Shown piece by piece: positions 1-64,000 of a stretch of DNA of 64,000 bases (position 1 is its first letter; each line of letters starts with the position of its first letter). The notes below the pieces were generated by a model. It saw nothing but the letters and a program-made list of their open reading frames with translations, was not told where the DNA came from and searched no databases. This DNA is from Arthonia radiata (taxonomy: Eukaryota > Ascomycota > Arthoniomycetes > Arthoniales > Arthoniaceae): contig PSQN01000012.1 in assembly GCA_002989075.1 (NCBI GenBank), positions 2,182,480-2,246,479 on the forward strand. The letters run 5' to 3'. The position numbers and the translations under genes are program-made.

Positions 1-11
1 CAGCCCGCGCT

Positions 12-293
12 TCAGCTCTTGGAAGTAGAGCCACCCTGGCCCTCTTGGTTGCCAGAATGCCCATGCCCGTGAGGGGGATTGATCTTCTCCACAAATGTAT
101 GCACCATGCTGGGGACCGGCTTATGTAGCTTGGCTTTGGCATCCTCCCTGTCGGCGAACTTGTCGAGATCCTGCTGGGTCGTTACGCGTTGTATCTTCGC
201 GTCCTCCTCATTAGCCAGTTCGGCCTCGTATCGATGCCTGTGGTTCTTTGATGGCTTGGGGAAGTTGGCGGGAGGAGGGTCGCGGTCGGCCAT
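12..293 (-). CDS. Small hydrophilic conserved-type fungal protein, 93 aa
   Basis: A complete short reading frame from ATG at 293 to TGA at 12-14. The protein is highly charged and lacks any membrane segment or signal peptide. It begins with a Pro-rich stretch (M-A-D-R-D-P-P-P), has a central acidic/basic helix-prone part with E-A-E-L-A-N-E-E-D-A-K, and ends in a Gly/His/Ser tail. Its composition and clean start suggest a real gene, but I do not recognise a family and give no function. It could have a further 3' exon outside the window. Confidence 0.5.
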   Translation of the reverse strand: MADRDPPPANFPKPSKNHRHRYEAELANEEDAKIQRVTTQQDLDKFADREDAKAKLHKPVPSMVHTFVEKINPPHGHGHSGNQEGQGGSTSKS

Positions 294-1408
294 AGTTGTA
301 ATAGTCTACGTTGGGACATTTGAATAGTAGGTGTTTTGGGCTTAATAATCGAGAATGTTATAAGTGCCTTGAAGAAGGCTCAAGATTGCGAGGGAACTGG
401 GATTACAGATGCCTGCCTGGGGAAGACACGTATTAATATGTCGGAGCCTGCGAGATCCACAGAGATATGAGCGTCTGTCCATGCGCATTTCAGGGACACC
501 GCGAGAGATCATGGTGGCCAGGAAGGATGGTCATCATGTCATCGCCTGCTGGCTTCTTTGTGGCGTCTGGGTTCCTATTCGTGCTAAGAAGGCAGTTCAC
601 CAGAGCGTAGCACGACCCCGCTTGCATGCTTGCGATCTCAGAGATGCCTAGAATCCTGAACCAGGCATTCATTGCGTATGCGATGGAATGCAGCGCGAGT
701 AGGAAAGGGAAGAAGAGTTGGTCGGTTGGATCCGCCCTCAACATTCTGTGTCGTAAGACATTGTGAACCCACTTCGGACCGCCAGACAATGATGGGTTGG
801 GGGCCTGAGGGGGCCGAACGTCCTGACATGCACTGCGCTCTGTGGCGTCACTCCGTTCGTCGCTGCAACGTTCGGCTGTATCCTAGCCGTGCTGTTTCGT
901 TGGCAATATAAACCTTCATCTCACCTTGAAATGGAATGGCTCTCAACTTGCCCAACTCTTGCTAATTGCGCCTGCACGTGGTTCTTAACGTGCCTTTTGT
1001 CTTGTATCAGCAGCGAAATGACAGTTCTTCCAAAGATCAAAGCGCTCTGCAATTTCGTCCATGATGTGGAGCGGACGCTCATAGCGGCGCTGCGAGACCA
1101 GTCCGAGGTGAACCTTCATCAAGCGCATTTCGTCTGCGATGATGCGCTTCACGCCTCGTTAAGATACTCACGTGTCTGTAAATGCGAATCTGTCCAGTCC
1201 TCAACGCCGACTTACCAATATCCGGTGACGGACGCAACTCAATTCATCCATCACGCTAGACTAATTCATCATTAAAGGGGATGCATTATTGCCTAAAGTA
1301 GCATGTGCCCCGCTATACAACTAACCCTGCCGACAAGCCACCAGTGTTAAATAATCCCACGACGGATTCTGCCATGACCTGTTTCCCCCACATCTTCTGT
1401 GTTCCACC
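294..1408. other. Intergenic, no supported gene
   Basis: About 1.1 kb between the small minus-strand gene and the thioesterase. Short frames exist on both strands, including a 128-codon plus frame at 889-1275, but none shows a recognisable motif or amphipathic pattern. The last few hundred bases presumably carry the thioesterase promoter. Confidence 0.4.
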
Positions 1409-1870
1409 ATGACCACTTCTGCTGAAACGAACGATGAGGCAAGAGCGCCTACACTTGCTCACGTCCAGGCACATCTCTCCTATCTCCTCATCAACTCCCC
1501 CATCTACTCCCACCTCTTCAGCTCCTGCACCCTAATCTCCGCTGTCCGTGGCCGTGTGCTCATTCGTCTGCCGCTCCTCCCCATCCACCTGAACTCAAAG
1601 CGCTCGCTTCATGGCTCCGTGTCAGCAACGCTCGTAGATTTCCTGGGAGGCGTTGCAATCGCGAGCCACGATTGTAGAGACAATACCGGAGTGAGCACAG
1701 ACATCCATGTGAGCTATTTGAGTGGTGCGAAGGAGGGCGAAGTCCTGGAGTGCGAGGGCAACGTTGAAAAGTGCGGTGGGACTTTGGCGTATACCAGTGT
1801 GGTGATACGGAAAGAAAGCGGAGATGTGGTGGCTAGGGGAAGTCACACGAAGTTCGTGAAGACTCGGTGA
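1409..1870 (+). CDS. Hotdog-fold thioesterase, PaaI/ACOT13-like, 153 aa
   Basis: Single-exon gene. The length matches the ACOT13/Them2 and PaaI group of hotdog acyl-CoA thioesterases, which hydrolyse acyl-CoA thioesters as tetramers. The key region is S-L-H-G-S-V-S-A-T-L-V-D around residue 70, the position of the family's H-G-G-x-x-x-x-L-x-D helix; here the second Gly is Ser. It is followed by the strand region T-D-I-H-V-S-Y-L and a conserved C-terminal strand ending in H-T-K-F-V. The ATG at 1409 is the first in frame and directly precedes a Ser/Thr-rich lead. No clear mitochondrial presequence is visible. Family is fairly sure; the substrate is unknown. Confidence 0.8.
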   Translation: MTTSAETNDEARAPTLAHVQAHLSYLLINSPIYSHLFSSCTLISAVRGRVLIRLPLLPIHLNSKRSLHGSVSATLVDFLGGVAIASHDCRDNTGVSTDIHVSYLSGAKEGEVLECEGNVEKCGGTLAYTSVVIRKESGDVVARGSHTKFVKTR

Positions 1871-2063
1871 GAGGAAGAGTTAAATCCACAACACGCTACC
1901 TCTTTGCGTTTTGCTTCCAAGATGCAATGGAGCGTGAACTCACTCTTGTAGCGGAGAGCACTTGCGCCTTCTGTTCATAATCATAAAAGCCGGAGCCAGT
2001 TTCTGTGGTCTGGTGCGGGCAATGGCAAAAGGTCACAAATATTAACTAGCCGGACTGAGAGCG

Positions 2064-4228
2064 CTAGATGATTCTTGTGTCCAGGGTAGGCATCCAATCG
2101 TAGATGACGCTATTTCTTACTCCTCCGAAAGACGCGATTCGACGGTAGCTGGTGTGGCTGGCCGGTTCGAGCACAAGCCCGCAGTATACGGGATACAGAG
2201 CATTCGGGACCCACTGCATAATCACAGCCCGTATCAACCGAACATCTCCCTTGGGAGCGGCGCCGAAGCAGTCAGCGGCTACGTCGCGAGCGAAGCCGAC
2301 TTCGCAGCCGGTGCCTGGCTCTAACGCAAACAGCCTGCCGCCAGTGGCGTCGTCGTCGTTTTGTTCCGGGGCCCAGAAAGCGTCAACCGTAGGTGCTCGA
2401 ATGACTACATAACCCGCGGACGCATCGCCGAACTCATGATCATCTTGCCCGTGCTCCACATGCATCTCAACCACTTCAGCGATGAAGTCGGACTCATTAA
2501 GGTTGTAGTACCCGACGCCAGCGTCGATTGCCGCCCACGACCACGATGGTGCTCGGTACACGGTAGGTCGTGGCTTCAGTGTCTGCCCTGCCGATTCGAA
2601 CGCTCTCCACGACATGCACTGCAAGGCTAGCTTGGACCTAGGGGAGCAATGTCAGCGCGAATGGTTCTGTACAGCATCTTAACTGGTTACAAGAGCATAT
2701 GAGCCGATTACTCTGAACCAATGCCTCCAGACGGTTGGCTGAAATGACTGTACAGAAGCACGGAATCAAATGTGGGATGCTCTGCGACTTACCACACGCC
2801 AACGCAGTACATTCCCAAATCGGCACCCCAAGCGTCTGAGAATACTTCGGCAACGCCAGCGAGAGCGACGAGCTTATCAGTGGGCCTCGTTAGCGTACGA
2901 TGCGAGTAGTCGTCTACGATCTCTAGCCACATCCTGCCTACAGTCTCGTTGTATGGCCGCAACTTTCCACGTGGGCCCTGGACTGTCGACCCGGATGTTA
3001 TCCGTGAGACGTATCGCTGCTTGAGAGGTGATGGGCTATCTATACCCTTGTTCCTGCGCGGCTCGCTCATCTCTACTTGCACTTGCTGGCACTGCCAGAT
3101 CGGTCCTGCTCTGGTGAACATGATGAGGCGAGGCGACAAAAGGCGCTCTTCCAACGTCCAGGCCCGTTTATTCACAGGCTCATCACGAGGATGGTAACTG
3201 CTTGGACCTTTCTTGCCGCTGAACTCGAGATGGAATACATCAGAGCCCTGTATCGGAGCATCGGTGAAAGGTACTACTTCAGGACGAGGAGTAAATTCGC
3301 TGTGAACACTGGCCGCTTTGGATGCGACAACCGTGACGTAAGTTTTCTGGAAGATACTACGCATATTGCGAATCTCCTTTTGTTTGTCTTCAACCGAATC
3401 CTGGACTATGCAGAGCGCATCGATCCAGATATATCTGATTCCGATCAGTTGGGTGAAGCAGATCGCTTCTTTCATGGCTTGCGGCAATTGATCGAAGGCG
3501 AGTCCAGTTCTAAAATCTGCCATGTTCGATTCCGTCAACATCAAGTTGTCCAAGCCACCCCAGCAATATGAAAGCGCAGTATAGGCAGCGTGTTCACCAG
3601 GCACAGAAACATGGAGCTTGACGCTACTACGAGGGGCGATGCCAGTTTTGGTAGGAGTATGAGGAGCAACATCGATCACACGCGTCGGCAATGGAGTACT
3701 CTCCCATGCCAGACAATCGTTATGGGAAGCTGTACATTCTTGCCAGCACTGGTGCATCCATTCGCCACACATCACTAATCGAGACTTCAAAGCTTTGATG
3801 CGGTCACGATCAAAAGGAGGCCGCGCCCAAGCTTCAGGTGCAATTTCTGTGACGAAAGATAGTGGATACACACCGGGATCAAGCTGCTGTGGCGGATCAT
3901 CCAACCTCTCGACGATGGCTCGTAGCTGGATTCTTACGAGATCGCGCTCTCCCGCTCTTCTGGAGCATGGAACATCGAAGACAATCTTGACGTCAGCTTC
4001 GCGAGGCTGTTGGGTCCCTCGAGCCCAGCAGCATGCTTCGACTCTTGCGCACCAGGGGCATCCCTCAGCGACGGAGCCAATGAGGTCGCCCTGGCTGACG
4101 CGATAAGTGGCCTCTTTCGGAGCTGCATCTATCTTAGACACCTGATTGTGTTCCAAGAATCGACGTAGGTGTGGAAGAAGGGTAATGTTCCTACAAAGCG
4201 CGCAGAACGACTGGTCGTTGTCGCTCAT
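2064..4228 (-). CDS. HET-domain protein, 669 aa, two exons
   Basis: Exons are complement 2793..4228 and 2064..2637, joined across a 155-bp intron with donor GTAAGT and acceptor TAG; the phase-2 junction restores a Trp codon. I chose ATG 4228 (M-S-D-N-D-Q-S-F-C-A-L-C) because the longer upstream frame has no ATG. The HET core starts near residue 216 with Y-T-A-L-S-Y-C-W-G-G and continues with I-R-Y-I-W-I-D-A-L-C-I-V-Q-D near 266, the hallmark blocks of the family. The C-terminal exon has the usual R-A-P-S-W-S-W-A block. HET proteins act in heterokaryon incompatibility and related cell-death responses; many copies in a genome have unknown partners. No NACHT or patatin neighbour is present. Confidence 0.9.
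2638..2792 (-). other. Intron of the HET gene
   Basis: 155 bp, GT-AG on the minus strand, donor GTAAGT. Splicing changes the frame from a TAA-terminated exon to the Trp-Ser rich C-terminal exon, and both flanks match the expected HET protein layout. Confidence 0.85.
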
Positions 4229-4471
4229 GTTGCACCTGGTTGACCAGATGAGACGAGGCAGTAGCGGAGCCAAAAGTAGATTGACATCATATAGTACCCA
4301 AATAAGTAAATAAGCCTTGGCCCCGCTGACGTGTGGCAGTTGGCTGTGTTTGCGAAACCACGCTCGTGCCAAGCTCAAACTTCTCCAGGCGTCTGCTTTT
4401 CATGCCTTCATGATTTCAAGATATCAGGCAAAGGCTTCACTTATTCCTCACTCCCTCTCACGTCAACCGCC
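4229..4471. promoter_or_regulatory. Divergent promoter region, HET gene and fimbrin
   Basis: 243 bp between the HET start on the minus strand and the fimbrin start on the plus strand. It must contain both 5' regions. A pyrimidine-rich stretch lies just before the fimbrin ATG. No defined operator was identified. Confidence 0.5.
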
Positions 4472-6547
4472 ATGAACGTAATCAAGCTCACCAAGTATGC
4501 CAACCTCCACCTGATTCTCCTCCATGTCCCTCTGGCGCAAAGCTGACAATGGCTTTAGGAAGTATCCGCAGTTCCCGCAGGATGAAATCTTCGGTCTGCA
4601 GGATGCTTTCAGGAAACTAGATGTAGATGACAAAGGATACTTGGATGAAGCCACCACAATCAGAGCTGTTCAAGGTTCAGAACGACAACCATACGACGTC
4701 GTCCGTCAAGCTTTGCGAGAAGTCGAATTGGACAGCTCACGGCGCGTGGAGCTAGATGACTATGTTGGCGTATGTGCAATGCCGATGAGAATGACACAAT
4801 AATCGCTGACCTGCCCCAGCTCATGGCAAAGCTGCGGCAACCTTCCGCGGCCCAGCAACGAATGGCGACTGGCCCAACGCGGTCAAGAGGCTTAAGCGAG
4901 GCGCAGAACGGTGGGCAGGCAGCTGGACATCAATCAAAAGGCAGCCAAGGAGGTGGCACTGGCGGTGGCCGTATCCAGGTCCAAGGCTCATCCGCGAATG
5001 TCACGCATACCATCAATGAGGATGAGCGCACAGAATTCACACGACACATCAACGCAGTACTCGAGGGCGATCGAGATGTCGCCAATAAGATACCATTTCC
5101 GACAGACACCTTTGAGATGTTCGATGAATGCAAGGATGGATTAGTATTGGCCAAGTTGATCAACGACAGCGTGCCAGACACTATTGACGAGCGTGTCATG
5201 AACAAGCAGGGCAAGAAGATCAAGTCGCTGAACAACTTCCACATGACCGAGAATCTGAATATCGTTATCAACTCAGCGAAAGGTATAGGCTGCTCGGTGG
5301 TCAACATCGGTAGTCAAGATATCATTGAGGTCAGAGAGCATCTCATCCTGGGTCTCATCTGGCAGATCATCCGGAGAGGTCTATTGGGCAAGATCGACAT
5401 CAAGCTTCATCCCGAGCTTTACAGACTGTTGGAAGATGATGAGACGCTTGAGCAATTCCTCCGTCTACCCCCTGAGCAGATCCTGTTACGATGGTTCAAC
5501 TATCACCTCAAGAACGCCAAGTGGAGCAGAAAGGTCAACAATTTCAGCGGTGACGTCAAAGACGGTGAGAACTACACGGTACTGCTAAACCAACTGAAAC
5601 CAGAGAACTGCTCACGAGGACCACTACAAACTAAAGACCTGCATCAGCGTGCAGAACAAGTGCTTGACAATGCAGACAAGATCGGCTGCCGGAAGTTTTT
5701 GACACCCACAGCGCTTGTCGCGGGCAACTCGAGATTGAACCTTGCTTTTGTTGCCAACCTATTCAACACGTGGCCCGGTCTGGATCCAATCACAGAGGAG
5801 GAAAAGGCCGACATCGAAGACTTCGATGCTGAAGGCGAGCGCGAAGCCCGCGTCTTCACATTGTGGCTCAATTCACTTGACGTCAATCCAACCGTTGTAT
5901 CGTTCTTCGACGATCTGCGAGATGGGTCAGTATTACTACAGGCATACGACAAGGTCATTCCCAGTAGCGTGAATTGGCGACACGTCAACAAGCGTCCACC
6001 TTCGGGAGGGGAGCTGATGCGCTTCAAAGCGATTGAGAACACCAACTATGCCATCGAGCTGGGCAAGCAAAACCGATTCTCTCTTGTCGGTGTCCAAGGT
6101 GCGGATATCACCGATGGTCAACGAACTCTAACACTGGGTCTCGTATGGCAGCTCATGCGCGCCGATATTGTCCGTACACTCGGAGGGCTAGCGCAGAGCA
6201 TGGGTAAGCGCGAGCTGTCAGACGCAGACATGGTCAAGTGGGCCAATGATCAGGCACGAAAGGGCGGTAAGAACTCATCAGTACGCAGCTTCAAAGACTC
6301 ATCACTTGGCAATGGTGTCTTTCTGCTGGATGTTCTTAGCGGCATGAAGAGCTCTTACGTGGATTACGATCTCGTTGCGCCCGGGCGGACTGATGAAGAA
6401 GCGTATGCCAACGCCAAGCTCGCCATCAGTATCGCGCGCAAGATGGGCGCGACCATCTGGCTGGTGCCAGAAGATATATGCCAAGTCAGGGGGCGTCTCA
6501 TTCTTACCTTCGTTGGGAGCTTGATGAGCTGCGCACAGCAAATGTGA
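4472..6547 (+). CDS. SAC6: Fimbrin/plastin actin-bundling protein, 653 aa
   Basis: Exons 4472..4494, 4559..4769 and 4820..6547, with introns of 64 and 50 bp (donor GTATG in both, branch sequence GCTGAC in both). The first exon encodes only M-N-V-I-K-L-T plus part of a Lys codon, as in other fungal fimbrins. Residues about 8-80 form the degenerate EF-hand region (L-D-V-D-D-K-G-Y-L-D-E, then R-V-E-L-D-D-Y-V-G). Four calponin-homology domains in two actin-binding pairs fill the rest, recognisable by L-I-W-Q-I-I-R, L-L-R-W-F-N-Y-H-L, V-F-T-L-W-L-N-S-L and L-V-W-Q-L-M-R. Yeast Sac6 is 642 aa. It cross-links F-actin in endocytic patches and cables. Identification is secure. Confidence 0.96.
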
Positions 6548-8785
6548 GGCAAAACAGACGATGAGATGACTCTGATGGAATTATGGCTCTTCACGATCGC
6601 CTGAGCTGTGCTTGAGGCTGGCAAATGTTCGCGGAGCCTGAGGCCTTCTGCGTGCAAAATCGACATCTGGGACAACAGTACGTTGGTTGTCGAAGCCTAG
6701 CACAGAATGAATACCTAGTATGAAATAGCGTACAGAGCGTGCGTCCTCGAGCCGCAGCGTGCACATGCTTCCAGCAGACAAACACGACTGTGTTGCAGTC
6801 TGAACACTGCTATCCTTCCATACCTCACGAAACTTCAAGCGCACTCAGTGAAGAGTCCGCAATTTTTTGTGCCCTAAGTAAATATTGCATACTTGAAACG
6901 AAATACTTACTGATAACGGATCTGCAGCGGCTCAAACATGGGTTGGTTGTCGACAGAGCCTGCCGCAACTCACTTCCGTACCAGTTCTCTAAACACTGCA
7001 GTCTTCGTCTTCTTGGCTTTTCACGATGCTCTGATGCTTTTGCTTGTCCAACCCTCCGTCATGACATTAGAGACGGCTTCGATTCACTATTATTTCCGTA
7101 TTCGCACTCTGTGTGCGGAGCATCCCTAATAGGGGCCTTCCGCTGGTGCCGCTCAAAATACGCAATCTACTTCTCATACCCACTCATCGCGACTGCTATT
7201 CAGTCATCGTGGACAAGGGCCGGCTAGACGTCCAGAAGCCTATGATTTCTGTTATCCCTTGACTGCTTCTTGCTTGTGTTCTAACATCTGACGACGCGTT
7301 TGGTGATAAGACGGTTTGGGCTTAAGGCTTTCATGACTTAACGTGAGCGTCACCTTTGCCAAGGAGTCTCCACAGAACTGTGGCGACCACGTAGGCGAAA
7401 GCTTTGCTTCGAGCTGCGACCGCTCCTAGACTATCGTACCTTGAGCCGTCCCAACGTGCCGGTTTACCACAACAAACGCTGCCTCTCTCCCTTCGTACAT
7501 CTCCTGCCCTTTCTCTGTATTTTACTGGCGCCCACCACCCTCAAGGGGCTGCAAACAGTACCTGTCAATCATTACGCTACTGTAGTCCCTCATTATCTCT
7601 TTGGATCACTCTCTACGTCGTTCTCTAGCTCAAAGCTCTTTCCAGTCCTCCTGCTCGCAACATTGAGCGTAGAGCGCCGTCCTCCAAATGAGCACCTACA
7701 CCAACGCCTCTTCCTGCACTGCCATCCCTCCACCAGCTCCAGTCTTCCCCAACACCTTCCCTGACCCCACCCTCGTCTACCACGACGGCATCTGGTGCAA
7801 GCTCCTCATCTTCTCTTCCCGAAACCCCAATAACGCTCACGAACGCCTTCGCCACCTCCATAACCACCAGCGCCGCCACCAGTACAACCACAACAAACAT
7901 ACAAACAGCCCACTCCGACAACAAACTCACCACCAGGCGCTACCTCCCCATCTCCGCCCTCCCCGGCCCCTTTCCCACCTGGTTCCACACAATCTCCACC
8001 GTTGAGCCCCGGACGTGACGCAGCTGGACATGGCTTCTGTACTTCGCCGCGCGCCTGGCCACTTCTCCAGTCAGCCAACACTGCACGGCATGGGGCGGTC
8101 TGTGCACGTATTCGGGCCGCATGTGTCGGATGCGAAGGTGTTGTTCTGTTGAATGCTGCAGGCGGGGAGGTATGTTGATATGGGTTGGGAGGGTTGGATT
8201 TGAAGAGGAGGGGAAGAAGGTGAGCGGGCGCACGAATACGGATGGTGCAAGTGTGGTCATGGAAGGATAGACAATAAAAGTGGCGTTTCATGCAGACGCG
8301 AAAGACGCGAGAAAGTTGCGTGTGGTTCAGTTTGAGAGGAATGAGCGAGGGGTGGGTATGAGGTATTACAATGATGGACAGGGATATGGAATCAAGGGGC
8401 TGTAGAGAGCCGGAGGACACAGTTGAGCGCAAGACATCCTTAGCAAGGATACGCCTATCGTTACTGACCATTGCCTAGATATCTGCATTGCACTACCGTA
8501 CCGACAAATGATGGCACGTACTCGGGGAACGTGGTAGAAGACCCACACGACACACAATTTTCACGTAGATAGCTTGATGGTCTTGATGCTGCAACTTACG
8601 CTAGACGGCTTTACTGGAGCGTTCAGGCCCTCCACAAAGCGAGCGAAAGTGCGCGCAGTGTAGAAGACTAGCGCAAGATCAAAGCAGCGTTCTATTCGTT
8701 GTGCCTTGCAACGGACCAATCCAAGCGTGCTCACCACGTCCTGGACTGATCTCATGGAGGTCTTTCTATGTTTCTATTCCCAACA
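6548..8785. other. Intergenic, 2.2 kb, no supported gene
   Basis: Between the fimbrin and DDHD-gene 3' ends, which converge. At 7688 an ATG in good context opens a 105-codon plus frame that turns into His/Gln low complexity, while the neighbouring frame is Ser/Thr/Pro-rich without an ATG. A minus frame of 221 codons covers the same low-complexity bases. A minus frame at 6581-6844 (87 codons) is also possible. None has a family signature, so I annotate no gene. Confidence 0.35.
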
Positions 8786-11700
8786 TTATTGTTTTCGTAA
8801 GTTCTTCGTGCTTCGCCGAGGCCGCACGGTCGACTGCCTTGATAGGAGCTGAGACAGCATGAAATGACCGACGTCAGCATCGGTCCAGTAAGCCAAGTGA
8901 TTGGCAATACTGCCCAAGAAGGAGATCTCGAGGAAGCCCCTGTTGTCTTGTTAGCTTCGGCGCAGATTAATGTGTGACAGGGTCTCACTCACTCCTGAAT
9001 GCTGTAGTCGACTCGGCCATTTGAGTTGAGTGCCCTGACCTTGGCCTCTTCTCTCCTCAACTTACGACCTCGCTCTTCGGCCTCAGTCCACAGTGGGCTT
9101 TCACCAAAGTCACGCGTCTGCCCATCACTCTCTTGAGCGTCCTTGCGGCTCTTCTGAAAGCCCGAGTATAGCGTTTCCATCTCTTGATCAATCATCGTCG
9201 GTAGCTTGTGCTCCTGAGTGGAGCCAGACTCGCTGGCAGTGTTTTGCATTGAGATCGACTGCTGTGGGATCACACCTCCACCTACGATGTTCGTGCCTGC
9301 ACCCAACGACTGGGACTTGGCTCGCTCTCGTTGAGCTTTAGTCTGGGCTTCTGCTTGAGCTTGCGCCGCTTGAGCTTCTGCTTTGGCCTGCGCTTGAGCT
9401 GTTGCTGGAGTAGCGTTCAACTTTGCGGCATCCTCCGCAGACAACCCAAGCGAGCGATTGATGAAGCTATTAGTGAGCCCGGAGGTCATGTTCGACCAGA
9501 ATCCGCTGAAAGACTGGCCGACCTTGGCGGGTATACCTGTGAAGCCTTGTCCTGGAGCAGAGATCCAGCTTTTGCCGCCCGTGTACGGTAAGAGCTGCGG
9601 TTTCAGCGTTGCCATTGCTGGCGTGATCAGGGGCTCGAGACGGTAGCATATGGGGTCTGTAGGATGGAAGATGTTATACAGCTGGCGGCATTTAGGTGAG
9701 GACATCAAGCCATCTCGCTGAGCGTCCGAGATGCTGTGTGTTGGAAGCTTAGAGTATGTGGTGTCCGTGAATGGGTCATCGAGGCTATCAGGAAGTCCAT
9801 CAAGAGTAACCTTGTTAGGGTTAGACCTGCCTGCTATCTTGCGTCCTCTGAGCATTTGGAAGAGGCCAATGGGTGACCCGAGACAGAAGAAGTTCTCGAC
9901 ATTGAAATCCAGCTTGATGTCCCTCGCATGAGCTGTCGTGAATCGGCTACCTTGGTCAAAAGCTTGCTGGTCCTCTGCTTGATCGGAGAGCACGTCAAAC
10001 ATGATCGCTGATCCGAGAGAGTGCCCGACGAGACTGACTTTGCCGTTGAATTCGGGATTGCGCTCCTTGAAGAGCTTGAGAATACGATTGCATTCTTTGA
10101 CGACAATCCTCGAGATATGGTCTTTGTAGGCAGGCGTTTGATAGAGTAGTATGTCTAGTGCAAGATCTGCGATAATGTTGCGCAAAGCAGGTACACCTTC
10201 TACGGTGATCTGTTCCAGGGCGGGGAAAGCGTCGTCTTCTTCGGCGTCGATTTCTGCGAGGTCGTGCTCTTTGCGGTTGTGCTTGATACCTTGGTGCGGA
10301 AAGTCGAGCATGTGCCGCCAACAGATGGGTAACACCTGGGTTCTGCAATTCTTTTGAGGACGTTCACCTTCTCCAGTCAGCGCTTGCAAGTCGGGAGAGC
10401 CACTGTACACCAGCTTCATCGTTTTGCGCAGCTCATTCACGTCGTGGATAAAATTGAAACTTTCGAATCTTGCACCGAGACGCTGACCAATGCCATGTGT
10501 TACCAGGATTAGATGATCAATGCTCCTGTCCTGGAGCTCGCCGGAGGTGTCCCGATAGTCTTCCTGAATCTCCTGCTCTTCTCGCTTGCGTTCCTCTTCC
10601 TCTTGGCGTTCAGGATCAGCGGTGTTGTCGGTGGCTACGAAGTGGGATATCTTTCTTTCAAGGGTCGCTACTCGGCTTTCCGGACTAAAACTTTTGGGTT
10701 CAACATTCGCCGGATCGTTCTCGGCGTCATCTACCTCGTCCGTTTTTGCCGCAGAAACAGACTTTGACCTAGCAGCCCGTGAGCTTGCTCGAGAAGTGTC
10801 GTTCGTGGGCGTCCCAGGCCGCTTTGAGTCTTTCGGCGCCTTCTTCTTCGCGACTTCAGAATATCCTCTGATGTACTTTGTACCCGCGCCACCAGTGAAT
10901 CGTTGTATCATGGCGCTGCTGAACTTGGATAAGAAATCATCTGACAGAACCCATGCGGTGGTAGATCCTTGATAAGTGGCCACTTGATTCATGTAAGATC
11001 CAAATAGACGATGTGTGAGTACAGGCTGTTGAGGCGCTGGAGCACTGAGCGCAGTGCCATCGCCGGAAGTAGAACTGACGCTGATCGAGCGCGACTTGCC
11101 AGAGACAGCTCTTGCCCTTGCCGACCTTGTATCTGGCGTGTCGGAACGTGTGTCAGAGGCATCTGGTTGGCCGGGCTTACCGGATGGTTCTGGCTTTTCG
11201 GCAGGAACGTATCTCCATGGCTTTGTTTTGAGAAAGCCTTCCTCAAGCTGTATGGCGAGGTTCTCGTCGACTGGCATCAAAGTTGAGCCATCGAACCACG
11301 TGCCCCGGCGGACGTCATAGATAGGACCAAGCCAGTACGCTGGGCCAAGCTCGCGGTCGCGCACGTCCACATCGAACAGATAGTCTTCGTTAACGGGTAC
11401 TTTTACTGCTTTTGTTTGGCTACTGCCCCGTGCTTCCAGGCTTCTGTTCGGCCCATCTGTAGTTTCGACCCCTCCCATGGCAATGTCGCCGGCGTCATCC
11501 AGAGTGTCACTGCTGCGATTTTGTTCGGCGCGGTCTTCCTCATCCGAGAGCTTCTGAAAAGCAGCTTCGATCTCACGCGAGTCCTTTGCTGAGAAGGCGT
11601 TCCATTTCTTTGGCTTAGGCGGAGGCTTGCCATCTGTCTGCGGCGTCGGTGTCACGTAGTCAGGTTTGCGTTTTGGCACCTGTGGACAGCTGCAGTGTCA

Positions 11701-11999
11701 GTCCTCTTTCGACTTCAAATCCCTGGATCCGACAGTAAATGCAGACTACTCACGTCTACGGCATGAAACCATTGTACGTCAAGCTTCGGACAATCGTTCG
11801 GATAGTGTCGCAGGCTGAGTCTATGTCGATTGGTGATCTTGTGATCGCCAGGTCCCCGTTGAAGGTCGGTATTAGCTGGCGTTCGCGCTCCATCTTCAGG
11901 CGTTTGTTCGCCGGACGTGGACCTCGGGGTTGTGCGTCCCCACGGCGAAAGCGAGCTTAAGCCGTCGAGGTAGGACTTGCCGTCAGCCTGCTTGGCCAT
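8786..11999 (-). CDS. DDHD-domain phospholipase (PA-PLA1 type), 1028 aa
   Basis: Exons complement 11754..11999, 8993..11679 and 8786..8939, with introns of 74 and 53 bp. The start at ATG 11999 (M-A-K-Q-A-D-G-K-S-Y-L) is chosen because the longer upstream frame has no ATG before a stop. An N-terminal region reads R-L-S-L-R-H-Y-P-N-D-C and W-F-H-A-V-D-V-P-K-R-K-P. The lipase box G-H-S-L-G is near residue 633, preceded by a Glu-rich linker. The DDHD domain follows (N-F-F-C-L-G-S-P-I-G, R-L-E-P-L-I-T-P) and is completed by the last exon, L-A-Y-W-T-D-A-D-V-G-H-F. A long Ala/Gln segment lies inside it. Relatives (mammalian DDHD1/2, yeast YOR022C) hydrolyse phosphatidic acid or other phospholipids. 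Family is secure; substrate is not shown. Confidence 0.93.
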
Positions 12000-12986
12000 G
12001 CCGCCAACGGGCAACTGCCCGCCGGCTTGAGAACGCTTGATCCAGTGCTGGAAGCGGCTGTGAGAGGACTCGGGAAGGACCGAGAGAACGTGGGGAAAGC
12101 GTTGGGAGAGATGTAACAGGAGACTCTGAAAGCGGGCCAAGATCGGCGAGTGAGTGAGTGATTCAACGCTTGGAGGTGAGACAGCAGGAAGGGAAGTTTA
12201 GCATCTAGAAAGAGCGGATTGGGTCGGATGCAGAAGGCCGTGGATGTGCATTTCTCGAAACAAGCTGTACGCAATAACGAAGCTCAAATATAACAGCTGA
12301 TTGATCAGATAAGATTCCGTCCATGGCGCTAATCCGGTTTGAGAACACCCGCACCGTTTTCGAAAAACTTTCCAAAGCTTCCCACCACGGGAGCACAGCG
12401 GCGGACGTCCAGCGACGCATTTTTTCAAGACCCAGACGCGTGCATTCCTTGTGGAGTCATGTATAGTCAAATCTCTGGGTATGGCAGCTCTAAATGCCGC
12501 AAAGAACAGCAATCAAGTCAGGCTCCCTGACAGACGATCACGGCCGGGTTCAAGCCAAACGCAAATGCCAAAATTGTCCACGCCACTGAACAGGTGTGCC
12601 TTTACGAACGTATGTTCCGTAGCACTTGCTCAGGTGCAGCAGTCATGATGCCTGGATGTCACTTGGTAATTGTGCGATCAGTCTAAAGGGCAGTGCTCGC
12701 ATAGCTCGCGACGTTTTTATACTGAAAGAGGGTGTTTAAAATGCTGAGGCAAAAAACCATTGAGTAAGAGCTCATATAAATTCTCACAACATAACCTCTG
12801 TCCATTAGAGAGGGGATAAAGAGTGATTCCGGCTGGTGCAATCGTTGCGTGAGGAGCTGGTAATGACGAATGAGTGATTTCAGCGTTTGGGTTTTCACAG
12901 GCATGGCGACAATAGAGAGTTGAGCGATTGAGGAAGATGGCCTGCTGCAAGTATTTCAAGGGGGATCTTATACTTACCGTCTCAGC
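12000..12986. other. Intergenic, about 1 kb
   Basis: Contains the 5' region of the minus-strand DDHD gene and of the plus-strand F-box-like gene at 12987. The short frames here are unsupported; the 160-codon minus frame at 12717-13199 overlaps the plus gene and looks like its antisense shadow. Confidence 0.4.
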
Positions 12987-13547
12987 ATGGCCAGCTTCCG
13001 CATGGACATGGATGGTGCTATTCTTGTAGCGTGGCAGGCTTACTGCTACACCTTCGATACTCTCAAGTTCCTGTTCCCACCGATAATGATCAATTACCTC
13101 ACGCCGCTCAGTCTCTCCACTCCCTGCAGCAAATGGCAGTCGCTTCCGATCGAGCTTACCGTCATCATTGTGAGGCACCACATCAACAATAAATTCCACG
13201 ACCGACGCGCCCTAGAGACCATAGGATGCGGCTATAGCTACACACACCTCGAAAAGCTACAATATTCGCATGCGATCGAAGAGTGGCAACATCGATCTGC
13301 CCGTCTTGAATACATAGAGACCGTGAGCTCGCTTGCTACCGGCAACAAGCTCATTGCACACGAAATAGTAGGAGAGGCGGAGAAGCACTACACAATTTTC
13401 AAGGAAGATCTCAACGCTCTCTATAAGAAAATTCTGCGCGATCGCCAAACGTTGTCGTTGCGGAGCGTGCGGGATATCCATATGGTTGTGGAGGTATATC
13501 ATCGAGCGAAGTTGTTTGCGGACTTGATAGCGGATCTGAAGACGTAA
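12987..13547 (+). CDS. F-box-like island, member 1, 186 aa
   Basis: Unrecognised single-exon gene, first of an island of related genes up to 16.6 kb. The N-terminus is hydrophobic (A-I-L-V-A-W-Q-A-Y, then L-K-F-L-F-P-P-I-M). Near residue 50 comes W-Q-S-L-P-I-E-L-T-V-I-I-V, resembling the start of fungal F-box-like domains (L-P-x-E-L). About 60 residues later is S-L-A-T-G-N-K-L-I-A-H-E-I-V, which aligns with the same block in the other members. The next gene, 14061-14639, has the same order of parts. A shorter start at an internal Met near residue 34 is possible. No function is inferred beyond possible SCF-adaptor-like binding, which is speculative. Confidence 0.65.
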   Translation: MASFRMDMDGAILVAWQAYCYTFDTLKFLFPPIMINYLTPLSLSTPCSKWQSLPIELTVIIVRHHINNKFHDRRALETIGCGYSYTHLEKLQYSHAIEEWQHRSARLEYIETVSSLATGNKLIAHEIVGEAEKHYTIFKEDLNALYKKILRDRQTLSLRSVRDIHMVVEVYHRAKLFADLIADLKT

Positions 13548-14060
13548 TGCATGCAGCTTGGGGTACAGGTCCGTGAAGCTGTTTCATACAGGTATGTGGC
13601 TCGCTGATCGGTGTGAATGAACATCTTGAGCCCTAACTCAATCTATGTAGGACCAAGCGCGCAGTCCAGCCTAGCAAGATGTTTGTACGGTGCCCCAACT
13701 TGGATCTATCCATGTCTTGTTTTGGGTTCTTACGTCTATCATGGCTGAACCGCTTCTTCATCGCGCTTTTAACTGCCTCAGATGAAAACGATTTGCTTCC
13801 AAAAATGCGTACAAATGAGATGGCAGCATTCAAGCAGACAGCACTTGTTCCTTAGTCCGAAGTAACAAGTGACGAAGTGTAGCTGAAGCGCTCTAGCTCT
13901 TGGCCATTTGAGGTCACCATAAGTGTCAAACAACGACCACTTCGCGACGTGACGCACAACTGACCTCGGCTGTTTTAAGATCAAATTTACACACATATTT
14001 CCGCTGTTTGCTCTCGCGTCACCCATCAAAATTCCAGCTCCTCAATCTTATGCCGCCATC
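13548..14060. other. Spacer between members 1 and 2 of the F-box-like island
   Basis: 513 bp with no supported gene. It presumably contains the terminator of member 1 and the promoter of member 2. No duplicated promoter block was evident by eye. Confidence 0.4.
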
Positions 14061-14639
14061 ATGAGATCGTTAATCTTCAAGTTGTACGCTACTTTCATCA
14101 CAGGCTTCTTCGCTATCATCTGTCATATCTCTTGCCATCTCCTCGATCTCATCCTATTCGGTCTTCCGCACGAGATGTCTCGAGCGCCGTCACATCCGAA
14201 AGAATTTCACCCATCCTCTAGATGGCAGACTCTTCCACTCGAACTCACCATCATGATTGTGCGAGAGCATCTCGAGAACCACTTTCAAGAATTCTACGCT
14301 GCGGAGATGATAGACGAAATCGGGCTTAACAGGCAGGCTACCATTGAACAGGCCTGGTGCCGCGAACAAATTCTCATTAAATACGCTAACACAGCCGGAA
14401 TGCTCGCGCTCAGCAACAAGCTCTTACACACTCAAGTCGAATTCGTATTGGAAGAACATACTCGAGCAATAGCGGAAGAGATCGAGTCTCTATCTCTGGA
14501 TGGTTTCAAACGGCCCCCGAGCATGATAATATTGAATAGGAACTGTCGATCCGAAATCGAGTTTCGAGTGCTCTTCTGGCAGAGAGCAAGGCGGCAAAAT
14601 GGGACGCTGAAGCGACGACTGTCCATGGTACCGCCATAA
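14061..14639 (+). CDS. F-box-like island, member 2, 192 aa
   Basis: Single exon, same strand as member 1 and clearly related. The first 35 residues are strongly hydrophobic (F-I-T-G-F-F-A-I-I-C-H-I) and could be a signal anchor. The F-box-like start is S-R-W-Q-T-L-P-L-E-L-T-I-M-I-V near residue 55, compared with K-W-Q-S-L-P-I-E-L-T-V-I-I-V in member 1. The second shared block is G-M-L-A-L-S-N-K-L-L-H-T-Q-V. The C-terminal part (E-F-R-V-L-F-W-Q-R-A-R-R) has a looser match in member 1. A membrane-anchored F-box-like protein would be unusual; topology is inferred only from composition. Confidence 0.68.
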   Translation: MRSLIFKLYATFITGFFAIICHISCHLLDLILFGLPHEMSRAPSHPKEFHPSSRWQTLPLELTIMIVREHLENHFQEFYAAEMIDEIGLNRQATIEQAWCREQILIKYANTAGMLALSNKLLHTQVEFVLEEHTRAIAEEIESLSLDGFKRPPSMIILNRNCRSEIEFRVLFWQRARRQNGTLKRRLSMVPP

Positions 14640-15090
14640 GTTATCGAGTGGCCGGCAAGGAATCTGCTCCGTCATCGTCATTGGATACGATGGGCCCAGC
14701 GAGTCTCTTCCCAAATCACACTAGCACAGCGAACAATATGACTGGCTTCACTTCATGGAGGGACGTCTGAGATCTTCAAGGTTGGTGAATGGTCTATGCT
14801 AGTATTTCAAAGTCCGAAAAATCCATTCCCCGCCGTCTTCATCTGTTCGCCCTTCTTCATTCAATGCAAACTAAGCCATCACGGCGTATCTTGTACATAA
14901 GGGGATAGTACTGTTATTAGCTTCCAGCTGGGCTTTCAACGCATTCCCAGCCATGTCAAAATACATGCTCACCTCCCGTCTTCACCTTGCTTCGTAAAGT
15001 CCCTCTCTGGCAATATGCACCATTTGCAAAGCCCGTCCTCCAACCTCTCCGGCTCCCCCAAATCCATGCCTATGCCTGTTGCTGCCCTTT
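14640..15090. other. Spacer between plus and minus members of the F-box-like island
   Basis: 451 bp between converging genes. No gene supported. Confidence 0.4.
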
Positions 15091-15462
15091 TCAACCGGAA
15101 GACCAGCCCGAATAACAATGCCCACGCTCGTGAAACCAGGAATCGTCTTCCGCATCATAAGGCGGGTCGAACGTTTCTAGGATGGTCTCTGCACGCTCGT
15201 GATGGATTTCGAGCATGCGGTCGATCATGCGCAGGAAGTTTTTGTTGACGAGAGCCAGACTCCAAACCAGAGACAAATAGGCATCTAGGGAGTCCGAGGG
15301 CTCGTAGTCGCGTGCCCTGTAAGCGTGAAAACGGCCGTTCATGGCGCGGTCGAATGCGGAATTTAAGACGTATTGGGGTAACTCATCGATGACCTCCATT
15401 GGAAGAGCTGGGGGAGAGGGGGGGGGGGGGGGGGGTTTGCTGAGCTTTTTCAGGTGGTGCAT
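15091..15462 (-). CDS. F-box-like island, member 3, 123 aa
   Basis: Single-exon minus-strand gene. After a short basic lead it has a polyproline run (encoded by an 18-base G run on the plus strand), then L-P-M-E-V-I-D-E-L-P, the F-box-like start, then A-F-D-R-A-M-N-G. The second family block is S-L-A-L-V-N-K-N-F-L-R-M-I-D, followed by E-I-H-H-E-R-A-E-T. These match member 4 block for block (A-L-E-R-M-M-D-G; S-L-A-N-V-N-G-V-F-L; I-I-E-R-H-H-Q-H-A). It has no hydrophobic N-terminus, unlike members 1 and 2. The C-terminus may continue in an exon I did not find. Confidence 0.62.
   Translation of the reverse strand: MHHLKKLSKPPPPPPSPPALPMEVIDELPQYVLNSAFDRAMNGRFHAYRARDYEPSDSLDAYLSLVWSLALVNKNFLRMIDRMLEIHHERAETILETFDPPYDAEDDSWFHERGHCYSGWSSG
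15418..15435. repeat. 18-base poly-G tract coding for polyproline
   Basis: Eighteen consecutive G on the plus strand inside member 3. On the coding strand this is six Pro codons in one homopolymer, so length change would shift the frame. Sequencing and replication slippage are both likely here. Confidence 0.9.
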
Positions 15463-15529
15463 GTTGTACGGGAGTCGATATGCTCGCGGCTGCTCGGGCT
15501 TTTTGATGGGATTCCTTGCCGTGTGTCCA

Positions 15530-16045
15530 TCAATTTAGAGGAGTGTCAAAAATTTCTGATGGGAGAAACATGTCGGACGCTGAGTCACACTGAGTGTCTT
15601 TGATGTTGCAATGATGATGTCCATTCCCAATCTTCTCCTCATCGCGAGAATGAGCTATGCACCGAAGTCGAATGTACAGCCGATCAATCAGATTTCTGCA
15701 GTGATTCGCCCTCCTTTCAATGAATTGCGAAAAGTATCGGTTCCGATAGAGTTTGTGCCGTTCACCAAGCTTCCTCAGTCCTCGCTCGTGGGCCCTCGCA
15801 TGCTGGTGATGCCTCTCAATGATCGAAAACAGCGTGTCTAGAAACACTCCGTTGACGTTTGCAAGCGACAAGACCAGGTGCTTGTATGCTCGAATAGCAA
15901 TGCCGAATCCGTCGGACCTGCTTCCGAGGCGTGGGATTGTGGAGCATCCGTCCATCATGCGCTCAAGTGCGGTATCGAGAGCGGGAGCGAGGATGAGGGC
16001 GATGAGTTCGTTTGGCAAAGTCTTGCTGTTTGGTTGAGCTGGCAT
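15530..16045 (-). CDS. F-box-like island, member 4, 171 aa
   Basis: Single-exon minus-strand gene, ATG 16045, 67 bp upstream of member 3 on the same strand. The N-terminus goes directly into K-T-L-P-N-E-L-I-A-L-I-L, the F-box-like start, with no hydrophobic lead. The second shared block is L-S-L-A-N-V-N-G-V-F-L-D-T-L-F, followed by I-I-E-R-H-H-Q-H-A-R. The rest is basic, with R-N-R-Y-F-S-Q-F-I-E-R-R. Relation to member 3 is clear by eye. Function unknown. Confidence 0.65.
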   Translation of the reverse strand: MPAQPNSKTLPNELIALILAPALDTALERMMDGCSTIPRLGSRSDGFGIAIRAYKHLVLSLANVNGVFLDTLFSIIERHHQHARAHERGLRKLGERHKLYRNRYFSQFIERRANHCRNLIDRLYIRLRCIAHSRDEEKIGNGHHHCNIKDTQCDSASDMFLPSEIFDTPLN

Positions 16046-16282
16046 GGTACTGATGTTTGTGTGGGTTGCTTGTTAGATTGTTTGATTGTTTGATCGTTTG
16101 GAATCTTACAGGAGAGTGGGCGTCTCTCTAGAGGCACGTAGCAGGATAAATACCTACTCGATAGTGCTCAGACAGCTCTCCTCTGCTTCATGGGTTACTA
16201 AGTCAGCTGTGACTTCATCGTGACAGAACCAATGCAATCATGGAGTCTCTCTCTCTAACGCACTCCGATTGCGGGAGCTCGG

Positions 16283-16612
16283 TCAATCATGTGGTTCAGC
16301 GCCGACGACCCTGGCAAGTGGGAGAGCAAGCCGCATCGAATCCATCGTCGGGGTATCCTCAATGGGCAACGCCTTCAGCCTTGTTTCTGCCATGTACATT
16401 TGGCTGTTGATCTTGCGGAAGACGCTTATGAAGAGGAGCTTGTTAACAAAGGCAGCTGACGAAGCCACTGACCACCTGTTCAGCCCCAACGACGCCCTTC
16501 GATGAAAGATACATTGCGGTCCGAACGACTTGCGCCTGTGTTGGCTGTTCGGAGCAACATGGAAAGCAGAAAAGACGGTCGCTGCTTCCCAAAAAGTTCG
16601 CTCCATCCACAT
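16283..16612 (-). pseudogene. F-box-like island, fragment (member 5)
   Basis: A minus-strand frame contains A-A-F-V-N-K-L-L-F-I-S-V-F, then M-A-E-T-R-L-K-A-L-P. This aligns with L-A-L-V-N-K-N-F-L-R-M-I-D and R-A-E-T-I-L-E in member 3. I find no L-P-x-E-L start in frame upstream. It looks like a remnant of a further copy, or a gene whose first exon I cannot place. It is the weakest member. Confidence 0.4.
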
Positions 16613-16777
16613 CTGAAATTACCCCAAGAATGTACAAGGCTCTTGCATGAACACGCACTGATGACGTTTTCGTGCTCTGGGAAGCGTAGTACTAATGCAC
16701 TTACATTAGATGCCCTAGAAAAGATGTCAGTTCATCTGACAAACGATGAGATGAATAGATGAACCACGGTACATCAT

Positions 16778-16842
16778 GCTCTGACACCGTAATAGTTACG
16801 TCTTTGCTCTGACATCTCCGGCCATGTTCTGCACGCTCTGAC
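16778..16842 (+). repeat. Three spaced copies of GCTCTGAC
   Basis: The 8-mer GCTCTGAC occurs at 16778-16785, 16806-16813 and 16835-16842, with starts 28 and 29 bp apart. The last copy ends 13 bp before the TATA-like element. The even spacing upstream of a gene suggests binding sites, but no factor is known to me. Confidence 0.5.
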
Positions 16843-16854
16843 GGCTCATCATGC

Positions 16855-16862
16855 TTTATATA
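16855..16862 (+). promoter_or_regulatory. TATA-like element TTTATATA
   Basis: TTTATATA lies about 330 bp before ATG 17191 and about 96 bp before the upstream frame at 16958, directly after the three GCTCTGAC repeats. It is a reasonable core promoter for the basic-protein gene. Confidence 0.45.
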
Positions 16863-16957
16863 CGTCGCCCACGGTCTGCACTAGACTTGTTACTCTGTGC
16901 AGTCATGACTACTCTCACGGTCGGACATCCAACCAACACCAACGTCAGCATGCCATA

Positions 16958-17194
16958 TTGAACAATCTAGTCGAATGCAAGCCAGACGCTGAACCAGTTG
17001 CGAAGCACAACGCCGTCAACGATAGCGTCGAGCAGCCACGGCAAACAGCTACGCCAGACGATCAAATCCACGACGAGAATCGAAAGCCCAACTCAGCAGA
17101 CAGCCTACGCTTGACTGAACAGCGTAAGCCGACGTCCTCCTCAACCACTCACCTTCACACAGGCGCTGACTCGAAACAAGACTACTCACCATGA
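16958..17194 (+). other. Upstream frame overlapping the next ATG (ATGA)
   Basis: A 78-residue hydrophilic frame whose TGA stop overlaps the ATG of the next gene as ATGA. It has no family signature and its Ser/Thr/Asp/Lys composition could be plain 5' leader. If transcribed with the downstream gene it would act as an upstream reading frame with possible reinitiation. It could instead be the first coding part of a spliced form. Confidence 0.3.
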
Positions 17195-17694
17195 CGATCT
17201 ACCACAACAAGCGCTCCTCGGGCGTCCTGTCCGCCAAAATGCTCTACAGCGAGCGTACCGAGGCCAAGCGCGCTCCCTACAAAGTCAAGACAACGCCCAC
17301 GGACCGCTCGGGCGACGCCATCCGGCGGCAGATGTTCCACCAAGCCTGCAAGCGCGAGGCTCGCGAACTGAGGGACCTCGGCCCGCATGAGTTCGAAAGA
17401 CAGCTGAACGAGAACTTGGCAAACTTGGAGAGCGGTGAGGAGGGTGACTACCGCGGTAAGCAGAGCTGGGCGACGGTTACTGCAACGAGTATGGGCGGCG
17501 TGAAGAGTGTGGGCCGGTTGGACATGCGCAAGGGAGTCCGTCCACCACCGCCGCCAGGGTCGAGGGCCGCAAAAAGGGTAATGTTTGAGGCCAAGAAGGC
17601 TGAGAGGAAGGAAATGGAGTCGGCTAGAAAGGCTGACAAGATGTCGCGCTTGAGGAACAAGCCGATGAAGAATCCAAACAAGTGGAAACCGTAG
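17191..17694 (+). CDS. Basic hypothetical protein, 167 aa
   Basis: Single exon with a good ATG context (CACCATGACG). The protein is Lys/Arg-rich throughout with no membrane segment. Notable parts are an N-terminal M-T-I-Y-H-N-K-R-S-S, a polyproline run R-P-P-P-P-P-G-S-R near residue 120, and a C-terminal charged helix E-A-K-K-A-E-R-K-E-M-E ending in K-N-P-N-K-W-K-P. The composition suggests a nuclear or RNA-associated protein, which is inference. I do not recognise a family. The third-position pattern and lack of stops support coding. Confidence 0.6.
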   Translation: MTIYHNKRSSGVLSAKMLYSERTEAKRAPYKVKTTPTDRSGDAIRRQMFHQACKREARELRDLGPHEFERQLNENLANLESGEEGDYRGKQSWATVTATSMGGVKSVGRLDMRKGVRPPPPPGSRAAKRVMFEAKKAERKEMESARKADKMSRLRNKPMKNPNKWKP

Positions 17695-19096
17695 GGTGTC
17701 CGGGTGTATTGGCATCAAAGCGAACGGTATATGACGATGAAGAGCGCCATAGACACTTGGTCGCTCGACAATCCGACTCCACTACTGTCGTCGTGGTCAA
17801 AGGCATACTTACAATGGGATCAGCCATGGGCTATTGCAGGCGCTGGTGCAGGTTAGCCGACTCCTGAACCAAATAGTTAAAACCAAAAACACTTGAAATA
17901 TACTCATCTCTGTTTGCTGCGTGATGTCTTTCGCCGCGTGTTGTTGCCTGTCATGCTACAGCTGAATTACGATGTGACTTTGTGAGTATACTGGAGACAA
18001 TTTGCCAATTGAAAAACATGAACTACCCTTATTCGATAGGCAAGAGTGCATCTCAGGATAACTTGCCGGCCCATTGTCAGAGCCGATCACCAGAGCCTTA
18101 GCGCAGCGTCAGTAAACCAGTAAGTCTGAGTGTTCTTTGCTACACCGGCTGCTTAGCGATGCTGCAACAATTATGGTTGTTGACCTAATGCAATACATCT
18201 GCTCCATGTATTGGGAGCTCAATCGCGATATGTACTTCCGGCCGGCAACCTATCTTGAGATGCGCAGTAAGGAAGATCTTCGGGACGTTTGCCGATGACG
18301 GTTCAGCAATTTTACCTCCACGCCGTCCCCATCACACTGTGGGGCTCCGCGCTTTCATCGGAAGTCCGCAAACGTCTTGTTCCTCCGCGAAGCAACGCTG
18401 ATAACGTCCATACAGGGCCAAGCTGCGCTGGAGGCATCAAAAGGAGGAGAAAGATTCGATGCGGCTGAGGGTCATGCGAGCACTCTTGGAAGATGAGAAT
18501 GACGTCCCCATCTTATGGAATCCCAATCGAAGCCCTCCCGTCCCGCGCGACTGACTCATACACCTCCAATGGCCGCAAGCGGAGTGTCACAAGCGAGTCA
18601 GTCCTCCTGGACGCTCTTCAATGGTGGGCTCTGGAAAAGAGGTCAGGATCAATCAAGAAGACTCCTGCAAGTTGTGGCGACAGCATCCATACCAGGACAG
18701 AGCGTTGACAACATAAACGCCGACCACAGCGAAGCTTTTCTGGCGTGCAGCGCCAAGTCGGCAGTTCAATCGACGTCAGATGCGACGTCGCAAGTATCAG
18801 CTTCTCCTCTCACTTAAAAAGGGCTCGCGCGGAGGTTAGAACGGCACCCTTCCTTCGCCTCTCCTGCTGACCATCTGGCGATTAAGCTCGGCTATGCACG
18901 AGCTCGGACGCGCTGTCGTCCTTCCCCAGATCCCTGTCATAAACCTGGGGATGTCATCTCCTTGGCTTTATCCTCCGCATTTTGTCCTTGAATTTCACAG
19001 ACCGTATTGCTCTGCCTGTGGTTTCTTTGACCTTTTGGCTGTCATTTGTGAGGATTTGCGACATACACAGGTGACCACACCTCCAGAGTAGCCACC
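17695..19096. other. Intergenic, 1.4 kb
   Basis: Between the basic-protein gene and the aquaporin. Frames at 18493-18817 (up to 100 codons) lack any motif. A pyrimidine-rich leader of roughly 200 bp precedes the aquaporin ATG. Confidence 0.4.
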
Positions 19097-20276
19097 ATGG
19101 GCGACAACGCTATGACGCGGATGCCCACCGTGGACACCCAGGCCGGCGACCTCGAAGTCGGTGTCACAGATGCCATCCAGAAGCACTTCTCCCGCCATGT
19201 CGTCTCGAGGCAGCCCGTCACAAACCGCAAGCTCGCATTCGAGAAGAAGCGACCACGATGGCTGCGCGAGTGTATGGCTGAAGCCACCGGCGTGTTCTTC
19301 TATGGTGCGTTCACTGTCGCTTCTCCATGAACACCGGTCCCTTCCAGTCCCACCACTTCTACAAACAAAACGCTGACAGTTCCAACTAGTCTACCCCGGC
19401 ATCGCCGCCACCACCTCCTTCCTCCTCGCCCTCAACAACCCCGAAGAAGCCCCCGTCTCCCCCGCCCTGGGCAACTTCCTCACCATCGGTCTCGCCTACG
19501 CCATCGGCATCGCCTTCGCCATCATCGTCTGCGCCCCCACCTCCGGCGGCCACTTCAACCCCGCCATCACCCTCTGCCTCGCCTACTGGCAGGGCTTCCC
19601 CTGGCGCAAAGTCCCCTACTTCATCTTCTCGCAGATCTTCGGCGCCTTCATCGCGGGCCTCATGCTCATGGGCCAGTACCACGTGCAGATCCAGGAATTC
19701 AAAGAGGCGTCCCTCGCGGCCGGCAAGGGGCTCGTCTACAACACCGGACCGGCAGCCACGCTCGTCACCATCCCCGCGGCCGGCCAGACCAACGAGGGCT
19801 ACCTCTTCTTCATCGAGTTCTTCGTCGACTCCTTCATCGGCCTCGTCATCTGGGCGTCCCTCGACCCTGCTAACCCGTTCATCTCGCCCACCTCCGCGCC
19901 GTACACGATCGGCTTAGCCTACGGCAACATGGTCTGGGGCTTCGGCGGCGCGAGCATCTCCACGAACCTGGCGCGTGACCTCGGCTGCCGCATCGTGGCC
20001 GCCATCTTCTTCGGCGGGGAGGTCTTCAGCTACCACAATTATGCGTGGATCAGCGTGCTTGTGAATGTGCCGGCGACGTTCTTTGCGACGGGGTACTATG
20101 AGTTTTTGATGCGGGATAGTTTGCAGAAGCTAGGCAAGGGGGCGGCTGTTCATGAGGAGGGGGAGGAGGGGCTGTGGAGGCATATTACGGCGGAGGGGAT
20201 CGCGGGGCCGCAAGGAGGGAAGCCGTATGAGAATAGCAGTGATGAGGGTGGGGAGGGGAAGAAGCATGTTTATTAG
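19097..20276 (+). CDS. Aquaporin/MIP-family channel with an apparent frame discrepancy
   Basis: Exon 1 is 19097..19304 (donor GTGCGT) and exon 2 runs from 19391 to 20276 after an 86-bp intron. Exon 1 gives an N-terminal tail and the start of TM1 (E-A-T-G-V-F-F-Y), and exon 2 continues V-Y-P-G-I-A-A-T-T-S-F-L-L-A-L-N-N in frame. After about 19440 the channel continues in a different frame (P-E-E-A-P, then TM2), as if one base were missing near A-A-C-A-A-C-C-C-G. The first half-helix motif is intact (G-G-H-F-N-P-A-I-T-L); the second is N-L-A instead of N-P-A (S-T-N-L-A-R-D-L-G). Codons are strongly C-ending and the exon is GC-rich compared with neighbours. Family is sure; whether this copy is functional is open. 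Confidence 0.82.
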
Positions 20277-20599
20277 GCTTGTTGTTAGTGTATGAAGAGG
20301 TGGAGTGTAAGATCGGGCTTGTGATCTATTTCAGCAGTGCGTAAAAGCTAGATATATACAGAGAGCCAGCAACTTTTGAGTCAAGTTTTATGTTGGGCTT
20401 CTTTGCTGCTTCCTAGCGTGGTTCTTAAGCACAGTTGCTCGACCGTTGTAGACCTTATGTTGTGCGCGGGAAATAACGCAGTATGCGATTAGACAAGACT
20501 AACACTGAACATATCTACATCACGCTAGGCTTCCTCCCACCGCAGCCACATCTAGTCGCGTATTCACACTCATCACACCTCACCACAGAGTTGTGCAGC
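20277..20599. other. Spacer between converging aquaporin and S53 protease genes
   Basis: 323 bp of shared 3' region between converging genes. No gene seen. Confidence 0.5.
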
Positions 20600-23037
20600 T
20601 CACGGCAGACTCAAAAACAGATCCCTCAAAGCCGGATAATTAGGCGTGCCCAATCCCGTGACAGGATCCCACCCAGGCTGCGCAAAGAAGCCAGGTGTAC
20701 CGCAGCCGCTGTTGTTACCGACTGTAATGTCGTGGAGCACAGTGGGGTTGGCGTACAGTGTCGGGTTCACGAAGCCGATCGATCCCTTACCCGCGGCAAT
20801 GCGCTCCTCATTGATCCTGACCAGGATACCTGCGAATGTTGGCGCACTGGCACTCGTTCCACCGATGAGTGTCGGGCTTCCGCCGTTGAAGATGATGACA
20901 TTGTCCCCGACAGCACTGACATCTGGGTACGCGCGCCCATTGCTGTTGTAGATACCGCCGTTCGCGCCGAAGGAGTCGTTGTTGGTGGAGCTGTAGGATG
21001 GGTAGCCTGGATCATAGGTGGAGAGGTAGTTGGCAACGGCGGCTGCCTGGTAGTCGGGGATGGGGTAGATGTTGGAGAAGCCGCCGCCGGAGGGGAAGCG
21101 GGTTACGGCGACCTCTTCGTCGGCCTCGGCGGAGGCACCGGGTGGCAGGAAGGTGCCGCCGACGGCGGTTACGTAGGGGCACGTGACCGGGAAGTCGGGT
21201 GAGAAGATGGTCATGTCTGGGCCGAGGCAGCCATTGTCGCCGGGTCTGCAGGAATGTGTTAGTCGGAGGCTGCGTGGTGTTTGCAGGAGATGGGATTAGA
21301 GTAGTGGACAAAAGGGGTGCATGAGTTACTTACTGCGGACGACCTGAGACACCAGAGTCACCGGAGGAGATGAGGATAGAGACACCCTGCATGCCCAGCT
21401 TCATGTACTCGTTGCACTGGCGCTGCTGGTAGTTTGCCGGCAGATCAGATTCCTGGCCACCGTACGAGACGGAGATGACATTGGTCGGCTTGTAGACACC
21501 ACACTGCAGCTCGCCTTTGTAGGCACCAGGCGCATCCGAAGGATCGGGGTAAGGTGGGTCGATATCGCTGTTGCCAGTGAGACCGAACGCTGAGTACGTG
21601 CAGTAAGAGCCATCAATGGCATCCAGGAAGTTGTTTAGGAACCCTTCGAACTCGTAGTCATTCTCGTAGACAGGGTCGTCGGTCTGGAAGAGGATCGACT
21701 TCTGCGGGTAGATGATTGGATAGCTGATCTGGAAGTCCAGATCTGACTCTGGGCCAGCCTGTGCGACTGGCACGGGAGCTACGGCACCATCGACGGCGTC
21801 GAGCGTTGGGCTGGTGCCCTGCGGAATGGCGGGAAATAATGACAAGAAGAACACTTTCTTCTCATGAGCCTTGAGTAACGACGAGCGAGACAGAACAACA
21901 CTTACAGTCCAAGTCTTCCTGAGCGTATACATCACCAAGATCCTCAAAGATACCAAGCTCATTGCCTTCAGCAGCCGTGGTGCCCGCGGTGAAGTTGTAG
22001 AATGTCTGAATGCACTCCGGCGTGACAACGGCATCGCAGATGCTCGTAGCACCGATGCTGAGAATTTCTTCTAATGGCATGGGCAGTGCTTTCTTCATCG
22101 GTGGATTCTTGATTCGGCCGACAGAGTCTACTGGAGCTGAGAGAAAGGTGCGCTTCTCGATCTTCGAGGCAGCCTTGTCGCGGCCAGACAGGCCGCTTGC
22201 CGTGTGGAGCTTGATGCCTGATTAAGTCGTCAGTACTATGCATACTACTTCGGATATTGGGAAAGGCGCATACCAGGGCTGACATAGTCCACATGCTTGC
22301 GCACGTGCTCGGGGAGGGAGTACTCTTCGCAGGCAATGTTGGTCTTGCCCGTGGGCTCATGCTCGTAGACATGATACTTGGTCTTCAGTAAGCTTTCCGC
22401 ATCTTCGACATTGAGGTCGAGTTGCAGCCATTGCTTATTGGCAGACTTCCCGACACCGTCCAGTGGGATGCCAGCGGAGGATAGCCAAGCCTTGACCGTA
22501 TCCACCGTTTCATCACTGGGCGCGAAGAGGTCGTGGACCTCTTCAGCAGAGTACCATTGGCCATACTTTGACGAAGCGTGGTGCGACCTGCAGACGCGGT
22601 CAGCGATCAAGCTTCTCAATCTGCCACTATTCTCGTCTGCCTCTTATTGCTCGGTTGCAAGTCGGAGCTCTGGCTAGCAATTTGGCCTAAAAACTGTTGT
22701 GTGGACGAGCTGCTCTTCTGCTTCCTCTTGATCACATAGCGTAAAGACGAATGACACTTACACTTCCATAAGCTTCTCATGTCCAATATCGAGATTGGAC
22801 TGAGTCAGACCTGGATACGTGAAGTCAGCAAGTCGAACGCCTCGCATAAGTCCTATTGACTGGGAAGAACTCACCGATGCGCATGGGCAGCTTGGCCCGC
22901 GGCATGAGCTCCGAGCGCTTCTGCCATTCTATCAACGTCGCCTCGCGGCGCTCGTGCACCACATGGTTAGTGGTATGGGGCAGAGCTGCTGCTACTGCAA
23001 TTACAGATGCCGCGGAGAGAGCTTGGAACCAGCGCAT
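20600..23037 (-). CDS. Secreted sedolisin-family (S53) serine protease, 667 aa
   Basis: Six exons: complement 22875..23037, 22762..22810, 22274..22587, 21906..22217, 21334..21853 and 20600..21245; all five introns are GT-AG and phases close. Residues 1-19 are a signal peptide (L-S-A-A-S-V-I-A-V-A-A-A-L-P). A pro-S53 domain follows (K-Y-G-Q-W-Y-S-A-E-E-V-H-D-L-F). In the catalytic domain, E-S-D-L-D near residue 315 supplies the Glu and Asp, S-S-G-D-S-G-V-S-G the oxyanion Asp, and G-G-T-S-A-S-A-P near 582 the Ser. The C-terminal calcium site is visible (H-D-I-T-V-G-N-N, then G-W-D-P-V-T-G-L-G). Such enzymes work at acidic pH outside the cell, as tripeptidyl peptidases or endopeptidases. All catalytic residues are present. 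Confidence 0.94.
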
Positions 23038-24481
23038 CGTGAGATAAAGATAGTTTGCGAGCTACTTTCACGAAGCTGCAGGACGAACGCAGCATATGAG
23101 ATTGTGCGGCCATCTTATACAGCTGTTAGAAACTTCCTCTCCTGTCGCACCGCGTCGCGGCGACGGTCATAGATACCGACAAAGAGCAGTTGGTTAGTCC
23201 CATGGTTACGTCGGTAGATCAACTGATGCACTATCAACAACGTTTGCTGCGAGCATCTGCAAGGAACCAGATGCGCCAATAAAGGCACCCAAAAGAGAAT
23301 GAGATTATGCAGTATAGAGCTAGTGTAGCATCTCACCTTCCCAAAGCTGCTGGTCGTGTGCGCGCAACGCAGAGATCAGCGAGAGTGGTGCAGTGGACCT
23401 ACGTTGATCTTGCATTAACGGGCAAGCTAGGCGCAACGTATCTACTCATAGGGGCAAGAGCTGGGTCGGCTGACAAGGGAGTGCATGCATTGATTAGTGG
23501 GGAGATAAGAGAGATGTTGAATGGATGTCTTCTGGTCTTGTGTTCCCACGCGCAAACATACTTACTTGGCGTTCTTTGTCGCAGAAACGGCGTCAAGTAG
23601 AGCAAAGTTGGCAGTGGGAAACCCGGCTGTAGCAGAGCCAGTGGCTATACGAAGAACAAGGAAGCTTTTCCCAAGCATTGCAAGAAGGAAGAAGCAGTCG
23701 CAAAGAAGAGCGATGCCAAGGGGAGGGGAACGTCGTCGGGATGCAACCTCATCTGATGTGCACACCAGGAGTGGTAGCCGCCTCGGTCATCGTACCTGAC
23801 ATGCATCATAACCAGCCCGCTCTTTTGTATCTGATGTCGTTTGCACAACCCCTGGCCGCCCGTTTTCACGTGACTCCATCCCAGCAGAGACGACGGTCAT
23901 CGTCCCATACTTCGTACACTCCCTGATCCATTCATTCCAACCACTCACAACTTGAGTAGCGAGCATACACGCAGGTGAGATGTGTCTTGCTATGCAAGCG
24001 AGCCTAGCGAGGTGTCTGACTACGTACACTCTTGCATGCCACCACGCCCCGGAAAAGCAGGTCTGCGGGTTTTTTCTCTTATTTCTTCCGCAATCATCAG
24101 CTGCTGTTCATCGTCCATCCTAGAAATGATCGTTATCAGGATTGTAAATGCGTGCATATGAGGCGTGAAAACAAAGAGCCACTTTCTCCCGCTCGCATGA
24201 CTGCTTTGCCCTGTGTCTCCCACTTAGGCTTTATCCGCGAAAGACAAGTATCGGTTTCAGGCACACGGCTATAACGCCATCATAATATTAGAGCGATTCA
24301 CGAAGCTTTATTCTGTATATAAACCAGTGCCGCAAAGCCTCTGGCCGCGTTCACCATTCTCGCCTGGCAGCAGCTCTTGGATCTCATTTTTTCATCCCAG
24401 TTCGTGACCTCTGGATATCAGCATTGTAATTGCCAGGTCAATCCCAGCGTCCAATACAGCCTCCCCACACAAGCTATAACC
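23038..24481. other. Intergenic, 1.4 kb
   Basis: 5' region of the protease (minus) and of the first Cys/His mini-gene (plus). Short frames at 23307-23600 and 23521-23926 have no signature. The only element I can name is the TATA box at 24316. Confidence 0.4.
24316..24330 (+). promoter_or_regulatory. TATA box with ACCAGTGC extension, Cys/His gene 1
   Basis: TATATAAACCAGTGC, 152 bp before ATG 24482. The same ACCAGTGC tail follows a TATA-like element ahead of gene 3 at 25472-25488, suggesting part of the promoter was duplicated with the gene. Confidence 0.55.
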
Positions 24482-24730
24482 ATGTGCGAGCACAGGATTT
24501 GCAAGCGCCCCTCATGCACGAAACACGTCCTTCACAAGCAATGCAAAAACAAGGCCTTGCACGGTGAAGGTGGTTGGTTCAGCTTTACCAAGCCACGTCT
24601 GATGCGTTGTGCAACCTCCAACACCCCCTCCGACAAGGCCAACGGCGAGAGTCAAGAGAAGTATTGCAGCGAGACTTGCCTGAACATGGAAAGCAACTCA
24701 TTTGCTGCGGGACTCAAGGCGCTGAGCTGA
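24482..24730 (+). CDS. Cys/His-rich small protein, paralogue 1, 82 aa
   Basis: Single exon. The N-terminus M-C-E-H-R-I-C-K-R-P-S-C-T-K-H-V-L-H-K-Q-C fixes Cys at 2, 7, 12 and 21 and His at 18. The same spacing appears in the two following genes, with identical V-L-H at 16-18. A second pair, Y-C-S-E-T-C, lies near the C-terminus. The spacing looks suited to binding one zinc ion, but it matches no named zinc finger I know. There is no signal peptide, so it is probably intracellular. I chose the ATG at 24482 because the conserved motif begins there. Confidence 0.72.
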   Translation: MCEHRICKRPSCTKHVLHKQCKNKALHGEGGWFSFTKPRLMRCATSNTPSDKANGESQEKYCSETCLNMESNSFAAGLKALS

Positions 24731-25015
24731 AGGCTCTATGGACTATTGTCGAACTCATTACCTCTTCTCCGAGCGACAAATGCGTATGTCATACGTGTTC
24801 GGAGTTCATGTTTTGGCTCTGATAGCGTAGTTACCCCAAACTGGTCCATCTTGCGGAGGTCAGGTCATCACGTAAATGAGAACAGATCACCTAGTCTATC
24901 GCAAGGCCACGGGTTTGTTCACACAGAAACCATCAATAGCTCACTCTATCTCCTCCCAAATCTCTTCTATCAAACAATCCGCAATCCAACATCACGTTGA
25001 CCAAACTCTCACATC

Positions 25016-25213
25016 ATGTGCCATCACCGCATCTGTCACTTCGGCCCATGCAGCAACTGGGTACTCCACGCGCACTGTACCAACACCGATAACCACACTG
25101 ACGCTGGCGCCGATCGCGAGCGGCGATGCGACCCCGACCACGCCGAACATCCGGACCAGAAATATTCGGGAAAGCGCGCAGATCATCAGAGCAAGGAGGA
25201 GTACTGTAGCTAG
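25016..25213 (+). CDS. Cys/His-rich small protein, paralogue 2, 65 aa
   Basis: Single exon, 285 bp after paralogue 1. It starts M-C-H-H-R-I-C-H-F-G-P-C-S-N-W-V-L-H-A-H, with Cys at 2, 7, 12, 21 and His at 18. The continuation C-T-N-T-D-N-H-T matches C-E-N-T-E-N-H-Q in paralogue 3. Then follow C-D-P-D-H-A, and K-R-A-D-H-Q-S-K-E-E-Y near the end, matching R-A-D-H-E-S-K-E-M-Y in paralogue 3. It stops soon after that block, so it is shorter by a C-terminal tail. Function unknown. Confidence 0.72.
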   Translation: MCHHRICHFGPCSNWVLHAHCTNTDNHTDAGADRERRCDPDHAEHPDQKYSGKRADHQSKEEYCS

Positions 25214-25546
25214 GAGTGTAAGAATTCACACATCTGGGGAGCGGACTTTAGGAACGGATGAGGATTTCAGAGCTCTGTGGGGCCTTCCTGAAAGGGGACG
25301 ACGGACTCTATCGAGGCGTTGCGCAAGCCAGTATGATGAACATGTGATCCGGCGCCACATGCGAGGGTACCAAAGCTGCTGTTACCGGACCGTTGCAAAA
25401 GCAACGTGCTTTTTGAACCGCAAGACTTCGAGTACAGTGCTGTCGCAACACCCATCTTTCCTTCGTCACACTTTTTATACACCAGTGCTTCATACGACAC
25501 CACACGACACCACACGACGCCACCCACCTCACTATGCCATCAAAAC
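25214..25546. other. Spacer between Cys/His paralogues 2 and 3
   Basis: 333 bp with no gene. It holds the TATA-like promoter of paralogue 3. Overlapping frames around 25267-25532 on the minus strand are antisense noise. Confidence 0.45.
25472..25488 (+). promoter_or_regulatory. TATA-like element with ACCAGTGC, Cys/His gene 3
   Basis: TTTTTATACACCAGTGC, about 59 bp before ATG 25547. It shares the ACCAGTGC tail with the gene 1 promoter. A short CACACGACAC-type direct repeat follows at about 25498-25518. Confidence 0.5.
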
Positions 25547-25792
25547 ATGTGCCACCGTCGCGTGTGCCACTACCCCCTTTGCGCCCACTTCGTCCTTCAC
25601 GCGCACTGCGAGAACACGGAAAATCACCAGCACATCGGCGAGCGCGGCGCGCACGGCTGCGACCCCAACAACATGGCGCTTCCCGCCCAGAAGATTTCGT
25701 ACCTCCGTGCCGATCACGAGAGCAAGGAGATGTACAGCAGCGCAGCGCACAAGGATTCGGATGAGAATGACTTGGACTTCAAGGATGGCTGA
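25547..25792 (+). CDS. Cys/His-rich small protein, paralogue 3, 81 aa
   Basis: Single exon. It starts M-C-H-R-R-V-C-H-Y-P-L-C-A-H-F-V-L-H-A-H, again with Cys at 2, 7, 12, 21 and His at 18. The middle G-C-D-P-N-N and the block Y-L-R-A-D-H-E-S-K-E-M-Y match paralogue 2. An acidic tail ends in E-N-D-L-D-F-K-D-G. Paralogues 2 and 3 are closest; paralogue 1 is more distant. A short upstream ATG at 25534 is out of frame and could act as a small upstream frame. Confidence 0.72.
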   Translation: MCHRRVCHYPLCAHFVLHAHCENTENHQHIGERGAHGCDPNNMALPAQKISYLRADHESKEMYSSAAHKDSDENDLDFKDG

Positions 25793-26192
25793 AGCTCGAG
25801 CGGCGGGTGCAAGAGATGGATGCTGGAAGTGAGTGTGTACTTGACGTAGACGACTTGAAGGAATAAAGGATGTTCATAGCTCGTGGACTCTATACACGCT
25901 TGCTCCTCTCTATCCCCTTCAACACTTCCATCGCGCCCACGAGGCGATCCAACACCCCTTCACACTTGCCTACAACCTCCAAGAGGTACCTCAAAAATAG
26001 ACTCGCTACGGAAACAAACGCCCCGAGCGCCGCTCGCTCAATCGCATCGCTAAGGCCGTTGACTTTGTCATCCTCCATCTCACAGTTCACCTCCCTCTGG
26101 TTCCGCCTGTTGCACGCGCGTACAGCTCCCCGACGCCGCGCTTCTACCCGCTTCTTTTCATCGATAATCGTCTTACTCGTACAAGCCACAAG
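25793..26192. other. Spacer between Cys/His gene 3 and the giant gene
   Basis: 400 bp of converging 3' regions. The frames here (plus 25870-26250, minus 25890-26189) have no signature. Confidence 0.4.
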
Positions 26193-29100
26193 TCACTCAT
26201 CCACCACTTCCAAGCCGCCTCCTGCACCGCCGTCCTGCTCGCCAAAGTAGTCCATGAAACTGCTCGTTCCCTGGCTCAAGGCCGCAGTGGGCAAGTCACT
26301 ACCAAGCCCACTGTCGTAACCTTCTGGCCCGGGTGCGCGCTGTGGTCCGCCTTTTGTGACGAGATGCAAGGGAGCTGCCATATCCTCGAATTCGTCGTCT
26401 TCCTCTTGCTCTTCTTCCGCTTCTTCCTCGGTCTGATCGTGGCTGAGCGTGCTCTCGATATCAGGCGGCACCATGTTGGTCCCAACTTCACTGTCGATCC
26501 TCTCTTCATCATCAGATCCGGAATCACCACCGCCGACCTCAGAGCCGAGATTGGAGTACATGGTCTCGCCCACACTTCTTCGACGGTCAGTTGATGCTGT
26601 GACGGTGCTCCCGGTATCCATGTCAGTCGCGGACTGCCCGCTTCCGGAGAAGTACGAGCTAGCATCCGTGCCGGCGTAGCTGTACTCCGAGGGTGTCTGC
26701 GCGCTATTATGCGAGGGGTCAGAGGTGACGACAGTACTAAAGGAATCTCGGCGGGAGCTGGAGGCATTGGAGTGCGTCGCGGAAGGCTGGCGCGAAGTGG
26801 TGGAATTGGTAGCGGATGGCCGCCGCGAAGTCGTCGAAGTGCCCGTGTTGGTGCGTGGTCGAGAGGTAGCAGAGGTAGCGCGAGATAAGGCCGTGCCGGT
26901 CTCTGAGGGCCGAGGCTTGCTCATTGAAGGTTGACGAGACACGTTAGCTTCCGTACTTGTAGGAGCGTAGCTGATAGAAGTGGCTCGAGAAAGGCTGGCC
27001 GCGTCGTCTCGCTCGCCAGGCGTAGGGGTAGGGCTACGATCTTCCTCAGAGGCGGACTCGTTCTCTTTGTCGTCGTCTATGTTTTGCAGACTTCCGCTGC
27101 CAGGCTGCCAAGACAACTTGCGAGTCTTCTGCGTGCGGACGCTCTGGCTTCGCTTGAGACCTGCACCAAGACCAGTACTGATGTTGCGATTGCTTGCGGC
27201 AGCTAGCTGCCGACCGCCAGCGGGAACATTGTTGTTGATCTGACTTAGACTAGCAATACGTCGGTCGCTACGAGGGCTATTCGTAGCGCTTGGAAGGGCT
27301 ACTGCGGGCTTGCCCTTGCGAGCTTTCAGTGCCATGTCCGTGGCTGCGTTGACAATGGAAGGTGTCGTCGTGCATTGTGATGCTTGTGTAGTCGTTGTTG
27401 CGTGTGAAGCGTTGCTGCCTACGCGCTTGAGATTCATACTCTCTGGTCCAGCACGACTGCGAGGCTGCTTCGCAAGGAGCAGAGCACGGCTGTGGTCCAT
27501 TACGCCCTCGATGATGCGACGCTCGAGTGCATCAGCACGGGCATCCATCATTGTCAACTCTTCGCGGCGTAATCTTAACGCGGTCTCAAGCGAGGACACA
27601 TCGGCACTAAGATGCAATTTCTGCTTCTGGAGGTCCTGATGCTCGCCTTTCAGTTCCTCGAACTCAGCCTTATAGCTTGCCACCTCGGACGAAAGAGAGC
27701 TCTTCGTGTCTTTGAGCACGGCAATCTCGCCGTCGATGCGCTCTTTCTCGTTCAGGCTGTTACTAAGATCCAGGGCAGCTTGGTCTGCCTCCTTCTCCTT
27801 GTTCTCATGCTCTGCACTAATCATCTTTGTCTGAAAAGCGACAAACGCAGACACCTCGGACGCGGTGGTAGTCAGCTGTTGTTGTAGGTCGTCGAACCGT
27901 GAGAGCTGGCCAGTGGCTTCACTAGACTTGGAAGCATGACCGAGGAGCTCGTCGAGCTTGTTATGCACAGGCTCGTCGTCATACTTGGAAGACATGCCCT
28001 TCGTGAGGATCTCGTCGAGCTTCGAATGCACCTTGTCGTCAACGGTCGTCACAGTCTCTGCTTTTGGAGCCTCAATCTGGGGCACTGGCAACCTTCGCAG
28101 TCCCTCATCGAAATGAGCTTTGATGCCGTCTGAGATCTTCTCAGTTTCGGTGTTCGATGACTTGAAGTGCTCAAATTTGGACTCAATTGCTAATTTCAGG
28201 TGGTTCAAAGCCTCCATGACTTGGGGGTGGTTGGCTGAGACAACGTCCTGCACGCTACCGATCGCGGCCATGGTTTTGGCGACATCATCGCGAGTCAGCT
28301 GATGGTCAGTTCTATTGTCGACGCTGCTGTCCTCGATCTTGCTCGCCATCTCGTCGACTCTGCCAAAAACAGTCTTTGCATCATCGCTCCATTTCTCAGT
28401 GGCTTCCTTGAGTGCTGGATCAATGCCTGAAACGCTTGCGCCCAATGTGTCGATGGTGACCTTGAGCTCCTCAGCCATAGCTTTCGACGACGACACCATC
28501 TCGTCTTGCTCTTTCTGCTTCTCTGTCATAGTAAGCGTGGCCTCTCCAATGACCTGTTGCTGCTCTTCCTGGCGCGACTTGATGTCGTTGAAGCACAAGT
28601 CGAGCTTTGACAGCATCTCAGCAATGATGGCGCCTTTGTGTTCCTCTGATTTTTCGAGGATCGTTGCACATCTGCTTTCATGGTCATTGCGGACGCTCTC
28701 AATCGCTTCTGTAGCTTTTGTGAGTTCGCTCTGGACTGCTTCCCTTAGATCGTCAACATTAGGCACACTTGACGGTATCTCGTCAATTTTTTCCTCGATG
28801 CCTTGCAGAATTTCGTCAAGCACGCGGACGTCTTCGTTGCCACGCTTGATGCGCGACTTAAGGTGATCGCGCGTCTCTTCGATCGATTCGCGCAGGTCCT
28901 CGATTGAGTCCATAATCTTTGAGGCCTCATCTTTGCGATCATCAAAAGCTTTAGCAGTAATGCCGATGTCGCCCTCGTACTTTTCCTTGAGAGCCTGCTG
29001 CGAGTCGCGTAGCTCAGCAAGCATTTCGGAGAGCTCTTCGAGATCGTCTTTTGATGGCATGCCGCTTGGAACTTCATCCAGCTTGAGCTTGATATCATCG

Positions 29101-32100
29101 CAAACGTCTCTGATAGTGTTCATGTCATCTTTGAGCTTTTCTTCATGCTCAGGCGACTCAAGCTTCTCCTTGATGTGATTGACAGCGCTACTCGTGTCGT
29201 GAACGAGCAATGCTAGAGCTTCAATGTCCTGCTTTGGAGAATGCTCGTCTCCTAGTCGACATGACATAGCCTCGACAGCCTCATGTGTCATGCGTGCCAG
29301 AGCTTCGACGTTGTCCAGGTTTTCTTTGGTGATAATGTTGTCAATGCCCGGCACTACGTGGTCGTCGATTCTGGCTTTCATGTTGTGCATTATTGTCTCA
29401 AGCGCATCTACGTCCTCTTTCGTGATGCCGTTCGATGGAGCATGGGCTTCCGGTGGTTCCCTCGCAGCTAGCTCAGCGATCCCAGACCGAAGATCTGAAA
29501 GCGTCGTCTCAATTCCAAGGAGATCAGCTTTAACAGTCAAATCTGGGTTTGACTCAGCATGGGGTTGCGTACCAAGGTTCTGGTCCAATGCTTCAATCTT
29601 GATTTGCAACTGTGCCAGCATAACCTCTAGTCGCTCAATATCACTTCGAGAGGGAGCTTCAGCCATGTTCACCTTCGCGGAATCCTTCTCTTCACCAGAT
29701 TCCGCAAGCACCATTTCTCGATCTGACTGGCCAGATTTGAGATAATCAATATCTGCACGAACGTTAGAGAGGCCGTCTTTGAGCGTGTCAAGGATCTCAT
29801 AAGATACAGTCATGTCGACCGGTTTGTCGCTTAGCCGCGACACATCGCTGCGCAAGTTGTTCAGACTTTCCTGCAGAGTCTCGATGGCTTCGTTGTTGTT
29901 GCCATGAGATTGCGCTGGGAAGGCGACCTGAGAACCAAGGGCAGATTTCAGTTCATCGAGACCTGACCGAATTGTCTCCAAGACTTCTTCATTGCTGGTG
30001 GATCCACCGCCTTGGATCAAAGCAGAGTCGATCGATTGACGTAGTTGCTCGATCTCCTCTCTCACTTCTCCTAGCGTTGATGCACCACCCTCAGCCTGAA
30101 CGTCTCGATTGTTTGCGAAGTTGGCATCAGCCAGACCAGATCTGACGGCCTCAGTAATGGCTCCATGATCCATGCCAGGATTGCCGAGCATCAGTGATCC
30201 ATTAATGGCTTCGCGGAGATTCTCAAGCTCTTCCTTGACCGCACCCAGTGTTTCCGCAGATGATTCGTTTTGATCGGCTGCGAGTTGCACGCGGATGCTT
30301 TCCATGGATTCTTTGATGGCATTGATGGTGTCGTCACTGGGCTGCTCACGATCTCCAGAATGTAGGACTGGTGCTTGCATGGAGTCGCGGAGTGACGCCA
30401 CCTCCTCACGGACTGCATTCAGCACATCCTCGGAAGCGCTGCCAGGCACGTCGCCACCCGCAATCCTCGCGTGCAAATTACCGAAACTCTCTTGTAGGTT
30501 CTCTAGGATCTCGTCTTTGTGGGATGCCGAGCCGCTCAAGATGACCTCTTTCAGTTGCTCGAACTCTTCTTTCAGCGCTTCAAGCTTGTCCTCTCCAGAG
30601 TCATCCATTTCGCGGGACCCGAGATCTGATTTGAGCTCGGAGAAACCGCTGTCAATAGCCTCGATTAATTGTTGCTTGCCTTCTGGAGATTCTTCAGGGC
30701 GCCCAGTGGATGCGATAATCTCGTGCAAGTTCTCGAATTCCGCCTTCATCCAGTTTGCGAGGTCCGACTGATTGCCGGTGCTTTCAAACTCCTTCGACTG
30801 CGATGCTAGACTATCAACGCTGGATCGCAGAGCGTCCAGCTCCGTGCGCAATGTCTCGATGATTTCATCTTTGCCCGTCACGTCTTGAGCCCTGTCGACA
30901 TATGTCTCGATCTCAGCGCGCAACGACTCGAGTCCATCTTTGAGAGCGTCCAAGACTTGCTCAGTATCTCGACCATTCGCCTCAGAATATTGCTTGAACT
31001 CGACACGCATGCCTCCAACGATTTCATGCAGGGAATTGAGCACCTGACTGCCATAAGCACCGAAAGGGTTGTCCATACTTTGGAGACCTGTCTGCACAGC
31101 CTGAAGCAGATCGTCAGGGCTGATTTCGATTTGTCGAGCTTCTTCTCGTCGTATCGCACCAATGCCTTCTCTCACTGCATCCAGCACATCGTCGCGATGA
31201 GCCTCGACGGCTCTCGTGTCCGACTCCGCGATTTGTGGCTTGAAGTCCTCGAGACATTCACGCACAGCAGCCATAACTTCTTGCTTGATCTCAGCGGCTT
31301 CATTAGGAGGTTCTGGAGGGGTAAAGTCCTGCATGGCGTCCTGCACCGCCTGCATGACCTCGTCTCGCGAGACACTTGGCTGTTCCAGCTGACCTTTTGA
31401 CGATTGGTAGTCCTCCAACCCTTCGCGCAGGCATTGCAGGATTTCATCGCGCTCTAGACCGAATTGCTGAAGTTCGATTTCCGGCTTGTAGGTCTCGAAT
31501 GCTTCTCTGACGGCAGTAAGAATTGATTCGCGATCCATTGGCTCTTCGCCAGCATTTGGGTTGTGTAGCTGAACTTGCTGTTCCGATAAAGCATGCTTGA
31601 CCACAGCGTAGATCTCATTGTTGTCGACGGTGTTCTTCGACATCATGGACCCCATAGACTCCCGCCGGCGTGTTTGTATCACTGAGTCCATTGAGTCTTT
31701 GAGCTCAGCGAGCCCCTCTTGGACCACCTGCGCGACCTCGTCGCGAGTGAGGGCGCCCTCTTCTATACTTGGTAGCGCTTGGGGCATTTCCAACTCTTCG
31801 ACTTTGCGCCCAAGCTCTCGTCCCATACCAAGTACTTCACCTCGCAACTCGCGTATAAGAGACTTGACCTCGCCTGTCATGCCACCACTCTGGGAAACAC
31901 TATCTTTGATCTTCTTTAGCAGACCGAGAAGCTCGTCGTTGACAACGGCAGATTGCGGCTGAGGAGGGGCTGTGACGGATTGAGCGGGGTGCGTATGGCG
32001 CGTCACTGCATGCTCACTTGTGTCGTCCATTCTCGTGACTTCGCTAACACCGCTGCTGCGTCTTCTGTTGCCCCTATGCTTGACCAAGGCCGAGCTTGTG

Positions 32101-33296
32101 GGAGGAGTGCGCGTGGCTTCAACGGTATCTACAATCTTTTGGAGAACTGCGGATGACTCGCGACTGGATTTATTGATGAGTCCAGACAGCGACAAGAGCA
32201 GCTGCTCGTTCCCATCTTTGGTAGCCATCTCGCGAATAATCTTCTCCAGCATTGCGACGCCGGATGCGCTGTCCATGATACCGAAGGGGGTCGGGCTTGG
32301 TGCTCTTGTTGATCCGGCGTTGGATTCATCATTCAGTGTCGGAATACGGGAAGTAGATGCCGCCTTGTGCATTGGTGGCGTGTACAGCGACCGATATTCG
32401 TGGATGTGTTGTGGAAGGCTTAGAGCGCTTGCTGGACGCGTTATCTCTTGCTTGGGTGGAGGCATTAGAAGTCCTTGCTCAGAGCCCTTGCGAACAGTGA
32501 CCAGCTCTTTGAGAGATTTTTTGATGTCCTCGTCTCTTGAACTGGTGGCTTTTTTGAGCGCCATAAGATCGGTTGCGTTATCGCGGCTGCGTTTGCTGAG
32601 CGCGGCCATTTCCTTCTGAAGCGCGTTCGCGATAGCCGTCAGATCTTTCATTTGCGTATGAATGCGCTCGAAATCCTGCGCGGACTGGGGTGTCGTGCCG
32701 TTCGTCATGGCGCCCAGCGGTTTGTCTTCATCTGGCACCGGCATGTTCTTGAGGGCAAGCATCGTCGCTGACGGCGGCGTGTTTTCTCGGACTAGGGGCC
32801 TGGGCAGTGGACGCGGCTTTCGTTCCTTCTCTTCTCGAGGCTCCACTGTTGGAGTTGGTGATCCAGAACGAAAGTGGTCTGGTGTAGCTACCTGCACTTC
32901 TCTTGACGTATTCGGGGTTGACGGGCGTGAGTCTGCTTTCTCTGTTGCGACCCCTGTGTGGCTCTTAAAGTCTCGTGCAGGTCCATTTTGCAGAGACTGT
33001 AGACGCTTATGCGCGGCAGACCGAGTGGGTGATCGGTCCTGTGTACGTTCTGGGGCCGGATTGATCGTGTATGGACTTGGCAAATTCTCGCGCGCTCGCT
33101 CGACAAGTGCCTGAGCTGCAGAAGCGATGGCAGCTGACGTGTTAGGTTTCGTTGGCGAGGATTGTGGGGTGTTTGTGCTGGGGTTCAAGGGTAGAGGAGG
33201 AGGCGCCCTTTCAGGATCTGAGCTGTCCCACCTACGTCGGCCATTAGTGGGTTTGCGCCTGTGTCGTATGATGCTTTCGCGTGCGAGCGCAAACAT
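26193..33296 (-). CDS. Giant repeat/coiled-coil protein, 2367 aa
   Basis: A single uninterrupted exon of 7.1 kb. The N-terminal 450 residues are Pro/Ser/Arg-rich and disordered, starting M-F-A-L-A-R-E-S-I-I-R-H-R-R-K. Between roughly residues 510 and 1190 (about 29.74-31.76 kb) lie more than 20 copies of a helical repeat with core D-E-V-L-x-A-V-R-E-G-L-E-x-L/F, spaced about 25-45 residues apart. Residues up to about 2000 continue as coiled coil, including L-N-E-K-E-R-I-D-G-E-I-A-V-L-K. The tail is Ser/Thr-rich and then acidic (E-E-E-A-E-E-E-Q-E-E-D). No motor, membrane or catalytic domain is seen. It looks like a scaffold or tether. Leashin-type septal proteins have this general build, but I cannot claim that identity. 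Confidence 0.85.
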   Translation of the reverse strand: MFALARESIIRHRRKPTNGRRRWDSSDPERAPPPLPLNPSTNTPQSSPTKPNTSAAIASAAQALVERARENLPSPYTINPAPERTQDRSPTRSAAHKRLQSLQNGPARDFKSHTGVATEKADSRPSTPNTSREVQVATPDHFRSGSPTPTVEPREEKERKPRPLPRPLVRENTPPSATMLALKNMPVPDEDKPLGAMTNGTTPQSAQDFERIHTQMKDLTAIANALQKEMAALSKRSRDNATDLMALKKATSSRDEDIKKSLKELVTVRKGSEQGLLMPPPKQEITRPASALSLPQHIHEYRSLYTPPMHKAASTSRIPTLNDESNAGSTRAPSPTPFGIMDSASGVAMLEKIIREMATKDGNEQLLLSLSGLINKSSRESSAVLQKIVDTVEATRTPPTSSALVKHRGNRRRSSGVSEVTRMDDTSEHAVTRHTHPAQSVTAPPQPQSAVVNDELLGLLKKIKDSVSQSGGMTGEVKSLIRELRGEVLGMGRELGRKVEELEMPQALPSIEEGALTRDEVAQVVQEGLAELKDSMDSVIQTRRRESMGSMMSKNTVDNNEIYAVVKHALSEQQVQLHNPNAGEEPMDRESILTAVREAFETYKPEIELQQFGLERDEILQCLREGLEDYQSSKGQLEQPSVSRDEVMQAVQDAMQDFTPPEPPNEAAEIKQEVMAAVRECLEDFKPQIAESDTRAVEAHRDDVLDAVREGIGAIRREEARQIEISPDDLLQAVQTGLQSMDNPFGAYGSQVLNSLHEIVGGMRVEFKQYSEANGRDTEQVLDALKDGLESLRAEIETYVDRAQDVTGKDEIIETLRTELDALRSSVDSLASQSKEFESTGNQSDLANWMKAEFENLHEIIASTGRPEESPEGKQQLIEAIDSGFSELKSDLGSREMDDSGEDKLEALKEEFEQLKEVILSGSASHKDEILENLQESFGNLHARIAGGDVPGSASEDVLNAVREEVASLRDSMQAPVLHSGDREQPSDDTINAIKESMESIRVQLAADQNESSAETLGAVKEELENLREAINGSLMLGNPGMDHGAITEAVRSGLADANFANNRDVQAEGGASTLGEVREEIEQLRQSIDSALIQGGGSTSNEEVLETIRSGLDELKSALGSQVAFPAQSHGNNNEAIETLQESLNNLRSDVSRLSDKPVDMTVSYEILDTLKDGLSNVRADIDYLKSGQSDREMVLAESGEEKDSAKVNMAEAPSRSDIERLEVMLAQLQIKIEALDQNLGTQPHAESNPDLTVKADLLGIETTLSDLRSGIAELAAREPPEAHAPSNGITKEDVDALETIMHNMKARIDDHVVPGIDNIITKENLDNVEALARMTHEAVEAMSCRLGDEHSPKQDIEALALLVHDTSSAVNHIKEKLESPEHEEKLKDDMNTIRDVCDDIKLKLDEVPSGMPSKDDLEELSEMLAELRDSQQALKEKYEGDIGITAKAFDDRKDEASKIMDSIEDLRESIEETRDHLKSRIKRGNEDVRVLDEILQGIEEKIDEIPSSVPNVDDLREAVQSELTKATEAIESVRNDHESRCATILEKSEEHKGAIIAEMLSKLDLCFNDIKSRQEEQQQVIGEATLTMTEKQKEQDEMVSSSKAMAEELKVTIDTLGASVSGIDPALKEATEKWSDDAKTVFGRVDEMASKIEDSSVDNRTDHQLTRDDVAKTMAAIGSVQDVVSANHPQVMEALNHLKLAIESKFEHFKSSNTETEKISDGIKAHFDEGLRRLPVPQIEAPKAETVTTVDDKVHSKLDEILTKGMSSKYDDEPVHNKLDELLGHASKSSEATGQLSRFDDLQQQLTTTASEVSAFVAFQTKMISAEHENKEKEADQAALDLSNSLNEKERIDGEIAVLKDTKSSLSSEVASYKAEFEELKGEHQDLQKQKLHLSADVSSLETALRLRREELTMMDARADALERRIIEGVMDHSRALLLAKQPRSRAGPESMNLKRVGSNASHATTTTQASQCTTTPSIVNAATDMALKARKGKPAVALPSATNSPRSDRRIASLSQINNNVPAGGRQLAAASNRNISTGLGAGLKRSQSVRTQKTRKLSWQPGSGSLQNIDDDKENESASEEDRSPTPTPGERDDAASLSRATSISYAPTSTEANVSRQPSMSKPRPSETGTALSRATSATSRPRTNTGTSTTSRRPSATNSTTSRQPSATHSNASSSRRDSFSTVVTSDPSHNSAQTPSEYSYAGTDASSYFSGSGQSATDMDTGSTVTASTDRRRSVGETMYSNLGSEVGGGDSGSDDEERIDSEVGTNMVPPDIESTLSHDQTEEEAEEEQEEDDEFEDMAAPLHLVTKGGPQRAPGPEGYDSGLGSDLPTAALSQGTSSFMDYFGEQDGGAGGGLEVVDE
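29740..31760 (-). repeat. Array of degenerate helical repeats inside the giant gene
   Basis: Approximate bounds. Cores include D-E-I-L-Q-C-L-R-E-G-L-E-D-Y, D-E-V-M-Q-A-V-Q-D-A-M-Q-D-F, D-D-V-L-D-A-V-R-E-G-I, E-Q-V-L-D-A-L-K-D-G-L-E-S-L, E-D-V-L-N-A-V-R-E-E-V-A-S-L and E-E-V-L-E-T-I-R-S-G-L-D-E-L. The repeats vary in sequence and linker length, which points to old protein-level repeats, not recent DNA duplication. Confidence 0.75.
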
Positions 33297-33647
33297 TGAA
33301 GGTGTCTTGCAAAGAATCTTGACCTCGGATCGCGCACAGCTAGAATTTACTTACATTGGGACATGAGCTTTACCATTTTCTGACGAGGAATGCTGGTGCT
33401 TGGACGAACGCTCCACCGGCGACTCGCGACCAATTGACGCAGGCATTTCGAGGAATGCACCGACGCGTGGGTAGTATTTCAAGTCGCGTGCATTGTGATA
33501 TATTCGGTCCAACAATCTTTTCTCAAGACACAATTGCTGGGTTGAAGCCGTGGAAAGCAGCAAGGTAGAACTAATACTAGTGCTATCGCGAGGTCTTACG
33601 TCGCGCTTTGCTGTATTGATGTTTAACCACTGGTTGCTGTGGCGACC

Positions 33648-33662
33648 TAAGGGTTAGGGTAG
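33648..33662 (+). repeat. Telomere-like TTAGGG pair
   Basis: TAAGGGTTAGGGTAG. Two imperfect TTAGGG units, in the leader of the giant gene. Could be a Tbf1-like site; too short to be an interstitial telomere. Confidence 0.35.
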
Positions 33663-33780
33663 CCACTGAATAATCTATCCACAAATTGTCAGCAAGCAAG
33701 GAAATCCCCGCGCAAAATACCAGCGCTCTCCACTGCGTAAATCGAATGTGTGTTATTTATAATTCTACATTTGCCGGTAT

Positions 33781-33792
33781 CTACCTAGGTAG
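33781..33792. repeat. 12-bp perfect palindrome CTACCTAGGTAG
   Basis: The 12 bases equal their own reverse complement. CTACCTAG recurs 28 bp later in part (GCTACCTAGCG). May be a dimer-binding site; no factor assigned. Confidence 0.45.
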
Positions 33793-33846
33793 GCTTTTCC
33801 GTCGAACACCTACTGATGCTACCTAGCGTTGGTACCCACTTCGTGA

Positions 33847-36283
33847 TCATACACGTCGCAAGAAGTAGATGTAGGCGAACTTCTTCATCTCTTCCACATC
33901 GCTCGCTTGTGCTACTTTTTCATCGTTAAACAGCACCCAGTCTGTCTGTTTCGCGTCCGGTATATGTTTTCGGATGAACGCCACGTAGTGGCCGGCGTGG
34001 ATACTGGAGCCTTTGTGGCAGACGATGCTCTGCAGTTGGAATTTCGCGTTCGCCTCATTATGGCCGGCTGGCTTCTTCTCAGCTACCGCGCCATCTGCTT
34101 GAGCATCCCCTTTGCTTCCACCCTCGTCAAAGTCGCCCTGGGCGTCGGGATGATTAAACAGCCAGTCCACCGCTCTCTCAGGGTCGCCACCGGTTGCTTT
34201 CAGAGCCTGTCTTGCCTGCGGTGGGCTGAAGCCCATCGCACCGAGCTGCTCGACCGCGACTGGGTCGACTGTTCCCCCTCCGCCTCCTTGTGGAGCGGAG
34301 TCATCAGCCATAGGTACGTCGATGTCGGGATCTTCCATGTGCTCAAACAGCCAATTGCTGGCGGCTTCCGCGTCCCCATTCCCAGTGGCTTTCAGGGCCT
34401 TTTCACATCTCACGCGTGGGAAGCCCATTGCTTCAAGCATTGACAGCGCCGCTTCATTAGGCACGAATTTATTGCTCGCAGCCGCACCGCTAACTTCTGC
34501 GTCCTCTGGCAAAGGCTCCTCGCCAGATTGTAGGCCTGAGCTCTTGTAGCGATGGAACTCAATGGCATCGTCGCCCACAATGACTGGTACGTCCATCTTC
34601 GTGGGAAGCCAGTTGACGAGATCGAAGCGCCGACAATTGACGGCAAGCACATCCGGAAACGTCTTGAACGCTTGGCGCTTGGTGAACCCATCCTTGCTTC
34701 CACACGCTGGGCACGTCAACTCGACAGCCTCGGAACCAGTGAAGATGTCCAAGCACTCCTTGAAGGTGATTGGCTCGAACTCTTCCTTGCCTTCAGCATC
34801 TCCGTCAGCCATTTTGGCGACTCGTCGAATGGGTACTGGCACTGTGATGTTCTCGGACTCATCTTCGCGATAGCGCACTTTCTTGCAATTGATGCACTGC
34901 AATCGCTGTTCCATGACGAACTTAAAGGCACTGACGGGATTATCGGAGGATGAGGGACTTTGTGAGCGAGAGATAAGCTGTAGCAAATGCAGAAGGAGCT
35001 CAAATGCGTCTTGCTGGCGCATTGTCGAGAACTCTGGATGACCGCGGCCGATGAGGTGCTTCAGCATAGCAGGGGCTAAGCCTTTCTGATGGGGTACTTC
35101 CGGCGTCTCAGGTGTCGCTCGGACATCCGTGTCCGGATGTGAGTAACGGCCTGATAATAGACCATCAGCCAGCTTACGCAATTGCGTCTCCAAATCCTCC
35201 GCGGGCTGCTGAGCATCAGGAGGTGGGTCATTGGGGTGGTAGTAGCGATTTGCGAACTCCGGCATGTCGAATAAGCATTGCAGAACGCTGGCGAGGTAAC
35301 AGCTGTTGCCCAGGTTCTTCAAGCCGGTGAATCCGTCGCCAAATAGTGGCCTCATTTCCTTGCCGTCTTGTGACATGGAGAACTCCCAGCGCAGATTCTG
35401 TTCAACCTGCATCTCGGTCAAGCTCTTCTCGGTCTTCTGGCGGTCTGCGATATTAATGCCAAAATTGGCAAGATGAGCCGGAAGCTCTGGGTCTATTCTC
35501 TCGTCGTTGCAGGTGTAGCAGTAAATGTCTGCTGTGCCGTCTGCTGTGAGTGATCCGAGCTTGACGGCAAATGGGTGGCCGGTCTCGCTGGAGTGCGCTA
35601 GTGCGTGACTGTGGCCTCCCACCCCACCATATTGCGCACGCCCACAGCCCAGTGCACCGCAGGTCAAACATAGCCAAAAGTTCTCTTTGAGATCACACAT
35701 GACGCACTGACCGAGGTTCTGGGAGGGAATCTCCCGGGGTGCATCCTGCTGTAAGCACAGCGTGTGCTCGCAGGCAGTGATCTCTTGTTCCCAAGCCTTT
35801 ACCTCTTCTTGTCGAGCGAACGTGTTGGCCTTCATGACTCCATCCACCACATCTGGAAGCTTGCCACTACTTTTGTCGACATCTTGAACTTTGCATTGGA
35901 AACAGTCCACTCTCGTAGAGGTGTCATAGCGGTCTTCCTCTGTTTCAGCAGCAATGGCCAGCTTGGTCATCTTCTGTGGTGGCTCTTCCTTGCTGACATG
36001 TTTGCGCTTGCGCTTGATGTTGAGCACCAGAGGATGCTTTGTAGACTGATAATGGTGCAAAGCGTGATTACGCTCGCCAACGCAGCCACCATTGAAGCAG
36101 TGAAGACAGACGTCCAAGCCTTCCGGATTGTCGATGCTATCGAAGCATTGCGTGCAGTCTTCGCGGTAGACGGACTGCGATGCATTTGGTGGCTTCAGGC
36201 CTGAACGATAGCATTAGCTGAGAAAAACTGTGTGAGTCTTATCAGGGAGTCTTACCCGCATCGTTGACATGTTCACAGGCCAT
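33847..36283 (-). CDS. UBP14: Ubiquitin C-terminal hydrolase of the UBP14/USP5 type, 793 aa
   Basis: Exons complement 36256..36283 and 33847..36200, intron 55 bp (GTAAGA). Exon 1 encodes M-A-C-E-H-V-N-D-A-G; the junction gives G-L-K-P-P-N-A-S. A variant ZnF-UBP comes first, then the canonical one (C-V-M-C-D, W-L-C-L-T-C-G, G-C-G-R, H-S-H-A-L-A-H). The catalytic Cys is in G-L-K-N-L-G-N-S-C-Y near residue 307 and the His in H-A-G-H-Y-V-A-F near 745. Two UBA domains sit inside the catalytic domain near 590 and 652 (M-L-E-A-M-G-F-P and Q-L-G-A-M-G-F-S). This enzyme takes apart unanchored ubiquitin chains. Domain order and catalytic residues are complete. Confidence 0.96.
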
Positions 36284-36870
36284 AGCGACGTACTAGGGTC
36301 TTTCTGAGACGATGCAGCTGAGCAGTGCAACTACCAGTGAGAGGCGAAGGGTAATGGGGCGTCATTCCGGGCGCTAGGCGGGACTTGCCGGCTAAGCTTT
36401 TGTGCTTTGGCCCCAGAACCCCCCTCATCGCAGGGCTGAAAGGGGCATCCTTTTGCTTATCCTCGGGCGCTCACCAAGGAGAAGTTCCTCTAAACAGGAT
36501 CCGATACTACTCCCCTTCAAGTCTCACATTATTTGTCGATGGCTTTAAAGCTAACACAAACATTGCAAGGTATGGCGTGCTCCATCCTGACTTTGGCCCA
36601 TCCTGCACGCCTGCAACATCACCTTTCATTCAGCGCCGGAGATTGGACCATTCCCAACTCAATCTACTTCGCTCAAGAAATCGTTCCAACGGCTATGACC
36701 ACGAGCATTAGCTCTTTCGAAGGTATAATAGAACCGCTGTAGTCGAATCCATGTGTTTACCATTCCTCATCTTGTTTCGTCTCAACTGTCCAAAAGATAT
36801 ACCCAAGCTTCGTGAGGGAGATCCACATCCGACCTATGTGTTGAGACTCTCTCACCTACTCCCATCGAAC
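36284..36870. promoter_or_regulatory. Divergent promoter region, UBP14 and acetate-transporter gene
   Basis: 587 bp between divergent starts. Mildly pyrimidine-rich towards the plus-strand gene. Short frames only. No specific binding site assigned. Confidence 0.45.
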
Positions 36871-38102
36871 ATGTCCCATCATCATGCCAACCGCATTGAG
36901 CAGCTCGAGGGTTTGCGTAATGTAAGGACAGCAGAGGACTTCTACGAGAAACTCGCTGCTGGCAAGGTAGCCAGTACATCCTCCTCCCCTGGCGCTCCTG
37001 TCCTGCATTACATCCCGGTCCCGATCACTCTCAAGGCTCAGCTGAGCAGCCCCGTAAGTTTTCGACCCGAGCACGCCCATAGCTATAGTGCCTAGAAAAG
37101 GATAGACGGCGCTCGCTATTGGTGCTTTTGCAACAACCTTGACTACCCTTTCATTTGCACTTATGGGTTGGAGAGGTCTGAGTGTCACAAATGCATTCAT
37201 AGGTGAGTCAGGCACCTGAGCGTCTGCACAGATACCAGTGTATGTGACCGTAAGCTTACAATAATTTGAGCCCAGGCAACTTCTTCGGCGTCGCTGGTGT
37301 GTAATGGCCGGAACGAGCAAGCTGCAGCCTCCTGATAATGGTGAACAGGCATCGGCATGGTCATCACCGCTCAATGGGAGCTCGTCTTAGGAAACAACTA
37401 CGCCTATACCGTGCTATCAGCATTTGGTCTGTTCTATGCCGGATTTGGCTTCATCGTTACCCCGTTGTTTGGTGTTGCAGAGGCATATGGTGGTACCGAT
37501 AGCATGGAGTACAATAACGCTCTCGGCTTCTTCGTATTGAGTAGGTAGGCGAGAATGTGTTCTCGATCAAGTAATTGCTGACGATTGATAGTGTGGGCGG
37601 TATTTAAGTGAGCGTGTTCATCGGCGCAGCATACTCGGCCAAGTCCTAACCTAGAAACAGCGTCTTCTTCCTCATAGGTTCTTTGCTTCTCAATATCGTC
37701 TACATCGGTATCTTCTTCACAGTGCAAATGGCGTTCACGCTGGTCGCCACAAGCTATTTCTTAATAGCGGATGGCAAGGCCGCAACTGCGAAGGCCGTGA
37801 GCACAGCTGGAGGTGCCTTTGCTTTCGCTTCCGGCATGCTTGGGTACTACACCGTTGCTAACCTTATGTGCCAGGAGGCGATGAGATTCAGCTTTCCTAT
37901 GGGGTAAGTCGCAACGCGTCCACATACTCGAGTCTATGATTTTCAGCAGCCAAGTTGGGAATCTATGCATTGGCGTCGTATAATTTAGGACGTTTCTGAG
38001 CAGGAAGCCACCGCGGTGATCGCTGAACAGAAGCTTTCATGCTAACGTAATGTCTGCAGAGACACCAGTCGCTTCTTCAAGAAGAATGCGCAGGCAGCAT
38101 GA
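36871..38102 (+). CDS. GPR1/FUN34/YaaH-family acetate transporter-like protein, 264 aa
   Basis: Seven exons: 36871..37053, 37106..37202, 37276..37296, 37349..37540, 37592..37607, 37661..37903, 38060..38102. All introns are GT-AG and phases close. Exons 3 and 5 are microexons of 21 and 16 bp. The product has a hydrophilic N-terminus and six hydrophobic segments, including A-I-G-A-F-A-T-T-L-T-T-L-S-F-A-L, Y-T-V-L-S-A-F-G-L-F-Y-A-G-F-G-F and F-A-F-A-S-G-M-L-G-Y-Y-T-V-A. S-S-P-T-A-L-A-I-G sits where the family signature N-P-A-P-L-G-L is expected, so that motif is degenerate. Relatives (yeast Ady2, Aspergillus AcpA) move acetate or ammonium. The family is well supported; the substrate is not. Confidence 0.88.
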
Positions 38103-38282
38103 TGGTGGCTGATCAGGTGTTGGAGTGTTCTCTGCAGGATCAACAAGGGCGAGCAGGCGTCTTGGCACCATTAATTTATCCGTTTATCGCGTCATACGCG
38201 GCTTCAAACTTTGAAATCATCAAATGATTAATTTCATCGCTCAAATCTCTCTTCCAGCCTTGACTGTGCGTTGACAGTCGTT

Positions 38283-39170
38283 ATGGCCACTTCGATTGCT
38301 CGCGCAGCTCCCAGAGCTTTCAGACACGCTCTGCGCCCTGCAGTTCGCCCTCAACGAGCATGCTTCAAGCCAGTAGCAAGACCAGCTGCGCAGTCTTTCC
38401 GCCGATGCTTTGCGGCACCTGCTCACGATCAGCCACACATAAGGCTGGGCACTGAGGGTGAGCCGGTCCAGTTTTCAGCATCATATCCCAACTGACGAAT
38501 ATACATAGCCCCCAATTTCCAGGCCAAGACGACGCACGGCGACATTGACTTCCACGAGTATATCGATAACAGCTGGACGATCTTATTTTCACACCCCGCC
38601 GACTTCACCCCCGTATGCACCACCGAGCTAGGTGCGTTCGCAAAAATGAGGGGCGAGTTTGACAAGCGTGGCGTCAAGATGATTGGGCTAAGTGCCAATG
38701 ACACTAGCTCCCACGAGCGCTGGGTGAAGGACATCAACGAGATTTCCCAGACAGACCTGCGATTCCCAATCATTGCAGACCCGGAGCGCAAAGTTGCATA
38801 CTTGTATGATATGCTGGATGCGCAAGATCTGACAAACATCGATCAGAAGGGTATCGCCTTCACGATTCGGTCCGTCTTCATCATCGACCCCGCGAAGAAG
38901 ATCCGCTTGACGATGATGTACCCGGCAAGCTGCGGAAGAAATACCACGGAAGTGGTGCGTGTTATTGACGCACTGCAGACAGGCGATGCCAAGGGGGTGA
39001 CCACCCCAATCGACTGGCAAGTGGGGGATGATGTGATCATTCCGCCGTCAGTCTCCACAGAGGATGCGCGCAAGAAGTTCAACAATGTACGGGAGGTGAA
39101 GCCATACTTGCGGTTCTCGCATCTGTCGGAAAAGTCGGACAAGCCGGACAAGTCCATCGGCGTGAGCTAG
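38283..39170 (+). CDS. PRX1: Mitochondrial 1-Cys peroxiredoxin (Prx6 type), 278 aa
   Basis: Exons 38283..38457 and 38509..39170, intron 51 bp (GTGAGC/TAG). Residues 1-45 are Arg/Ala-rich without acidic residues (A-R-A-A-P-R-A-F-R-H-A-L-R), a good mitochondrial presequence. The peroxidatic Cys is in H-P-A-D-F-T-P-V-C-T-T-E-L near residue 94. The C-terminal extension typical of Prx6 members (G-V-T-T-P-I-D-W and V-K-P-Y-L-R) is present and no resolving Cys is evident at the 2-Cys position. It reduces hydrogen peroxide and organic peroxides in the mitochondrion. It lies 180 bp after the acetate-transporter gene on the same strand. Confidence 0.93.
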
Positions 39171-39241
39171 AAGTGTATGAATGGAATCGAAGCGTCTCAT
39201 AATGACAGAAGTTGGTCGCGCATTTCATACCGTTCATGTTG

Positions 39242-39729
39242 TCACTCCTGCACGTACAGATATCGCAGTCGATCTAGCACTACGGGTTTGCTTGTCTCTT
39301 GTATTTCACCGGCGAGAAACACCTCGTCGAGAATGGCGTAGACTTTGTAGAAGTTGAAGACCAGGTCCAGCTCGCAAACGTTGCCGAAGAACGTGTCCAA
39401 GACCTCGACGAAGAGGTGGATAGCTTCCAAGTATGCCAGCTCGTTGTCATTGGCGTCTACGCAGACGCAGAAAAAGAGGCCTGCATAGCGTCGATAGACC
39501 ACGCGATTGGTGCGGAACTCGACAAAATTCGATTGATGCTTTTGGTCTCGAGGAGCAACAAGTCGATGGACCTCGCCCTTCAGCTTGACCTTCTCTTCGT
39601 CACTGTATGGAGCGTACCATTTTGCAAGCCGCGTCTTTCCCCTGCCGTCGTTGTGTCAGCCTGACTAGGTATTGAAATGATGCGTGCGACTAACTGTCTG
39701 TTCTGTACCAAGATGAATGATAACACCAT
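39242..39729 (-). CDS. APS2: AP-2 clathrin adaptor sigma subunit, 144 aa
   Basis: Exons complement 39695..39729 and 39242..39641, intron 53 bp (donor GTTAGT). Exon 1 gives [12 protein letters not shown], and exon 2 continues [12 protein letters not shown]. Later blocks are [16 protein letters not shown] and [24 protein letters not shown] and A-G-E-I-Q-E-T-S-K favour AP-2 sigma over AP-1 sigma. Human AP2S1 is 142 aa. The subunit forms part of the AP-2 core at the plasma membrane and helps bind dileucine cargo. It converges on the peroxiredoxin gene with only 71 bp between the stops. Confidence 0.94.
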
Positions 39730-40210
39730 AGCAGCGTTTGCAGGGATTTCGCAGCAGGTCGCCGACAGGTGACAGTGATCGCAGGTGCTGTGGGGATACG
39801 TCAACAGATTGACATGAATCGGGCCACTCGACTACATACGTGTTCGCGCTGCGCAGTACCTGCGACAACTGCGTCTCGCTCGATGAACTGCGGCCGGTTC
39901 AGAAAGGGGAGCTTTCTTGGCGCCAAGAATTCAGAAAGTGCCGCAGAAAAGGAATGGCATGCAGTCGCCAAAATTTTGACGATGAGTAACTTCTTCGCCA
40001 TCAACATTTCAGAGTCATCGCACTGTTAGACTGCATCGCCCTTCCATCTGCGTGACTCCAGCCGCATTGTCCACGCCCAAACTCGAAGACTGCGAGCGCA
40101 TACCGGCATTGCAGACACCTCACTCCGCTGGATTGCGCTGACCTCTGTGCAATATTGAAACACCAGCAAACGCAGTGCTCGAGACAGCATATACGTAGAC
40201 GACTTTGAGA
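39730..40210. promoter_or_regulatory. Divergent promoter region, AP-2 sigma and eIF2 gamma
   Basis: 481 bp between divergent starts of two housekeeping genes. Overlapping short frames are present but unsupported. Confidence 0.45.
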
Positions 40211-41857
40211 ATGTCTACAAATGGCATACACGACGAAGAGCCCGGCTCGCCCGGCAACATGTCCCAAGAAAGCGACATCGAGGAGATGGACAACGTGAAG
40301 CTGGAAAAGCATCCCAAGAAGTCGTCCATGAAGTCATTGGCACCTTTCGCATCCTATCAACAGCGAGCTGATACTCCACAGGAAGACTGCGCCTCTCGAA
40401 GCGGCGAACCAGGCCCAGCCTGATCCTCTACCCCCACAACCAGATGCATCCGACCTTGACTTCACAAAGCTCTCCCCAATCTCCCCAGAAATCATTTCTC
40501 GACAAGCGACCATTAATATTGGAACAATAGGACATGTCGCGCACGGCAAGTCCACTGTGGTGAAAGCCATTTCAGGGGTCCAGACTGTCCGTTTCAAGAA
40601 CGAGCTCGAGCGAAACATCACAATCAAATTGGGGTACGCAAACGCAAAAGTGTACAAGTGCGACAATCCAGAGTGCCCTCGCCCGACGTGTTTCCGGAGT
40701 TACAAGAGTGACAAAGCCGTCGATCCGCCTTGTGAAAGAGAAGGATGCGGCGGTAAGTATAGGCTTTTGAGGCACGTCTCTTTCGTCGACTGCCCCGGTC
40801 ACGACATTCTTATGAGCACAATGCTGTCGGGTGCTGCTGTCATGGACGCCGCGCTCTTGCTCATCGCTGGAAACGAAACCTGTCCCCAACCACAGACTTC
40901 CGAGCATCTTGCTGCCATTGAGATCATGAAGCTGAACAAGATCGTCATCTTGCAGAATAAGGTCGATTTGCTTCGCGAAGAAGCTGCCGACACTCACTAC
41001 CAGTCAATAAAACGCTTCATTCGCGGCACCGTTGCAGACGGATCCCCAATCATTCCTGTCTCTGCCCAGCTCAAATTCAACATCGACGCAGTCAACGAAT
41101 TCCTTTGCTCCAAGGTCCCCATACCTCCGCGCGACTTCACAGCAGCACCACAAATGATGGTCATCCGGTCTTTCGACGTTAACAAACCCGGCGCTGAGAT
41201 CGACGAGCTCAAGGGTGGCGTTGCGGGTGGATCGATCTTGACGGGTGTGCTCAAGCTCGGAGACGAGATTGAGATTCGTCCTGGCATTGTATCCAAAGAT
41301 GAAAGCGGCAACTTTCAGTGCAGGCCCATTCAAAGCAGGGTCGTCTCGCTGTTCGCCGAGCACAATGACCTGAAGTTCGCGGTGCCAGGGGGCCTGATTG
41401 GCGTCGGCACAAGAATAGATCCTACGCTGACAAGAGCTGATAGATTGGTGGGCTTCGTACTCGGGCTGAAAGGGCAACTACCAAGCATCTATGTCGATCT
41501 TGAAGTTAACTTCTTCTTGTTGAGACGCCTGCTTGGTATCAAGTCCGCCGACGGCAAGCAACAAAAGATTGCCAAATTAACAAAAAACGAAGTTCTCATG
41601 GTCAATATCGGCAGTGTTGCAGCAGGCGCAAAAGTCGTCGGTATCAAAGGTGACGCTGCCAAGTTGTCGCTCACAAGTCCCGCGTGTACACAAATCGGCG
41701 AGAAGGTAGCTTTGAGCAGAAGAATTGAGAAGCACTGGCGGTTGATCGGGTAAGTTTTGAATCTTCTACGTCAGCGCCTGGACAAAGCACTGACAACGTT
41801 GACCACAGATGGGCGAACATTCTCGCAGGCACTATCCTTGATCCACAAGACTCCTAG
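40211..41857 (+). CDS. GCD11: Translation initiation factor eIF2 gamma, 512 aa
   Basis: Exons 40211..40332, 40382..41749 and 41809..41857, introns of 49 and 59 bp. The first donor is GTCATT, a weak site, but the junction S-S-M-K-K-T-A-P-L-E keeps frame. GTPase motifs are G-H-V-A-H-G-K-S-T near residue 91, D-C-P-G-H-D and Q-N-K-V-D. The Zn ribbon insert typical of eIF2 gamma is present, C-D-N-P-E-C-P and C-E-R-E-G-C-G-G. The last exon gives [10 protein letters not shown], close to the usual C-terminus. The protein carries initiator Met-tRNA to the 40S subunit as part of eIF2. It is an essential gene. Confidence 0.96.
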
Positions 41858-42290
41858 GATATTGCGTTGATATCTCACTCACGCATTTTATTGCAATCTG
41901 GCGAGGCATCAAAAGATATACTCATATCACGCGTTACGAGCATCGCAAGGCGTTAGGGATCAAAGTGTTGCAGCCTTGCTTCATACGGCAAACGCCCGGA
42001 AATTTTGTGTGAGAAAGCGATGGGAAACACGCGATGAGTATGTATGCGCCCTTGAATGCCGAGACGTGTCATCGTATGGACGGCTATCGCAGTCGCTCCT
42101 TCCACGTTTTATCACTATGTTCTTTCCGGTCGTCCATCTCTGTCTTTGCGTTTCGTGGGTCTTGAGCTTCGTTATCATTCAGACGGTATTACCGTGCATC
42201 ATTATCAACATTCAGTTGCCTAATCTTCAGGCTGGATTACACTTAGTCGTCTTTGCGGCCACGCCCGGTTCTTGGACACCCGACTTCATC
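41858..42290. other. 5' region of the kinase gene
   Basis: 433 bp between eIF2 gamma and the kinase ATG. The kinase frame is open upstream to 41976 but begins without a good ATG context, so it is treated as leader. It includes a hydrophobic stretch by chance. Confidence 0.4.
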
Positions 42291-44909
42291 ATGGCTTTGC
42301 TGCGAGGCAGGAAGCGCAACGCCGGCAATAACTCGAGCGGTACCGATCAAACTGACGCTGGCACGGAGTCTATCGTGTCCGTCTCACGCTTCACTCGTGG
42401 TCGAACCAAATTCCTGCGATTGTTTAGCGGCAAAGGCAGTAAGTCTTGGTCGGAGATGCTGCGCTCATTGTCTCTGACGTGCATCATAGGCGTCGAGACT
42501 CACGACACGACTGTGGCAGATGTGGAGCCACCTGGCGTTGATAGCCGAAGCTCATCTGTATTGATTAATTCGTTTCCAAAGCCACCGAGCATTACGCTCC
42601 CACGGTTGGAAGTCCTACGGTCACAGATGCCGAACGATGCAAGGTATGGCAGTCGCGCCCCAGGGCCTCTGACACCTCCCTCGTCGCCAGACGACAATAG
42701 ACGTGCAATGATACCACGACCACTGGATGGTGAATCTCCTGCAGTTATCCTTGCGCCGGCGCGGCCACTACAAAGATCTGTCTCGTCACCTAGCATGCAG
42801 CTCGCCAGAGTTTGGTCCAAGAGGAGGATTGGAATGCCAGCGACTGTGAGGCATCGGCCAGAGCGAGCATCAAGAAGCACGCTTGCGCCATTGGCTGAGA
42901 ATGCTGTTTGGACACCACCAAAAGCGCTACAATCGAAGCCAACACTTCGCGTCGTTACTGCGCCTCAGATGCCTAATATGACTGATGCATACCCGTCACC
43001 AGCTTCCACTACCACTGTATCCCCTGTGTCGCCTGTGTCACCCATTTCATCTTTCACACCAGTATCACAGCAAGCTACGCTTTCACCCCCTCCCTCAGTG
43101 ACTTCCTCGATCATGGTGCCGCCAGAGGTATCGAAAAGGGTCGAACAATGTGGGAAACCCTTGCCTGCGAATGAAAAGGGTGATGCGAGACAACGCGAGG
43201 CATTGAAACAGACTGTGGCTTTCACGGAGAAGCTTGCTGCCGTGAAGGTATTTCTGGAGACTCAATATTACAGTCCAGAGTTCAAAGAGATCAGCCCTCG
43301 TTCACTACGGCGCCGACGTATGGAACTCTCTTTATACCAAAGCCGAAGTTCCCCACGCGAAGCCGCCGCGGTCAGAAGCAAGTTCAGACGCGAAGAGACC
43401 AATCACCTTCGACAAGAGCGGTTGACCAAAGCTCGAAGGCTGAGAGGAAACCACAATGTAGCCGCAACCGGATATCAGCCTCTTCGTATTCTAGGTAAAG
43501 GCAGCTTCGGTCTCGTGAGACTTGTACGAGATCTTTCAGAAGTTCAGCCAGACACTGTCACCAGCTGGTACGGTTCTTCCAACTCGGCAAACCGGGTATA
43601 TGCTATGAAGATCATCCGAAAGGATGAAATGCTGCGTAGCTGCCAGGAGGCACATCTGCGCGCTGAGCGTGACTTTCTAGCTCATGCCTCAGGTATTTCG
43701 AAGTGGGTGGTGCCCCTTCGAGCCAGCTTTCAGGATCACGACAATTTGTACCTGGTCATGGAATATGCTATTGGCGGGGATTTTCTAGGCCTGCTTCTTC
43801 GAGAAGAGGTCATCAGCGAGCAAAATGCTCAATTCTACGTTGCTGAAATGGTCTGTTGTATTGAAGAAGCTCACAATATGGGATGGATACACCGGGACAT
43901 CAAACCCGACAACTTCCTTATCAGTGCTTCGGGACATCTCAAAATCTCAGACTTTGGACTAGCGTTCGATGGCGAGTGGCCTCATACACAGTCCTACTAC
44001 TACCATCGTCGCCACAGCCTCCTGCACGACCTTGGCGTTTACTTCAAAGGTGATGAAGATGACCCAAAGGATGATGAGCGAAGGCTTGGCGAACTTACAA
44101 AAAAGCAAATCCGTTGCGACGACACCCGCTCGATGGCCTATGTGCGGCATGGCTGTTCTCTTAGCAGAGACCCACGCGGGAGAAGGCTGCTAGCCAACTC
44201 GGTCGTGGGCACCTCTCAGTACATGGCTCCCGAAGTCATCCGCGGCAAACCGTACGATGGCCGATGCGACTAGTGGAGCATTGGTATTATCCTTTTTGAA
44301 TGTGTCTATGGCTTCACTCCGTTCTGCAAAGATAACCGCGACGAGACCAAACGCGCAATCATGCATCATGAACAAAACTTTCACTGGCCTCACCCTCCTG
44401 CACAGGACGTCAGTTGGGACGCCAGGGAGCTCATCTACCTGTTACTCCAGGAGCCTCGATCTCGTCTGAGTTCGGGCACGTACGGATACGAGGATCCTCA
44501 TTACTATGTCTACCACAATGACGCACGAGAGATCAAAGAACATCGCTTTTTCACAGGCGTCCCGTGGAGCATCCTGCACCAAGTGTCGCCGCCGTGGGTA
44601 CCGCGAGTGCGAAGCGCCGACTCGACAAAATACTTTGAGTCCGAGGAAGAGATACTTGGTAGTGAGGCAGAGGAGCTGCATCCCATACCTCAATTTCTCG
44701 GCGGAAAAGCGGCAGAACTCGACGGGCCAACCGGGGAGCACAAGGTTCCAGACAAGCCAGTGCGGCGGCCAAGAGACCGGCTGTTGAGGGACTCGGTTAC
44801 GGCCGAGACGGTCATGGAGGCAAGGAAGCGGAGTGCGTTCCTGGGATACACCTTTCGGCGGGCGAAGACGTGGAATCTGGCGGATGAGGTGAGGCAAAGG
44901 AGCTGGTAG
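42291..44909 (+). CDS. NDR-like AGC protein kinase with an in-frame TAG
   Basis: Exons 42291..42438 and 42490..44909, with a 51-bp intron (GTAAGT, CTGAC branch) that keeps frame either way. About 350 Ser/Pro-rich residues precede an N-terminal helical region (Y-Y-S-P-E-F-K-E-I-S-P-R-S). The kinase domain starts near residue 375: G-K-G-S-F-G-L-V, Y-A-M-K-I-I-R-K, H-R-D-I-K-P-D-N, S-D-F-G-L-A-F, a long insert, then M-A-P-E. The insert between D-F-G and A-P-E is typical of NDR/LATS kinases. At 44271-44273 TAG interrupts C-D-*-W-S-I-G, where D-[WY]-W-S is normal; the frame continues intact for 212 codons. Up to the TAG the product would be a 643-aa truncated kinase. It is a nonsense change or a base error. 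Confidence 0.82.
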
Positions 44910-45230
44910 TATTCCTATTGGATTCTTCTCATTAGACCTATGATCGATCACCCGCAGAATTCCTTACGCCTTGTTAATATTTGACAAGACCAAGTCCTCC
45001 ACAGCAAGCATACTGTAGCATCGCGCTCTCCCGATGTCGGGGGTGGTTTGCGGGTTCACCCTGTTCCGCAGCTAAAAATGCCATATCTGGGGTGGCGCGA
45101 TAGCAACTTTGTTGACACACGCGGTGCACGTCGCGTCCACGCATGCGCAACGATCATCTCTCCTCCACTTGAGCAAACAAGTCGCGACGATTGCCCCTCC
45201 TTGGAACATCGCCTCTCCTTCGCCAGAGCA

Positions 45231-45540
45231 TCAGATCACTTTCTTGACCTCCACCTTCTGCACCTTCACACCCTCCCACGTCGTCTCCCCAGCGTCCCAA
45301 CCTAGATCGACCCGCAGAATGTTCTCGCCGGTTGACATGAATAACTTCGTTTTGAAGTCGTACGGGTAGCCCTCCGATGCATCTATCGAAATCATGAGTG
45401 GTGGTGTGGCTAACCCTGAGCGAGGAGAAGAAGTATTAAGAGCAGAGAGCAAGAACCAGTGGCATACCTTCAACATTGATGACGAGTGAAGATGAGGGCG
45501 CAGAGGCGAATACAAAGCATATCCGCCACCTGTCGTTGCC
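45231..45540 (-). pseudogene. Minus-strand C-terminal exons of an unrecognised gene
   Basis: Two exons join well: an exon ending at 45468 (donor GTATGC) and 45231..45415, across a 52-bp intron. The joined text reads L-V-I-N-V-E-G-L-A-T-P-P-L-M-I-S-I-D, then Y-P-Y-D-F-K-T-K-L-F, and ends G-W-D-A-G-E-T-T-W-E-G-V-K-V. It looks like a genuine folded beta-rich C-terminus. Upstream on the minus strand a stop at 45541-45543 closes the frame and no ATG exon is clear before the plus-strand gene at 45995. It may be a gene remnant, or a gene with more exons than I can resolve. Confidence 0.4.
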
Positions 45541-45994
45541 TTACGACGCTGCGATACTTGGTCACAGCCAACGAAAGTCTACTTATTACGAACCATATGG
45601 AGTGCTTCGCACGCGCTACTGAGGCTTCCGGCAAGCTTTGGATCCGTTCGTAAAGCTTGTAAAAGCTGTGAGATCTGCACAATGCCACCGATATCAATGT
45701 GGTCCGAACCGCGATGGTGTCAATATGACCACTAAAAACCGCGTATGCAGCGATCGCTGAGGCGAAACGTAGCAACCTGATTGCGATTTCTAGCCTTGCT
45801 TGAAAACAGGAAAACATTACAAGGTACCACTTCGTTTGCTTACTGGTAACAAAAGCCCCACCCCGCATGGTCATTCTTTGGTCTATAAGATACTCACTAC
45901 TTCCCGTAATTACACTCGAGACACTCTCCTCCCAGCAAGAGTCACAAGATTGCCAAGACAAAGTTCCACTGGTTGTCACAACTTCACAACTCTC

Positions 45995-46579
45995 ATGGAC
46001 GACGTGCGCCAAATTGCGCTGGATTACGCTGTCTGTCTTTCTGCCAAGGAAATGCAGACGGCATATCAAATCATCACCACAATCGATTCCATGACCTATG
46101 ATGATGAACATCGTACTCTTCTTGAAGCTATGAAGCAACACAGAAACAGCAAGAAGCTATATGCTTCTATAGAAGTCGCAAACGACCACGCCGGTGACAT
46201 CATACTTGAGACTGTCAAGCGCAGTGTATCGTTGTATACCCCCGAACAGGAACGAGGTCTGGAGCAGCAAAAGCAAATGAGTGACGCTCGAGAGGACATT
46301 CATGCGGCGGAATTTGTTGCGAGCGAGCTCGAGCGTTGGGGCCTCAATGTTCGAATTGAACCGGTCTCGGTTCCCCGTCCAAACGCGGCTCGAGAGATCA
46401 TTGAACAACTTCGTGATCGCCACATTCGTCAGGGCCAGAGCACTACAAACGATGGGTCCAGGCCGCCGAACATCTACGATGAATTGTACGGCGTGCTGGT
46501 GCCTATTGTGGGCATTCCAGGAACGACTGCCCTGAGCAGCTGCACTATCTTCGACAGGCGCTCGGAAGGGCCCTTTTGA
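45995..46579 (+). CDS. AN-domain island, member a, 194 aa
   Basis: Single exon, ATG 45995. First of six plus-strand relatives. It starts M-D-D-V-R-Q-I-A-L-D-Y-A-V. The shared helix is K-K-L-Y-A-S-I-E-V-A-N-D-H-A-G-D-I-I-L, which aligns with K-L-F-T-S-L-K-T-A-N-E-C-G in member f and I-F-K-T-F-T-E-A-S-E-A-A-F in member d. A long charged helix follows (E-R-G-L-E-Q-Q-K-Q-M), then a strand L-N-V-R-I-E-P-V-S-V. It is the most diverged plus member. Function unknown. Confidence 0.62.
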   Translation: MDDVRQIALDYAVCLSAKEMQTAYQIITTIDSMTYDDEHRTLLEAMKQHRNSKKLYASIEVANDHAGDIILETVKRSVSLYTPEQERGLEQQKQMSDAREDIHAAEFVASELERWGLNVRIEPVSVPRPNAAREIIEQLRDRHIRQGQSTTNDGSRPPNIYDELYGVLVPIVGIPGTTALSSCTIFDRRSEGPF

Positions 46580-46896
46580 TTGGAATGTCCAGGAATATTG
46601 CGAGCTTGAAAGGCAATGAATGATTGATACCTTTCGATAATGCTCACGGTCTTGTGAAGATGTTTACTTTGTTTCACTGAGAGCTGTCGCATTATGAAAA
46701 TTTGGAAGACGGAACGGCCTGTCGGTCGCGATGGGCCAGGCCGCAACCAACAGGTAGGGTCTGAGCAGTTCATGTCTTGAGTATTTGATGAACTATGTCC
46801 ATGTGTTGCGAAAGCAGGGGGTGTTTGATACCAGGCGTTCAAGCCGCTCTAGAATAGCTCTATCCTCTGCGAGAAGATACACCTGCCGGAAGTTCA
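46580..46896. other. Spacer between members a and b
   Basis: 317 bp, no supported gene. A minus-strand frame of 122 codons spans it but has no motif. Confidence 0.4.
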
Positions 46897-47301
46897 ATGA
46901 CTGGCGTCGTCCCAGCATTTTCCCTCCAGGTCGACGGGAGCGCCAAGCGCTTCGACCGCATGGCGAAGCAGGATTCCGGCCAGCGCAACCTGATCAAGGA
47001 CTATCCAAACCTCAGCAAAACGTACGAGTCCCACGGTAGGGCTGAGAATGTCGCGTTCGAGCTGCTCGGCGTGCTGGTGGATGATGTCCAGCGCGGCAGC
47101 ATTGCGCCTCTCCCCTTGGACCGTATTCTCATTCGAGCTTCGTTTGCCGGCAAGGATCGCATCACTTCTATCCGATTCAACGGCATGGATACCGAGGTCG
47201 TTGCCATTCAACAAACGTCCGAGACTGATGATATGGCCCACTCGTCACAAGGGTTTCTGACTAATGCGAGCCAACAGCAAATTTTACCGGCAAACAAGTG
47301 A
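46897..47301 (+). CDS. AN-domain island, member b, 134 aa
   Basis: Single exon. Starts M-T-G-V-V-P-A-F-S-L-Q-V-D-G, corresponding to the first strand of the shared domain. The helix reads N-L-S-K-T-Y-E-S-H-G-R-A-E-N-V-A-F-E-L-L, nearly parallel to N-L-T-R-I-Y-E-S-P-Y-S-A-R-N-G-A-F-E-V-L in member c, its closest relative. The later strands I-T-S-I-R-F-N-G-M-D-T-E-V align with the G-A-E-I-E-V part of member e. No signal peptide or membrane segment. Confidence 0.65.
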   Translation: MTGVVPAFSLQVDGSAKRFDRMAKQDSGQRNLIKDYPNLSKTYESHGRAENVAFELLGVLVDDVQRGSIAPLPLDRILIRASFAGKDRITSIRFNGMDTEVVAIQQTSETDDMAHSSQGFLTNASQQQILPANK

Positions 47302-47791
47302 GTACGATGAAGACCGAACAAGAGTTCTGATCCTGCAAAATGTCAAGTCTTTGCGACCTTCCTCTCGCGGTCAAGGAACATAGGGGAAGCGCAGGCTTGC
47401 GTTCTCGTAACTCTGGTGGGTAGTTCTTGCGCCTCCATGCGTGATGCTCAGAGTAACCTCACCCCATTATGAATTTTCTTGCATACCTCGCTTCTACGGA
47501 CCGCTCCTGTCTGGCCATCCACTGGATGTGTTTCAACCTACGGCTGTTTGAGGCAAGCCTAGTGTAGCATCGTCCACAACCGCGCATAGATGTAGTACTG
47601 CTCCCCATTCAGAGGCGTCGCATGGAACGCCTTGTTCGTGATACGTTTCGCACGATTCAGTATATCTAGTCTCAGTGCACCGTCGTTCGGTACATAGTTC
47701 TCCATTACTTACGTTGAAACAAACACCTCGAAGTCGATAAGCCTTCACACTCTGAAGACGTGAACACAATCTCACTCGCTCGCTCAACGAA
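47302..47791. other. Spacer between members b and c
   Basis: 490 bp, no supported gene. Presumed terminator of b and promoter of c. Confidence 0.4.
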
Positions 47792-48354
47792 ATGTCTGAA
47801 ACTGCTAAGGCAAGTCATATTAAAGAGTTGTCCGTGTCACTACTGATGCATTTAGCAAAAGCTCCCGAAGCTACAAGGCCGATGATATTGTGACGGCCTA
47901 CCGCGTCAAATACGGGCCTGCACCTCAACATTTTGATCTGGGCGACACCAAAACGGAGCCAAACAAGGCTATCACCGACCATGAGAATCTCACACGAATC
48001 TACGAGTCTCCCTACTCCGCCAGAAACGGCGCCTTCGAAGTCCTCAATGCTTGGATGCGTGCACTCTCCGACGAGGTCGCGAAAGACAAAGCACCTGATG
48101 GAATGATCTCGGTACAGGCTGGCGGAATTGATAAAGGCTCGCTGTTCTGGGTGCATTGCAATGATCTCCGCATCTCCGTGTACAAGGTGAAGGCTATGCG
48201 CAATCGAGCCATGCATATGGGTCTTTTGGGGTGGCCTGATGACATGGACAAGCTGAAGGAAGCTTCGCGCAGATGGGTGGCTATGATGAAGGCGCAACAC
48301 CGCGAGAGGGAGATACCTGCTCGAGTTGAACTGGATGCAACGCTGGAGGTTTGA
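47792..48354 (+). CDS. AN-domain island, member c, 164 aa, GC-AG intron
   Basis: Proposed exons 47792..47809 and 47878..48354. Exon 1 codes M-S-E-T-A-K and ends at a GCAAGT donor; the acceptor is ACAAG before A-D-D-I-V-T-A-Y-R-V. Member d has the same plan, with exon 1 M-S-E-S-I-M. The shared helix is N-L-T-R-I-Y-E-S-P-Y-S-A-R-N-G-A-F-E-V-L and the second strand pair L-F-W-V-H-C-N-D-L-R-I-S-V. The frame from GTG 47890 is certain; the small first exon is inferred from d. A different acceptor (TTTAG at 47855) would break the frame. Confidence 0.6.
47810..47877 (+). other. Proposed GC-AG intron of member c
   Basis: 68 bp from GCAAGT to ACAAG. GC donors with an otherwise perfect consensus are a known minor class. 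The alternative that the first exon is not used cannot be excluded. Confidence 0.45.
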
Positions 48355-48646
48355 TCTTTGATGCAAGCCTCGCTTCTTCGTAGCTTCTGCCAAATTTTCT
48401 CCTCACTTCATCGTAGTGTCCATGCGACCATTTCCGTTGTCCGCATCCCACTCCAGAAACAGCAAACAGAGCCGATGCGCACGTTGTAAGATGCGCGCTT
48501 GTTTGCACCGCTACCACTTCAAACGTCTTCGCTTCACGTTGCTCAACTAATAGGGCTCGCCGACGCGCTGATTAAGCTCAGAGTCTTCATCATCACATCG
48601 AACTTGTCCGAAAACCACGATCATATAACGGTAAGATTAATTTGTA

Positions 48647-49175
48647 ATGTCAGAAAGTATCATGGTGAGGATCCTGGTCACCTTCATGCAGCAGTGGCTG
48701 ACTCTAATAGTCCGACGTCGCCCTCTCTCAACACGCCCCTGACGACTTCATTATCGCTTACAACCTGAGGGTCAACTTCTCAACGAAGTCGCGTGACGCC
48801 GTTGGCGCATGGATCGGAACCGCAGCTATGTACGCCGAAGCCCAGGAAGCGGTCAAAGCTGCAGTCGAGCCTCACGAATACGACCGTAAAATATTCAAAA
48901 CTTTCACAGAGGCCTCAGAAGCTGCCTTCCGCATCATCGCCGCCGCCATGCAGAGTAGGATGCAATATGGTATTGAACAACTCGGTGGCGAACAGTGTCA
49001 TCGAGTAACAGCCAATGAGCACCAACATGAGGATGAGGGCGAGCTCGCATGGATCCGCTTGGAGGGCGTCATGCTGGTCTTGATCGAGCGAATGCAGATC
49101 TTGCCTTCTAAGCTTGGATATGGTGAGGATGCTTCTACTTCCAAAGTTGAAGATAAAGCCTGGTCACTGAGTTGA
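48647..49175 (+). CDS. AN-domain island, member d, 160 aa
   Basis: Exons 48647..48664 and 48711..49175, intron 46 bp (GTGAGG to AATAG, with GCTGAC branch). Exon 1 is only M-S-E-S-I-M. Exon 2 begins S-D-V-A-L-S-Q-H-A-P-D-D-F-I-I-A-Y-N-L-R-V, whose D-D-F-I-I-A-Y matches D-D-I-V-T-A-Y in member c. The helix is K-I-F-K-T-F-T-E-A-S-E-A-A-F-R-I-I-A-A-A-M. The strands E-L-A-W-I-R-L-E-G-V-M-L-V and M-Q-I-L-P close the domain. The shared tiny first exon supports common descent of c and d. Confidence 0.68.
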
Positions 49176-49671
49176 ATAAGTCAAGCAGTATTCGCGCCGG
49201 AAAGGCCGAGCTAAGCCGTGACTTCACGAATGTCTTTCCAACCATCATATATCAAACCCTATTATTTTCATCCCTGTCTTTTTCACGCGAATCATTCTGC
49301 GGCGGAAAGCTGTTGCCAATACGCGACAGGCTTTTCTCTTATATAGCTGAAAGAAGCGGCGCGAGTTTGAATCCATGCTTCCAATTGTTGGATGGAAAGA
49401 AAGGCATCTCACGATCACCTCTACTATCGACCCCCACTTGCTGCATCTACTTTGGCAACGACAACCTGATTCGGCAAGACTTGTTATACTAGGTCTAGCG
49501 TGTTCCACCCGTTGCAAATTCCATGCCAACTCCGGCTTTTGAAACGACCTCGTCTTCTTCCTACCAACCTCAAAGCCCAGCGTCGACTGTTGCCACACAC
49601 ACGACACTCCGCTCACCTCTCTCAAAGTACGTTTCTTTGGCGCAACAAATACCACATTGCTAATCGTCTAG
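49176..49671. other. Spacer between members d and e
   Basis: 496 bp, no supported gene. Pyrimidine-rich stretches in the last 150 bp suggest the promoter of e. Confidence 0.4.
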
Positions 49672-50450
49672 ATGGCCGAGCTCACCAACTTCTCGCGCGC
49701 GGACCTCAAGCCCGTGTTCTGCATCAACGTCTCACCGGCCAAGACCGCGGAGAACAATGTCACCTATAGATGGGGAACTCCTCTCTTCGCCACCCCCTCC
49801 TGCGTCACGCCCACAGATTCCGGCACAATCGACGATTATGCCTCAAGCTTCGCCCAGAAGCTTCAATTCCATGAAAACACTTCCATGCTCTTCGACGATC
49901 TCCATACAGCCAACAAAGCCGCGTACGAGATAATCCAGCCAGCGGTCGATGACGACTACCAGCTCTGGTTGAACCAAGGCGGAAAGTCCACTTTCCAGTC
50001 TATCCGTCGCATCACCGGCGGGAATTCCGAGCCGGTCAAGATCGAGTACAAGGGTGCCGAGATCGAGGTGGAGAAGATCTTCATCCTCCCGATTGCCACT
50101 TCGACTCCCTCCACGGCCGTTCCTATCCCGCCAACAACCGTCAATCGTGAGAAGGGCCACGGAAAGCGCGTCCCTGTTCCAATCTCATCTGTTGGAGGCA
50201 ACCCTACCGCCAACAATGGCAAGGTCTGCTGGTGTGGTTCTGGATTTGTGAGTCAGAGCCTGTCTCAAGTATAATTGAGCTAACATGATAGTAGGGATGC
50301 CGCATGCACCTCGACGAAGCCCGCCGCATGTCCAACAACGCCCGCAACGGGCGCGCGTGGGATTTCGGCGGCGAAGACAGCTCGTGGGACTGCCGCGTCT
50401 CCGCCAGCGATGACGGCGGAGATCGTTACGGCGGCCAGTGGGGATATTGA
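49672..50450 (+). CDS. AN-domain island, member e, 243 aa, with C-W-C-G-S-G tail
   Basis: Exons 49672..50247 and 50295..50450, intron 47 bp (GTGAGT to GTAG). Starts M-A-E-L-T-N-F-S-R-A-D-L-K-P-V-F, parallel to F-K-P-E-D-L-T-P-V-Y in f. The helix is M-L-F-D-D-L-H-T-A-N-K-A-A-Y-E-I-I and the strands V-K-I-E-Y-K-G-A-E-I-E-V followed by I-F-I-L-P. Unlike its relatives it has a linker and a C-terminal addition, K-V-C-W-C-G-S-G-F-G-C-R-M-H-L, then D-S-S-W-D-C and a Gly-rich end. The Cys cluster may bind metal. Its first half recalls SEC-C motifs, but the rest does not fit. Confidence 0.72.
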
Positions 50451-50961
50451 CGAATCCTGCAGTCACTGCGCAGCGTTTCGCGCGAAGGCGTAGTTGGACG
50501 GTCTGCCATCAATGAGATTTGCGAATCCCTATATGAGATATAGGAGAGGATGGACCTGACGAGCAACAGCTTCATCATAGATAGACCTTTCATGCCCTAG
50601 ACATGGAATGGCGTTACTCGGAGTCCATTGTGTCTTTCAAATCTGCTTCATGGTTTTGTGCTAGAGTCTACTCTAATGCCTCTGCTTTCAGCTCCTCTAT
50701 CGTGAGTGAAGGCTTGAGAAGAATCTCCATCCCCATGTTCTCCCTTTTGTGTACGTCTAAGTCCACATGCACTGCGCGGCGGAGCGTGACCTGGTCCTGC
50801 GCATGCGGATCTTCACCTACCTTCCCTGTAGCCTGCAATCTACGTAACTGCCTACCTCAGCATCGCTCACTTATATTCCCTACTCTGGTCTTCCTGTATC
50901 CATCTTCCGCCTCCAAATACAGCCTTTTCACCTGCTTTTCTAGAACTACCAATCCGCTGCG
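50451..50961. other. Spacer between members e and f
   Basis: 511 bp; the last 250 bp are pyrimidine-rich. A plus frame of 120 codons at 50603-50965 runs into the f start but is a composition artefact. Confidence 0.4.
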
Positions 50962-51468
50962 ATGACCTCACGCACTAGCACGATGCCGACCGTGCAAAAG
51001 CCAAGCGTAATTGCGTTCAAGCCTGAGGACCTTACGCCCGTCTACCGCATCATCGTCACTCATGACAGCACACCCGACCTTTTGAACTTCACCTTGCAGT
51101 TGTTCAGAGGCCACGAAGACACCAGGAAACTGTTCACCAGCTTGAAGACTGCCAATGAGTGTGGTATGTCGATGGTTCTGGAGGCACTACACAACCATAT
51201 CCAATTCTGGATGGAGACAGCAGGACCTTCTGCGTATAAAACGGAATTGCGCCAGTCTAAGAATGAGCAGGGGCTTTTGAGGATCCACTTTCGGGGTGCG
51301 GTCGTCGAAGTGAAGGAGCTCTACATATTTGAGAGAGCGTGTGAGCGCTGCGATAGGAGCGAGGAAGATATCAACCGCTTCTTTAATCTCCTTCCAAATA
51401 CCGATGATATCCTAGCAAGAGCAGCTTGGAGAAAGCATTTTAATAGCGAGATGCATGTTCCGGCTTGA
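50962..51468 (+). CDS. AN-domain island, member f, 168 aa
   Basis: Single exon. Starts M-T-S-R-T-S-T-M-P-T, then F-K-P-E-D-L-T-P-V-Y-R-I-I-V-T-H-D, the first strand. The helix is R-K-L-F-T-S-L-K-T-A-N-E-C-G-M-S-M-V-L and the strands L-L-R-I-H-F-R-G-A-V-V-E-V-K-E-L-Y-I. It is closest to member e (N-T-S-M-L-F-D-D-L-H-T-A-N, then G-A-E-I-E-V-E-K-I-F-I). A C-E-R-C pair follows. No signal peptide or membrane segment. Confidence 0.7.
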   Translation: MTSRTSTMPTVQKPSVIAFKPEDLTPVYRIIVTHDSTPDLLNFTLQLFRGHEDTRKLFTSLKTANECGMSMVLEALHNHIQFWMETAGPSAYKTELRQSKNEQGLLRIHFRGAVVEVKELYIFERACERCDRSEEDINRFFNLLPNTDDILARAAWRKHFNSEMHVPA

Positions 51469-52274
51469 CTGACAAATTACAGGAGATGTTTCGGGCGACG
51501 GAGGATAATGTATCAGACCACGCCTCTGAACCGCGTTCTACGCCAACTTTGGCCACGCCCGAGAGCGACGACTGAGCCAGCATAATTGCAACCACTGGAA
51601 ATGATGGTCAGTCTCGTGGTCATTTCGAGGTCGCGGTCGCCGCGTCACGAGCCGGGGGTTCAAAGAACGACTGACCAAGGTGACGGATGACAAATCAACG
51701 TCAAAGGGTCGATAGCAAACATGTCACACCTAGTAAGGGTCCAAAAAGATTTATACCGTAACGAACTACTCTGCCGCAATGATCAAACGCTCCGTAGCGG
51801 ATGTCCGCCGTCTTCGTGTCAGGCGTGAATCTGCATTGCTTGACATGATCACCGCTTTAGCGATCACCTTACCTAGACAAGCCATGATATACTAGTTTCA
51901 TGTTGTTGCCAGGCATACGGCTTTGGTTTCCGAGCGTGAGCGCGATCATGCCGAACGTTCAAAGGCTGCTGTCGGTGGCTATGGACATCGTCTCGAAAAG
52001 CGTGGAAACGTGTAGAGCTGATACGTGATCACGTTTCTCCTCAACAGAATGCGCCACATACAAACGCAGAGAAGGTGGGTGAACGCGGTGAACAGCGCAG
52101 CGGTATCAAAGCTCCGATGCTGACTTTGGCCACACAACACACTCTCAAGTGGCGTGGTTCAACTCACTAAGCGTTGATCTCTCACGATCTCTCACGAAGC
52201 ACGATATTTAGCTGTTGACTTTGTCATCTCTTGCCTGCCAACGAGCGCTTCAGGACCTCGTTGTCCCACAACCA
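51469..52274. other. Spacer between plus and minus parts of the AN-domain island
   Basis: 806 bp between converging genes with no supported frame. A local direct repeat CGATCTCTCACGA-like occurs around 52177-52199. Confidence 0.4.
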
Positions 52275-53388
52275 TCATCCCCAAATCCCCTCACACACTC
52301 TGATGAGCCCCTTGCCTTCCCCATTCCGCACTGAGATCGTGACCGTGCCATCGCCAGCAACCTGCCACAAGAAGCCGTCCCGTCGGTCCTCCTTGAGCTT
52401 GGCTGGAGAAATGACTTCGTGCATGCCATATTTTGTGAAGACATCGCGGTAGACCCTAGAAGCGAGCTGGAAAGCATGGGTGTTGGCACGATGGATATCG
52501 GTGTAAACGATTGGGGCCCCGCACAAGCCGTCGGTCTTCATATGAACCAACGTGTAAAGTTTGGCATAGCTTGGAGTGGGGACGGCGGCATTGACCGGTT
52601 GCGCGTTGGAAATGGCGCTGCTTGTCATTCTCGGGGCGTGCGTGCTGGCAGTTACAGGCGGGGATTGAGTGGTTGATGGCTGGGCTGAGTTTGCAAACAT
52701 GCTCTTGGCTGCGGGAGCTGCTTCTAAGGGATGGGTTTGCCCTTCCAAGAGGCGCTGAATCGATGTATGATGCGCAGATGACGCACGCCAGACACTGCGT
52801 GAGGATGGGAGTGGCTTGACATTGCCGAAGATGTTTTCAGGGGAGTACTTTGACGGTTGCGATGTCGAGCCGGTCTGCGAGAAAGGGCCAAATGATTGCG
52901 CGACTCCATATGCTTTATTGTCTGAACGGAGGAAGGAACCGGACGGAGCAGTGCTGGACCCGTCTGCGGCCAACGCATCGAAGTCGCCTGAGCCTCGTAG
53001 ACGCATCTCCTCGAAAGAGAACGACCTGGACGGCGAACTGAGCCCAATGCTTTGATACACTGCGGTGGTCGTTCCTACTTTCTCTACAAACGGGCTAAAT
53101 GGAGTGGTAGCTGCCGTTTCAAGCGCAATACGAAGTGCGAGTGGTGAAGATGTAATTTGTGTAGAGGATCCGTGGAATCCGTGATCTGTTGAAGGATCTG
53201 ATTAGCAAGCATTGCAATGCTGAGTGATAGGAAGTAAACGCACTTGACACTATTTGCCCACATGAAAGTTGAAAGATTGGGTTGTTGGTTCCTCTTGAGT
53301 TACCGTTGAAGGGATCGCCAGCATGGGGCTGACCGAAGCCCGTCGGATTTGAGGCCGTTGAAGTGGCGCTGGTATTGTTGCCACTCAT
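52275..53388 (-). CDS. AN-domain island, member g, about 349 aa
   Basis: Proposed exons complement 53262..53388 and 52275..53197, intron of about 64 bp (donor GTGGGC, acceptor ATCAG; a second acceptor at 53185 would remove four residues). About 240 residues of Ser/Thr/Pro-rich low-complexity sequence precede a C-terminal domain of about 100 residues: Y-A-K-L-Y-T-L-V-H-M-K, then I-H-R-A-N-T-H-A-F-Q-L-A-S, then G-F-L-W-Q-V-A-G-D-G-T-V-T-I-S-V. This is the same strand-helix-strand order as in members a-f. It pairs best with member h. The 5' end is uncertain. Confidence 0.58.
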
Positions 53389-54309
53389 TGCAGCGCTCGG
53401 AAGAGCAACTCCGATCACGGAGTCTGGTGACAGACGCTGTTTTTGAATTGCTCAGGCGGTGATGAAGGTTCTGAGATGGTTTGATGGATTATGCTGGAGC
53501 GATAGGTGTCAGCACAATGCATTCCAAAAGCGAGTGTGTTTAGCTTTCAGACTGTATTCAGACAGCGCCGCCATTCCAACGACAGACAGGCCCTCAAGAA
53601 CCAGGAGGAGAAAGAGTGTGACGGCTGTAGACTTACCTTTTGCTTGATGGATTGTGCTGTTGGAAGTCGAGATATCGTAGGTGGTGATGACTTCAAGGTT
53701 TGGCCTATCCGACGTATTGTGCAAAGATCTGAGCTCCTAGGATGGAGAAGCTGGAAAGCTCTGGCAGGTGCAATGTTGGAAGTGGGGAAAGGATGAAGTT
53801 GCCTGGTCAAAGGTGTTAGATCGATGAGATAAATTCAAGGCAACAGGACTTGGTGCTTTCGTAGTGACACTTCGGCAGGGGGAGCGCAGGCAGTGAGTGA
53901 AGCAAAGGTGACACACTTACGCTCTCGTGAAGCCACCTTTTGTTCGGCCCAAATCCTGAGCGCACCTCTAACTAATAATGTGACTAAGATGCAGAAGAGT
54001 ACCCTTCACGTCGAGTGCTGGTAATCAGTGGCGCTTGGAGCTTTGTCTCAACGTCAGAGAAATAGGTCCATTTGCCGTGAGTTGCTGCCTAGTCCAGTGA
54101 GGCAATGCAGGGTTGAGGGCGAGAAGTCAAGAGCGATGAATGGTGATGAGGAGTAGGACAGTCGCGCAACAATGAAGAGAAAGGCGGCAAACAGAGATTC
54201 ATATAGCTGATGGTATTGAATCGGACTGTAGCAGGCCTTTGATGAGCTTGCAACGCCACCGTAGCCATCATTACTGCGAACAACACACTGGCCGCACGGA
54301 TTGAAAAGG
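53389..54309. other. Spacer between members g and h
   Basis: 921 bp. Holds the 5' region of g and the 3' region of h. No supported gene; several overlapping minus frames lack motifs. Confidence 0.4.
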
Positions 54310-55038
54310 TCAATCCAGCGCCATCGACTGAGTCCACACCCTTGCCCACGCGAAGCCGGAATTGATGCGAAACGCAATTGCATGCTCTTTGTGGATATTC
54401 CAGAAGATGCCGGGGTCCGCAATCTGCTGCATTTCCTCCGTGGAAGCGACGTTGCGAACTTCTCGCATACGGCTGACTTGACTGAAGTGATTCATCACAA
54501 ACTGCCACGCCGCGCTTTGAGCAGCAAAGGCGTCACTGAAGGAACCGACAACCTTTAAGATCGCTGCCCTGTCTGGCTGAAAGGGGCGCTCGTCAAGCAC
54601 GACAACCCATAGCTTAGCAGCTTGCTGTGCTGGAGCGTCTGGCGTCGCTGAACGAGAATCGGATCCATGTGTGGTTTGAGCAGTACCTGCGATTGATAGA
54701 CTATCTAGCTGATCATTGCAGTCGTCGGTTCTTGGAGAAGTCTGCAGGGAGCTGACTCGATCTGCCGGCTCGATCTTTGGTGATTGACTCTCGCAAGTGG
54801 AGGGAGGTGATGATCTGGAGTCCTTGCCAGTGATATCAAAAGCGGCTATGTGATCGTTTGCTGCATCGTTGGGTGCTTGAGACGGACTGGAGCGGAGTAG
54901 CGTCTTGCTCACGATAAGTTCGGTAGGCGGTGATGTACGGCCCTCATTGGAAAGCTTACGCTCAGGTTGAAGCTGCGGGTAAACCGGACCGAAAAGAGCA
55001 TTGTAGTCGAAGTCCTCCTCGTCAGATGAGCGAGTCAT
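54310..55038 (-). CDS. AN-domain island, member h, 242 aa
   Basis: Single exon from ATG 55038 (M-T-R-S-S-D-E-E-D-F-D-Y-N); the longer upstream frame lacks an ATG. The first 130 residues are acidic and Ser-rich. The C-terminal domain reads A-K-L-W-V-V-V-L-D-E-R-P, then S-F-S-D-A-F-A-A-Q-S-A-A-W-Q-F-V, then I-F-W-N-I-H-K-E-H-A-I-A-F-R-I-N-S-G. These align with A-K-L-Y-T-L-V-H, H-R-A-N-T-H-A-F-Q-L-A and F-L-W-Q-V-A-G-D-G-T-V-T-I-S-V in member g. It lies 235 bp from the SHMT stop. Function unknown. Confidence 0.6.
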   Translation of the reverse strand: MTRSSDEEDFDYNALFGPVYPQLQPERKLSNEGRTSPPTELIVSKTLLRSSPSQAPNDAANDHIAAFDITGKDSRSSPPSTCESQSPKIEPADRVSSLQTSPRTDDCNDQLDSLSIAGTAQTTHGSDSRSATPDAPAQQAAKLWVVVLDERPFQPDRAAILKVVGSFSDAFAAQSAAWQFVMNHFSQVSRMREVRNVASTEEMQQIADPGIFWNIHKEHAIAFRINSGFAWARVWTQSMALD

Positions 55039-55272
55039 CCTTCTCAAGCGGCGTGTTTTGTCAATGAATAGGAATCGAGTCGGGAGCGTGGGCACTGCTT
55101 GAGAGCTGCTGGCAGTCACATGTCTTGGCGGTGAACCCACTCTGGTACTAGGCCGGATCGGTACCAAAATTAGGAGTCGTCCCAGTGTTGAGCGACGATG
55201 CAGGTCAGCAGCACTGCAGTCTTGCAATCTGTGTGCAATTGCCACTAAGGCGACCCGGACAGGTCTTGCTTT

Positions 55273-57008
55273 TCACTTCTCCCAAGGCAGACCGAACGTT
55301 CCAACCCAGCTTGATACCTCTTGACGAAGCTCAATTAGCTCAGTAATGTTCTCGCCCTCGCCAATGTATTCTTTGAAGGCAGCCACACTCCCTGGATTCT
55401 TGCGCCCCTCCTTTTCTTTCGCTTCACGCGCCTGCTTGTCGACGCGCTTGGCGATGTTGATTGCTCGATGAACGACATCTCCCACCCGTTCAAAGTCCGT
55501 CGGCTGAAAACCTCGTGTCGTCATAGCAGGTGTGCCCATGCGCAGTCCGCCTGGCTTCATCGCAGAGACATCTCCGGGGACGGTGTTCTTGTTGCTAGCG
55601 ACGCCGGCAAGCTCGAGAATCCGCTCGACGCGTGCCCCGTCAATGCCTGCAGGTTTGAGGTCAACCAGAACCAGGTGGTTGTCGGTGCCCCCACTGACAA
55701 CAGCGTAACCGAAGCCACCCTTATCTTCAGAATCGCCGAGACGTTTTGCAAGAGCTTTTGCATTAGCGAGCACGGCTTGTTGATACTCACGGAAACTGGG
55801 CTGCTGAGCTTGGTGCAAAGCCACAGCGAGCGCCGTGATTGTATGGTTGTGAGGACCGCCCTGGTGTCCGGGAAATACTGAGCTGTTGATAGGTCCTTCC
55901 AAATCGTACGACTCTTGCTTGCCTTTTGCATCAGTCCGTCGTACGCCCTTTCGAAAAAAGATCATGGCTCCGCGAGGACCTCTCAGACTCTTGTGTGTGG
56001 TTGTGGTTACTACGTCTGCCTGCTCGAAAGGCGATGGGATAACTTTGCCGGCCACAAGACCGCTAATGTGGGCCATGTCGGCTAATAGGTAAGATCCAAC
56101 AGAGTCCGCTATCTGCTTCATGCGGGGATAGTCGATCAACCGCGAGTATGCGGACGTGCCTGCGATGATGATTTTGGGTCGGTACAAAGTCGCCAGTTCA
56201 TGTAGTTTGTCGTAATCGATCAGACCGGTCGATTCGTCGAGTCGGTAAGGCAAAGTCTCGAAGTATTTGGAGATGGCCGAGATCTTTTTGGTGGGTGTTT
56301 GATAGCCATGTGATAGGTGGCCGCCATGAGGCAAGTCAAGGCCCATTATCCGGTCGTGGGAATTAAGAAGTGCTGAGTAGGCATAGAGGTTGGCCGGTGA
56401 GCCGGATAGCGCTGTCTTGCATTAGTACGGCAAGCCTGCTCAATCTCAGATCTTGGTGTGACGAACACTGTACATTGACGCCCCATTCCTCCTCCTTAAG
56501 ACTGAATACTTCAAGCGCTCGACGCTGGCACAGACGTTCAGCTTCATCGATGAACTCGTTGCCACCGTAATACCGAGCCCCAGGGTATCCCTCGGAGTAT
56601 TTATCTAATGGAGGTCTGCGTCAGAACTTGGGCGCGACTGGAGATTTGAAATGTATACTTTGCATTACACTTCCCAACGCATCCAGGACGGATTGAGAGG
56701 TGAAGTTTTCCGACGGGATGAGATTTATGAAGTGCTTCTGCCGGTGCTTTTCTTTTTGGATGATGTTGAAGACAGTCGGATCTGCTTCTTCGAGATTGGA
56801 CGAGAGCATCTGCGCGCGTTGTTAGCTGTGGTATACTAGATTCCATGTGCCGGGTGCTCACCTTATGTTGGACATCCGTGGACATGCATCTGCCCCGCCG
56901 CCATGTCTGAAGTGGTCGTGCTTGCTGGGTTAATATTTGAGGGGTAAATATGCTCGGATGAGGGTCATGACGACGTAGAAGTAGTCTGCTGGCTCTTGCG
57001 GTTGTCAT
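55273..57008 (-). CDS. SHM1: Mitochondrial serine hydroxymethyltransferase, 524 aa
   Basis: Exons complement 56862..57008, 56659..56809, 56467..56604 and 55273..56411; introns of 52, 54 and 55 bp. The last donor (GTTCGT) is weak but phases close and give V-N-V-Q-S-L-S-G-S-P-A-N. Residues 1-42 are Arg-rich without acidic residues apart from one Asp, a mitochondrial presequence. Core motifs are [21 protein letters not shown] and the PLP lysine in [13 protein letters not shown] near residue 280. The enzyme interconverts serine and glycine with tetrahydrofolate, feeding one-carbon metabolism. All PLP motifs are present. Confidence 0.96.
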
Positions 57009-58141
57009 GGCTGGCGGGCTGAGCTTCATGATGTATATGATTGTGGACATTGATAGAGACGGACGTCGGATAAACTTGAGACGAGAGCCGATGACGCTAG
57101 AGCTGGAAACGGCAAAGCGCCCGACGCGCATTGAAACCTCTCCTTTGGCCACTGCTTCGCCCTTCTTCTTTCCTCTCCTCTCCCTCACACAACTACATCC
57201 GACATGATGAGCGTTTCTCCGGCATAGACTCACTCTTTGGCCGTCTGGCTGGAGATGTGGGTGCTTCTGAGATGCGCTGGCCCCACCTCACCACCTTTAG
57301 ACGGCGCAATATGAAACCTTCTGATCGGACGAGTTGTGCGACTTCACCAAACAAGCGTAGTGTCCCAAGTGACCACATAGACTGCGCGGAGTTCGATTTG
57401 CAATGCGGCTGTCGTGATCTAGCAACACTTCTACAAGTTGGCGTGCACAAGCCTGGGTGGGTAGTAAGCGAGGCTGTCAAGCTGGAGGAGGGTCGTCCCG
57501 GTTAGGAAAGCGCATCCGAGACATGAACAAAATTTCCGGCTTTGCTCTCCGTTTGCACTCTTGAATGAACGTGCGGAGGACCGCTTGAGTAGTGAACAAT
57601 AACTGAATCTGAACCAAACCGTCGCTGTACCGCTTCATGTGACCCACGCTTGGCCTATGCAGGGTACTGATGTATATTCGCGTCGCAACCACAAGAGTGG
57701 GAAGGCGCCGCGTGCCACGAAAGCGCGGTGGCCGCTTCTTCATCTCATCTCTGGTCCGGTCTGAATTTCGAAGCATCATCTGCCTCTGACTTACAATCTT
57801 CGCTTGCCCGAGACGCGCCCAGCTGCCTAAATTTGAGCACAGACACCACACTAAGCAAAGCTAACTGGGTTCCGGAAGTCCCTTGCCTCAACTTACAATG
57901 TTTCCTTCCTGCCATCACTCTGCCGCAACAACTTCACTCCTCCAACTTCATCATAAATAACCCGCAACTCGTGAGTTTGCCCGAGATCATCAGTCTGCAT
58001 CTGCGCCGTGTTCCCGCTGCCTCGGCTGCTCGACAAGCGACCTCAATCGCCTCGCGTATGCACTATTGCTTGACCTCGCTTCGAACGAGCGAAGACTGCC
58101 GTTGCAGAACACGTCACTAACGATCACTCCGCGAAAAGAGC
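57009..58141. other. Divergent intergenic region, 1.1 kb
   Basis: Between divergent starts of SHMT (minus) and the F-box-like gene (plus). Frames of 95-130 codons occur on both strands without motifs. Presumed to hold both promoters. Confidence 0.4.
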
Positions 58142-59527
58142 ATGGCACCACGCTCTGCTCAGCTCCGACCGCCAAGCCAGGACGGTACCGCTGAAGGCGC
58201 CGCTAAGCCTGGCGGGCGCCCTGTGCGAAAGTCCGCTGGCCGAAAGTCTCTGCCAGATGGCTTTATCAACAGTGCTGATGCCGGCATTGATCACTCCCCG
58301 GACTCTGAGTCCGAACATGAAGGAGCGAAGAAGACCTGGAAGCAAAAGCCGATCTCACGCGCTCGGCCGCTCTCTCCCACTCACTTTCGAGAGCTTCCTA
58401 CTCCTTCTCGTGGCAGCTCATCAGAGCCTGATCAACCAGCTGATGAGCCCCCGGCCACCTCCGTGCCAGAGAACGTATCACTGACGTTCCACGTTCCAAA
58501 GGACCACTCCGGCCCCTTCGTCGTCAACCTCAACCTTCGTGACATCGGAGTCGCGGCCGCGTCCACCGTCAACACGGCCATTCATGGTACTCGATCCCGC
58601 CCGGCTCGTCCCGCCATCTCAGCGCAGCCTGAACCCAGCGCCGCGCGAATGAACCAGAACTATGCTGGCTTCACTGATCTCCCTCCGGAGATTCGCAACA
58701 TTGTTTATCGCGAGGTTTTTGGCACTGGCAAGAAGCTTGATTTCCATCGTCCGGAGTTCAATTTGTCTGGCCAGTTCCTGCGAACCTGCAAGCTCGTCAA
58801 CATCGAAGCAGCTCCACTACTTTACGGTAACCACTCCTTCCGTCTAACGCGTGATACCAACACCGAAGGCGCGTACTGGAAAAAGCCGTGGGTCGAAGTG
58901 GGCTACCGCCACATTCGTCGCTGGCTCACCGACGTTGGACCTTCGAACATCTCACATCTGCGCGAGCTGGAGTTCAGTCTGGAAGATGGCTCGCCGGGAA
59001 GGTTCACTCCCAAGCCGACGGCCTACATGAGCCACAATGAGATCAAGGAAGCCGTCCGCTATGTCTATGATCCTGATCTCATTGAGTGCTTCAAGTTGCT
59101 TTCCAGGTATGGCGCGCTCCGTAAGCTTGTGCTGGAGAATCAGAGTCGAAAGCAGCTCGCGCGGCGTGATGATCGGTTCCTTCACGAGCTGAAGAAGATT
59201 CGTGTCGATAAGATTGAGGACAAGTACGCCCGTCCCGCCAACTACATGTACTACCGTCACATGGACAAGATCGAGCTCTCCTTATTCAAGGAGCTGCGTG
59301 AAAAGATGGTAAGTGAATGACCCGCCCGCACCGGCCTCATACTATTTGAACAACGCGTCGGCAGTGTCCTCCACAGCACCTTGACTTTGGCACAACGCCT
59401 TTCGAGGTAGTTTCACTGACATACATCACTCTAGGAGCGCGAGACGAAGCTCTACAAGGAGGATACGAAGGACGAGAAGAAAGATGCCAAGAAGGCTCAA
59501 GACAGCAGCGGCAACTCGTCAGATTAG
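58142..59527 (+). CDS. Fungal F-box-like/2EXR-type protein, 419 aa
   Basis: Exons 58142..59308 and 59435..59527, intron 126 bp (GTAAGT to CTAG). A Ser/Pro-rich N-terminus of about 175 residues is followed by D-L-P-P-E-I-R-N-I-V-Y-R-E-V-F, F-L-R-T-C-K-L-V-N-I-E-A-A-P-L-L-Y-G-N and H-S-F-R-L. That pattern (LPPE(I/L)RN, then LRTC, then E-A-x-P-L-L-Y) defines a very large fungal family often called F-box-like or 2EXR. The second exon is a Lys/Asp/Glu-rich tail. Members may be ubiquitin-ligase adaptors, but most have no tested role. Confidence 0.85.
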
Positions 59528-59784
59528 TCAATGCAGTCACGCAATGGGGTCGATCAGCGAGGAGTTTCGGATCTGGCAAGGCGGTTCTTTCCGTTAGCAA
59601 GGCATGTGCTACGACTTCTGAGTCTTCAATCAGCGATCAGATATACGACCGCATAATTCAACGGATGTATAGATACCAGGGGAGATTACGGAGGCTGTTT
59701 CAGATAATCAACGCGCTTTTACAACGAACGCATTCGCAAACACTACCGCGTCTCGCGGCTCTTTCGTGACTCATTACATTACTG

Positions 59785-61344
59785 CTAGCCGACAATATTC
59801 AGTGCCTTGCCAACTCTGTCTTCCCACTCATCGTCCCACCGCAGCTGACCTTCCTTGACAGCGCGCTCTCTCAGCTGACCCAATTCGCCGCTACCTTCAC
59901 TACTCATGAGTCGCTCTAGAATCGTACATAATTCCCCAGAAGTCTCGAAGCCTACGCCATTCGAACCCTCCTTGATCAGTTCCGACCACGCCTCGTACCC
60001 ACTCCAGGCCGCCACAGGTAAGCCAGCACCGAACATGTCAACAACCTTCATCGGCAGATCGAGACCGCTGCTGCTGTTGTGCAAGCATATTCCAAGATCA
60101 GCACAGGCAAGCAGCTTCGCGTAGTCGCCTGGTGGCAGAAACGCGGTTCTGACGATCACCTTGTCCAGCTTACGAAGCTGTTTGAGTTCATCTATCTTCT
60201 TGAGATACAGCTTCTGCAGCGGACCCCTCCCGGTGATGATAACAAGGAGATTCGGAAGCTGCTTCGATGACTCTGCTGTGGATGAGTATGCGACTAGCGC
60301 TTCGAGGAGCACGCTGAAGTCCTCATCAGCCGTCCATGATGTGCTGCTCGCTAATAGCCTCCAGACGCCATTCTTTCTCGTCAGATCAGTCGCGTACTCT
60401 CTCGTGCACTCGCAGCTGTTCAGGAAGGTGCCCCGTTCCGATGCCGATTCGATGGGCTTGAACAAGTCGGTCGGTCGATCCCGACAGACCACTATCTTGC
60501 TGTCTGGAATGCCAGCGTTACTGGCGAGATACTTCTTCATCGCGTCGCTGACTGCAAAGTGCTTGAACGCGCTGCGGGCGAAGAAGAACTCATACCATCT
60601 TGCTAGCCTTACAATGGGGTGGCTTTGGTTTCTTCGAAAGCGCAGCGCCAGGATTGAGGACGCGGTATTGTGCCAGTCACACACCAATCTCGTGTTCCGC
60701 ATCGAGCACACAGTCAAGCAGACATTTAATGTCGGCATGCTGGGGGGGATTTGAAGTAGCATATGCCGCGTCGCAGTCTTTACGCGATAACATAACGCGT
60801 GGTACAGCATCCAGCTCTGATGGACGAGCTTCAGTGGCGCGATCAGCGTGAATGGCAGATACTCCAGCACTTTCGGCAGGCCCTTCAACGGATGCACGCG
60901 AATATGCTTCGTCCCCGTCATTTGCATCGGCAGCGGACTCTCAACATACCCCACAATCTCAACCCTCACATTCCGCTTCGCCAGACTCGACGCATGGTAC
61001 ATCATCCGCGGCGACCGCGCAATGTCGCCCAGCACCACGATCGTGACGGACTCCGCGTACCGCAGCTTTTTGTTCGTCTCGCGATGCCTGTTGAAACGCG
61101 CATAGCCTTCGCCAGGCGCGGGCAAGCGATGCTCAGTCTCCAGCGCCTCCTTCTCGATGCGCTCGAGATCGGCCATGCTGCGATCCGGGCGGATCTCTTC
61201 AACGAAATCCGGGTTGTAATGGTCATAGTGGCCAGGGACAGTGAAGAGGAAGAGAATGGTGGAAAGCGGAATGGCGGCGAGGATGGCGATGAAGATCCAG
61301 ACCCAATTGGAGTCGCTGATGGCGTCTATGGCTTCTTCGAGCAT
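59785..61344 (-). CDS. ALG1: ALG1 chitobiosyldiphosphodolichol beta-mannosyltransferase, 519 aa
   Basis: Single exon; the start is ATG 61344 because the frame above it begins with GTG. Residues 14-35 form a membrane anchor (W-V-W-I-F-I-A-I-L-A-A-I-P-L). The GT33 blocks follow: V-V-L-G-D-I-A-R-S-P-R-M-M-Y-H, L-L-Q-I-P-P-S-M-P-T-L, V-C-D-W-H-N-T-A-S-S-I-L, then T-S-W-T-A-D-E-D-F and the C-terminal F-L-P-P-G-D-Y-A-K-L-L with H-N-S-S-S-G-L-D-L-P-M-K. Alg1 adds the first mannose to the dolichol-linked oligosaccharide on the cytosolic ER face. W-H-N-T-A-S-S-I-L differs slightly from the usual W-H-N-x-x-Y-S-I-L. Confidence 0.95.
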   Translation of the reverse strand: MLEEAIDAISDSNWVWIFIAILAAIPLSTILFLFTVPGHYDHYNPDFVEEIRPDRSMADLERIEKEALETEHRLPAPGEGYARFNRHRETNKKLRYAESVTIVVLGDIARSPRMMYHASSLAKRNVRVEIVGYVESPLPMQMTGTKHIRVHPLKGLPKVLEYLPFTLIAPLKLVHQSWMLYHALCYRVKTATRHMLLQIPPSMPTLNVCLTVCSMRNTRLVCDWHNTASSILALRFRRNQSHPIVRLARWYEFFFARSAFKHFAVSDAMKKYLASNAGIPDSKIVVCRDRPTDLFKPIESASERGTFLNSCECTREYATDLTRKNGVWRLLASSTSWTADEDFSVLLEALVAYSSTAESSKQLPNLLVIITGRGPLQKLYLKKIDELKQLRKLDKVIVRTAFLPPGDYAKLLACADLGICLHNSSSGLDLPMKVVDMFGAGLPVAAWSGYEAWSELIKEGSNGVGFETSGELCTILERLMSSEGSGELGQLRERAVKEGQLRWDDEWEDRVGKALNIVG

Positions 61345-61765
61345 CTTGGCGGCCACCGTTGATGCTCACAGGTTTTACCTGTGTATTTGTGTGTCGAGCA
61401 AGGTGTACATGGTGGGCTTGGGAAAGGGTGGTCTGATGTGCGGAAAGGGTGTGTGACCAGCGCCTGAAACAGCCCCTAGCGTGTGGGGCACATGCCTCTG
61501 ATTGGGGGCTTCTGCAGGGGCGCAAGCCCCCGCCCACTAATGGCAGCGCGGGGATCACCTCGTAGGGCTGCAGTCGATAAGATTGGAGGCGTTGCCGGAT
61601 GCGACCAAGCACTTCTGCTCAGACTTGCCCCCTGATACGATTGCGTCGCTGAAACAGCCGCCCTTTGTATAGATGCTCCTGCCAAAAGCTTTTCTGATGT
61701 GCCGTGAGTAGAGGCTGACACCCTTCGTTGCACATACACATGGAAAGCGTGATCCTTCCGTCACA
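61345..61765. promoter_or_regulatory. Divergent promoter region, ALG1 and zinc transporter
   Basis: 421 bp between divergent starts. A GC-rich central block (about 61490-61545). No gene supported. Confidence 0.45.
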
Positions 61766-64000
61766 ATGGGAAGCTATGCGCTGCCAACCGCGACAGTCGC
61801 GACTGCCCCGTCTACGACCAGATCGCGCTCCTACCAGAACCTCGACAGTCCCAACACCACTCCTACGCTTGACTCGTCGGCCTTTGCCAATGGCACTTCC
61901 ACTCCAAAGGCCTACCAACATACCAATGGTCTCGGTATTGACACCAGTCCCGCAGTGATCTCGAAATCACATGCCAGATCGTCAAGCTACCTCGCTGGCC
62001 TAGCAAACAAAGTGCCCTTCCGGACAAACAGCGTCGACGACATGCGGAAAGGCAGACCGAGGGGAGAGAGCGATCTGGGTCGTCCAGCAATGCAACCGAG
62101 GAGCGCTACCGCCTATGACTTCTCCCGTCCTTCGTCAATCGCGGAAGAAGTTGCCTCGAGGTCAGTCAGAGCCGCCGTTGCAGTATCCTAATTGCTGACA
62201 CCTAACTAGCTCACTACCTGTTGAGCTGCTCACGGCCATCTTGTTACCGCTTCCTTTCCTCCTCTCTTCCCTCAACAGTCCTCTGAATATCTCCACTCGC
62301 CATGTTCACACGACAAAGATGGACGTCGCCGAAGACGTGCTGGAGGAGATGGCCGAATCGGCAGTGCCGGTACCGGCAAGTATACTCAGCTTGACAGAGA
62401 CCTGCGCTCTCACGGCAGGAACGCTATTGCTGGTGGGCCTGTGGGGTCAATTGATGTTGAAGCGACCCTCGCCCAAGCGACGAAGGAGCTCACTAAGCAC
62501 CCCTAAAGAGCAGGTAAGAGCAACAGGTGGGGGTATCAGACAGACCGTCCGACGTGTTGCGCTTCGAATGGCCTCGGTTGCCCTACCGTATTTGGCGACT
62601 GTTGAGATTGGCGGTGTGCGCACAGGCGTGGTCCTGCTCACGGCTGTGGCTTCCGGACTGGTCGGAGACAACAACCGAGCAAGCGATCACTCTTTCTCGA
62701 GCTCGATCAGACATGCTGTCAGCGGCCATAGATGGACCTGTCTCGTTTTCGTACTGAGTCTGGCATACGACCTGATATGGCACGTCACTGGTACTGAGTA
62801 CTCTGCAACTTTTCGTGGCTATCTCGCTCTCGCCAAATCCGTCCTACTTCTGGCACCACCACTACCAAATTTATCGCATGGTATTTCGTCATTGAACGCA
62901 TCCAAAGCGATATCAAGCTCAGCACCTTCCACACCCTTCTCGCCCATACGCGAATCCACCCCGCCCACCAACAGATCTCGAACGCGGCCTGCCATATCCG
63001 CATTGATATCTTCGCCGGACGACGTAAGACTGACGCTTATAGCTGGAGGTCTGATGGCGGCTGTAGCTATCATTCTTGCACTAACGAGTCCCCTAACCCA
63101 GTACTTCACGTCCACGATGGTCACTCTTTACGTCCTATCGATCGCTTCAGCAGCAAGCGCATTTGTGTTCACGCAGCCATCTTTTCTACAACAATCCAAG
63201 ATTGGTCTGGGCGTGGGCCTCACAATGTGTCAGGTATTCGGTCTCTATTTTGAGTACACGACTGGGCCTGCAGCAGTCGCACTATCTGCGATCTCGAGTC
63301 TCGCATTTCTCGCGGCAAGTCTGGATACATCGAGCATGGGTTTGTTGAGCTCCAGCAAGGGCGAGTCCCATACACACGATCACGGCCATCAAAAACACCA
63401 CCATCATCACCATCACCACCACCCTCCGAAAAACTGCTCCCGCTTTACGAGATTTCTCTTGGCACATACTGGACATCAACCACTTATTCACGACATATTG
63501 GAAGATAAAGAATCACGACGCATAGTATATTTTATGTTCATCAATCTCGGTTTCATGTTTGTACAGACATTCTATGCCCTTGTATCTGGATCGTTGGGTT
63601 TGCTCAGCGATAGCATACACATGTTTTTTGACTGCATGGGTCTACTGGCGGGTTTGATTGCATCTATCATGAGCAAGTGGCCGCCAAATGCCCGATTTCC
63701 GTACGGCTATGGCAAAGTGGAAACACTGTCTGGGCTGGGCAACGGTATCTTCCTGATGATAATCAGTGTGGAGATCATCTGGGAGTCGTTTGAGCGTTTC
63801 ATGGAGGGCGCCGAACTCAAACGGCTTGGTGAGTTGATGTTTGTGAGCGTTGCTGGCCTTGGTGTGAACTTGATCGGACTAGTCTTTATAGGACATGCTC
63901 ACCACCATGGTCACAGCCACGGCGAAGATTCCCACGGCGGACACTCGCACTCGCACTCGCACTCACATGAGAACGGGCACGCTCATTCCCATTCACAGGA
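61766..64000 (+). CDS. MSC2: MSC2-type CDF zinc transporter, 5' part, cut by window end
   Basis: Exons 61766..62160 and 62210 to beyond 64000, intron 49 bp (GTCAGT to CTAG). About 728 residues are present with no stop at the edge. After a Ser-rich N-terminus come many hydrophobic segments, as in Msc2/ZnT5, which has extra N-terminal helices. A His-rich loop (H-T-H-D-H-G-H, then nine His) leads into the CDF domain: S-G-S-L-G-L-L-S-D-S-I-H-M-F-F-D, where the Asp and His bind zinc, then F-P-Y-G-Y-G-K-V-E-T-L. A second His-rich loop (H-A-H-H-H-G-H-S-H-G) follows. Msc2 moves zinc into the ER/early secretory pathway with Zrg17 in yeast. Confidence 0.93.

What the first reader, a model, noticed from the sequence alone, without database searches (positions are those of the whole stretch)
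45995..55038. Eight-gene island of an unrecognised small domain
Six plus-strand genes (a-f) and two minus-strand genes (g, h) share one order of parts: a first strand (V-Y-R-I-I-V, A-Y-R-V, K-L-Y-T-L-V-H, K-L-W-V-V-V-L), a helix with an A-N-x-x-A-F-like core (T-A-N-K-A-A-Y, T-A-N-E-C-G, A-R-N-G-A-F, A-E-N-V-A-F, E-A-S-E-A-A-F, R-A-N-T-H-A-F), and a strand pair (G-A-E-I-E-V, G-A-V-V-E-V, D-L-R-I-S-V, T-V-T-I-S-V). Additions differ: low-complexity N-termini in g and h, a Cys cluster in e. Tandem birth with quick divergence is typical of genes for conflict or self-recognition, but that role is inference.
Basis: partly seen in the sequence, partly recalled or inferred. Interest (0 to 1): 0.75.

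Follow-up and report, generated by a model that had tools for sequence, protein, structure and literature searches.

The report
Tandem array of diverged orphan genes
Six neighbouring genes on one fungal chromosome (probably seven, perhaps eight) are strongly diverged copies of one small protein domain that matched no family in the libraries searched; the family is real, but what it does, including any role in conflict or self-recognition, is not shown.

Summary
Genes a-f (45995-51468, plus strand) are one family: when each is left out of a profile built on the other five, it is still the best non-member among 941 window ORFs (E 1e-10 to 2.2e-3); none of 240 control trials did better than E 4. 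Their cores are only 12-28% identical. Gene g matches the a-f profile weakly; gene h is linked only through g. A family consensus searched over the 33.5 Mb genome returned these six and nothing else at E up to 10, but a calibration shows it would miss two of six comparably diverged copies. No hit passed a curated cut-off in Pfam or NCBIfam; PHROGs, PADLOC and PDB gave nothing significant for the members tried. A model of f (core blocks pLDDT 67-88) gives strand, helices, three strands, without a convincing fold match. No signal peptide is evident and only an alanine column is invariant in three of four alignments, so a small intracellular binding domain is my best guess. The conflict role has no support here, and the divergence is undated. 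It is an ordinary kind of thing, a tandem array of orphan paralogues, in a clean single-locus form 75-84 kb from a telomere.

The parts
45995..46579 (+). gene a, 194 aa; domain core 46043-46372; the C-terminal tail scores poorly as coding, so the 3' model may be wrong
   Evidence: left-out E 4e-6; tail -0.013
46897..47301 (+). gene b, 134 aa; core 46897-47214
   Evidence: (left-out E 2.2e-3); closest to c (0 of 1000 shuffles)
47792..48354 (+). gene c, 164 aa; proposed exon 1 47792-47809 (6 codons), GC-AG intron 47810-47877, exon 2 47878-48354
   Evidence: (left-out E 3.5e-6); splice sites read from sequence only
48647..49175 (+). gene d, 160 aa; proposed exon 1 48647-48664 (6 codons), GT-AG intron 48665-48710, exon 2 48711-49175
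   Evidence: (left-out E 3.8e-7); same intron place and phase as proposed for c
49672..50450 (+). gene e, 243 aa; exon 1 49672-50247, proposed intron 50248-50294, exon 2 50295-50450; Cys/His cluster CWCGSGFGCRMH formed across the splice
   Evidence: left-out E 1e-10; frame to the stop
50962..51468 (+). gene f, 168 aa; residues 8-168 were modelled
   Evidence: (left-out E 2.1e-9)
52275..53388 (-). gene g; C-terminal domain 52571-52278 (probable relative of a-f) after a Ser/Thr/Pro/Gly-rich N-terminal part; the upstream extension (exon 1 53388-53244, intron 53243-53186) is proposed and does not score as coding
   Evidence: codon score of domain part 0.100, exon 1 -0.002, 53007-53183 -0.114
54310..55038 (-). 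gene h, 242 aa; low-complexity N-terminal part, C-terminal domain 54624-54313 linked to g only (possible relative)

Best explanation
A local tandem array of paralogues of one small intracellular domain. Shown: a-f descend from one ancestral gene and lie side by side on one strand; no other copy as close to the family as e, f, a or d was found in this genome. Predicted: a domain of strand, helices, three strands. Inferred: the array arose by repeated local duplication; the copies then lost sequence identity, either over long time or quickly under RIP, keeping the hydrophobic core and the A-N helix; the domain works as a small protein- or ligand-binding module rather than an enzyme, and the differing additions (a Cys/His cluster in e, long low-complexity N-terminal parts in g and h) give each copy a different partner or address. 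g is probably, and h possibly, an older branch of the same array.
For: Leave-one-out recovery of 6 of 6 against 0 of 240 control trials better than E 4. Proposed six-codon first exon and phase-0 intron at the same place in c and d. Consensus query returns 6 matches, all in the island, from 33.5 Mb. In each of a-h the named frame has the best codon score of its six frames (e exon 2 only narrowly). Model of f with pTM 0.57 and block means of pLDDT 67-88 over residues 11-120. Only an Ala column is invariant across a-f in three alignments, so no shared catalytic polar residue is evident. No signal-like N-terminus by hydropathy. With all eight genes, neighbours resemble each other more than in most orders: 462 of 40320 reach the observed sum.
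Against: For a-f alone neighbour similarity is not significant (84 of 720 orders), so head-to-tail duplication is not proven. A fourth alignment, of longer pieces, shows an invariant Asp as well as the Ala, so the claim of no shared polar residue depends on the alignment. h shows no direct link to a-f. Codon scores are not a sharp test: an antisense ORF opposite b (46897-47244) scores 0.160, above a, f, g and h, while the kinase, one of the training genes, scores 0.002. No direct evidence on function, expression or relatives in other fungi. Fold searches gave nothing usable.
Confidence: 0.6

Rival explanations
1. The island is a conflict or self-recognition locus: copies diversify under selection to tell self from non-self, or to meet a parasite.
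For: Tandem array, strong divergence, position 75-84 kb from a telomere, no catalogued family. c has a weak, sub-cut-off Pfam hit to EDS1_EP, a domain of a plant immune protein (E 0.1, cut-off 23.1 bits, score 12.7), which I take as chance.
Against: Pfam recognised no HET, NLR, nuclease or pore-forming domain in the island proteins; the HET gene found in the window is about 41.6 kb away. Genes with ordinary functions flank the island: a protein kinase and serine hydroxymethyltransferase. No population data.
Confidence: 0.12
2. Secreted effector-like small proteins that expanded in tandem, as proposed for small secreted proteins of nematode-trapping fungi (PMC3828140, passages seen).
For: Small, tandem, no Pfam domain.
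Against: None of the eight proteins starts with a signal-peptide-like hydrophobic stretch: the highest 12-residue hydropathy average starting within the first 24 residues is 1.32 (b), then 1.26 (a), and 6 of 8 are below 1.1. A dedicated predictor was not available.
Confidence: 0.06
3. Chance: short open frames with loosely similar motifs picked by eye.
For: Motifs are short and degenerate; h is not supported directly.
Against: Searches exclude it for a-f.
Confidence: 0.02
4. Two unrelated tandem families side by side: a-f on the plus strand, g-h on the minus strand.
For: hhalign of the two groups is inconclusive (probability 1.9%); h has no direct link; g ranks only 1 to 4 among non-members; architecture differs; g and h have the same spacing from the A-N-like motif to the last-hairpin Trp, 41 residues, against 44 and 47 in c and d.
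Against: g matches the a-f profile in the A-N helix at an E below all 150 random-ORF control trials and above all its shuffles; the low-confidence model of g has a similar order of elements.
Confidence: 0.3

Closest known systems
Tandem arrays of orphan paralogues in filamentous fungi, e.g. small secreted proteins of nematode-trapping fungi (PMC3828140; only passages seen)
   Same: Duplicates side by side, no Pfam domain, strong divergence; the paper proposes tandem duplication followed by rapid divergence through RIP.
   Different: No secretion signal evident here; no RIP bias in the island itself (TpA/ApT 0.56 against a mean of 0.59 over 9-kb windows).
SEC-C motif (recalled) as a comparison for the C-terminal cluster of e
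   Same: CxCGSG followed by Cys and His.
   Different: Spacing is shorter than in the recalled motif, and Pfam gives no hit to e at E up to 1.
Dynein light chain LC8 (order of elements recalled; rows 40, 45 and 46)
   Same: Order strand, helices, several strands.
   Different: E 0.41-0.49, TM-score at most 0.26, rmsd about 10: not a fold match.
Small viral proteins in BFVD (e.g. UPI00204D22CA, no name given, and J7Q7I0, uncharacterised)
   Same: Small folds partly superposable, TM by target 0.55 and 0.49.
   Different: E 0.049 and 0.28, 14% identity; probably a simple topology that recurs, no sign of descent.

Membership tests
One paralogue family a-f | Each member recovered by a profile of the other five | tested here: met
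   6 of 6, E 1e-10 to 2.2e-3; controls 0 of 240 below E 4
One paralogue family a-f | One fold in all members | not tested
   Of a-f only f was modelled; the second of two structure jobs went to g
Same family, extended to g | Recovered by the a-f profile | tested here: inconclusive
   E 0.39, second non-member; 0 of 2000 shuffles reach it, 1649 scored; hhalign inconclusive
Same family, extended to h | Recovered by the a-f profile | tested here: not met
   248 of 1932 scored shuffles reach its score; not listed at E up to 10 by the profile of a-f plus g; linked only through g
Any catalogued domain family | Score above the curated cut-off, or a significant E-value | tested here: not met
   Pfam: 8 of 8 proteins (g from an inner ATG, 243 aa) without a hit above cut-off, best E 0.026; two consensus sequences likewise, best E 0.029. 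NCBIfam: 8 of 8, best E 0.022. PHROGs: 6 of 6 members of a-f, best E 0.14. PADLOC: 6 of 6, none at E up to 1. g and h were not scanned in the last two.
SEC-C motif (gene e) | Pfam match | tested here: not met
   no hit for e at E up to 1
LC8-like fold | Significant structural match | tested here: not met
   E 0.41 or worse, TM at most 0.26 in the rows shown; the model itself is of moderate confidence
Secreted effector | N-terminal signal peptide | tested here: not met
   hydropathy only; no dedicated predictor was available
Conflict or allorecognition locus | Allelic diversity or presence/absence variation between strains | not testable with these tools
   no relatives of this genome are held

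The most novel reading that the evidence does not exclude
All eight genes are one undescribed fungal domain superfamily, grown and kept at a single subtelomeric locus, in which each copy has been paired with a different partner or appendage to serve as a recognition set (self/non-self or parasite sensing).
Probability: 0.08. Interest if true: 0.7.

Novelty: new member of a known kind. Interest (0 to 1): 0.35.

Why it matters
It gives a checkable, uncatalogued domain family: six certain members with cores 12-28% identical to one another (15 of 15 pairs), yet side by side, on a chromosome whose end looks RIP-damaged. That makes it a usable case for asking how tandem duplicates survive and diverge where close repeats are mutated. 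As it stands it is one more orphan family; it would matter more if orthologues showed selection or strain variation.

Tried and rejected
A hit of g on contig C7 (E 0.26; L005) lies in a class-II cAMP phosphodiesterase gene (Pfam PF02112, E 3.7e-50); rejected as chance. A hit of b on C9 (E 2.28, one stop inside) was rejected. The 53-aa ORF 12305-12463 that leads the non-members of the a-f profile (E 0.084) was looked at, carries no family motif and was rejected; that it beats g is a result against g. RIP as a present signature of the island: not seen. DNA repeats of 20 bases or more across 45400-55600: 7 two-copy direct families of 20-29 bases and 12 inverted pairs, all short. Profile search of 116.5 kb of fetched sequence (with the window, everything from C10:2142480 to the right telomere; the first 3 kb of C10; two stray loci): no further member. 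Scans of bacterial/archaeal contigs with f and of viral contigs with e: no relative. 5.8S rRNA to place the organism: not found. Paper searches (0, 6, 3 and 0 papers) showed nothing on this family; of the listed papers only passages of one were seen. Model of g/h: mean pLDDT 43.5, not used for a fold search. My first notebook entry calls the weakest hit 'c'; its coordinates show it is a.
Full report
What the window is. The window is G000:C10:2182480-2246479 of a 33.5 Mb genome in 16 contigs. Contig C10 (2,312,852 bases) begins with CCCTAA and ends with TTAGGG repeats, so it looks like a whole chromosome, and the island lies about 75-84 kb from its right end. A HET-domain gene, short introns and the telomere repeat fit a filamentous ascomycete (inference).

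Is the family real? I translated the eight genes with proposed splice sites. Full-length pairwise local alignments against 1000 shuffles each (28 pairs) gave no shuffle reaching the score for a-e, a-f, b-c, d-e, d-f and e-f, 1 for c-d and 5 for c-e. The other seven a-f pairs were weaker, some plainly not significant (a-b 159, b-d 383, b-f 935). The better test is leave-one-out: a profile of five cores searched against 941 six-frame ORFs of the window found the sixth as first non-member in 6 of 6 cases, E 1e-10 to 2.2e-3. The same procedure on 25 sets of random window ORFs (150 trials) gave a best E of 4.0, and on 15 sets of shuffled a-f cores (90 trials) a best E of 12. Core identities run from 12.0% (c-f) to 27.9% (e-f) over 15 pairs. 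The family a-f is not chance.

The two minus-strand genes. g scores E 0.39 against the full a-f profile and 0.083 to 3.1 against the six leave-one-out profiles, below the best control trial (4.0), and none of 2000 shuffles of its core (1649 scored) reached its score. The match lies in the A-N helix (VYTDIHRANTHAFQL). Against this, g is only the first to fourth non-member in those seven lists, a 53-aa ORF without the motif stands above it in six of them, and the profile comparison of a-f with g-h was inconclusive. h has no direct link to a-f (248 of 1932 scored shuffles reach it; not listed by a profile of a-f plus g). It is tied to g by the core alignment (1 of 2000 shuffles), less so full-length (37 of 1000), and as single queries they find each other only at E 3.7 and 5.1. 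The distance from the A-N-like motif to the tryptophan of the last hairpin is 41 residues in both g and h, 44 in c and 47 in d. I rate g as probable and h as possible.

Are they genes? Codon scores were trained on ten long ORFs of the window that I chose by length and recognisability. In all nine pieces of the eight genes the named frame scores best of six (0.053 for g to 0.244 for b; e exon 2 only 0.135 against 0.133). Six other island ORFs scored -0.187 to -0.010, but one of these (53119-53388) contains the proposed first exon of g and is not a clean control. The score is not a sharp test: in the list of 165 open stretches an antisense ORF opposite b reaches 0.160, above a, f, g and h, and the kinase, a training gene, scores 0.002. 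The tail of a scores -0.013, and the proposed upstream parts of g score -0.002 and -0.114 while its domain scores 0.100, so the 3' end of a and the start of g are uncertain. c and d each seem to open with a six-codon exon (MSETAK, MSESIM) followed by a phase-0 intron, GC-AG in c and GT-AG in d. That would be independent support for common descent, though the splice sites are read from sequence alone.

Where else? Single-protein searches of the whole genome with e, f and a returned one another and nothing else at E up to 10; c, d and h returned only themselves; g and b each had one weak outside hit, both rejected. A consensus of a-f returned six matches, all in the island, E 7e-18 to 4e-9; a g-h consensus returned only g and h. 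These consensus queries match their own members by construction. A calibration with leave-one-out consensus sequences, scaled to the genome, would show e (4e-6), f (0.008), a (0.26) and d (0.45) but miss c (11) and b (87); and the first look of the genome search is less sensitive still, since b as a query did not return its neighbour c. So a copy as diverged as b or c elsewhere is not excluded. A profile search of everything from C10:2142480 to the right telomere found no further member.

What it is. No hit above a curated cut-off in Pfam or NCBIfam for 8 of 8 proteins. PHROGs gave at best E 0.14 and PADLOC nothing at E up to 1 for the six a-f members. PDB sequences gave at best E 0.3 for e and 0.43 for the a-f profile. 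There was no relative in bacterial contigs for f or in viral contigs for e. The model of f (residues 8-168, six-row alignment) has mean pLDDT 66.4 and pTM 0.57, with strand 17-27, helices 31-42, 45-48 and 54-79, and strands 89-93, 99-103 and 106-116 in model numbering; residues after 120 are mostly below 50. Foldseek found nothing at E 0.001 in PDB (best 0.064; TM at most 0.26 in the 50 rows shown) or in BFVD (best 0.005, TM by query 0.25). The g/h model failed (mean pLDDT 43.5), although its weak elements come in a similar order.

How it probably works. Only one column, an alanine, is invariant across a-f in three alignments; a fourth, of longer pieces, shows an invariant Asp too. A shared catalytic centre is therefore unlikely but not excluded. 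The N-termini are not signal-like, and hydropathy shows no clear membrane span; the highest 19-residue average, 1.59, is in the doubtful tail of a. A small intracellular binding module is my best guess; it is inference. The Cys/His cluster of e is formed across its splice junction and resembles the SEC-C motif from memory, but Pfam does not find it.

How it arose. Local duplication is the simplest reading. With eight genes, 462 of 40320 orders reach the observed neighbour similarity; with a-f alone the result is not significant (84 of 720). The island has an ordinary dinucleotide make-up, while the last 5.8 kb of the chromosome has 27% GC and TpA/ApT 1.72, a RIP-like mark. In such a genome close tandem copies would be mutated, which could push surviving copies apart without any conflict; PMC3828140 proposes this for tandem small secreted proteins (passages seen). 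Whether the divergence here was quick cannot be told without other species.

Verdict. The conflict reading is possible but unsupported.

Noticed in passing
12924-13544 and 13953-14636: Two further neighbouring plus-strand ORFs are clear paralogues of each other (local alignment score 141, 0 of 500 shuffles reach it) with no Pfam hit at E up to 0.01: a second small tandem pair of orphans in the window. A third ORF at 15533-16072 (minus) looked similar by eye but was not significant (34 and 71 of 500).
   Followed up: partly
L014 (C10:2307000-2312852): The last 5.8 kb of the chromosome, telomere repeats included, is very AT-rich (27% GC) with TpA/ApT 1.72 and (CpA+TpG)/(ApC+GpT) 0.28, a strong RIP-like signature.
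   Followed up: partly
50236-50309: Proposed splicing of e creates CWCGSGFGCRMH, a possible metal-binding cluster that resembles a shortened SEC-C motif (recalled; no Pfam hit).
   Followed up: partly
2792-4399: HET (heterokaryon incompatibility) domain gene, E 1.3e-25.
   Followed up: no
47810-47877: Proposed GC-AG intron in c at the same place where d has a proposed GT-AG intron.
   Followed up: partly
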